Source: Candidatus Zhuqueibacterota bacterium
GTDB lineage: Bacteria; Zhuqueibacterota; Zhuqueibacteria; Zhuqueibacterales; Geothermadaptataceae
Direction of reading: 5' to 3'
Length of the DNA: 35,415 nucleotides
Assembly: GCA_030950365.1 (NCBI GenBank)
Contig: JAUZRQ010000110.1
Span: 1 to 35,415 of the forward strand
The notes under the pieces: generated by a model
Told to the model about the DNA's origin: nothing
Databases searched by the model: none
Seen by the model: only the letters and a program-made list of their open reading frames with translations
Shown here: in pieces, positions 1 to 35,415 of the stretch
Position numbering within the stretch: position 1 is the stretch's first letter
How the letters are laid out: each line of letters begins with the position of its first letter
Program-made: the position numbers and the translations under genes

Positions 1-24
1 TTTTTTGCATAGTAGGCACTTGAG

Positions 25-1185
25 CTACGTCTTTTTCCTGCCTTTCATTACCACATCCCCGCCGAAAAGGGCAGCGGCAACCAGCGTGAGCCAGCCGGCC
101 AGATTGAACAGCGCAAACCCACCGAATTGCTCAAAAATCCAGCCGGAAAGTGATGCACCCATGATGATGGCCAGGCCGTAATTGACCATGAGCATCAGAC
201 TTTGCGCCATGGTGCGCAGCCCCGGAGAGAAATTTTCCCGCACAAAATTGACCAGCGCAGCATAAAATCCGCCAAACGAAATCGCATGTAACAATTGCAA
301 AAATAGAATTGCGGTCAACGAGGAACTCCAGCTCATCATCAGCCAGCGCAATCCGGTGAGGGCATAGGCCAGGAAGATCAGGCTTTCGGAGCGAAAACGG
401 CGGCTTACGGCCGGCGCCGCAAAAAAATAGCCGGCCTCTGCCAGGGTGCTGAGCAGCCAAGCAAAGCCAATCGTTGCCGATGAATAGCCGATCTGTTTTA
501 AATGCAGGCTGAAAAAGATGTTGTAGGCCGTGAAAGCCAGGTTAAAAATGAAGCCGGTGAGCAGAAAAATGAGAATGCGGCGGCGGAACAAATTGCCTTT
601 GAGCTCCCTGTATGAAAACTGGATGTTGCCTTTGAGCTGACTGTCGGGCAGGGAAGGGGTCATGATCAGCATGCAACCGTAGGATAAAATCAGCACAATG
701 ACAATGACGCCGGGCGTGAATGCCTTGATTAAATAACCGAGGCCAAGGGTGGCAAGGCCGAAACTGAGGGTGCCATATAGCCGAATGCGGCCAAATTTGT
801 GGTATTTATCGCCAAGCTGATCGATGGTGGTGGCATCCAACATGGGGATGACCGGCCCGATGAACAGGCCAATAACGAACAGATTGGCCAGTAGCTGCGG
901 ATAGGTGCGGGTGGCCAGAAGCCCGGTGAGCCCGAAAAACGTGCCGGCAATGGCCACGATCAGCACTCTTTTGCGGTTCTGGAATTTATCGGCGATGAAG
1001 CTCATGAACAGCGCGCTAATGATGCGCGACACCGCCATGCCGGAAAACAGCGTACCGATTTGCGATTTATTGAGGCCGAGGTACGCCAAATACACCGGCA
1101 TAAAAGCCACCACGGTGCCGAGGTAAACGAAATGGCAGAAATAGCAAATTTTGAGAACGCGGATCGGATGGTGAAACGGAGTCAT
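25..1185 (-). CDS. MFS transporter (sugar/nucleoside/phenylpropionate-symporter-like)
   Basis: Inner-membrane secondary transporter of the major facilitator superfamily, about 386 residues with some twelve hydrophobic segments, the usual size. The first helix carries a YLGTVVAFMPVYL stretch and the loop after helix 2 has the degenerate MFS signature FIADKFQNRKR (about residues 64-74). The overall pattern resembles the MFS_1-like group that includes nucleoside and 3-phenylpropionate symporters; the substrate cannot be read from sequence. The open frame extends upstream to a TTG at 1263, but that codon has no ribosome binding site. The ATG at 1185 is preceded by GGGA at a suitable distance and gives a normal N-terminus, so I chose it. 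It is transcribed away from mtaB and stops 24 bases from the window edge, so downstream partners are unknown. Confidence 0.8.
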   Translation of the reverse strand: MTPFHHPIRVLKICYFCHFVYLGTVVAFMPVYLAYLGLNKSQIGTLFSGMAVSRIISALFMSFIADKFQNRKRVLIVAIAGTFFGLTGLLATRTYPQLLANLFVIGLFIGPVIPMLDATTIDQLGDKYHKFGRIRLYGTLSFGLATLGLGYLIKAFTPGVIVIVLILSYGCMLIMTPSLPDSQLKGNIQFSYRELKGNLFRRRILIFLLTGFIFNLAFTAYNIFFSLHLKQIGYSSATIGFAWLLSTLAEAGYFFAAPAVSRRFRSESLIFLAYALTGLRWLMMSWSSSLTAILFLQLLHAISFGGFYAALVNFVRENFSPGLRTMAQSLMLMVNYGLAIIMGASLSGWIFEQFGGFALFNLAGWLTLVAAALFGGDVVMKGRKKT

Positions 1186-1274
1186 TCGATTCCCGATTTT
1201 TGTAATTTTTCTGTGAAACTTCAGCGACGGATCGAAAATAAATAAAAAAGTGCCAACCTGCAAGGAGCAAAGGC

Positions 1275-1303
1275 TTGACAGAAATTAAATAAAATTGTAT
1301 ATT
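1275..1303 (+). promoter_or_regulatory. Sigma-70 type promoter for the mtaB-miaB unit
   Basis: TTGACA at 1275-1280 and TATATT at 1298-1303 are separated by exactly 17 bases, an almost consensus housekeeping promoter in an AT-rich gap between divergent genes. Predicted transcription start is near 1310, about 70 bases before the mtaB start codon. No experimental support. Confidence 0.7.
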
Positions 1304-1314
1304 TAACAAATTGA

Positions 1315-1339
1315 AAGTGGCGAGTGGCCACTTATTTTT
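1315..1339 (+). terminator. Terminator-like hairpin in the mtaB leader
   Basis: AAGTGGC (1315-1321) and GCCACTT (1327-1333) form a perfect 7-bp stem with a 5-base loop, followed by A and five T's (1335-1339). It lies only a few bases after the predicted transcription start at about 1310 and before mtaB. It could act as an attenuator or as a 5'-end stabilising hairpin. As a terminator of the minus-strand MFS gene it makes no sense, because that gene is transcribed away from it. Confidence 0.45.
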
Positions 1340-1380
1340 ATATGGCATCGAATCTATGGCATTGAAAATCGTTGTTTTCC

Positions 1381-2709
1381 ATGCAAGAGAGACTTAGGGC
1401 ATCTTTCTATACATTGGGTTGCCGTCTCAATCAGGCGGAAACCGGTCTCATTTCCAACAGCTTTCGTGAACGAGGCTACGAAATCGTGGATTTCGGCGAG
1501 CCGGCGGACGTGTGCATCATCAATTCCTGCACCGTGACTGAGCAGGCCGATTCCAAGTGCCGGCAGATTGTCCGACAGGTGCTGCGTAAAAATCCCGATA
1601 CGTTCGTGGCCGTGGTGGGATGTTACGCGCAAACCGGCTTCGAAGCGTTGCAGCAAATCGAGGGCATCGATCTAATTGTCGGCAATCAAGACAAGATGCA
1701 GGTAATCGATCTGATTGACGAGCCGGCGAAGCGCCCCGAGCCGCGCATCGTGCGCTCGCGCATGACGCGCGCGCCGTTCACTTTGCCGTTTTACGGCACT
1801 GACCTGCCCACCACACGCGCCAATCTCAAAATTCAGGACGGTTGCGATTTCATGTGCAGCTTCTGCATCATCCCGTTTGCGCGCGGACGGGCTCGCAGTC
1901 GGGCATTCTGGGATATCCAGCGAGAGGCCATCGAGCTGGTGGAAACGGGTATCAAGGAGATCGTGCTCACGGGCGTGAACATCGGCACCTATCAGTTTGA
2001 AGACAAAACCTTCATGGATGTCGTGCGTATGCTGCTGTCAATTCCGGGATTGCGGCGGCTGCGCATCAGCAGCATCGAGCCGACGACGGTCAATGAAGAG
2101 CTGCTGGATCTGATGGCCGACAGCGACGTGCTGTGCTCGCATTTGCATTTGCCGGTGCAAAGCGGGTCGGACCGCATTCTCAAGTCCATGCGCCGGGTGT
2201 ATTCTATACGCGAATTTCTGGATTTTGTCGAACGGGCGCACCAGCGCGTGCCTGATGTGCTGATCGGCACCGATATCATGGTCGGCTTTCCCGGAGAAAC
2301 CGATGCGGATTTCGCGGAAAGCTGCCGAATGTTGACCGACACGCCAATCGCGTACGCACATGTGTTTACGTATTCCGAGCGGCCCGGTACGGCCTCGACG
2401 AAGATCGCCGAGAAAATCGATCCGCGCATCAAAAAGCAGCGGAGTAAGGCGATCCACCGGCTGTCCGAACAGTGTAAGCTGGCATTTTACCAGCAGTTCA
2501 TTGGCAGAACCGTGCGTGTGCTGACCGAGGAGCAGGATTTCGAAGGCCGGTGGCTGGGTTTTGCGGATAATTACATCCGCGTGGCCATTGCGGAACCCGA
2601 TTTGCAGGAAAACCAGTTGGTGTTGTGCGAAATCCAATCAGTGGATGATAAAGGGATTGCCATCGGCAAACTCATCGGCAGAAATGGGAATGAGATTTCA
2701 AATTCGTAA
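1381..2709 (+). CDS. mtaB: tRNA (N6-threonylcarbamoyladenosine(37)-C2)-methylthiotransferase MtaB
   Basis: Radical-SAM methylthiotransferase that converts t6A37 to ms2t6A37 in ANN-decoding tRNAs. The N-terminal UPF0004 domain carries the cluster cysteines C14 (TLGCRLNQAET, MtaB-like), C50 and C81. The radical-SAM cluster motif is C155-x3-C159-x2-C162 (GCDFMCSFC). A TRAM-like tail occupies roughly the last 60 residues. The length of 442 residues is typical. The frame opens at TTG 1372; I prefer ATG 1381, although neither has a clear Shine-Dalgarno sequence. The TLGCRLNQAET signature separates it from the downstream paralogue miaB, which has TYGCQMN. It is probably driven by the promoter at 1275-1303, and it needs two 4Fe-4S clusters, such as those supplied by the suf operon in this window. 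Confidence 0.9.
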   Translation: MQERLRASFYTLGCRLNQAETGLISNSFRERGYEIVDFGEPADVCIINSCTVTEQADSKCRQIVRQVLRKNPDTFVAVVGCYAQTGFEALQQIEGIDLIVGNQDKMQVIDLIDEPAKRPEPRIVRSRMTRAPFTLPFYGTDLPTTRANLKIQDGCDFMCSFCIIPFARGRARSRAFWDIQREAIELVETGIKEIVLTGVNIGTYQFEDKTFMDVVRMLLSIPGLRRLRISSIEPTTVNEELLDLMADSDVLCSHLHLPVQSGSDRILKSMRRVYSIREFLDFVERAHQRVPDVLIGTDIMVGFPGETDADFAESCRMLTDTPIAYAHVFTYSERPGTASTKIAEKIDPRIKKQRSKAIHRLSEQCKLAFYQQFIGRTVRVLTEEQDFEGRWLGFADNYIRVAIAEPDLQENQLVLCEIQSVDDKGIAIGKLIGRNGNEISNS

Positions 2710-2747
2710 CTCGTGTAGGCAAATCGCATTTTAACCATAAAGCGGAT

Positions 2748-4097
2748 ATGATGAAAAAAGTTTATCTTGAAACCTACGGCTGCCAGATGAACGAGTACGA
2801 CTCGGAGCTCATCAAAGCCATACTTGAGAAGAATGATTACACCATGGTTGGCGGCCAGGATGATGCGGATGTGGTGCTGCTGAACACCTGCGCCATCCGC
2901 GAAAACGCGCACCAGAAGATTTTTCACCGCCTCGATCAGTTGAAATCGAAGAAAAAACGTGGCGAGATCAAGGTAGTCGGTATTCTGGGCTGCATGGCGC
3001 AAAATTTGCGCAAGGAGCTGGCCGAGCGCTCGCCGATTGTCGATATCGTGGCCGGCCCGGATAGCTACAAGCGGTTGCCATACCTGATTCGCTCGGCCAT
3101 CGAGAAAGGCGAGAAGGGTTTCGATTTTTCGCTGTCGGAATACGAAACCTATTCGGATATTGCGCCGCGCCGGTTGCCCGGCGTGAATGCCTGGATCGCC
3201 ATCATGCGCGGCTGCGACAATTTTTGCACCTTTTGCGTGGTCCCCTACACCCGGGGCCGCGAGCGCAGCCGGCCGGTGGATAGCATTATCGCCGAGGCGC
3301 ATCAGATCGTGGCCGAGGGTTTCAAGCAGATCACGCTGCTGGGGCAGAACGTGAATTCGTATCGCTATGAGGGCCAGGATTTCGCCGATCTGATGGAAAA
3401 AATGGCCAACATCCCCGGTCTGCGTCGGGTGCGCTTCACATCGCCGCATCCCAAAGACTTTCCGGTGCGGCTGCTGCACCTGATTGCCGAGCATGACAAT
3501 CTGTGCAACCACATCCATTTACCGCTTCAGGCCGGCAGCGACCGCGTGCTGGAGCGCATGAACCGTACCTACACAAAAAGAGAATTTCTTGAACTGGTGG
3601 CTACCATTCGTACGATCATCCCGGATGTGTCGATTACCACTGACATCATCGCAGGGTTCTGCGGCGAGACCGAGGAAGACTTCCAGGAGACCCTCGAGGT
3701 TATGCGTGAGGTGGAGTTCGATTCTGCGTTCATTTTTAAATACAGCGAGCGGAAGAACACTATCGCATGGCGGAAATTTGAGGACGATGTGCCCGATGAG
3801 GTGAAAACCGAGCGTGTTGTCCTACTGAATGAGCTTCAACGTGAGATCTCGAAAAAGCGAAATCGGGAAGAAATCGGACGTATCCGTGAAGTGCTGATTG
3901 AAGCACCCAGTAAGAAAAATCCGGACGAATGGCTGGGACGGACGGATCAAAACAAGGGGGTGGTGTTCTCGGCGCCGAAGAACCATGCCGGAGATTTCGT
4001 AAAAGTCAAAATTGTGGATGCAGGGACCCATACCCTGTTTGGTGAACTGATTGAAGAACCGCGTCGTTTGCCGATTGTGACTGAAGTGAATGTTTGA
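2748..4097 (+). CDS. miaB: tRNA-2-methylthio-N6-dimethylallyladenosine synthase MiaB
   Basis: Radical-SAM enzyme adding a methylthio group to i6A37 of tRNAs reading UNN codons. The N-terminal methylthiotransferase cysteines are C12 (ETYGCQMNEYDSE), C48 (LNTCAIRENA) and C82 (GCMAQN). The SAM cluster motif is C156-x3-C160-x2-C163 (GCDNFCTFC). A TRAM-like domain ends the 449-residue protein. TYGCQMN and NTCAIRENA are hallmarks of MiaB rather than MtaB. Two ATG codons in tandem (2748, 2751) can serve as start. It follows mtaB by 38 bases, so the two are probably co-transcribed; the pair looks like an old duplication with divided specificity. No miaA is in the window. Confidence 0.93.
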   Translation: MMKKVYLETYGCQMNEYDSELIKAILEKNDYTMVGGQDDADVVLLNTCAIRENAHQKIFHRLDQLKSKKKRGEIKVVGILGCMAQNLRKELAERSPIVDIVAGPDSYKRLPYLIRSAIEKGEKGFDFSLSEYETYSDIAPRRLPGVNAWIAIMRGCDNFCTFCVVPYTRGRERSRPVDSIIAEAHQIVAEGFKQITLLGQNVNSYRYEGQDFADLMEKMANIPGLRRVRFTSPHPKDFPVRLLHLIAEHDNLCNHIHLPLQAGSDRVLERMNRTYTKREFLELVATIRTIIPDVSITTDIIAGFCGETEEDFQETLEVMREVEFDSAFIFKYSERKNTIAWRKFEDDVPDEVKTERVVLLNELQREISKKRNREEIGRIREVLIEAPSKKNPDEWLGRTDQNKGVVFSAPKNHAGDFVKVKIVDAGTHTLFGELIEEPRRLPIVTEVNV

Positions 4098-4114
4098 ATG
4101 CGAAAGGAGTGACC

Positions 4115-5281
4115 GTGAAAGCGCCGAATCCGTATGACTTCTACAACATTAACACGCTGCTGACCGATGAAGAGCGCCAGGTGCGTGATATGGTGCGTGA
4201 ATTCATTCGCAACGAAGCCATGCCCGTGATCCGCGATTATTTTCGCGAGGGCCAATTCCCGACCCAGTTTATCCGGCCGTTTGGCGAGCTGGGACTGCTG
4301 GGGGCCAATCTGAAGGGCTACGGCTGTCCCGGACTGAATAATGTGGCCTACGGCTTGATTATGCAGGAACTGGAGTACTGCGATAGCGGACTGCGTAGTT
4401 TTGTGTCGGTGCAAGGCGCCCTGGTAATGTATCCCATTTACACCTTTGGTAGCGAGGAGCAAAAAGAGAAGTACCTGCCGAAATTGGCCTCCGGCGAATT
4501 TGTCGGTTGTTTTGGTTTGACCGAGCCCGATTACGGCTCAAACCCCAGTGGTATGATTACACGGGCCGAGAAAGTTTCGGGTGGTTACAAAATCAATGGC
4601 CGGAAGATGTGGATTACCAACGGCACGCTTGCGGATGTGGCCGTGGTGTGGGCTAAGCTGGACGGCAAAATCCGAGGTTTCGTGGTGGAAAAGGACACCA
4701 AAGGCTTTGAGGCCAAAGCCATGCATGGCAAGCTGTCGTTGCGGGCATCCGACACGGCCGAGCTGCTGTTTGAAGATTGCGTAGTGCCGGAATCGGCGCT
4801 GCTGCCCGGCACCGATGGGCTGAAATCGGCGCTGATGTGCTTGACTCAAGCTCGCTATGGCATTTCGTGGGGCGTGATTGGCGCGGCCATTTCATGTTTT
4901 GAGGAGGCGCTGAATTACGCCAGAGAGCGCATCGTGTTTGATCGCCCCATCGCCGGATTTCAGTTAACCCAGAACAAATTTGCTGATATGGCCACGGAAA
5001 TCACCAAAATGCAGTTGCTGTCGTATCAGCTTGGTCGGCTTAAAGACCGGGGCGAGATGCATTTTGCCCAGGTGAGCATGGCCAAACGCAACAATTGCTA
5101 CCATGCACTGGAAATCGCCCGCACCTGCCGCGAAATTCTCGGCGCCAACGGCATTATGGATGACTACGTGCCCATGCGGCATGCCAATAATCTGGAGACG
5201 GTGAAGACCTATGAGGGCACGCACGAAATTCACACGTTGATTTTGGGCGAAACTTTAACCGGGCTGGCGGCATATCAATAA
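4115..5281 (+). CDS. Acyl-CoA dehydrogenase, glutaryl-CoA dehydrogenase type
   Basis: FAD-dependent acyl-CoA dehydrogenase of 388 residues. With the GTG start at 4115 the arginine of GLRSFVSVQG is R94 and the catalytic glutamate of TYEGTHEIH is E367, close to Arg94 and Glu370 of human glutaryl-CoA dehydrogenase. Also present are the FAD/substrate stretches CFGLTEPDYGSNP and KMWITNG. Known members oxidise and decarboxylate glutaryl-CoA to crotonyl-CoA in lysine, tryptophan and benzoate breakdown, passing electrons to ETF. The GTG start is preceded by AAAGGAG at five bases. The longer TTG-started frame (4094) overlaps the miaB stop and has no such site. No other glutarate or benzoate pathway gene is nearby, so the exact substrate is inferred; a non-decarboxylating relative is possible. 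Confidence 0.8.
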   Translation: MKAPNPYDFYNINTLLTDEERQVRDMVREFIRNEAMPVIRDYFREGQFPTQFIRPFGELGLLGANLKGYGCPGLNNVAYGLIMQELEYCDSGLRSFVSVQGALVMYPIYTFGSEEQKEKYLPKLASGEFVGCFGLTEPDYGSNPSGMITRAEKVSGGYKINGRKMWITNGTLADVAVVWAKLDGKIRGFVVEKDTKGFEAKAMHGKLSLRASDTAELLFEDCVVPESALLPGTDGLKSALMCLTQARYGISWGVIGAAISCFEEALNYARERIVFDRPIAGFQLTQNKFADMATEITKMQLLSYQLGRLKDRGEMHFAQVSMAKRNNCYHALEIARTCREILGANGIMDDYVPMRHANNLETVKTYEGTHEIHTLILGETLTGLAAYQ

Positions 5282-5299
5282 AAAACGAATCGCGGATCC

Positions 5300-5683
5300 A
5301 TGGAAAAGAAGTTCACACTGAAGCAGGCCAATGCGCTGTTGCCGGAAATCATTCGCATCACCCAGGATGCGATTGAACGGCTGGAAGAAACGCGCGCCCG
5401 GATGGAAATGGACGTGATTCATTATGGCAAGGAAGTGGAAAAGGAATTTCACTCCCAGGTGAGTGCGATCCTGGAAGAATGGGCGGCGCAAATCAGCCGG
5501 ATGGGGGTGTTGCCCAAAGGATACTTTACCTGCGATTTCGTCAGTCCGAACCCGGAAATCTATTTTTGCTGGACCTACGGTGAAAAAGAGATCAAATACA
5601 TGCACAAAGTCACCGAAACCTTTCGCGACCGGGTACCCATTAAGCATCCCGAGCTTGAAGGCTTCGAAATTTCATTGAATTGA
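5300..5683 (+). CDS. DUF2203 family protein
   Basis: Small soluble protein of 127 residues resembling the DUF2203 family. It starts with the typical FTLKQANALLPEI segment, continues with a long helical region (about residues 10-65), then GVLPKGYFTCDF and the family-typical ending IYFCWTYGEKEIKYMH near residues 92-107. No biochemical function is established for this family. It lies 18 bases after the acyl-CoA dehydrogenase and 12 bases before the next gene, so it is likely part of one transcript. Apart from weak GGA upstream of the ATG there is no strong ribosome binding site. Confidence 0.7.
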   Translation: MEKKFTLKQANALLPEIIRITQDAIERLEETRARMEMDVIHYGKEVEKEFHSQVSAILEEWAAQISRMGVLPKGYFTCDFVSPNPEIYFCWTYGEKEIKYMHKVTETFRDRVPIKHPELEGFEISLN

Positions 5684-5695
5684 TGGACCGCAGCG

Positions 5696-6112
5696 ATGGA
5701 GTCGGCGAACAACAACCAAGAAAAACTGACCTTTGGTCAGAAGCTGGAGCTTTTGGTCCGGCTGGTGAACCGGCAGGCCATTCGCCCTTTTCTGGATTCG
5801 CTGACCATTCCGCAGTTGGTACAGGCGCATCATTTCCTGTGGGATGCGATGGTGGAAATCCATGTGCGCACGCAGGATTATGAGTTCCGGCGCGAAGATG
5901 TGACGCGCCACATGATTCCGTCGGCGAAATATCAAAAAATGCAGGGCTGCGATCTGCGCATCGATTATTGCAAAGGCGTGGAATGCATCTGGTCGAATCC
6001 CATCTGTGCCGGCAACAAAGTTAAAAACAACATGGAAGTGATGGCCCGGCAGATCATGAAATACTTTGACGGCGCACGGGTAGAAAAAGCTTCGGATGTG
6101 TTGGCGAAATAG
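5696..6112 (+). CDS. Unrecognised protein with CX6CX4CX6C motif
   Basis: I do not recognise this 138-residue protein. The first 75 residues are predicted mostly helical and rich in charged residues (FGQKLELLVRLVNRQ, then VQAHHFLWDAMVEIH). The second half has four cysteines at 85, 92, 97 and 104, spaced CX6CX4CX6C. That spacing could bind zinc or an iron-sulfur cluster, or be disulfide-linked. There is no signal peptide or membrane segment. Codon use matches its neighbours, and the ATG lies 12 bases after the DUF2203 stop, so it looks like a genuine native gene in the same operon. The function is unknown; the pairing with DUF2203 and an acyl-CoA dehydrogenase is the only contextual clue. Confidence 0.65.
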   Translation: MESANNNQEKLTFGQKLELLVRLVNRQAIRPFLDSLTIPQLVQAHHFLWDAMVEIHVRTQDYEFRREDVTRHMIPSAKYQKMQGCDLRIDYCKGVECIWSNPICAGNKVKNNMEVMARQIMKYFDGARVEKASDVLAK

Positions 6113-6192
6113 GTTGACATGAAGTGCTTTGAAGGCGTGCAATCTTAAAAAATCGAAAATTTGCTGTTTCGAAATTTCGGATCGGGTGTATT

Positions 6193-6447
6193 ATGAAGAT
6201 GCTAACAATTCCAGGAGAAATCCTTCTGGCCACGCGAATGACCTATAAAGAGCTAAGGCAAGAAATTGCCGTAATGTTATATGAAAAGGAAAAACTCGCT
6301 TTGGGACAGGCTTCGCAATTTGCTGGAATGAGTCAAATGCAGTTTCAAAATCTGATCGCCAGTCGCCATATTCCCATTCATTATGACATTGAAGAACTTG
6401 AACAGGATTTTGAGACGATAATTGAAAGCAGATCTTTTATTGATTGA
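6193..6447 (+). CDS. UPF0175 family antitoxin-like protein
   Basis: An 84-residue protein with the UPF0175 pattern: an N-terminal strand (LTIPGEILLATRM), then the helical segment AVMLYEKEKLALGQASQFAG, then SQMQFQNLIASRHIPIHYDIEELEQDFETI. Family members usually sit just upstream of a DUF3368 PIN-like protein and are regarded as antitoxins. The final residues (ESRSFID) depart from the family. They are encoded by DNA that, in another frame, is the beginning of the toxin remnant, so the natural C-terminus was probably replaced by a deletion junction. The surrounding bases are clearly more AT-rich than the flanking housekeeping genes, which suggests acquisition. It is probably still translated. 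Confidence 0.75.
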   Translation: MKMLTIPGEILLATRMTYKELRQEIAVMLYEKEKLALGQASQFAGMSQMQFQNLIASRHIPIHYDIEELEQDFETIIESRSFID

Positions 6448-6643
6448 CGAACGCCAGGGCAGAAAAATTGTATATCATTTTGGAATTCCTCATATTGGAT
6501 GGCTCGGCGTGCTTCTGCAGGCGAAACAGGAAAAAGTCATTCCACTGGTGAAACCAATTTTGGATAAATTATTATACGAAGTAGGCTTCTGGCTTAGCCG
6601 CAAACGTTATCATCACAAATTGCAGTTAGCCGGAGAGAATTAA
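6422..6643 (+). pseudogene. DUF3368 PIN-like toxin remnant, N-terminus missing
   Basis: The frame reads KADLLLIDERQGRKIVYHFG, then IPHIGWLGVLLQAKQEK and VIPLVKPILDKLLYEVGFWL. This matches the C-terminal half of DUF3368 proteins, which are normally about 150-165 residues. Only about 73 codons remain, beginning with TTG inside the antitoxin gene. The N-terminal half, including the first conserved aspartate of the PIN-type active site, is absent. The remnant overlaps the UPF0175 gene by 26 bases in a different frame, as expected if an internal deletion fused the end of the antitoxin to the middle of the toxin. It is most likely non-functional; a short expressed peptide cannot be excluded. Confidence 0.75.
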
Positions 6644-6820
6644 ATCCAGCAAAGCTGAATTTGAATTAAGACAATTATGGATTAAATCTCTTATTAGCCG
6701 CAAAAAGGAACCGGAATTTCAAAGTATATATTGAACTTGTTGGCATGGTTGAATCATTGCCAAAAATAGCCAAAATTCTGAATCATTCAGGATAGATCAC
6801 CAATACTGGAAACAGACGCT

Positions 6821-8365
6821 ATGGATACACAAATGATTATCACCGTTGCAGGTGCGGCGCTGGTAGGAGCGGTTCTCAGCTACGTGCTGATCCAGTGGAA
6901 ATTACGACGGGCCGGACGCACGGCCAAAGACCTGATCCGCGATGCGCGCCGAGAAATTGAACGGGAAAAGAATCGCATTATCATCAAGGCCAAGGAAGAT
7001 TGGTTTAAGGTTCGCGACGAACAGGAATCCAAACTACGCGCCAAAATGGCTGAAGTCGAGGAGCTTGAAAATCAGCTTCTCGAAAAGGAGAAAAAACTGA
7101 ACCGCCGCGAAGAAATTTTGAAACAACGGGAAGGCCTGGCCTCGCAAAAAGAGCATGAACTGAAATCGATGAAAGACGCGTTGCACACACGCGAGGAAGA
7201 GCTGAATCGCATCATTCAACAGCAAAATATCGAACTCTCGCGTGTGACCGGTATGTCCATCGACGAGGCTAAGGAGAAGCTGATTGAAAACCTCAAACAG
7301 CAATACCGTCAGGAAGCGGCGGAGCTATACAAACAAATCATCGATGAGGCTAAGGCCAACGCCAACCGCGAGGCCAAACGCATTATTTCCATGGCTATTG
7401 AGCGGCAGGCATCCGAATATGCATCTGAGTCTTCCGTTGCGGTGGTGAGTCTCCCCAACGAGGAAGTCAAAGGCCGTATCATCGGTCGAGATGGCCGCAA
7501 TATCAAAGCATTCGAACAACTTTCTGGCGTCAAGCTGATTATTGACGACACGCCAGAAGCGGTGGTTTTGTCCAGCTTTGATCCGGTAAAGCGGGAAATT
7601 GCGCGTATTGCGTTGGAGAAGATGATCCAGAACGGCAAGATTCATCCACAGCGCATCGAAGAGACGCTCAAGCAGGCCGAGCAGGAAGTGGAGCGCACCA
7701 TCTGGCGCGCCGGCAATGAGGTCGTCGCGTCTGTGGGAATCGGTAAGATTCATCCGGATCTGATTCGCACCCTCGGCAGGCTGTATTACCGCACCAGTTA
7801 TGGCCAGAACGTGCTGATGCACAGCAAGGAAGTGGCGCTGCTGTGCGGCGCCATGGCGGCGGAGCTTAAAATTGACGCCAAACTGGCTCGGCGCGCCGGA
7901 CTGTTGCACGATATCGGCAAGGCCGTGAGCCAGAGCCAGGAGGGCACGCATACTCAACTCGGCGTTGAATTGTGCAAGAAATACAATGAAAATCCGATCG
8001 TGCTCAACGCGATCGCTTCGCACCACGAAGACGTTCCGGCAGACAACATTTACTCTGTGCTAGTGGCCGCCGCGGACGCCATCAGTGGCAGTCGCCCCGG
8101 CGCACGCCGCGACACTCTGGAAGGCTATGTTCGCCGGATTGAGCGCCTGGAGAAGCTGGCGGATTCATTCCAGGGTGTGGAGAAGGCCTTCGCCATTTCC
8201 GCCGGTCGTGAGGTGAGGGTGGTGGTACAGCCCGATAAGGTGAGCGATGCCGAAGCCGATCTGCTGGCTTCGGAAATTGCCAAGAAAATCCAGGAAGATA
8301 TGGATTATCCGGGGCAGGTGAAAGTGACCGTGATTCGCGAGCGCCGTGCGGCGGCTTACGCCTGA
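6821..8365 (+). CDS. rny: Ribonuclease Y
   Basis: Membrane-anchored endoribonuclease that starts mRNA decay. The 514-residue protein has the family's order of parts: an N-terminal transmembrane helix (about residues 5-25), a long charged coiled coil (about 30-200), a KH RNA-binding domain with GRIIGRDGRNIKAFE (about 218-232), and an HD phosphohydrolase domain with H334, H363-D364 (LLHDIGKA) and H401-H402 (ASHHED). The length is typical. It is preceded by 177 bases without an intact gene and followed by 255 bases without a gene, so it may be monocistronic. No clear Shine-Dalgarno sequence precedes the ATG. Confidence 0.95.
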   Translation: MDTQMIITVAGAALVGAVLSYVLIQWKLRRAGRTAKDLIRDARREIEREKNRIIIKAKEDWFKVRDEQESKLRAKMAEVEELENQLLEKEKKLNRREEILKQREGLASQKEHELKSMKDALHTREEELNRIIQQQNIELSRVTGMSIDEAKEKLIENLKQQYRQEAAELYKQIIDEAKANANREAKRIISMAIERQASEYASESSVAVVSLPNEEVKGRIIGRDGRNIKAFEQLSGVKLIIDDTPEAVVLSSFDPVKREIARIALEKMIQNGKIHPQRIEETLKQAEQEVERTIWRAGNEVVASVGIGKIHPDLIRTLGRLYYRTSYGQNVLMHSKEVALLCGAMAAELKIDAKLARRAGLLHDIGKAVSQSQEGTHTQLGVELCKKYNENPIVLNAIASHHEDVPADNIYSVLVAAADAISGSRPGARRDTLEGYVRRIERLEKLADSFQGVEKAFAISAGREVRVVVQPDKVSDAEADLLASEIAKKIQEDMDYPGQVKVTVIRERRAAAYA

Positions 8366-8620
8366 TTTCGGTGCTTTGTGGAATAAAACTGAGAAAGTCT
8401 CTATTAAGCATTTATAGTGAGCTCCCATCCGACTTTCAATGACGACCTGTTTGGGACATGCTGAAATGTAGGAAGCTCTAAATAAATCTCAGAATGCTGT
8501 ATGGCTTACGTGTATCCCAAAAACTACTTTTTCAATATTTCTATTGAATTTTGCATTCCTGTTGTATTTATTTGGTAAGTCGCAGGAATTGTTCATCAAC
8601 ACCAACCCGGAGATGAGATT
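8366..8620. other. Gene-free interval before ccmE
   Basis: No open frame of substance and no recognised RNA. Visible structure: a perfect 7-bp inverted repeat TTCAATA-TTTC-TATTGAA at 8531-8548, and a distant imperfect pairing between GAGCTCCC (about 8419) and the GGAAGCTC near 8471. The ccmE ribosome binding site CGGAGATGAG lies at its right end. The interval probably holds the ccmE promoter, but I could not pick a convincing -35/-10 pair. Confidence 0.4.
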
Positions 8621-9052
8621 ATGTCCAGGAACAAAAAAGTCTATGTCGCTTTTCTGGCCGTTGTGCTGGCAATGGCTTTTCTTATATTGTGGGGCTTCAA
8701 TGAACAGACCATGGTTTATTACTCCACGGTCAAGGAATTGAAGGCCCGCGGCGCCGACGCCTATGGCCGGGGATTTCGTGTCAGTGGCAAAGTGGTGCCG
8801 GGCACGGTCGAACGGGCAACCGATCGCGTGCATGCGTCGTTCGTGATCAGCGAGGAAGGCGAAACGCTGCGAATTGAATATGACGGTATTTTGCCAGATA
8901 CTTTCAAAGAAGACATCGAAGTATTGATCGAAGGCACCATGCAGGCGAATGGCACATTTAAGGCCAGCAATGTTTTCACCAAATGCGCCAGCAAATATGA
9001 ACCCATGGACGAAGGCACTCAGGAGCAAGCCAGGCGAACAAGCACGTATTGA
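8621..9052 (+). CDS. ccmE: Cytochrome c maturation protein CcmE, Cys-type variant
   Basis: Membrane-anchored haem chaperone of System I cytochrome c biogenesis: it binds haem covalently outside the membrane and passes it to CcmF. The 143-residue protein has an N-terminal anchor (about residues 7-26) and an OB-fold domain (VKELKARGADAYGRGFRVSG, then VPGTVERAT). In classical CcmE the haem-binding residue is a histidine in HxxxY. Here the equivalent site reads C122-A-S-K-Y126 (TKCASKYEP). That CxxxY form is known from archaea and some bacteria with a System I variant lacking CcmH. The start has a GGAG site. It sits 86 bases upstream of ccmF. Confidence 0.9.
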   Translation: MSRNKKVYVAFLAVVLAMAFLILWGFNEQTMVYYSTVKELKARGADAYGRGFRVSGKVVPGTVERATDRVHASFVISEEGETLRIEYDGILPDTFKEDIEVLIEGTMQANGTFKASNVFTKCASKYEPMDEGTQEQARRTSTY

Positions 9053-9138
9053 AAATCGATGATTGGGGCTGAGACTACGGTGTGAAAAGGAAGGTAGATT
9101 GCAAATCGATAGAAAAACTTTATTAATGGAGCAAGGCC

Positions 9139-11139
9139 ATGCTATCTGATTTCGGGCACCTCTTTATGATTATGGCGCTTTCCAGTGCCGTCTATGCATT
9201 ATTCGCTTCTTTTTTAGGACTGTACCGCAAAAGCACCGAACTGGTACTATCGGCCGAGCGAGCTGCCATTGCCACAACGGCTTTTATTACACTGGCCATT
9301 GTCGCATTAGAGCAGGCGCTGCTGAGCAGCGATTTTCGCTATGAATATGTTGCCAGCTATACGAACCGTGCCTTACCAGCATTTTTTAAATTCACCGCTC
9401 TGTGGGCAGGCCAGGCAGGTTCACTGCTGTTTTGGGCTTGGATTTTAGTCCTTTATATTATGGTGATGTTGGTTACTTATCGAAAAAGGCTTCAAGCCGA
9501 CATGCCCTTTGTCCTGGGGATTCTAATGGGTATTGTCATTTTCTTTCTTAGTTTAACAACCTTTGTCACCAACCCCTTTGAACTGCTCCCTCAACCGGTT
9601 CCGGATGGGCGCGGCCTAAATCCCCTTTTACAGCACTGGGCTATGGTCATTCATCCACCCATTTTATATTTGGGATATGTTGGATTTGCTATCCCGTTTG
9701 CCTTTGCACTGGGCGCCTTGATGCGAGGAAAGACGGGCAATGAATGGGTTAAAAATGTCCGCCGCTGGACCATCGTACCATGGTTCTTTTTAGGGATCGG
9801 CATTCTCCTGGGGGGAAAATGGGCTTATATGGAACTCGGATGGGGCGGCTATTGGGCCTGGGACCCGGTGGAAAACGCAGCCTTCATGCCCTGGTTAACT
9901 GGCACGGCATTTCTGCATTCGATTATCATCCAGGAAAAAAAGGACATGCTCAAAATCTGGAATATCGTGCTCATCTTTTTAACGTTTGCGCTATCAATTT
10001 TCGGGACGTTCCTAACCCGAAGCGGCGTTATTTCATCGGTGCATTCGTTCACACAGTCGTCCATCGGTCCGCTTTTTCTTGGCTTTGTGGTATTTATCCT
10101 TGTTTCTTCCTTTGGCTTCCTTTTCTTGCGCATCGATCGGCTTAAAAGCAAGGCACGCCTCGAATCGATTGTTTCGCGTGAATCGGCTTTTCTAATCAAT
10201 AATGTCGTGTTTGTGGGGGCGTGTTTTGCGGTATTCTGGGGTACGGTATTTCCGGTGGTGTCTGAAGCCGTGCGTGGGGTTAAAATCACAGTAGGTCCTC
10301 CCTTTTTCAATGCCGTTAATGTGCCGATTTTCCTGTTTCTGCTGTTTCTCACCGGCGTAGGACCACTGGTGGCCTGGCGCAAATCCTCCCCGCAGTATTT
10401 GAAGCGACTTTTCCTGTGGCCAACCGTTGCGATGGTAGGAACCTATATTGTCCTGTTTGCGATTGGCGTGCGACACCAATACGCGCTACTTAGTTTTGCC
10501 CTCGGTGTGTTTGTTACGGCCACAATAGTTGCTGAATATCACCGAGGCGCAATGGCGCGCATGAAAAAATTTGGCGAGGGATATTTGAAGGCTGTGGTCA
10601 ACCTCACCTTGAAAAATAAGCGCCGTTATGGCGGTTATATAGTTCATTTTGCCATGGTGTTAATTTTTTTCGGGGTTGCTGGTTCTGCCTTTGACACCGA
10701 AATCGAGGCCAACCTCAAAAAAGGCGAATCGGTCAAAATTGGTCACTATGAAGTCATTTATGAAGGCTATTTCACCGGTCAGGATGCAAATAAACAGTGG
10801 CTCCGAACAGATCTGGCTTTGAAGAGAGATGGTAAACTAGTCAAGAAAATCCATCCACAGCGTCATTTTTATCTGGCTCAGGAACAGCCGACAACCGAAG
10901 TAGCAGTGTATAGCACGCTGCTATCGGATTTCTATGTAGTACTGGTAGGGGTGGATGACAAAACCGAAGCAGCCAGCTTTAAAATATATTTGAAGCCGTT
11001 GGTGATGCTGGTCTGGTTGGGCGGGCTGGTTCTGGTGTTTGGTACCATTATCTGCCTGCTGCCGGATGAGCGCCGAGGCGAAAAAAACGAACGAAAATTT
11101 GGAACCCCAGCAAAAGAGGTAACTGCCGTACATGAATAA
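9139..11139 (+). CDS. ccmF: Cytochrome c haem lyase subunit CcmF
   Basis: Polytopic inner-membrane haem lyase subunit that attaches haem to apocytochrome c. It has 666 residues with many membrane helices, as usual for the family. Key parts are HWAMVIHPPILYLGYVGF (about residues 166-183, with conserved histidines), the tryptophan-rich WWD haem-handling segment around residues 229-252 (GWGGYWAWDPVEN), a second HS pair in GTAFLHS, and a periplasmic C-terminal domain after about residue 500. It is preceded by ccmE and overlaps add by 8 bases. The other System I genes (ccmABC, ccmG) are not in the window. Base composition is somewhat more AT-rich than the suf genes downstream. Confidence 0.93.
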   Translation: MLSDFGHLFMIMALSSAVYALFASFLGLYRKSTELVLSAERAAIATTAFITLAIVALEQALLSSDFRYEYVASYTNRALPAFFKFTALWAGQAGSLLFWAWILVLYIMVMLVTYRKRLQADMPFVLGILMGIVIFFLSLTTFVTNPFELLPQPVPDGRGLNPLLQHWAMVIHPPILYLGYVGFAIPFAFALGALMRGKTGNEWVKNVRRWTIVPWFFLGIGILLGGKWAYMELGWGGYWAWDPVENAAFMPWLTGTAFLHSIIIQEKKDMLKIWNIVLIFLTFALSIFGTFLTRSGVISSVHSFTQSSIGPLFLGFVVFILVSSFGFLFLRIDRLKSKARLESIVSRESAFLINNVVFVGACFAVFWGTVFPVVSEAVRGVKITVGPPFFNAVNVPIFLFLLFLTGVGPLVAWRKSSPQYLKRLFLWPTVAMVGTYIVLFAIGVRHQYALLSFALGVFVTATIVAEYHRGAMARMKKFGEGYLKAVVNLTLKNKRRYGGYIVHFAMVLIFFGVAGSAFDTEIEANLKKGESVKIGHYEVIYEGYFTGQDANKQWLRTDLALKRDGKLVKKIHPQRHFYLAQEQPTTEVAVYSTLLSDFYVVLVGVDDKTEAASFKIYLKPLVMLVWLGGLVLVFGTIICLLPDERRGEKNERKFGTPAKEVTAVHE

Positions 11140-12187
11140 TCAACACAAGCATCTGGAAATCACACGGGACTTTCTGTTTCAGTTACCGAAGACAGACCTT
11201 CATGTACACCTCGATGGTTCTCTGAGACCGGAGACTGTGGCAGATTTGGCACGCAAGCAAAATGTCGATTTGCCAAGCTATGAACCCAAAGACGTGGAAA
11301 AGCTGCTGACGGTGCAGGGCAAAGTCGATAACCTTGGTAAATACATAGAAAAATTCGACATTACCCTGTCAGTGTTGCAGACTGAGGAAGCATTGCGTCG
11401 GACGGCTTATGAGCTGGCAGAAGATGCGGCAGCGGAAAACATTCGTTACATGGAGGTGCGATATTCGCCCATTTTACATCAGGAAAAAGGTTTGGATTTA
11501 AACACCATTGTCGATGCGGTATTGGACGGTCTGCATGAGGCGGAGAAAAAATTCAATATTCGTACCGGCGTGATCATCTGCGGTATTCGCAGCATTCATC
11601 CGGAAACCTCGTTGATGCTGGCTGAGCTGGCCGTATCGTACAAAGGCAAAGGTGTGGTTGCGTTCGATCTAGCAGGGGTTGAATACAACTACCCAGCCAA
11701 AGATCACATCAAGGCATTTTACCACGTGCGCAACAACAACATCAACTGCACGTTGCACGCCGGCGAGGCCTTCGGACCGGCCAGCATTCATCAGGCCATT
11801 CACTATTGCGGCGCACACCGCATCGGGCATGGTACGCGGCTGATTGAGGATGAGGACCTGCTAAATTACGTCCGCGATCACCGTATTCCCCTGGAAATAT
11901 GCCTGACCAGCAACGTGCAAACCCAGAGCGTACCCAGCATTGAGGCGCATCCGTTCAAGTACTATCTGGAAAAGCAGTTGCGTGTTACTTTGAATACGGA
12001 CAACCGGCTGATCAGCGGAACCACGATGACGGATGAGCTCTGGCTGGCGGTCCAGACGTTTCACCTCTCGTTTGAACAAATCACGAAAGTCATTTTGAAC
12101 GGTTTTAAAAGTGTATTTTTACCATTCGACGAAAAGGTGGAAATCTACCAAAAAGCCAAGGCAGAGATTTTTAAGCTGGCTTCTTAA
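11132..12187 (+). CDS. add: Adenosine deaminase
   Basis: Zinc hydrolase converting adenosine (and deoxyadenosine) to inosine in purine salvage; cytoplasmic. The 351-residue protein has the amidohydrolase TIM-barrel signatures: H24-x-H26 (KTDLHVHLDGS), the catalytic CTLHAGEAFGP, GHGTRLIED, and SNVQTQSVP. The metal aspartate is in TLNTDNRLISGTT. The second residue after that aspartate is N where many ADAs have D, a known variation in bacterial enzymes. An aminofutalosine or adenine deaminase is less likely given HAGEAFGP. Its ATG lies inside the end of ccmF (ATGAATAA overlap), so translation is probably coupled. A strong terminator follows at 12246-12282. Confidence 0.87.
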   Translation: MNNQHKHLEITRDFLFQLPKTDLHVHLDGSLRPETVADLARKQNVDLPSYEPKDVEKLLTVQGKVDNLGKYIEKFDITLSVLQTEEALRRTAYELAEDAAAENIRYMEVRYSPILHQEKGLDLNTIVDAVLDGLHEAEKKFNIRTGVIICGIRSIHPETSLMLAELAVSYKGKGVVAFDLAGVEYNYPAKDHIKAFYHVRNNNINCTLHAGEAFGPASIHQAIHYCGAHRIGHGTRLIEDEDLLNYVRDHRIPLEICLTSNVQTQSVPSIEAHPFKYYLEKQLRVTLNTDNRLISGTTMTDELWLAVQTFHLSFEQITKVILNGFKSVFLPFDEKVEIYQKAKAEIFKLAS

Positions 12188-12245
12188 AATCTCATTCGGG
12201 CAACGTCACGCTTTAGTTTTTGATGAAGCTTATCGAAAAAATTAT

Positions 12246-12282
12246 AAAATCCCCATTTTTCTCTTGAAAAATGGGGATTTTT
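12246..12282 (+). terminator. Rho-independent terminator after add
   Basis: AAAATCCCCATTTTT (12246-12260) pairs with AAAAATGGGGATTTTT (12267-12282) around the loop CTCTTG, ending in a T-run. It closes the ccmE-ccmF-add unit. With A-runs on the left side it may also work in reverse. Its right half overlaps the -35 element of the suf promoter. Confidence 0.85.
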
Positions 12283-12292
12283 GTATTATACT
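12264..12292 (+). promoter_or_regulatory. Promoter of the rrf2-suf operon
   Basis: TTGAAA (12264-12269) and TATACT (12287-12292) are 17 bases apart, a good sigma-70 match. Predicted start is near 12299, inside the operator at 12294-12318. The -35 box lies in the loop and right arm of the upstream terminator. Confidence 0.65.
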
Positions 12293-12293
12293 T

Positions 12294-12318
12294 ATATCCG
12301 ACCAAATTAGTCGTATTT
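12294..12318 (+). promoter_or_regulatory. Rrf2/IscR-type operator
   Basis: Imperfect inverted repeat with half-sites ATATCCGAC and GTCGTATTT separated by seven A/T-rich bases; seven of nine positions are symmetric. It resembles the IscR type-1 site, with GAC and GTC cores about seven bases apart. It covers the predicted transcription start of the operon whose first gene is an Rrf2 regulator, so autorepression is likely. Confidence 0.65.
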
Positions 12319-12332
12319 AGTGAAAAGGCTAT

Positions 12333-12743
12333 ATGTTAAAATTATCCAAAAAATCCGAATACGGTATCATTGCGTTAAAGCATATATACCTTCACGGCCC
12401 GGAGCATCTGAGTTCAGCCCGTGAGATATCGCAAAGGTATCTTATACCGGTCGAAATCATGGCCAAGATTCTGCAGAGTCTTGCCAGAGCCGGGCTGGTA
12501 GAGAGTATCAAAGGCGCCAGAGGCGGGTATCGACTTTTGAAGGATGCCGCCGATATTTCAGTGAAAGATGTCGTGCACGCAATTGAGGGGCCCGTTGGCC
12601 TTGTAGAATGCGCCCTGGAGGCTGACGGGTGCTCTTGCGTGCAGTATAATCTTGGCGTTTGCAATATTGACGAGCCACTAGCAAAAATTCAGTTTGAATT
12701 TGAAAAATTCCTCGATAGGATAAAATTACCCGACTTGGCCTGA
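12333..12743 (+). CDS. Rrf2 family Fe-S sensing transcriptional regulator
   Basis: Winged-helix Rrf2/IscR-family repressor, 136 residues. The DNA-binding part includes KKSEYGIIALKHIYLHG and the wing GARGGYRLL near residues 61-69. Cysteines C93, C100, C102 and C110 follow, close to the C92/C98/C104 cluster ligands of E. coli IscR, so an Fe-S cluster in the effector region is likely. It is the first gene of the suf operon and is preceded by a fitting operator. By analogy with IscR or cyanobacterial SufR it would repress the operon when cluster supply is sufficient. The ribosome binding site is weak (AAAAGG). I leave the symbol empty because iscR versus sufR orthology cannot be settled by eye. 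Confidence 0.85.
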   Translation: MLKLSKKSEYGIIALKHIYLHGPEHLSSAREISQRYLIPVEIMAKILQSLARAGLVESIKGARGGYRLLKDAADISVKDVVHAIEGPVGLVECALEADGCSCVQYNLGVCNIDEPLAKIQFEFEKFLDRIKLPDLA

Positions 12744-12763
12744 ATTTTTTCGCGGAGGTAGCT

Positions 12764-13087
12764 ATGATTACCATTACCGAGAAGGCGATTGACGAAATCA
12801 GAAAAATTCTCGAGCAGGAAAACGAGCCGGATCTCTTCTTGCGCGTGGGCGTGCAGGGGGGAGGCTGTTCCGGTTTATCCTATTTTCTCAGTCTCGATAA
12901 AGAAATCCGTCCTCAGGATAAAATCCTCGAGCACGATGGTGTCAAGGTAGTGGTGGATTCGAAGAGTGCCATGTATCTCGAGGGCACCATCCTTGATTTT
13001 ACCGATGGCTTGATGGGAAGAGGGTTTGTGTTTAACAATCCGAACGCCGTTCGAACTTGCGGCTGCGGGTCGTCCTTTTCCGTCTAA
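12764..13087 (+). CDS. sufA: A-type Fe-S cluster carrier (SufA/IscA/ErpA family)
   Basis: A 107-residue HesB/IscA-family carrier that accepts Fe-S clusters from the SUF scaffold and delivers them to apoproteins. The three conserved cysteines are present: C35 in VQGGGCSGLSY, and C99 and C101 in TCGCGSSF. The ATG is preceded by GGAGGT at five bases, one of the best ribosome binding sites in the region, in keeping with a carrier made in quantity. It lies 20 bases after the rrf2 stop and 57 bases before sufC. The name sufA is given from operon position; ErpA or IscA would be equally compatible by sequence. Confidence 0.88.
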   Translation: MITITEKAIDEIRKILEQENEPDLFLRVGVQGGGCSGLSYFLSLDKEIRPQDKILEHDGVKVVVDSKSAMYLEGTILDFTDGLMGRGFVFNNPNAVRTCGCGSSFSV

Positions 13088-13144
13088 TTTCATTAAAACC
13101 CAAAATCGATTGATGTATCAGCAAAACCAAAGGAAGGGAGTTTT

Positions 13145-13900
13145 ATGAGCCTTGCAAAGAAACTGGAAATCAAGAACCTGCATGTGAGAACTGAAGATAA
13201 AGAGATTTTGAAGGGACTCGATTTAACCATAAATGTCGGTGAAATACATGCAATTATGGGGCCAAACGGGTCTGGAAAAAGCACACTGGCCAATACGCTT
13301 TTGGGACATCCGAATTATGAGATCACCGACGGCGATATTCTTCTGGATGGAGAAAGCCTTCTGGAGATGGAACCGGATGAGCGGGCCAAGCGTGGATTGT
13401 TTTTGGCCTTTCAATATCCTGCCGAAATCCCGGGGGTGAGCGTGATGAATTTTCTGCGCCTGGCCACCAAAGCCCGGGTGAACGGCAATGGCAAAGAAAT
13501 GAGCATTAGCGAGTTCCGCAAGCTGCTGAAGGAAAAATTAGAACTGCTGCAAATGGATGATTCGTTTTTGAACCGCTATCTTAATGATGGCTTCTCGGGT
13601 GGCGAGAAAAAACGCATGGAAATTTTGCAGCTTGCGGTGTTAAAACCCAGCATCGCGATTCTGGACGAGACCGATTCCGGTCTCGATATCGATGCTCTGA
13701 AAACTGTGGCCGCCGGTTTCAACAGCCTGGTTGGCCCGGATTTTGGCGCCCTGGTGATTACGCACTATCAGCGGATACTCAACTACATCAAACCGAATTA
13801 CGTTCACATTCTGGTGGATGGCAAAATCGCCAAATCCGGTGGGCCCGAGCTGGCCCTGCATCTGGAAGAGCATGGTTATGCCTGGATTACGGAAAAGTAA
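13145..13900 (+). CDS. sufC: Fe-S cluster assembly ATPase SufC
   Basis: Soluble ABC-type ATPase of the SufBC2D scaffold complex; it drives the conformational change needed for cluster assembly. It has 251 residues with Walker A GPNGSGKST (39-47), the SufC-characteristic ABC signature GFSGGEKKRMEILQ (about 147-160) and Walker B SIAILDETDSGLD. It has no membrane partner of the transporter kind. Start is well supported by AGGAAGGGAG upstream. It is followed by sufB after 33 bases, the sufC-sufB order common in many bacteria. Confidence 0.96.
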   Translation: MSLAKKLEIKNLHVRTEDKEILKGLDLTINVGEIHAIMGPNGSGKSTLANTLLGHPNYEITDGDILLDGESLLEMEPDERAKRGLFLAFQYPAEIPGVSVMNFLRLATKARVNGNGKEMSISEFRKLLKEKLELLQMDDSFLNRYLNDGFSGGEKKRMEILQLAVLKPSIAILDETDSGLDIDALKTVAAGFNSLVGPDFGALVITHYQRILNYIKPNYVHILVDGKIAKSGGPELALHLEEHGYAWITEK

Positions 13901-13933
13901 GTCCGCTTTAAGCAAACCCTAAAGGAGAACATC

Positions 13934-15337
13934 ATGGCTACTAACCCGGTAGACCTTAATTTTGATGAATATAAATACGGCTTTAAAGATCCGGAGAATT
14001 ACGTCTTTAAGCCGGAAAAGGGGCTGAGCCGTGAGGTCATCATAAAGCTCTCGAAAATGAAAGATGAGCCCGAGTGGATGACCGAATACCGGCTCAAAGC
14101 ATACGAGCATTTCATGAAGCGGCCAATGCCCACCTGGGGGCCGGATTTGTCGCAGCTCGACCTGGATGACATTTATTATTACATCCGGCCGACCGAGCAT
14201 ATGGAACGCTCATGGGATGACGTGCCGGAGACTATTCGCGAGACGTTCGAGCGATTAGGCATTCCCGAGGCCGAGCGTAAATATCTCGCGGGGGTCGGCG
14301 CACAATACGAATCCGAAATGGTGTATCACAGCCTGCTCGAACATCTTGAGGAACAGGGGGTGATTTTCCTGAGCATCGAGGATGGCCTGAAGCAACACCC
14401 CGACCTGTTCAAGCAATATTTCGGCACAGTCGTGCCCATGAACGACAACAAGTTCGCTTCCCTGAACAGCGCGGTATGGTCGGGTGGTTCGTTTGTATAT
14501 GTGCCCCCGGGCGTGAAAGTGGACATGCCGCTGCAGGCGTATTTCCGCCTTAACGCCGCCAATGTGGGCCAATTCGAGCGGACGCTGATCATCGCCGATG
14601 AAGGCGCTTATGTGAATTACGTAGAAGGCTGCACGGCACCGATTTACAGCACCGATTCCTTTCACAGTGGCGTGATTGAAATTGTGGTCAAAAAAGGTGC
14701 ACGTGTCCGTTACACTACCATTCAGAATTGGTCTAGCAATGTGTACAACCTGGTCACACAGCGGGCCATTGTGGAAGAAGAGGGCACGATGGAATGGGTG
14801 GATGCCAATCTCGGATCGAAAGTGACCATGAAATACCCGTCCTGCTATCTTATGGGACGGGGCGCTCGCGGTGAGATTCTGTCTTTGGCCTTTGCCAGCA
14901 AAGGGCAGCATCAAGATGCCGGCGGAAAAATGGTGCACGTGGCCCCTGACACCTATTCGACCATCGTATCTAAGTCCATCAGCAAGGCCGGTGGCCGTTC
15001 AAGCTACCGCGGACTGCTGAAAGTGTATCCTGGCGCCACTGGCGTCAAATCCAACGTGCGCTGCGACGCGCTATTGATGGACGATTATTCGCGCTCAGAC
15101 ACCTATCCATACATCGAAATTGACGAAGACGATGTGACTATCGGTCACGAAGCGTCGGTTAGCAAGGTTGGCGAGGAGCAGCTGTTTTACCTGATGAGCC
15201 GTGGTTTGAGCGAAGACGAAGCCACGACTCTAATTGTGCGCGGGTTCATTGAACCGCTGGTAAAAGAGCTGCCAATGGAATACGCCGTGGAAATGAACCG
15301 TCTGATCGAGCTTGAAATGGAAGGCTCCATTGGCTAA
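13934..15337 (+). CDS. sufB: Fe-S cluster assembly scaffold protein SufB
   Basis: Scaffold subunit of SufBC2D, 467 residues with the beta-helix repeat core. The conserved [20 protein letters not shown] contains the cysteine equivalent to E. coli SufB Cys254, thought to accept sulfur. Near the C-terminus E. coli has Cys405 in NGFC; here the place reads VRGFIEP, as in the Bacillus-type SufB. The ending [18 protein letters not shown] is the usual family terminus. The ribosome binding site AAAGGAGAA is good. A terminator-like hairpin lies between this gene and sufD. Confidence 0.96.
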
Positions 15338-15418
15338 AATCTCAAAGCAGGATTCCGCAATGCAGGTAACTATCTGAATACCGTTTTAAACCGATTGCGA
15401 ACCTATGATAAGTTGTGC

Positions 15419-15458
15419 AGAGCTTCTGTCGGTTTTCAAGGCAGAGGCTCTATTTTTT
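15419..15458 (+). terminator. Intrinsic-terminator-like hairpin between sufB and sufD
   Basis: AGAGCTTCTGTC (15419-15430) pairs along all twelve positions with GGCAGAGGCTCT (15440-15451), two of them G-U, around a nine-base loop; an A and six T's (15453-15458) follow. It sits in the unusually long 150-base gap between sufB and sufD, inside an operon whose other gaps are -11 to 57 bases. It probably gives partial termination or RNA processing, lowering sufD-sufU relative to sufA-sufC-sufB. Confidence 0.65.
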
Positions 15459-15487
15459 GATTGAATTTGAAGTTAAGGAGGTGAAGC

Positions 15488-16861
15488 GTGTTACACCCGC
15501 CGTTAGACCGTGAGGTCATGATAAAAAATGACAACCCTCATTTCACGCGTAAGAATGTGGAAGCGCTGGCCGAATGGCAGGGCAACCCAGACTGGATGCG
15601 TCAGGCGAGGCTGCAATATTTTGAGCTGTTCGAGAAACTGCCCATGCCCGGCCGACGCGATGAAGAATGGCGCAAATCCGATATCAGCAAACTGGCTTAC
15701 GATTCGTATTTGCCCTTTCTGACCGATGATCGGCCGGCCTATTCCCTGGACACCCTGCCATCAAAATTCGGCATAGAATTGCCTGATGAAGCTCAGACCA
15801 ACGGATTGTACCTCGCCGTGGACGGACGGCAGGCCTATCAGCGCCTGGCAGAGGAGCTGAAATCCAAAGGCGTTATCTGGACCGATATGAAGACAGCCGT
15901 GCGAGAATATCCCGAGCTGGTGCAGAAATACTTCATGCGGTCGGTGGATGAGAACGAAGAAAACAAATTCACCGCGCTGAACGCGGCCTTCTGGAACAGC
16001 GGCATGTTTTTGTACATCCCAAAGAATGTGGACATCGAACTGCCGTTGCATATGATCAACTGGTTCGACAGCACTAAAATGGTGCACAATCTGCATACGC
16101 TGATCGTGTTGGAGCAGGGGGCCTCAGCAGTATATTTCGATGAGTTCGCCTCCGCTGAAAAAGAGCAACAGGCATGGGTGAACAGCGCCATTGAGATTTT
16201 TGTGGAAGACGGCGCGCGCCTGCAGTACATTAGCCTGCAAAACCTGTCCGGGAACGTGTATAACTTCGCACATCGCAGGGCTCGCATCGGTCGCGATGCC
16301 GTCATGAACTGGCTGATCGGTACGTTTGGCTCCGAGTTCACTAAATCTACCATTTCCAGTATTCTGAATGGAGAAGGTGCGGAAACGCAGATGCTCGGTA
16401 TTGCGTTTGGTGAGCGCAACCGGTTTATCGATCAGCATACGCATCAAATTCACGAAGCTCCCCATACCCGAAGCGATTTGCTATTCAAAAATGCTATTAT
16501 GGAAGGCGGCCGTACCGTGTACCGTGGTGTTATTCGCATTGCTCAGCATGCCCAACGCAGTGACGCCTATCAGGCCAACCGCAATTTGATGCTGGGCGAC
16601 AATGCCCGCGCCGAGTCGATCCCGGCGCTGGAGATTATCGCCAACGATGTACGCTGCACCCACGGCGCCACAGTTGGCAAGATCGATCCAGATCAGTTGT
16701 TCTATCTACAGAGCCGCGGCCTGTCAAGGCCGGAGGCGGTGCAACTGCTGGTGCGAGGCTTTTTCTTCCCGGTGCTGCAGCACATCGACCAGGAGTACAT
16801 CGCCGGACGGATGAATGAAATCATCGAGAAACGGACCGAAACGGTGATCGATAAAATTTAG
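15488..16861 (+). CDS. sufD: Fe-S cluster assembly protein SufD
   Basis: SufB paralogue forming the other half of the SufBC2D scaffold, 457 residues. The N-terminal helical part includes MPGRRDEEWRKSD, and the C-terminal core carries RCTHGATVGKIDPDQLFYL, whose histidine matches the E. coli SufD His360 thought to help bind iron or cluster. The GTG start at 15488 is fixed by a perfect AGGAGGT five bases upstream. This strong site may compensate for the terminator-like hairpin just before it. It is followed by the Rieske gene after 11 bases. Confidence 0.94.
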   Translation: MLHPPLDREVMIKNDNPHFTRKNVEALAEWQGNPDWMRQARLQYFELFEKLPMPGRRDEEWRKSDISKLAYDSYLPFLTDDRPAYSLDTLPSKFGIELPDEAQTNGLYLAVDGRQAYQRLAEELKSKGVIWTDMKTAVREYPELVQKYFMRSVDENEENKFTALNAAFWNSGMFLYIPKNVDIELPLHMINWFDSTKMVHNLHTLIVLEQGASAVYFDEFASAEKEQQAWVNSAIEIFVEDGARLQYISLQNLSGNVYNFAHRRARIGRDAVMNWLIGTFGSEFTKSTISSILNGEGAETQMLGIAFGERNRFIDQHTHQIHEAPHTRSDLLFKNAIMEGGRTVYRGVIRIAQHAQRSDAYQANRNLMLGDNARAESIPALEIIANDVRCTHGATVGKIDPDQLFYLQSRGLSRPEAVQLLVRGFFFPVLQHIDQEYIAGRMNEIIEKRTETVIDKI

Positions 16862-16872
16862 GATTCGCAAGC

Positions 16873-17181
16873 ATGGCTGACTTTGTTGAAGTTGCAAAAA
16901 CGACGGACATTCCTGCCGGTAAAGCCAAAGTGGTTGAGGTCCAAGATAAGAAAATCGCCATCTTCCATGTGGATGGGCGGTTTTACGCTATCGACGATAC
17001 CTGTTCCCATGAAGACGCTTCATTAGCCGCGGGAACGGTAGAAGGGACCGAGGTAATGTGCCCCCTGCATGGTGCCCGATTTGACCTGCGAACCGGCAAA
17101 AACCTCAGCCTGCCAGCGGTGTTTCCGGTGCAATCGTATGAGTTGAAAATCGAAAACGATGCGATCTTTATCCTGGTTTAA
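16873..17181 (+). CDS. Rieske [2Fe-2S] ferredoxin-like protein
   Basis: A soluble 102-residue Rieske-type electron carrier. Cluster ligands are C44-x-H46 (DDTCSHEDASL) and C63-x2-H66 (VMCPLHGARFD), with the usual 16-residue spacing between pairs. It resembles the ferredoxin component of non-haem dioxygenases, but no dioxygenase is nearby. Similar small Rieske genes occur in other bacterial suf operons, where a role in supplying electrons for cluster assembly, or simply as a client, is suspected but unproven. Only three bases separate its stop from sufS. Confidence 0.9.
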   Translation: MADFVEVAKTTDIPAGKAKVVEVQDKKIAIFHVDGRFYAIDDTCSHEDASLAAGTVEGTEVMCPLHGARFDLRTGKNLSLPAVFPVQSYELKIENDAIFILV

Positions 17182-17184
17182 ATC

Positions 17185-18408
17185 ATGATTGATTTATCGC
17201 GGTACCGCAAAGATTTCCCGATTTTGAATCAAACGGTAAAGGGCCGGCCGCTAATCTATCTGGACAACGCGGCCACGGCCCAGAAGCCGCTACAGGTGAT
17301 CGGGACGGTGGATCAGTACTACCGCGAATACAATTCCAATGTGCACCGTGGCCTGCACACGCTGAGCGAACGCGCGACCCGGGCTTATGAAAAAGCCCGT
17401 GAAAAGGTCGCGCGTTTTATCCATGCCCCCCGCAGCGAGGAGGTTATTTTCACTCGCAACACCACCGAGTCTATCAATCTGGTAGCGTACACCTGGGCGC
17501 GCAAATTCCTGAAGGCAGGGGATGCCATTTTGCTCACCGAAATGGAGCATCATAGTAATCTTGTACCCTGGCATCTGCTGCGTGAAGAAAAAAGCATCGA
17601 GCTGCGGTTCATTCCAGTTACGCCTCGTGGTGAGCTGGACTTGCAGCACCTTAAACAACTATTGGATGGAGTTCGGCTGGTATCCGTGACGCACATGTCG
17701 AATGTGCTCGGTACCATCAATCCGGTGGAAGTCATTACCGAAGAGGCTCATGCCGCAGGTGCAAAAGTGCTCATTGATGGTGCGCAAGCGGTGCCCCATA
17801 TGCCGGTCAATGTGCAGGACATCGATTGTGATTTTTATGCCTTTTCCGGCCACAAGATGTGTGGGCCCACCGGCGTTGGCGTGCTGTGGGCCAGAGCTGA
17901 AATTCTGCGCGATATGCCGCCATTTCTGGGGGGGGGAGAGATGATCCACGAGGTGCACCTCAATCATTCCGATTACGCCGATATTCCCAATAAATTTGAG
18001 GCCGGAACGCCCAACATTGCTCAGGCTATCGGTCTGGGCGCCGCGGTCGATTACCTTTCAAGAGTGGGCATGGAAAACATCCTGCAACACGAGCAAGAAA
18101 TAGGCGCTTTAGCCATAGAAAAGTTGAAATCCATCAAAGGATTGCGTATCTTTGGGGAATCCGAAAAGCGCGGTGCCGCGATATCGTTCGAGATCGAGGG
18201 CGTGCATCCGCACGACATTGCCACCATTCTCGACGAACAGGGCATCGCCATCCGTGCGGGCCATCATTGCGCACAACCGCTGATGCGGAAATTCAATGTG
18301 CAATCGACGGCCCGGGCGAGTTTTTATTTTTATAATGTGCCGGAAGAAATCGATATTCTGGTGGATGCACTGAAAACCGCAAAGAGACTGTTCGGCTATG
18401 TCACTTGA
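17185..18408 (+). CDS. sufS: Cysteine desulfurase SufS
   Basis: PLP-dependent group II cysteine desulfurase, 407 residues, releasing sulfur from cysteine as a persulfide. The PLP lysine is K224 in FSGHKMCGPTG and the persulfide cysteine is C362 in RAGHHCAQPLM. MEHHSNLVPW and DGAQAVPH, which contact PLP, are also present. The short GHHCAQP loop is typical of SufS acting with SufU or SufE. An uninterrupted run of nine G's (17928-17936) encodes the LGGGE turn and is a potential slippage site. It overlaps sufU by 11 bases, implying coupled translation of the enzyme with its sulfur acceptor. Confidence 0.95.
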   Translation: MIDLSRYRKDFPILNQTVKGRPLIYLDNAATAQKPLQVIGTVDQYYREYNSNVHRGLHTLSERATRAYEKAREKVARFIHAPRSEEVIFTRNTTESINLVAYTWARKFLKAGDAILLTEMEHHSNLVPWHLLREEKSIELRFIPVTPRGELDLQHLKQLLDGVRLVSVTHMSNVLGTINPVEVITEEAHAAGAKVLIDGAQAVPHMPVNVQDIDCDFYAFSGHKMCGPTGVGVLWARAEILRDMPPFLGGGEMIHEVHLNHSDYADIPNKFEAGTPNIAQAIGLGAAVDYLSRVGMENILQHEQEIGALAIEKLKSIKGLRIFGESEKRGAAISFEIEGVHPHDIATILDEQGIAIRAGHHCAQPLMRKFNVQSTARASFYFYNVPEEIDILVDALKTAKRLFGYVT

Positions 18409-18829
18409 CGCACTGTATCAGGAAATCATACTGGAGCACTACAAAAACCCTCGCAATTTTGGCAAACTGGATGAATCGCGCGCCAAAGCTCATTATGAAA
18501 ACCCCTCTTGCGGCGATCAAATCGATCTGCAGATTGTCCTCAATGACGATATGGTGGTCGAAGATATCCGATTTCAAGGACGAGGCTGCGCCATCAGCCA
18601 GGCATCGGCTTCGCTAATGACCGAAGCCGTGAAAGGCAAGCCGCTCGATGAGGTGCAAAAAATCATCGAGAGCTTTACCAGCCTGATGACCGGCGAAGGC
18701 GAAATCACGGTTGAGCTAGGCGACCTGGAAGCGCTGGAGGGGGTGAAAAAGTTCCCGGTGCGGGTGAAATGCGCCATGCTGGGCTGGACGGCGCTGAAGA
18801 GCCTGCTGGAGCGTGAGACCAAATCCTGA
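18398..18829 (+). CDS. sufU: Sulfur-transfer/scaffold protein SufU
   Basis: IscU-fold protein of 143 residues. The three conserved cysteines and aspartate are C38 and D40 (NPSCGDQ), C64 (GRGCAIS) and C125 (RVKCAMLGW). The sequence has the insertion between the second and third cysteine that distinguishes SufU from IscU. In Bacillus, SufU uses zinc-bound cysteines to accept persulfide from SufS. No sufE is in the operon, which fits the SufS-SufU type. It is the last gene of the suf unit; no clear terminator was found in the 78 bases before the convergent minus-strand gene. Confidence 0.93.
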   Translation: MSLDALYQEIILEHYKNPRNFGKLDESRAKAHYENPSCGDQIDLQIVLNDDMVVEDIRFQGRGCAISQASASLMTEAVKGKPLDEVQKIIESFTSLMTGEGEITVELGDLEALEGVKKFPVRVKCAMLGWTALKSLLERETKS

Positions 18830-18907
18830 AACGTTTCCCCTACCTTAATTCGACTCATGGGCAGTACTGCAGCGTCCTGGCCAGTGAAATGTCGGAGTGT
18901 CTCCACA

Positions 18908-19864
18908 TTAAATCAACAATTGCCCCCTGTCCACTATCGTTCGTCCGTCAATGGTGATGGTAGCCATGGCCGTGACCAGGCTCAGGGTTGCGGATGCATG
19001 ACCGGCAGCAATGGCATCTGGATCTCCAAAAGTGATGGTGAACGCGCCTCGCACCTTGCGATCTTCGATTGCGGATTTTCCAAATGAAAAATTGTCATTA
19101 GTTCCAAGGCTGATTTCCATCACCTGTCTTGAGTTGGCTCCGTGATCCTTAAAGAATTTGCGGATGGCGTTGGCCGTGGCTGACTGACCGCGCACTTTGG
19201 CCAGCTTGCCCTCTTTAAGTGTAATCTCCACCGGCGTTGCATCGTGTTTTTGGCCGGAGATGAAGTCCACTCGCCATGTGCCGGTTAGTGCTCGGGCATT
19301 GGGTTGCAATCGTACTTCGCCGGATGGCAAAAACACCGTGTATTTGGATCGTTGTGTGCTGCGTATGTCCGGTATGCCACTACTGTGGGGCAATGGTAAG
19401 GTGAGAGTGGCGCCATTTACAGTCCTCAAAACCATTTTTTTGCCAATAGATACTAAATCTGCCAGCTTTTCGGTTTTTTCGATGGAGCGGGGACGGGCCG
19501 CCTGCAACCAACGCAGCAGGGTTTGCGGCCTTGCTGCATGCACACAAAGCACGCGATTGTGCTGCAAATGAGCCAACCAGCTCGGCAGGCTGGCCGGAAT
19601 GAAGTCGGGCAGGATCACCACGGCGCAAGAGGTCTTAGTAAAGGGGCCCTTCAACATGCTATCAAGTTCGCCATTGTGGATCGCGAATAGGGGGCTTTGC
19701 ATGAACACGATGCGGTTAGAAATGGTTTCAAATGCCTGGTAAAACAGCTCACCAATAGACCGACCAGCACCATCGCAGAGTACAATACACCAGTCTTCTT
19801 CGGATGGCGCCAAAAACGTGCGAATCGCTGCTTTGGCAACTTGCAGGTATTTAGGACTTCCCAT
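18908..19864 (-). CDS. M29-aminopeptidase-like protein, divergent
   Basis: A 318-residue protein resembling the aminopeptidase T/M29-related (leucyl aminopeptidase-like) family. The second half has the family's FLPSGEVRLQPNA, EISLGTNDNFSFG, AIEDRKVRGAFTITFGD and TITIDGRTIVDRGQLL landmarks. In active relatives a metal-binding HxD motif precedes the last segment; here the corresponding place reads LSLVTAM, so at least that motif is missing. The first 130 residues look like the usual Rossmann-like N-terminal region. It lies 15 bases after the M20 peptidase gene and is probably co-transcribed with it. Catalytic activity is doubtful; a binding or regulatory role is possible. No good ribosome binding site is seen, so translation may be coupled. 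Confidence 0.6.
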   Translation of the reverse strand: MGSPKYLQVAKAAIRTFLAPSEEDWCIVLCDGAGRSIGELFYQAFETISNRIVFMQSPLFAIHNGELDSMLKGPFTKTSCAVVILPDFIPASLPSWLAHLQHNRVLCVHAARPQTLLRWLQAARPRSIEKTEKLADLVSIGKKMVLRTVNGATLTLPLPHSSGIPDIRSTQRSKYTVFLPSGEVRLQPNARALTGTWRVDFISGQKHDATPVEITLKEGKLAKVRGQSATANAIRKFFKDHGANSRQVMEISLGTNDNFSFGKSAIEDRKVRGAFTITFGDPDAIAAGHASATLSLVTAMATITIDGRTIVDRGQLLI

Positions 19865-19879
19865 GGATTGTTCGTAGGT

Positions 19880-21121
19880 TTATGCTTTTTGTAAGGCCAT
19901 GTGGACAAACACCTTGCTGTCTTCCAGCATATTCGAAATCAGGCAATATTCATCCGGTTCGTGCGCTACATCTGCAATGGTGGCCCAGACGGCCGCCGGA
20001 AACCCGGAATGACGGAAATACGCAGCTACGGTGCCGCCGCCGATACCCATTGGGCGGCATTCCACGCCGCGGAGCTCCTGCATAGCCCGACGGATGGCCT
20101 GCACAACCGGCGCATCTGGCGGGGTGGGCGGTGCAGCTGCTTCTTCCTGTGGACTGCTGATCTGCACACTCACTCCATGTTTCGCTTCTATAGCGCTGGC
20201 CATATCGCGCACAAACTGCCATACCTCTGCCAGGTCGTACTGCGGCAGAATGCGGCAATCGAAGTAAAACACATCCTCGCCCGGAATGGTATTGATGTTG
20301 GGCACGTTGGCCTCTTTCTTGGTCGGCTCGAAGGTGGATATGGGCGGATCGAATACCCGGTCCTGCGCCACAAACCGCTGGTAAAGCTCATCCAGACGGA
20401 CGATCAATTCTGCACCGGCCTTGTGGGCGTTTCTGCCTTCCTGCGGCGTTGATCCATGCGTCTGCACACCCTTAACTTGGAACTTGAGCCACAGAATGCT
20501 TTTCTCGGCAATTTCGATCATGGTGCCGTCCGGCGTGCCGGCATCCGGAATGATGAAGTAATCGTCCGGCCGGAACAGTTCGCGGTGGTGATTTAGCAGG
20601 TATTGAACCCCGTACTGGCTGCCGGTTTCTTCGTCCGCTACGATCAGCAGCCCGATACTCAACTCCGGCTGGATCTGCAAATCCATAAATGCTTTGGCTG
20701 CATACAGGCTGGATACCAGGCCCTGCTGGTTATCTTCGGTGCCGCGGCCGATCAATCGGTCGCCTTCAACCCGCAATTCCCAGGGATCGCCGGTCCATTT
20801 GCTCAAATCCCCTGGCGGAACTACATCGAGATGGGACATGATCCATAGAGTGCGATCCGTGCGCCTACCGTTGAGCATGGCTACGATATTAGGGCGGTAG
20901 CTGGCAGAAACCCGCGTATCCGGTGCTTTGATCAGGTCAATGCGATCGAATCCCCAGTTACGGATATGCTCGAGTAGCCAGTCCGCCTTTTGCGCCTCGC
21001 CGTCGCCGTCATTTTCCGGAGCCAGCGCGGGGATCTGGCACAGCGCGCGCTGCATGTCAATCATGTCGTCACGATACTGATCGATCTGTTGGATGAGTTC
21101 CTGAGTGGGATGGGTCGCCAT
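19880..21121 (-). CDS. M20 family metallopeptidase (ArgE/DapE/dipeptidase type)
   Basis: Cytoplasmic di-zinc peptidase or deacylase of 413 residues. Metal and catalytic residues are visible in order: H and D in IMSHLDVVPPGD, D in GRGTEDNQQG, the catalytic pair in VADEETGSQYG, D in IIPDAGTPDG, and a late H in ADVAHEPDEYC. The dimerisation domain lies between (GVQTHGSTPQEGRNAHKAG). Relatives hydrolyse dipeptides or N-acyl amino acids; the exact substrate is not readable. The start is supported by AAAGGA seven bases before the ATG. Its setting beside an OPT peptide transporter and an M29-like protein favours a peptidase role over a biosynthetic DapE. Confidence 0.82.
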   Translation of the reverse strand: MATHPTQELIQQIDQYRDDMIDMQRALCQIPALAPENDGDGEAQKADWLLEHIRNWGFDRIDLIKAPDTRVSASYRPNIVAMLNGRRTDRTLWIMSHLDVVPPGDLSKWTGDPWELRVEGDRLIGRGTEDNQQGLVSSLYAAKAFMDLQIQPELSIGLLIVADEETGSQYGVQYLLNHHRELFRPDDYFIIPDAGTPDGTMIEIAEKSILWLKFQVKGVQTHGSTPQEGRNAHKAGAELIVRLDELYQRFVAQDRVFDPPISTFEPTKKEANVPNINTIPGEDVFYFDCRILPQYDLAEVWQFVRDMASAIEAKHGVSVQISSPQEEAAAPPTPPDAPVVQAIRRAMQELRGVECRPMGIGGGTVAAYFRHSGFPAAVWATIADVAHEPDEYCLISNMLEDSKVFVHMALQKA

Positions 21122-21537
21122 GATCGAGTCCTTTCATCGTTCACATGTTGCCGGTTCTCGGGTCGATTTCAGAAAATGGAGGTGATAAAATATGACCCTG
21201 TATCCGAAATCGGTCATCTCGGACCAAATTCAACCGCTATTATGCCGGTGACGGTCCGTCACTATCCAATTTGTCCTGTTTATTTTGTCAAACAAGCCTG
21301 AATCGATGCGATCGTACCGTTAGGATTATAGAAATTGAACGGGGCTTTGGCGGCCGCCCCAAGTCCATTTGGGTGCTGATTGGATGTGCGATTACAGCCA
21401 GATTGAAGCACGGTAGCGTTTCAACGCGATGCCTCACAGGATGGAGCTTCGGGAAGCGATGCCGCGATATCCGGGTAATCTTCAACAGGGCCTTATCAGC
21501 CCGATTGTATCACCCCCGGGTGCAAGTGACAACAGGA
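21122..21537. other. 416-base interval between the M20 gene and the PqqD-like gene
   Basis: No convincing gene on the minus strand. It holds the M20 ribosome binding site next to 21122. On the plus strand there is a 19-codon frame with an excellent ribosome binding site (listed separately), followed by the palindrome GTGACG-GTC-CGTCAC at 21248-21262. Near the PqqD end is the short palindromic CACCCCCGGGTG (about 21520), which may help end the OPT-pqqD transcript. Composition is mixed, and longer open frames read as shadows of neighbouring genes. Confidence 0.45.
21192..21251 (+). CDS. Possible 19-residue small ORF
   Basis: ATG at 21192 is preceded by GGAGGTGAT (21178-21186), an almost full anti-16S match, at a spacing of five. 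The frame MTLYPKSVISDQIQPLLCR ends with TGA at 21251, and the palindrome at 21248-21262 begins on that stop. No plus-strand gene follows for over 3 kb, so a leader-peptide role is not obvious. The match may be chance. I could not assign a function. Confidence 0.2.
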   Translation: MTLYPKSVISDQIQPLLCR

Positions 21538-21897
21538 TTATGGCAGATTTTTCCATTTGATGAACTTGTTCTGCTCGAGCTGCTTGAAAAACAGACCGAG
21601 TCGATCGTAAACCGGCTCGATTTCCTCGCCGAACTTTTGCTGCAGTTGCCGTCCGATCTGGTTGACGGTGGAATTGCCGTCACAGGCGAGCCACACCGCG
21701 CTACCGATATGATCGAGCTGGATGTAAATATACGGCTGCTGCAGATGCCTGGCAAGCCAGGCACCCACAGCATTTTTGCCGTATTTTGGCACAAGAATCT
21801 TCACCTTGCCTTCCTCGTTGGTGATCCATTCGTGCGTGCGTTCCGGAATCAGGTCCAGAAGATTGATTCGATGTTTTCTCCTTCGCAGTTGCAGCAT
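21538..21897 (-). CDS. PqqD-like protein (RRE fold) paired with the OPT transporter
   Basis: A 119-residue protein with the PqqD-like pattern: LLDLIPERTHEWI at the N-terminus, then VKILVPKYGKNAVGAWL, then the core YIQLDHIGSAVWLACDGN-S and TVNQIGRQLQQKFGEE, ending with FFKQLEQNKFIKWKN. In PqqD and related RiPP recognition elements this winged-helix fold binds a leader peptide. Here there is no radical-SAM or other RiPP maturase nearby. Its ATG lies 13 bases after the OPT stop, with a GGGGG ribosome binding site, so it is translated from the same message. A role in the transporter's regulation or in peptide handling is an inference. Confidence 0.75.
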   Translation of the reverse strand: MLQLRRRKHRINLLDLIPERTHEWITNEEGKVKILVPKYGKNAVGAWLARHLQQPYIYIQLDHIGSAVWLACDGNSTVNQIGRQLQQKFGEEIEPVYDRLGLFFKQLEQNKFIKWKNLP

Positions 21898-21910
21898 GGG
21901 TTACCCCCGG

Positions 21911-23884
21911 TTAGTCCACTCTGGTCGTTGGGATGCCGCCTTCTTTCATCTTTTTGAAGGGGAAGGTGACCAGCAGGTAAATGAGAATCGGGTAGATCAG
22001 CAATCCCAGCCAGAAATTATCGGCGATGTGCATCAAGCCGCCTTCACCGCCGGTCAGGTTCTGGCCCAGCACCACGAAGGCCAGAAGCACAGCCATAAGC
22101 GCCTCACCGGCAATGAATCCGGAAGAGAGCAGGGTACCAAGGTTTTCGGCCCGAGTTTGCTCTTCCGAGGAGGCATTGGCCTTTTCCATTTTACGCTGCA
22201 GCAGCCATTTGATAAGGCCACCGACAAAAATGGCAGCGGTGGATTCGAACGGCAAATACATGCCCACCGCGATGAGCATAGGCGAAGGCGCATTGATCAG
22301 AATCAACCCGATGGCAAAAAAGATGCCCACGATTACCAGTGGCCAGGCCATTTCGCCGCCGACGATGCCCTGGGCCATCAGCGCCATCAAACCAGCCTGA
22401 GGCGCTGGAAGCTCTGCGCTGCCGATATGGTACACTTTGTCCAGTGCAGACAGAGGCAGGGCCAGCACCAGCGCTGCAGCTATGACACCGATGATTTCGG
22501 CAATCTGCATGCGCCAGGGAGTGCCGCCCAGGATATGACCGACTTTCAGGTCCTGCATCATATCCCCTGCAATTCCGGCCGCGCAGCAAATCACGCCGGC
22601 AATGGCCAGCACGGCAGCCACACCCGCAATGCCGGTTACACCAAGCGCCACCATGAGCACCGCCGAAATGAGCAGCGTACTTAGCGTCAGGCCAGAAATC
22701 GGGTTATTGGAGCTACCAATCATGCCCACGAGATAGCCGGCCACGGCTGTGAACAAAAAGCCAAGGATCAGCATAACCACGGTCAGTAAAAGTGAGCCGG
22801 GAATCGAATGGGCGAAGTAGTTATACAAAAAGAACATCGGAATCGAGAGGATGGCAATGGCGATGAACACCTTTTTCAGGTTCAGGTCGATTTCCGTGCG
22901 GTCGGTTGAATTGCCGCCGCCTTTGAGGCTGAAATCTTTGAAAGCTTTCTGAATGCCGCCGATTAGCGAGTTACGGAGGCCGTACAGCGTGTAGAACGCG
23001 GCCACGATCATGGTGCCTACGGCCAACGGCCGGATTTGATTTTTCCATACAGACATGGATAGATCCACCATGCTCTGGCCGGCGGCGAGGTTTTGCGTTA
23101 AAGCCGGATTCAGGAAGATCGCCAGCGGTACCAGCAGCAGCCAGCCCAGCACCGCGCCGCTGAATAGCACGGCAGCCACCCGCGGCCCAACGATATAGCC
23201 GACGCCAATCAGCGCTGGAGAGGCAGCCGGTGTTTCCAACAGTAGCCCGCCGGCATAGGTAATTTTATTTTTCAAAATCTCGATGGTCGATTCGCCAAAA
23301 GCAAAAAATTTCTGCGAGCTGGCCTCGATCAGTTTGACGCCGTTGGAGTTTTTCAGCAGCTCCCACAGCCCGGCCAGCCCCATTGCTCCAAATACGTATT
23401 TGGCTCCGGATTCGCCGCCCTGGCCGGCCTTGACGATTTCAGCCGCGGCCACGCTCTCCGGAAAGGGCAGCTCCGCTTCCACCACCAGTGTACGCCGGAG
23501 TACGATGACGAACAGCACACCCAGGGTACCGCCCACCAGCATGATCAGCGTGCTGTCGAAATAATTCAATTCGTCCCACGCACCGGTGATAACGAAAGCC
23601 GGCAGCGTGAAGATGGCGCCTGCCACCAGCGCCTCCCCCACGGATGCGGTTGTTCTGGCGATGTTTTCTTCCAACACCGAGCCGCCCAGAGGCCGCAGCG
23701 CGGCAATCGCCACAACGGCTGCGGGAAAGGTCGCTGCTACGGTCAGACCGGCCTTCATCCCCAAATAGGCATTGGCCGCACCCAAAACCAGAGCCATTAA
23801 CACACCAATCACTACCGCTTTGATGGTTAGCTCGGGAAGTTCTTGTGATGCCGGCACAAATGGTTTAAACGGTTTTTGGTCCAT
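21911..23884 (-). CDS. OPT family oligopeptide transporter
   Basis: Inner-membrane transporter of 657 residues with about 14-16 hydrophobic segments. The N-terminus ELTIKAVVIGVLMALVLGAA is followed by NAYLGMKAGLTVAATFPAAV, a classic start of prokaryotic OPT proteins. Later segments include LPFPESVAAAEIVKAGQGG, MIGSSNNPISGLTLSTLLIS and GDMMQDLKVGHILGGTPW, also typical. Members import small peptides, and some import metal chelates, by proton symport. The ATG has a strong GGAGGGAGG site. With the PqqD-like protein and two peptidase-like genes downstream on the same strand, peptide uptake and breakdown is the likely theme. A weak candidate promoter lies far upstream (TTATAT 24124-24129, TTGCTT 24148-24153 on the minus strand). 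Confidence 0.92.
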   Translation of the reverse strand: MDQKPFKPFVPASQELPELTIKAVVIGVLMALVLGAANAYLGMKAGLTVAATFPAAVVAIAALRPLGGSVLEENIARTTASVGEALVAGAIFTLPAFVITGAWDELNYFDSTLIMLVGGTLGVLFVIVLRRTLVVEAELPFPESVAAAEIVKAGQGGESGAKYVFGAMGLAGLWELLKNSNGVKLIEASSQKFFAFGESTIEILKNKITYAGGLLLETPAASPALIGVGYIVGPRVAAVLFSGAVLGWLLLVPLAIFLNPALTQNLAAGQSMVDLSMSVWKNQIRPLAVGTMIVAAFYTLYGLRNSLIGGIQKAFKDFSLKGGGNSTDRTEIDLNLKKVFIAIAILSIPMFFLYNYFAHSIPGSLLLTVVMLILGFLFTAVAGYLVGMIGSSNNPISGLTLSTLLISAVLMVALGVTGIAGVAAVLAIAGVICCAAGIAGDMMQDLKVGHILGGTPWRMQIAEIIGVIAAALVLALPLSALDKVYHIGSAELPAPQAGLMALMAQGIVGGEMAWPLVIVGIFFAIGLILINAPSPMLIAVGMYLPFESTAAIFVGGLIKWLLQRKMEKANASSEEQTRAENLGTLLSSGFIAGEALMAVLLAFVVLGQNLTGGEGGLMHIADNFWLGLLIYPILIYLLVTFPFKKMKEGGIPTTRVD

Positions 23885-24316
23885 AAGTCCTCCCTCCGAA
23901 TGGTCACATGTGGTTTACCTAATTCAAGCCCTGAAAGCAGGATCGGCCCGGATAGCACACAACAAAAAAAGCAATAGGATGGGGGGGAAGAATAAGAAAC
24001 ATCGATTTATGATGCGCATGAATTTTTCCGGGCATATGCGGATGGGTGTTTGGTTGGGTAGTTTCAATGTGCAGCAGGAATGTCCATTTCCTGCCGAACC
24101 TGTTAAATCAAACAGAAATCAACATATAACAAAATTGAAAAAAAATCAAGCAAAAAAATCCCCTGAGCATTGCGGCCGGATGGGCGTCATACAAAGCGCA
24201 AACTATCGCGGCCATGCCGCGAACCATGCAGGATTCTCGCACCTGCTGCAACCATACAGAGCCCTTTCTGCGGGCACAGCCTACGAAAAACGAGCAGCGG
24301 TCGTCGGAGTTTTCTA

Positions 24317-24345
24317 TTGGATTTTGTTCTATTTTATTATATATT
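24317..24345 (+). promoter_or_regulatory. Candidate promoter of ecfT-truA
   Basis: TTGGAT (24317-24322) and TATATT (24340-24345) are 17 bases apart in an AT-rich patch. Predicted start near 24352 gives a structured leader of about 190 bases before the ecfT ATG. Confidence 0.45.
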
Positions 24346-24368
24346 TATTGCCTGATTACGTGAACCGG

Positions 24369-24478
24369 ATGCATGATCGCCTGGTTTCGGCCAGTGCCTT
24401 TGCGGGAAGGCGCGACGGTTTGTCTGAATGGTTGCCAATCCCGGAAGCCTGCTCACCAAAGCGCGGTATGCATGATCG
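24369..24478 (+). repeat. 11-base direct repeat bracketing a structured leader segment
   Basis: ATGCATGATCG occurs at 24369-24379 and again at 24468-24478, each preceded by CGG or CGGT. The 88 bases between hold two short hairpins and read differently from the flanking AT-rich DNA. It could be an RNA element or a piece of a dispersed genomic repeat; it cannot be decided from one copy. Confidence 0.45.
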
Positions 24479-24538
24479 TCTTCTGGAAAAATTGAAGTAA
24501 AGTTTCGCATTGTAGAAACGCGTGTATTGAATAGCTGA

Positions 24539-25339
24539 ATGCGCCATTTTGCACATATGCTTTCAGGGCCATCGGGGATTGAAGATTCGCTGATATCGAA
24601 GCTGGATCCGCGGGCCAAATTGCTCTTTGTCATCGTGGCAACCCTGTCGTTGTTCGTGGGCGCTGGCTGGATCGATTTGCTAGTCTGGGCGGGGGTAGCC
24701 GCAGTGGCGCAGGCCGTATCCGATATTCCGGTGCGACGGTTTTTAGCGCAGATGCGCGGTTTTTTATGGCTCATCGTCCTGGCGTTTGTGCTGCAAATGC
24801 TTTTTTTAGCCCGTCCGGATGAACCGTTCTGGCGATTATGGGATTTCGATATGCTGATGTTTAAATTGGAGAGGGCCGCGTTTTTTACTTTTCGGCTCTT
24901 TCTTTTTATTTTTTATTCGGCTTTGCTGATGAGCAGCACATCTCCTATTGAGTTGGCCGATGCGCTGGAACGGTTGTTCAAACCGTTGAAGCGGCTCAAA
25001 GTCCCTGTGCATGAAATCGCCATGATGGCCAGCATCGCGGTGCGCTTTATTCCCACCGTTTCTGAAGAAGGTCAGAAGATCTATAAAGCGCAACTGGCGA
25101 GGGGCGCCCGGTTTCAGGGCGGATTGTTGCAACGCGTGCGCGCCACGGTTCCCTTGATTGTGCCGCTGCTGTTCGCCACGGTACGTCGAGCCGAAGAGCT
25201 GGCGCTGGCCATGGAAGCGCGTGGCTACAATAGCCGCGCACGGCGAACCTCCTATTCGCAACTCATCTGGGGGTGGCGGGAAACCCTGATCCTGCTGGTC
25301 GCGCTGGCCGTGACGGTGATCACGAAACCGATGTATTGA
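24539..25339 (+). CDS. ecfT: Energy-coupling factor transporter membrane protein EcfT
   Basis: Transmembrane coupling subunit of ECF vitamin/metal importers, 266 residues with about five to six membrane helices. The start SLISKLDPRAKLLFVIV is typical, and the two ARG motifs that contact the EcfA ATPases are present: QLARGARF (about 186-193) and EARGYNSRA (about 226-234). The ATG at 24539 has no evident ribosome binding site. It is followed six bases later by truA, a common linkage. The EcfA ATPases that normally precede ecfT are not here, and no substrate-binding S component is in the window, so partner genes must lie elsewhere. A CbiQ-type cobalt subunit is the alternative. Confidence 0.85.
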   Translation: MRHFAHMLSGPSGIEDSLISKLDPRAKLLFVIVATLSLFVGAGWIDLLVWAGVAAVAQAVSDIPVRRFLAQMRGFLWLIVLAFVLQMLFLARPDEPFWRLWDFDMLMFKLERAAFFTFRLFLFIFYSALLMSSTSPIELADALERLFKPLKRLKVPVHEIAMMASIAVRFIPTVSEEGQKIYKAQLARGARFQGGLLQRVRATVPLIVPLLFATVRRAEELALAMEARGYNSRARRTSYSQLIWGWRETLILLVALAVTVITKPMY

Positions 25340-25345
25340 ACCAAA

Positions 25346-26074
25346 ATGCCCAATTACAGGCTTCTGCTGGAATATGACGGCTCGCATTTTTTCGGCTGGC
25401 AAATCCAGCCCGGACTCCGTACCGTGCAGGGCGAGCTGGAGGATGCCGTGCAGACGCTAACGAAAGAGCGCGTGCGCATCCATTGCGCTGGCCGAACCGA
25501 CCGCGGCGTGCATGCGCTGGGACAGGTCGCCAATTTCAAGCTGCAGGATTACTGGCAACCCGAGAAAATACAACATGCGCTGAACGGCATCACCGATAAA
25601 GATATTGCCGTTCTGAACGTTGAGCTGGTGCCGGATGAATTTCACGCCCGCTTCGATGCGCGCGCCCGGCAATATATTTATTTTTTCAGTATGCGCCCGG
25701 TGGCTGTGGGACGCCACTACACGTTTTACTGCAAATTCGATCTGGATCTCCAGGCCATGCGGGCCGCAGCCGAGCATTTGTACGGCGAGCACCATTTTGA
25801 AGCCTTTTCGCAGAAAACGCCTGAAGAAAAACATTACCTCTCCCACATCGAGTTGATCGAATGGGAGCGGCAGGGCGATCGTATCGGCTTTCGCATTCGC
25901 GCCAACCGCTTTCTGCACAATATGGTCCGTATTATCATGGGCACGCTGATTCAGGTGGGGCGCGGCAAACTCACGCCGGACGATTTCGGAAATATTCTTG
26001 CCGCGCGCAGCCGGGATCACATCGGCTTCAAAGCGCCGGCGCATGGTCTATTTCTCGAAAAGGTATTCTATTAA
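25346..26074 (+). CDS. truA: tRNA pseudouridine(38-40) synthase TruA
   Basis: Converts uridines 38-40 of the anticodon stem-loop to pseudouridine. It has 242 residues; the catalytic aspartate is D52 in AGRTDRGVHALGQV. Other family marks are LEYDGSHFFGWQIQP at the N-terminus, DEFHARFDARARQYIYF in the middle, and RFLHNMVRIIMGTLIQVG toward the C-terminus. The length is normal. It directly follows ecfT (six bases) and has no ribosome binding site of its own, so it may be translated by re-initiation. Confidence 0.95.
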   Translation: MPNYRLLLEYDGSHFFGWQIQPGLRTVQGELEDAVQTLTKERVRIHCAGRTDRGVHALGQVANFKLQDYWQPEKIQHALNGITDKDIAVLNVELVPDEFHARFDARARQYIYFFSMRPVAVGRHYTFYCKFDLDLQAMRAAAEHLYGEHHFEAFSQKTPEEKHYLSHIELIEWERQGDRIGFRIRANRFLHNMVRIIMGTLIQVGRGKLTPDDFGNILAARSRDHIGFKAPAHGLFLEKVFY

Positions 26075-26127
26075 AATGAAGTCATGCAGGTATTCACCCA
26101 TTTACATAATACTGGAGGGATCATCTT

Positions 26128-26787
26128 ATGAAGCTTTTTCTAGACACGGCTCATCTGGAAGATATCAAGCGCATCGCCGCCATGGGGCTATTGGATGGCG
26201 TCACCACCAATCCAACGCTGATTTCCCGAGAAGAAGGCAAATTTAAAGATATTTTATACAACATCTGTGAGGTGGTCAAGGGGCCGGTCAATGCGGAAGT
26301 GGTTTCACTCAAAGCAGACGAAATGATTTCCGAAGGTCGCGAACTGGCAAAACTGCACGAAAACATCGTGGTCAAAATTCCGATGACCCCGGACGGTATG
26401 GTCGCCACCAAAACCCTGGCGTCTGAAGGGATTGCGGTCAATGTGACCTTGATTTTCAGCCCGAGCCAGGCGCTTCTGGCGGCCAAGGCCGGTGCGGCTT
26501 ATGTCAGCCCTTTCCTGGGCCGGCTGGACGACATCAGCCACGTGGGCATGGAACTGGTGCAGCAGATTATCGCTATTTATGACAATTACGGCATCAGCAC
26601 TGAAGTCCTGGCAGCTAGCTTACGACATCCAATGCATGTGGTTGAAGCCGCGCTTGCCGGGGCCGACATCGCGACGCTGCCACCCAAAGTTTTCGATCAA
26701 CTGTTCAAACATCCGCTGACCGATATTGGCATCGAGCGTTTTCTGGCCGACTGGAACAAAGTCAAGGATCGATTGCTGGGTGAATAG
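26128..26787 (+). CDS. fsa: Transaldolase-like fructose-6-phosphate aldolase
   Basis: Small class I aldolase of the TalC/MipB group, 219 residues. The N-terminus [16 protein letters not shown] is followed by [12 protein letters not shown]. The Schiff-base lysine is K83 in [10 protein letters not shown], with [20 protein letters not shown] and [11 protein letters not shown] further on. Members act as transaldolase in the pentose phosphate pathway or cleave fructose-6-phosphate to dihydroxyacetone and glyceraldehyde-3-phosphate; length and sequence do not separate the two cleanly. The ribosome binding site ACTGGAGGG precedes the ATG. It lies between truA and an HtrA gene with short gaps. Confidence 0.88.
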
Positions 26788-26815
26788 GTTTTCATACCAA
26801 TCATTTCGGGACGTC

Positions 26816-28021
26816 ATGCAAGCATTGAATAAGAAACTGATCCAATCAGGTTTTTGGGTAACGGTAGCGCTGGGCATGGGCCTTGCAGTATTGGGCTGTA
26901 AAAAATCCAGCGAAAGCCAGGAGGTACAGACCGCCGGTCTGGCTATAGTGGAATCGACGTCGGCCCGGGCGGGCCTGTTGAAAGAGGCACAAAACAGCAT
27001 TTCCGTCAGTCGTGAAACCGCGATTACACGTGCGGTGCGTCGAGTAAGCAATTCGGTGGTTGGCATCAACGTGCTGTCCATTCGCGAATACCGCCGCAGT
27101 ATCTTCGATATCGATCCGTTCTTCCGGGGATTCTTCCCCTTTGAGCCGTACCGGAAGGCAGTGAAAAGCCTCGGTTCCGGCTTCATCATTGACAAAGAAG
27201 GCCACGTGCTGACCAATGAACACGTGGTGAGCAACGCGGTGGAAATCACGGTCACCCTTACCGATGGAACCCAACACGAGGCCGACCTCATCGGATCGGA
27301 TTATATTTCCGATATTGCACTACTAAAAATTCGCGACCCCAAAAATCTCAAGGCGGTTACCTTTGGTAATTCCGATGACCTGCTCATCGGCGAGTGGGTG
27401 ATTGCTCTGGGCAATCCGTTTGGCCTGTTCGACATCAGCAGCAAGCCAATCGTCACTGTCGGCGTGGTTTCAGCGGTGGATCAGGATTTTGGCCGCATGC
27501 AGCACCGGGTGTACAAGGACATGATCCAGACCGATGCGGCCATCAACCAGGGCAACAGCGGCGGACCGCTGGTCAATGCGCTAGGCGAGGTCATCGGCAT
27601 GAATACGTTTATTTACTCGGGCGATGGTGGCGGTTCCATCGGTGTCGGATTTGCCATTCCGTCCAAACGCATTCTGAGCATCGTGACGGAGCTGAAAAAA
27701 TACGGCAAAGTGGATCGCAGTTTCACCACCGGCATCGAGGTGGATGACCTTTCGCCGCTGGTGGCACGCTATCTTGGCCTGCGTTCCACCAAGGGCGCTA
27801 TCATTACCAATATCGCGCGCGGCAGCACAGCCCAGCGCGCAGGCCTGCGAGTCGGCGACGTGATTCTTGAAATTGATGGCAAGCGCATCGCCAACAAGCA
27901 TGACATTTTTGAGATTATCGAGGACCTGGATGTGCGCAGTGGAGATGTGCTGGAATTTACGATTTACCGCGACGGCAAGATATTCAAAATTCCGGTAAAA
28001 TTGGAAAAAATCAACCGTTGA
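26816..28021 (+). CDS. HtrA/DegP-type trypsin-like serine protease, lipoprotein, single PDZ
   Basis: Periplasmic quality-control protease. Starting at ATG 26816 the 401-residue protein begins with a lipoprotein signal ending LAVLGC, cysteine 28 being the lipidation site. The catalytic triad is H136 (TNEHVV), D167 (ISDIALLKI) and S248 (NQGNSGGPL). One PDZ domain follows at about residues 295-395 (GAIITNIARGSTAQRAGLRV). A single PDZ resembles DegS/HhoA-type rather than two-PDZ DegP. The longer frame from 26726 would overlap the aldolase gene and bury the signal peptide, so it was rejected. A membrane-tethered sensor protease is a reasonable reading, but no anti-sigma partner is nearby. Confidence 0.9.
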   Translation: MQALNKKLIQSGFWVTVALGMGLAVLGCKKSSESQEVQTAGLAIVESTSARAGLLKEAQNSISVSRETAITRAVRRVSNSVVGINVLSIREYRRSIFDIDPFFRGFFPFEPYRKAVKSLGSGFIIDKEGHVLTNEHVVSNAVEITVTLTDGTQHEADLIGSDYISDIALLKIRDPKNLKAVTFGNSDDLLIGEWVIALGNPFGLFDISSKPIVTVGVVSAVDQDFGRMQHRVYKDMIQTDAAINQGNSGGPLVNALGEVIGMNTFIYSGDGGGSIGVGFAIPSKRILSIVTELKKYGKVDRSFTTGIEVDDLSPLVARYLGLRSTKGAIITNIARGSTAQRAGLRVGDVILEIDGKRIANKHDIFEIIEDLDVRSGDVLEFTIYRDGKIFKIPVKLEKINR

Positions 28022-28033
28022 CCTTGACGCATC

Positions 28034-29332
28034 ATGATTGAGCGATACACCCTGCCCGAAATGGGCGCAATTTGGAGCCAGGAAAACAAGTTCGATACCT
28101 GGTTAAAAGTGGAGATACTTGCCTGCGAGGCCCAGGCCAAACTCGGCGTGATTCCAAAACAGGCGGTGGAGGAAATCAAGGCCAAAGCCCGATACGACAT
28201 CGGCCGCATCGCGGAAATCGAAGACGTTGTCCGGCATGATGTCATTGCGTTTCTCACCAGCGTTGCCGAATACGTCGGGCCGGTGAGTCGGTACATTCAT
28301 CTTGGCATGACCTCATCCGATCTGCTGGACACCTCGTTGGCCTATCTGCTGCGCCAGGCCGGATTGCTGCTGCAGGATCGGCTCCGTGCTCTGCGTGATG
28401 TGGTGGGGCGGAGAGCCGTGGAGCACAAGTACACGCCATGCATCGGACGGTCGCACGGCATTCATGCCGAACCGACCACGTTTGGGCTCAAACTGGCGGT
28501 ATGGTACGATGAGCTCGGCCGCGCCGAAAAGCGCTTGCAGCAGGCGATCGATGATATTTCCTACGGCAAAATTTCCGGCGCAGTCGGCACGTTTGCGCAT
28601 ATCGATCCGTTTGTGGAGCGGTACGTGTGCGGCAAATTAGGGCTGAAACCGGCGCCGGCTTCCACGCAAATCGTGCAGCGGGACCGCCACGCGGCTTTTC
28701 TGACTACCCTGGCCGGAATCGGCGCCTCGTTGGAAAAATTTGCTACCGAGGTCCGCAACCTGCAACGCACCGAAATTCTGGAAGTGGAAGAATATTTTCA
28801 CCAAGGGCAGAAAGGCTCCTCGGCCATGCCGCACAAACGCAATCCCATCACCTGCGAGCGCGTGGCCGGGCTGGCGCGCCTTCTGCGGGGCAATGCCGTT
28901 GCGGCGCTGGAGAATGTGGCCCTGTGGCATGAACGCGATATCACCCACAGCAGCGTGGAACGGGTGATCCTGCCAGACAGCACCATTGTGCTTGATTACA
29001 TGCTGCACAAATTCGCACAGATCATGGATAAATTGATCGTGTATCCCGAGAACATGCGCAAGAACCTGGAGAGAACTGGCGGGCTGGTGTTTTCGCAATC
29101 GATTTTGTTGGAGCTGGCCAAAGCCGGCCTGACGCGTGAAAAGGCTTATGCGTTGGTGCAGAAACACGCCATGGCCTCGTGGGAGCACGGCCGGGATTTC
29201 AAAACCGGGATTCTGTCCGATCCAGAAATTGAGCAGGCCATCGGTCACGACACGATCGAATCCTGTTTCGATTTGCAGAATAACCTGCGCCATGTGGATA
29301 CCATTTTCGAGCGCGTCGGGCTGAAATCTTGA
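28034..29332 (+). CDS. purB: Adenylosuccinate lyase
   Basis: Cleaves SAICAR to AICAR and adenylosuccinate to AMP in purine synthesis. It has 432 residues of the fumarase/aspartase fold; signature loop GSSAMPHKRNPI near residues 260-272, substrate-binding HLGMTSSDLLDTSLAY near 90-105, and GRSHGIHAEPTTFG near 140. The start MIERYTLPEMGAIWSQENKF is typical of the bacterial/archaeal short form. It lies 12 bases after the HtrA gene, and a 290-base gap with a repeat separates it from purC. Confidence 0.95.
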   Translation: MIERYTLPEMGAIWSQENKFDTWLKVEILACEAQAKLGVIPKQAVEEIKAKARYDIGRIAEIEDVVRHDVIAFLTSVAEYVGPVSRYIHLGMTSSDLLDTSLAYLLRQAGLLLQDRLRALRDVVGRRAVEHKYTPCIGRSHGIHAEPTTFGLKLAVWYDELGRAEKRLQQAIDDISYGKISGAVGTFAHIDPFVERYVCGKLGLKPAPASTQIVQRDRHAAFLTTLAGIGASLEKFATEVRNLQRTEILEVEEYFHQGQKGSSAMPHKRNPITCERVAGLARLLRGNAVAALENVALWHERDITHSSVERVILPDSTIVLDYMLHKFAQIMDKLIVYPENMRKNLERTGGLVFSQSILLELAKAGLTREKAYALVQKHAMASWEHGRDFKTGILSDPEIEQAIGHDTIESCFDLQNNLRHVDTIFERVGLKS

Positions 29333-29424
29333 AAATTTGGATTTTTCTGCTTGAATCCTCTGGCATACGCCATTAAATTTTTGTAGCTTTATCCTAAAGA
29401 TAGGAAGATATTGAAGCATCACCG

Positions 29425-29525
29425 GTCATTGCGAGATTCTGCCGGCAAACGGAGGCAGCGCGATCTCCCTGGCAATATGGCACGGGGATCGAAATGTATT
29501 CGCGGATGTGAACGCTGGCGATGAC
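29425..29525. repeat. Degenerate CATTGCGAG-type intergenic repeat
   Basis: The left end GTCATTGCGAG (29425-29435) and the right end CGCTGGCGATGAC (29513-29525) are imperfect inverted copies about 100 bases apart, with GCAGCGCGATCTCCCTGGCA between. This is the layout of the GTCATTGCGAG...GCAATCTC...CTCGCAATGAC palindromic elements scattered between genes in many bacteria. This copy has several mismatches. It lies in the otherwise empty purB-purC gap (29333-29622). Confidence 0.6.
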
Positions 29526-29622
29526 AGACCGTTTCCATAACGGCTCAGCACGAAGAACGAAACTATTTCATTGAGATTTACCTAAAGGTTCAACAGTCGT
29601 TTTAACCAGAAGTGAGGCGAAC

Positions 29623-30348
29623 GTGAGAAAGAAAAAAAAATTGTACGAAGGCAAGGCCAAAATTTTATACGAGACCGAAGATTCCAATTATTTGATCCAG
29701 GAATTCAAAGACGATGCATCGGCCTTTAATGGCGTGAAAAAGGGCAAAATCGCTAACAAGGGCTACGTGAATAATCAGGTATCCGCTCATCTATTCCGCT
29801 ACCTGAACAGCTATTACGTGCCCAATCATTTTGTGGATTTGCATTCGGATAGGGCCATGGTGGTGCGCCGGCTGCAGATGTTTCCCATCGAGGTGGTGGT
29901 GCGGAACATTGCTGCCGGTTCGCTGCTGAAGCGTAGCAAGTACAAAGAAGGTGAGGTTTTGCCGAAGCCGCTGGTGGAGTTTTTCCTCAAAGACGATGCC
30001 AAGGGCGATCCGCAAATCACCGAGGACGACATTTTGAAAGATGAACTGGCCAGCAAAGAGGAACTGGAATACATTAAGCGGATGGCGTTGAAAATCAACG
30101 CCGTGCTGAAATCCTTTTTCGAGCGGCGGGGTATCAAACTGGTGGATTTCAAACTCGAGTTCGGCAAAGACAAAGACGGCAAAATCCTGCTCGCGGATGA
30201 GATTTCGCCGGACACCTGCCGGTTCTGGGACGTGCAAAGCGGCGAAAAGTTGGATAAAGACCGCTTCCGCTTCGATCTTGGCAATGTGGAAGAGGCCTAC
30301 GAGGAAATTCGGCGCCGCGTGTTTCTGGAAGAAGTGGTGACGGAATAG
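29623..30348 (+). CDS. purC: Phosphoribosylaminoimidazole-succinocarboxamide synthase
   Basis: SAICAR synthetase, joining CAIR and aspartate with ATP in purine synthesis; 241 residues, the usual bacterial length. Marks are KLYEGKAKILYET at the start, QEFKDDASAFNG, MFPIEVVVRNIAAGSLLKR, GIKLVDFKLEFGKDKDGKIL and LADEISPDTCRFWD. The GTG start is preceded by GAGG at a proper distance. The fourth to sixth codons form part of a run of nine A's (29632-29640), a possible slippage site. It begins a closely packed run of genes to purQ. Confidence 0.95.
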   Translation: MRKKKKLYEGKAKILYETEDSNYLIQEFKDDASAFNGVKKGKIANKGYVNNQVSAHLFRYLNSYYVPNHFVDLHSDRAMVVRRLQMFPIEVVVRNIAAGSLLKRSKYKEGEVLPKPLVEFFLKDDAKGDPQITEDDILKDELASKEELEYIKRMALKINAVLKSFFERRGIKLVDFKLEFGKDKDGKILLADEISPDTCRFWDVQSGEKLDKDRFRFDLGNVEEAYEEIRRRVFLEEVVTE

Positions 30349-30361
30349 GCGGGGTAAGAGC

Positions 30362-31018
30362 GTGCATCGAGAAGGCTACGGCCCATTGCTCGCGTTTTTG
30401 CTGGTCAGCGTGGTCATGACCTTGGACTCGCTGTTCTGGTCGCGCAGCGGTCTGGTGACGGCGCTGGCCGGATTGGGGTGGTTTTTAACCGTATTTACCG
30501 GCTACTTTTTCCGCGATCCAGACCGCACCATACCAGAGGAGACGGGAGCGATCGTTTCGCCGGCCGATGGCCGGATCATCGAAATTTCCGAAGTCGAAGA
30601 ACCGGAATTTCTGCAACAAAAGGCCACCAAAGTCAGCATTTTCATGTCGGTGGTGGATGTGCATGTGAACCGTGCGCCGATTTCAGGCACGGTGAAATAT
30701 TTTCGGTATCAAAAGGGCCGATTTTTGCGTGCCTATCTGGATGAAGCATCCATCGAGAACGAGCAAACGATTATCGGCGTCGAAAATGGGAACCAGCGGC
30801 TGGTGTTCAAACAAATTGCCGGGCTGATCGCACGGCGGGTCTCCTGCGATGTGCGCGAAGGACACAAAATTTCCAGAGGGGAACGCATCGGTATTATCAA
30901 ATTCGGTTCGCGCGTGGATCTGTTTTTTCCTGTCGGCGAAGTCGAGCTTCGCGTGCAGCTTAAAGAGAAAGTTAAAGCAGGGGAGTCGATTATAGGAGTG
31001 TTTAAACATGTTTCCTAA
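30362..31018 (+). CDS. psd: Phosphatidylserine decarboxylase, short form
   Basis: Makes phosphatidylethanolamine from phosphatidylserine. The 218-residue proenzyme has N-terminal membrane segments (about residues 8-49), VSPADGRIIEISEVE, FMSVVDVHVNRAPISG, and the self-cleavage site G182-S183 in IIKFGSRVDLFFP, where the serine becomes the pyruvoyl group. This is the compact PSD-A class with FGS rather than LGST. The GTG start is preceded by GGGGTAAGAG. The stop overlaps pssA by 11 bases, so the two sequential lipid enzymes are made together. Confidence 0.92.
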   Translation: MHREGYGPLLAFLLVSVVMTLDSLFWSRSGLVTALAGLGWFLTVFTGYFFRDPDRTIPEETGAIVSPADGRIIEISEVEEPEFLQQKATKVSIFMSVVDVHVNRAPISGTVKYFRYQKGRFLRAYLDEASIENEQTIIGVENGNQRLVFKQIAGLIARRVSCDVREGHKISRGERIGIIKFGSRVDLFFPVGEVELRVQLKEKVKAGESIIGVFKHVS

Positions 31019-31784
31019 ACGCATTCTCGCGCCCGGTTTTCTCACGGTTATGAACCTGTTTTTGGGGTTCTATTCTATTATTCTGGCGGCTGGTGAAAAC
31101 TTCATGATGGCTTCCTGGCTGATCATTCTGGCGGCCATTTTCGACGCTTTTGATGGTAAAGTGGCTCGCGCCACCAAAAGTTTCAGCCAGTTCGGTATCG
31201 AATTCGATTCGCTCGCCGATGTGGTGTCCTTTGGCGTGGCGCCCTCGTTTTTGATTTACAAAGTAAATCTCCATCAGATGGGCCCAGCCGGGCTGGTGAT
31301 CAGCTTCTTCCCGCTGGTGTTTGGCACCATTCGCCTGGCGCGCTTCAATGTGCATATTAGCGGTTTCGACAAAACTAATTTTCAGGGGCTACCGATACCG
31401 GCGGCCGCCGGTACGCTGGCATCGTTCATTACCTTTAACTATTATTTTTGGAATGAGCTCTGGATGCCATCGCTCATTTTGCCGCTGGTGGTGCTGGTGT
31501 CTTTGCTGATGGTGAGCACGATTCCGTTCGATGCCATGCCGAAATTCAGCTTCACCAAAGGCCGTAAAAACAACGTGTTATTGAGTTTGTTGATCGTCAG
31601 TGCCACCCTGGTGGTGTTTTTCCCGAACCAGGCGATTTTCCCGCTCGCGATTACTTATATTTTGTATTCCACCATCCGGGCGTTATTTCAAATCAACCGC
31701 GGCGCTTCGGAGGATGAGGACAGCGACCAGTCGTTGGATGAGGATATCGAAATCATCCTGGCCCGCCGCGGAGAAAACAATTAG
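31008..31784 (+). CDS. pssA: CDP-diacylglycerol--serine O-phosphatidyltransferase
   Basis: Integral membrane CDP-alcohol phosphatidyltransferase making phosphatidylserine, 258 residues with about seven hydrophobic segments. The family motif is complete: FDAFDGKVARATKSFSQFG followed by IEFDSLADVVSF (about residues 45-75), containing DG-x2-AR-x8-G-x3-D-x3-D. The following VSFGVAPSFLIYK is typical of PssA type II. The acidic tail (EDEDSDQSLDEDIE) is probably cytoplasmic. Its start overlaps the psd end, and purS follows after eight bases. Confidence 0.94.
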   Translation: MFPKRILAPGFLTVMNLFLGFYSIILAAGENFMMASWLIILAAIFDAFDGKVARATKSFSQFGIEFDSLADVVSFGVAPSFLIYKVNLHQMGPAGLVISFFPLVFGTIRLARFNVHISGFDKTNFQGLPIPAAAGTLASFITFNYYFWNELWMPSLILPLVVLVSLLMVSTIPFDAMPKFSFTKGRKNNVLLSLLIVSATLVVFFPNQAIFPLAITYILYSTIRALFQINRGASEDEDSDQSLDEDIEIILARRGENN

Positions 31785-31792
31785 AGTACAGC

Positions 31793-32065
31793 ATGCCAAT
31801 ATTTAAAGCCAGAATTCAGGTCCGATTGAAAGCGGGTATTCTCGATCCGCAGGGACAAACGATCGCCCATGCGCTGCAATCGCTGGGCTTTGCGCAGGTG
31901 CAGAGCGTGCGTACGGGCAAGCTCATGGAATTGGAATTGACCGCAGAAAACCGCGAGATGGCCGAAGATATCGTTAAGCGGGCGTGTGACAAACTGCTGG
32001 CCAATCCGGTCACTGAAGAATACAGCTTCGAGATTGAAGACGTCGAAGAGGATGTGGCCGTATGA
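31793..32065 (+). CDS. purS: Phosphoribosylformylglycinamidine synthase subunit PurS
   Basis: Small structural subunit of the three-part FGAM synthase (PurS, PurQ, PurL). It has 90 residues with [40 protein letters not shown] and a C-terminal [19 protein letters not shown], all characteristic. PurS dimers bridge PurQ and small-type PurL, so the genome should encode a small PurL. Its stop overlaps the purQ start in ATGA, indicating coupled translation. Confidence 0.93.
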
Positions 32066-32763
32066 AATGCGGTGTGGTGGTTTTTCCGGGTTCCAACTGC
32101 GATCATGACCTATACCATGTGCTCAAACATGTGATGGGTCTGGATACACGTTTCGTCTGGCATAAAGAGCATGATCTGGCTGATCTGGATGCGGTGTTTC
32201 TGCCGGGGGGGTTTTCTTACGGAGATTATCTGCGCACCGGCGCCATTGCCCGCTTTTCCCCGGTAATGACTGAGGTGATCGAATTCGCCAAAAAGGGACG
32301 GCCGGTGCTGGGCATTTGCAACGGCTTCCAGATTTTGTGCGAAAGTGGGCTGCTACCCGGTGCGCTGCTGCGGAACCGGAATCTGGATTTTATCTGCAAA
32401 TCCATTTACATCCGGGTGGAAAGCGAGAACACGGTTTTCACCGGCGCCTGCCGACAAGGCCAGGTTTTGAAAATGCCCATTGCTCACGGCGATGGGAATT
32501 TTTTTGTGGATGAGGCTACACTGGCAGAACTGGAAGAGCGTCAGCAGGTCATATTCCGCTATTGCACCGCTGAAGGCGAGGTGAATGCGGAGGCCAATCC
32601 CAATGGTTCGCTGAACAACATCGCCGGAATTTGCAACCGCAAACGCAATGTCGTTGGCATGATGCCGCATCCGGAGCGCGCATCCGAAGCCGTCCTCGGC
32701 TCCGATGACGGCCGGTGGATTTTTCAATCGCTGGTGGTAGCCGCGCTCGATGTGGTGAGTTGA
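32062..32763 (+). CDS. purQ: Phosphoribosylformylglycinamidine synthase subunit PurQ
   Basis: Class I glutamine amidotransferase subunit, 233 residues, supplying ammonia to PurL. The nucleophile is C86 in [15 protein letters not shown]; the other triad members are H and E of [10 protein letters not shown] near residue 206. [19 protein letters not shown] forms the oxyanion and tunnel region. A run of seven G's occurs at 32205-32211 in the PGGF codons. The ATGA overlap with purS ties the two. No purL follows; the next gene encodes an unrelated membrane protein. Confidence 0.95.
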
Positions 32764-32853
32764 TCCATTCATCGTCCATAAAAAGGAATTTTGAACAGTG
32801 CTAGAACGGCGGCAGGACGAACAGTCATCAGGCGGGTTAATAAGGAGAACGGC

Positions 32854-33117
32854 GTGCGGTCAAGAAAAACATTTGGCAAGGTTTTGCTGGTGATTTTACT
32901 TGGCGCCTTGTTTGGCAGCCTGCTGGGGGAATTACTGGGATTGGTATTACCGGAAGGGGTGGTCAAAGAATTTTTTGTCCGGTCCTGGAGTCCGGAATTC
33001 GGACCGGCGACTTTGAATCTTGTGATTTTTTCGATTACATTTGGGCTTAGCTTAAAAGTCAACATTTCCGGAGCCATTGGAATTCTCATCGCCATTTATT
33101 TGCTAAAATGGTACTAA
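32854..33117 (+). CDS. DUF4321 family small membrane protein
   Basis: An 87-residue protein with two or three membrane helices. It matches the DUF4321 pattern: an N-terminal helix with VILLGALFGSLLGELLGLVLP, a middle segment ending SPEFGPATLNLVIFSITFGL, and a C-terminal helix KVNISGAIGILIAIYLLKWY. Function of the family is unknown; it is often near Tat or translation genes. The frame opens at 32791, but the GTG at 32854 has AAGGAG six bases upstream and removes a charged, non-conserved extension, so I use it. It sits 15 bases before the first TatA-type gene. Confidence 0.75.
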   Translation: MRSRKTFGKVLLVILLGALFGSLLGELLGLVLPEGVVKEFFVRSWSPEFGPATLNLVIFSITFGLSLKVNISGAIGILIAIYLLKWY

Positions 33118-33132
33118 TGCGAGTGATGCGCT

Positions 33133-33327
33133 ATGTTCGGCTCGATTGGCATGAGTGAACTGCTGGTACTGATGTTATTGATTTTGCTGCTGTTCGGCCC
33201 CAAACGCATCCCCGAACTGGCGCGAAGCCTGGGGAAAAGTCTTAATGAGTTGCGGCGGGCGGCTGAAGACGTAAAGGAAGAGTTGCAGATCGATGAGCTG
33301 GATGATATCAACGATTTGAAGCGCTAA
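33133..33327 (+). CDS. Sec-independent translocase protein, TatA/E family (first copy)
   Basis: A 64-residue Tat component with one N-terminal membrane helix (about residues 5-22), the hinge FGPKRIPELARSLGKSL and a short amphipathic helix with an acidic tail. It forms part of the channel that exports folded proteins. The MFGSIGMSELLVLMLLILLL start resembles TatA/B hybrids. A second homologue follows 54 bases later; one may act as TatB-like. No tatC is in the window. The ribosome binding site is weak. Confidence 0.88.
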   Translation: MFGSIGMSELLVLMLLILLLFGPKRIPELARSLGKSLNELRRAAEDVKEELQIDELDDINDLKR

Positions 33328-33381
33328 ATTCATTTGTGCAACAATCAGCATGTTTGCTTTTCATACAAAAAGGAGCGAGTC

Positions 33382-33600
33382 ATGATTGGTGGCCAGGAAC
33401 TCATTATTATTTTTCTCATCATTTTGCTGCTATTTGGTGCCAAAAAGCTCCCCGAACTGGCGCAGGGATTGGGCAAAGGCATCCGTGAATTTAAAAAAGC
33501 GGCCAGGGAAATTGATGACGTGGAACAAATCGAAGAACCCAAAACCACCATTGCGCAATCCACGACCAAACAACAAGAGCAGGAAGCCAAAAAGGAATAG
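33382..33600 (+). CDS. Sec-independent translocase protein, TatA/E family (second copy)
   Basis: A 72-residue TatA-type protein: short N-terminal periplasmic tip, membrane helix with [17 protein letters not shown], then [19 protein letters not shown] and a charged Gln/Glu/Lys-rich tail. The frame opens at 33334, but ATG 33382 has AAAGGAG upstream and starts directly at the helix. The third hinge residue is A where most TatA have P (FGAKKLPE). Its stop codon overlaps the gatA start, so TatA and GatA synthesis are linked. Confidence 0.88.
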
Positions 33601-35036
33601 TGGACACGTTGCTAACGACAAACGCTTCGATTTCGGAAATCCAACGCCGGATTGCTGCAGGCGAGATTTCGCTTCCGGAGCTGGTTGAATTCTATGTGCG
33701 CCGTGTCGAATCCCAACGTTCATTGAATGCTTTTCTGGATGTGTATGCCGATGAAGCGCTGGAACAGGCGCGCAAGGTGCAGGGAAAATTGGCCGCCGGA
33801 AAGGCCGGTCCGCTGGCCGGAGCCGTTCTGGCCATCAAGGATAATATTGCCATCAAAGGCAAGAAACTCACATGCGCTTCCCACATTCTCGCTAATTTTG
33901 TTTCCCCGTATGATGCCACCGTGGTGCAGCGGCTGAGGACCGCCGATGCCATCGTGCTGGGCAAAACCAATATGGACGAGTTTGCCATGGGGAGTTCCAG
34001 CGAGAATTCCTCCGTGGCGCCGGTGCGTAATCCGCGTGATCCCGAGCGCGTGCCCGGCGGATCGTCCGGTGGCTCGGCCGCGGCGGTCGCGGCCAATTTG
34101 TGCACCGCTGCGCTGGGCAGCGATACCGGCGGTTCCATCCGGCAGCCCGCAGCGTTTTGCGGCGTGGTCGGCCTCAAGCCGACTTATGGCCGGGTGTCCC
34201 GTTTTGGCCTGGTAGCGTTTGCCTCGTCACTGGATCAGATCGGTCCTTTCGGACGCACGGTGGAGGACGTGGCCCGCTTGCTGAACGTGATGGCCGGGCA
34301 CGATCCCATGGACAGTACCAGCGCCCCCGAGCCGGTGCCGGATTTTACCGACCAGCTACATACCCGGCCGGAATCGCTGACCATTGGTCTGCCGGTGGAA
34401 TACCTGTCCGGCGATGTGCAGCCGGACATCGTGCAGGCCATTGAGACGGCAAAACAGGCCTTCACCGAGGCTGGGTACCAGGTGCGCGACGTGCACCTGC
34501 CCATGACAGAATATTGCATTGCCACATACTATATCATCTGCACAGCAGAAGCATCTTCCAATCTGGCGCGCTACGATGGCGCGCGTTACGGCCACCGCGC
34601 TGCCGATGTGCAAAACCTTGAGGAAATGTACCGGCTCACGCGCAGCGAGGGCTTTGGCAAAGAGGTGAAGCGCCGGATCATGTTGGGCACCTACGTGCTG
34701 AGTGCGGGATATTACGACGCGTATTATCGCCGGGCGCTCAAGGTGCGCACGCTCATTCGCCGCGATTTTGAACAGGCCTTCGAGCAGTGTGATGTCTTAA
34801 TAACGCCCACCACGCCATCCACGGCTTTCCGTATCGGGGAGAAAACCCGGGATCCGGTGGCCATGTATCTGTCGGACATTTTCACGGTTTCGGCCAATCT
34901 GGCTGGCCTGCCAGCTATTTCTATTCCGGCCGGCAAAGATGAAAACGACCTGCCCATCGGTGTGCAGTTGCTGGCCCGACCATTCGATGAAGCTACACTG
35001 CTGCGCGCGGCGGCGTTTCTGGAAGCGCAATTTTGA
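33600..35036 (+). CDS. gatA: Asp-tRNA(Asn)/Glu-tRNA(Gln) amidotransferase subunit A
   Basis: Amidase-signature subunit that liberates ammonia from glutamine for transamidation of mischarged tRNAs; 478 residues, typical. The Ser-cisSer-Lys triad is K80 (LAIKDNIAIKG), S155 (VPGGSSGGSA) and S179 (GSDTGGSIRQP). The middle carries GLKPTYGRVSRFGLVAFASS. The GTG start overlaps the last base of the tatA stop and uses the AAAGGA inside the tatA end. gatB and gatC are not in the window, so they are unlinked or lie beyond it; the organism probably lacks AsnRS or GlnRS or uses both routes. Confidence 0.94.
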   Translation: MDTLLTTNASISEIQRRIAAGEISLPELVEFYVRRVESQRSLNAFLDVYADEALEQARKVQGKLAAGKAGPLAGAVLAIKDNIAIKGKKLTCASHILANFVSPYDATVVQRLRTADAIVLGKTNMDEFAMGSSSENSSVAPVRNPRDPERVPGGSSGGSAAAVAANLCTAALGSDTGGSIRQPAAFCGVVGLKPTYGRVSRFGLVAFASSLDQIGPFGRTVEDVARLLNVMAGHDPMDSTSAPEPVPDFTDQLHTRPESLTIGLPVEYLSGDVQPDIVQAIETAKQAFTEAGYQVRDVHLPMTEYCIATYYIICTAEASSNLARYDGARYGHRAADVQNLEEMYRLTRSEGFGKEVKRRIMLGTYVLSAGYYDAYYRRALKVRTLIRRDFEQAFEQCDVLITPTTPSTAFRIGEKTRDPVAMYLSDIFTVSANLAGLPAISIPAGKDENDLPIGVQLLARPFDEATLLRAAAFLEAQF

Positions 35037-35047
35037 CAGGGGCCCTC

Positions 35048-35415
35048 GTGCTGGACTACGTGGTGTTTGACGTGGAAACCAAACATAGTTTCGAGGATGT
35101 TGGTGGCCGGCAATATCTGCACAAGCTGGAAATTTCCGTGGCAGTGATGTACGACAGCCGGCTGGACGTGTGCCATGTGTTCCTGGAGCGCGATCTACCA
35201 CATCTGGTGCAGCAATTGCGCGAAGCGCCGCTCGTGGTGGGATTCAATCTTTTCGCTTTTGACTATCCGGTGCTTCAGCCCTACACCGATTTCAAACTGA
35301 ACAGTCTGCCCACGCTGGATTTGCTGCAGTCCATCGAGCAGCAGCAGGGCCGGCGCGTCAGTCTGGACAACCTTTGCCGTACGACCCTGAAAGCGCCCAA
35401 ATCCGGTGATGGCCT
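35048..35415 (+). CDS. 3'-5' exonuclease/helicase-associated RNase H-fold protein, C-terminally cut by the window
   Basis: Partial frame from GTG 35048, 11 bases after gatA, open to the window end (122 codons seen). It starts MLDYVVFDVETKHSFEDVGG, and D8 and E10 match the DEDD exonuclease Exo I motif (DxE). VVGFNLFAFDYPVL fits Exo II, and LPTLDLLQSIEQQQGRRVSL continues the fold. Similar N-termini are found in stand-alone RNase H-like exonucleases and fused to DEAD/DEAH helicases. The rest of the gene is needed to know which. There is no strong ribosome binding site (GGGGCCCTC upstream). Confidence 0.75.
   Translation, partial: MLDYVVFDVETKHSFEDVGGRQYLHKLEISVAVMYDSRLDVCHVFLERDLPHLVQQLREAPLVVGFNLFAFDYPVLQPYTDFKLNSLPTLDLLQSIEQQQGRRVSLDNLCRTTLKAPKSGDG

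Follow-up and report, generated by a model that had tools for sequence, protein, structure and literature searches.

A conserved hairpin with a T-tract between sufB and sufD is a candidate leaky terminator inside a suf operon of the KSB1 phylum

Why does a suf operon with otherwise closely spaced genes keep one long gap between sufB and sufD, and what does the terminator-like hairpin in this gap do? In the window, i.e. the whole analysed stretch of 35,415 nucleotides from the 4.98 Mb genome G000, the genes sufR-sufA-sufC-sufB-sufD-fdx-sufS-sufU follow each other on the plus strand from 12333 to 18829. NCBIfam models assign them to an Rrf2 regulator (sufR), a SufA-type protein, SufC, SufB, SufD, a Rieske-type ferredoxin (fdx), SufS and SufU; against the sufB model, the sufD product reaches 327, which lies under the cut-off of that model (346). 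Spacings within the operon are 20, 57, 33, 150, 11 and 3 nt plus one overlap, so that the gap between the co-directional genes sufB and sufD is the sole long one. The perfect AGGAGGT motif that the preliminary description had pointed out in front of sufD is present at 15476-15482, 5 nt ahead of the GTG, and this start codon is common to G000, to the KSB1 genome G001, which is the single genus sister compared, and to G012, a genome of another family in the same order. Moreover, the first 41 nt of sufD (15488-15528) are identical at 40/41 positions between G000 and G001 compared with 77% over the entire gene, and the N-terminal SufD residues are also well conserved in G012.

The elements of the gap and its surroundings are summarised in Table 1. 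The stem is built of 12 contiguous pairs, among them two G-U and six G-C pairs, and after the 9-nt loop and the 3' arm follow an A and six T's, with 36 nt between the end of the stem and the GTG of sufD. Hairpin and T6 lie on the operon's own strand, and an antisense terminator was rejected, as the minus strand has no T-run. By itself, the hairpin folds with -18.7 kcal/mol. Together with its flanks (53 nt) it reaches -19.5 kcal/mol with a z-score of -3.62, and 2/200 shuffles were equally or more stable; the folding stability of the entire gap is ordinary (z -0.80). As a chance test, each of 20,000 dinucleotide-shuffled versions of the gap was searched for its longest contiguous stem with at least 5 T in 7 positions after it. 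Stems of at least 12 pairs with a T-tract, 12 being the value of the real gap, occurred in 4/20,000 shuffles and stems of at least 8 pairs in 61/20,000, and a chance origin of the hairpin is unlikely. A simple hairpin scan with loops of up to 8 nt misses this structure due to its 9-nt loop. The earlier observation of a 12-bp stem with six T's in the only long gap of the operon is thus borne out by sequence, folding and shuffles, and it shows two marks of an intrinsic terminator: a stable stem-loop containing G-C pairs and a U-rich tract right after the stem, which is kept in G001.

Table 1. Position and conservation of the features in and around the sufB-sufD gap and at the suf promoter (positions in the window; identities refer to the genus sister G001)
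Feature	Position	Strand	Remarks
IscR type-1-like operator, suf promoter	12294..12318	+	20/25 positions of the E. coli consensus
sufB, directly upstream of the hairpin	13934..15337	+	TIGR01980, 733 bits, cut-off 346
sufB-sufD gap, 150 nt	15338-15487	+	contains the hairpin
Spacer, sufB stop to hairpin	15338..15418	+	unconserved; 81 nt in G000; 29 nt, unrelated, in G001
5' arm of hairpin, AGAGCTTCTGTC	15419..15430	+	11/12 identical
Loop, 9 nt	15431..15439	+	4/9 identical, free to vary
3' arm of hairpin, GGCAGAGGCTCT	15440..15451	+	12/12 identical
A + T6 tract 3' of stem	15452..15458	+	7/7 identical
sufD leader with AGGAGGT Shine-Dalgarno	15459..15487	+	28/29 identical; predicted to be partly paired with the T-tract
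sufD, first gene 3' of hairpin, GTG start	15488..16861	+	TIGR01981, 280 bits, cut-off 222

Silent sites in the two neighbouring genes are near saturation between G000 and G001, with 98/213 (46%) of the four-fold sites identical in sufB and 60/169 in sufD. Over the same distance, the two stems differ at just one of 24 positions (23/24 identical), where a T to C in the 5' arm converts a U-G into a C-G pair. T-tract and leader up to the start codon agree at 35/36 positions; the loop and the spacer upstream of the stem differ as given in Table 1. Selection on stem, T-tract and leader appears to be the better reading of this pattern rather than recent gene conversion, since the latter would leave the loop identical as well. 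As the genus comparison covers two genomes, the covariation evidence consists of a single one-sided change. A third mark of a terminator, a structure kept by selection in relatives, is nevertheless seen in these two genomes (conserved stem, pair-keeping change, variable loop), and the conservation of the stem in related genomes, on which the preliminary description had made its proposal depend, is found in G001. Elsewhere in the window, 54 nt rich in A and T (24305-24358), which lie between aligned genes, are 98% identical to G001, with the surrounding DNA unaligned.

To place the suf hairpin among comparable structures, about one tenth of G000 (502,555 bases, slightly more later) and a smaller part of G001 were scanned, using gene calls from a crude longest-ORF method, so that all "coding" labels are approximate. 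In the 502,555 bases of G000, strict criteria for a hairpin plus T-run select 51 sites, counting both strands and including the suf one. Thirteen of the 51 are more stable than the suf hairpin, 10 of the 14 strongest (suf included) are located in gaps, and G000 appears to use terminators built in the same way. A hairpin with a T-run is not always a terminator, however, because 30 of the 51 sites are labelled coding by the crude ORF call. In 5 of 43 syntenic gaps, among them the suf gap, a hairpin and T-run occur on the same strand in both genomes. The fate of individual hairpins between G000 and G001 is diverse: i) those at C1:12272 differ in sequence and those at C21:15022 by several, partly compensatory, changes, ii) C3:21010 (48/60 identical), C21:6602 (46/58), C1:136387 (44/57), C21:15061 and C1:12308 have diverged or been replaced and iii) hardly any change is seen in the stems of C6:15567 and C1:58312, and C3:15796, which has a weak T-run, is identical at 46/46 bases. 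Within the less similar regions, 36-base windows with 35 or 36 identities account for 0.6% (C14), 0.8% (C1) and 1.5% (C3) of the aligned windows. The suf hairpin is therefore at the conserved end of the ordinary range for this genome pair and not beyond it. Since other hairpins are near-invariant too, the invariance of its stem is nothing special, and it was rejected as proof of a protein-binding RNA. A short repeat at L089 6343-6379 (CCACGGATG...CACGGATGAA) has 32 short G001 matches among those listed.

Outside the genus, the arrangement is variable. A SufD match was found in 52 of the 63 genomes of the class, and sufB lies immediately before sufD in at least seven of them, which is a lower bound because several genomes have the two genes on different contigs or in fragments; in most other judgeable genomes they are about 1 kb apart. 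With start codons taken from longest-ORF calls, the gap measures 150 nt in G000, 98 nt in G001, 168 nt in G012, 259 nt in G038, 136 nt in G026, 30 nt in G016 and 20 nt in G021. In the gap of G012, whose SufD is 54% identical, a hairpin with a folding energy of about -27 kcal/mol is followed by TTTT and is unrelated in sequence. In G038, a strong hairpin without a T-run ends 38 nt before sufD; the gap of G026 contains no strong short-loop hairpin, only an inverted repeat with a longer loop seen by eye, and the gaps of G016 and G021 contain no hairpin. The combination of hairpin and T-run is present in three of the seven operons with sufB directly before sufD, and it is dispensable for such an operon, since G016 and G021 lack a hairpin and G038 and G026 lack the combination. 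When 15405-15545 was compared as DNA with 82 genomes of the phylum, G001 was the sole long match among those listed (122/141 bases, 90%), followed among these matches by 29 bases over the T-tract; the match in G012 spans only the sufD start and the end of the leader. Within G000, the hairpin has no second copy at E ≤ 0.001, and a mobile or dispersed repeat element was rejected on the basis of this single match. Regarding the proteins, SufB of the genus is only 44-46% identical to SufB in other genera of its family, and G012 has the genus' kind of SufB and SufD; the suf operon at 12333-18829 is perhaps a different lineage of operon. The sufB frame of G012 (L048, G012:C115, about 3405-4394, minus strand) encodes 329 aa that match residues 6-180 and 352-467 of SufB from the window, and the absent middle of this scaffold protein is due to either a deletion or an assembly error.

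Taken as a whole, the hairpin is probably a leaky intrinsic (Rho-independent) terminator that would lower expression of sufD-fdx-sufS-sufU relative to sufR-A-C-B. RNA polymerase transcribing sufR-A-C-B would produce the stem and the U-tract, a fraction of the transcripts would stop at about 15453-15459 and the remaining ones would continue into sufD-fdx-sufS-sufU, giving an mRNA step down past sufB. The terminator form proposed earlier is backed by the conserved stem and T-tract, the free loop, the orientation along the operon, the similar intergenic hairpins in the genome and the unrelated hairpin of G012; partial termination at this place is plausible, and termination in vivo, leakiness as opposed to a complete stop and a benefit of the step down are what we infer from these features. 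In a scan limited to sigma-70-like sites, none with at least 8/12 matches begins 3' of the stem in G000 or G001. In consequence, sufD-fdx-sufS-sufU would need read-through, and with sufD, sufS and sufU downstream of the stem a leaky terminator is the simplest account.

Such a step down may be useful by giving less SufS and SufU and making SufD limiting with respect to SufB and SufC. For the E. coli Suf complex, a SufB, SufC and SufD ratio of 1:2:1 has been reported, and a SufB2C2 complex has been described as well (PMC6006206). The preliminary description had linked the hairpin to the need for two SufC per complex, and this explanation is weak: as the hairpin lies 3' of sufB, SufB would rise as much as SufC, and a stop after sufB cannot by itself result in 1:2:1. 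A terminator at this position would increase SufA, SufB and SufC to the same extent relative to SufD, SufS and SufU. Surplus SufB2C2 would agree with this, as would a smaller demand for SufS and SufU. The strong Shine-Dalgarno motif of sufD may offset the loss by termination, although it is predicted to be largely paired. The predicted mean pairing probability of GGAGG, which ignores ribosomes, is 0.86 in G000 and 0.78 in G001 for the leader alone, and 0.88 and 0.85 together with the hairpin. It is also conceivable, but decidedly doubtful, that the element is a dual device, in which the U-tract of read-through RNA pairs with the region before and into the sufD Shine-Dalgarno (UUUUUGAUU with AGUUAAGGA), so that nucleotides which stop many transcripts would also throttle translation of sufD on the remaining ones. 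If true, a dual device would account for the conservation of the entire 36-nt tail (35/36) besides that of the stem.

Terminators inside operons are already known, and the suf hairpin adds another case. The closest parallel are ABC-importer operons of Ruminiclostridium cellulolyticum, where internal intrinsic terminators cause 20.7-96.1% termination in reporters (PMC9045158). Here as there, a stem-loop lies in the gap after an upstream gene of the operon, and in R. cellulolyticum it brings a share of the transcripts to an end and fixes how much upstream mRNA is present relative to downstream mRNA. In contrast, those operons encode other proteins in another phylum; their internal terminators are generally poorer in U's, and the suf hairpin has a clean T6. 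Incomplete termination within operons as a general route to lower downstream expression is also reported for Methanococcus maripaludis (PMC10450193) and Dickeya dadantii (PMC9239193). The former is an archaeal case, and the word hairpin appears nowhere in the main text of that paper, and the suf site of D. dadantii is described after sufABCDSE and before ldtC rather than between sufB and sufD. Among the open-access papers retrieved for terminators inside suf operons, no title or abstract shown describes one between sufB and sufD, which is no proof of absence; a paper on Rhodobacter isc-suf (PMC6956336) was discarded as precedent, as "terminator" is the name of an exonuclease in both passages considered.

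A different role for the same structure would be RNA processing, i.e. cleavage of the mRNA in the vicinity of the hairpin, whereupon the hairpin shields the 3' end of the sufR-A-C-B piece and acts on stability and not on termination. This is rather unlikely, although the mechanism as such is known from the cip-cel operon, where the stoichiometry within a multi-protein complex depends on an intergenic stem-loop (PMC4423207), and although a conserved stem with a free loop and the strong hairpin of G038, which lacks a T-run, would suit it. Cleavage and protection, by which the cip-cel stem-loop acts, do without a T-tract; in the suf gap, T6 is kept in G001, and even the unrelated hairpin of G012 is followed by a T-run. 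A full terminator that ends sufR-A-C-B and leaves sufD-fdx-S-U to their own promoter, in the gap or in sufB, would be in line with a promoter-like TTGAAA-17-TAAAAT at 15312-15340 (10/12), which has a counterpart at the same place in G001 (TCGAGA-17-TAAAAT, 9/12), and the strongly conserved leader could carry promoter elements of unknown type. However, transcripts from the site at 15312-15340 would meet the terminator too, because it precedes the hairpin. Besides the negative scan after the stem, a weak site at 15433 in the loop of G000 is absent from G001, and the distance from stem to start codon is just 36 nt, all of which makes two separate units distinctly unlikely. That the hairpin is a product of chance or a relic without any effect is the least credible option and highly improbable, given the shuffles and the conservation against near-saturated silent sites.

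Very unlikely as well is a conditional attenuator or riboswitch-like element, in which a ligand, a protein or a leader peptide toggles the hairpin by iron or Fe-S status, as the preliminary description had considered. The conservation of the leader and of the first 41 nt of sufD, as well as short ORFs that overlap the hairpin in G000 and G001, could be taken in its favour. Yet, the short ORF common to both genomes differs at three codons, all of them nonsynonymous and, as judged by eye, unlike a selected protein, and a leader peptide was rejected for this non-protein pattern and the absence of a Shine-Dalgarno motif by eye. Against Rfam, the window yields nothing that reaches the gathering level, and the two hits within 15300-15600 are at chance level (E 0.66 and 0.7), so that a riboswitch, a T-box or another known RNA was rejected. 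Based on the comparison of G000 with G001, whose 29-nt spacer is unrelated, the region upstream of the hairpin contains neither a conserved sensor nor a conserved competing structure. For control by iron or Fe-S status, the suf promoter is the more promising place, with putative Rrf2 binding at an IscR type-1-like site. Using the E. coli consensus as printed in PMC3899308, 12294-12318 is the best IscR type-1 match of the entire window (20/25; next 18), and the best matches of the G001 contig and the G012 stretch are found at the same place, ahead of the first gene; an IscR site in the sufB-sufD gap was rejected, as its best score on the plus strand is 15/25 versus 20 at the promoter. With nothing conserved upstream of the hairpin and this site at the promoter, a riboswitch-like switch is unlikely, and the proposal of a conditional attenuator found no support. 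Between sufR and the gene upstream of it, the promoter region (12246-12318) also contains an inverted repeat of 16 bp without a mismatch, which is terminator-like on both strands and overlaps a promoter-like TTGAAA-17-TATACT, followed by the IscR type-1-like operator.

For the leaky terminator, which we regard as the probable role of the hairpin, the mechanism itself would be ordinary, as internal terminators that set ratios within operons are already known. If true, it would mean that the scaffold genes of a SUF operon in the KSB1 phylum are separated by a built-in step down, with SufD, SufS and SufU limiting, and this would bear on the existence of SufB-SufC complexes without SufD in such bacteria.
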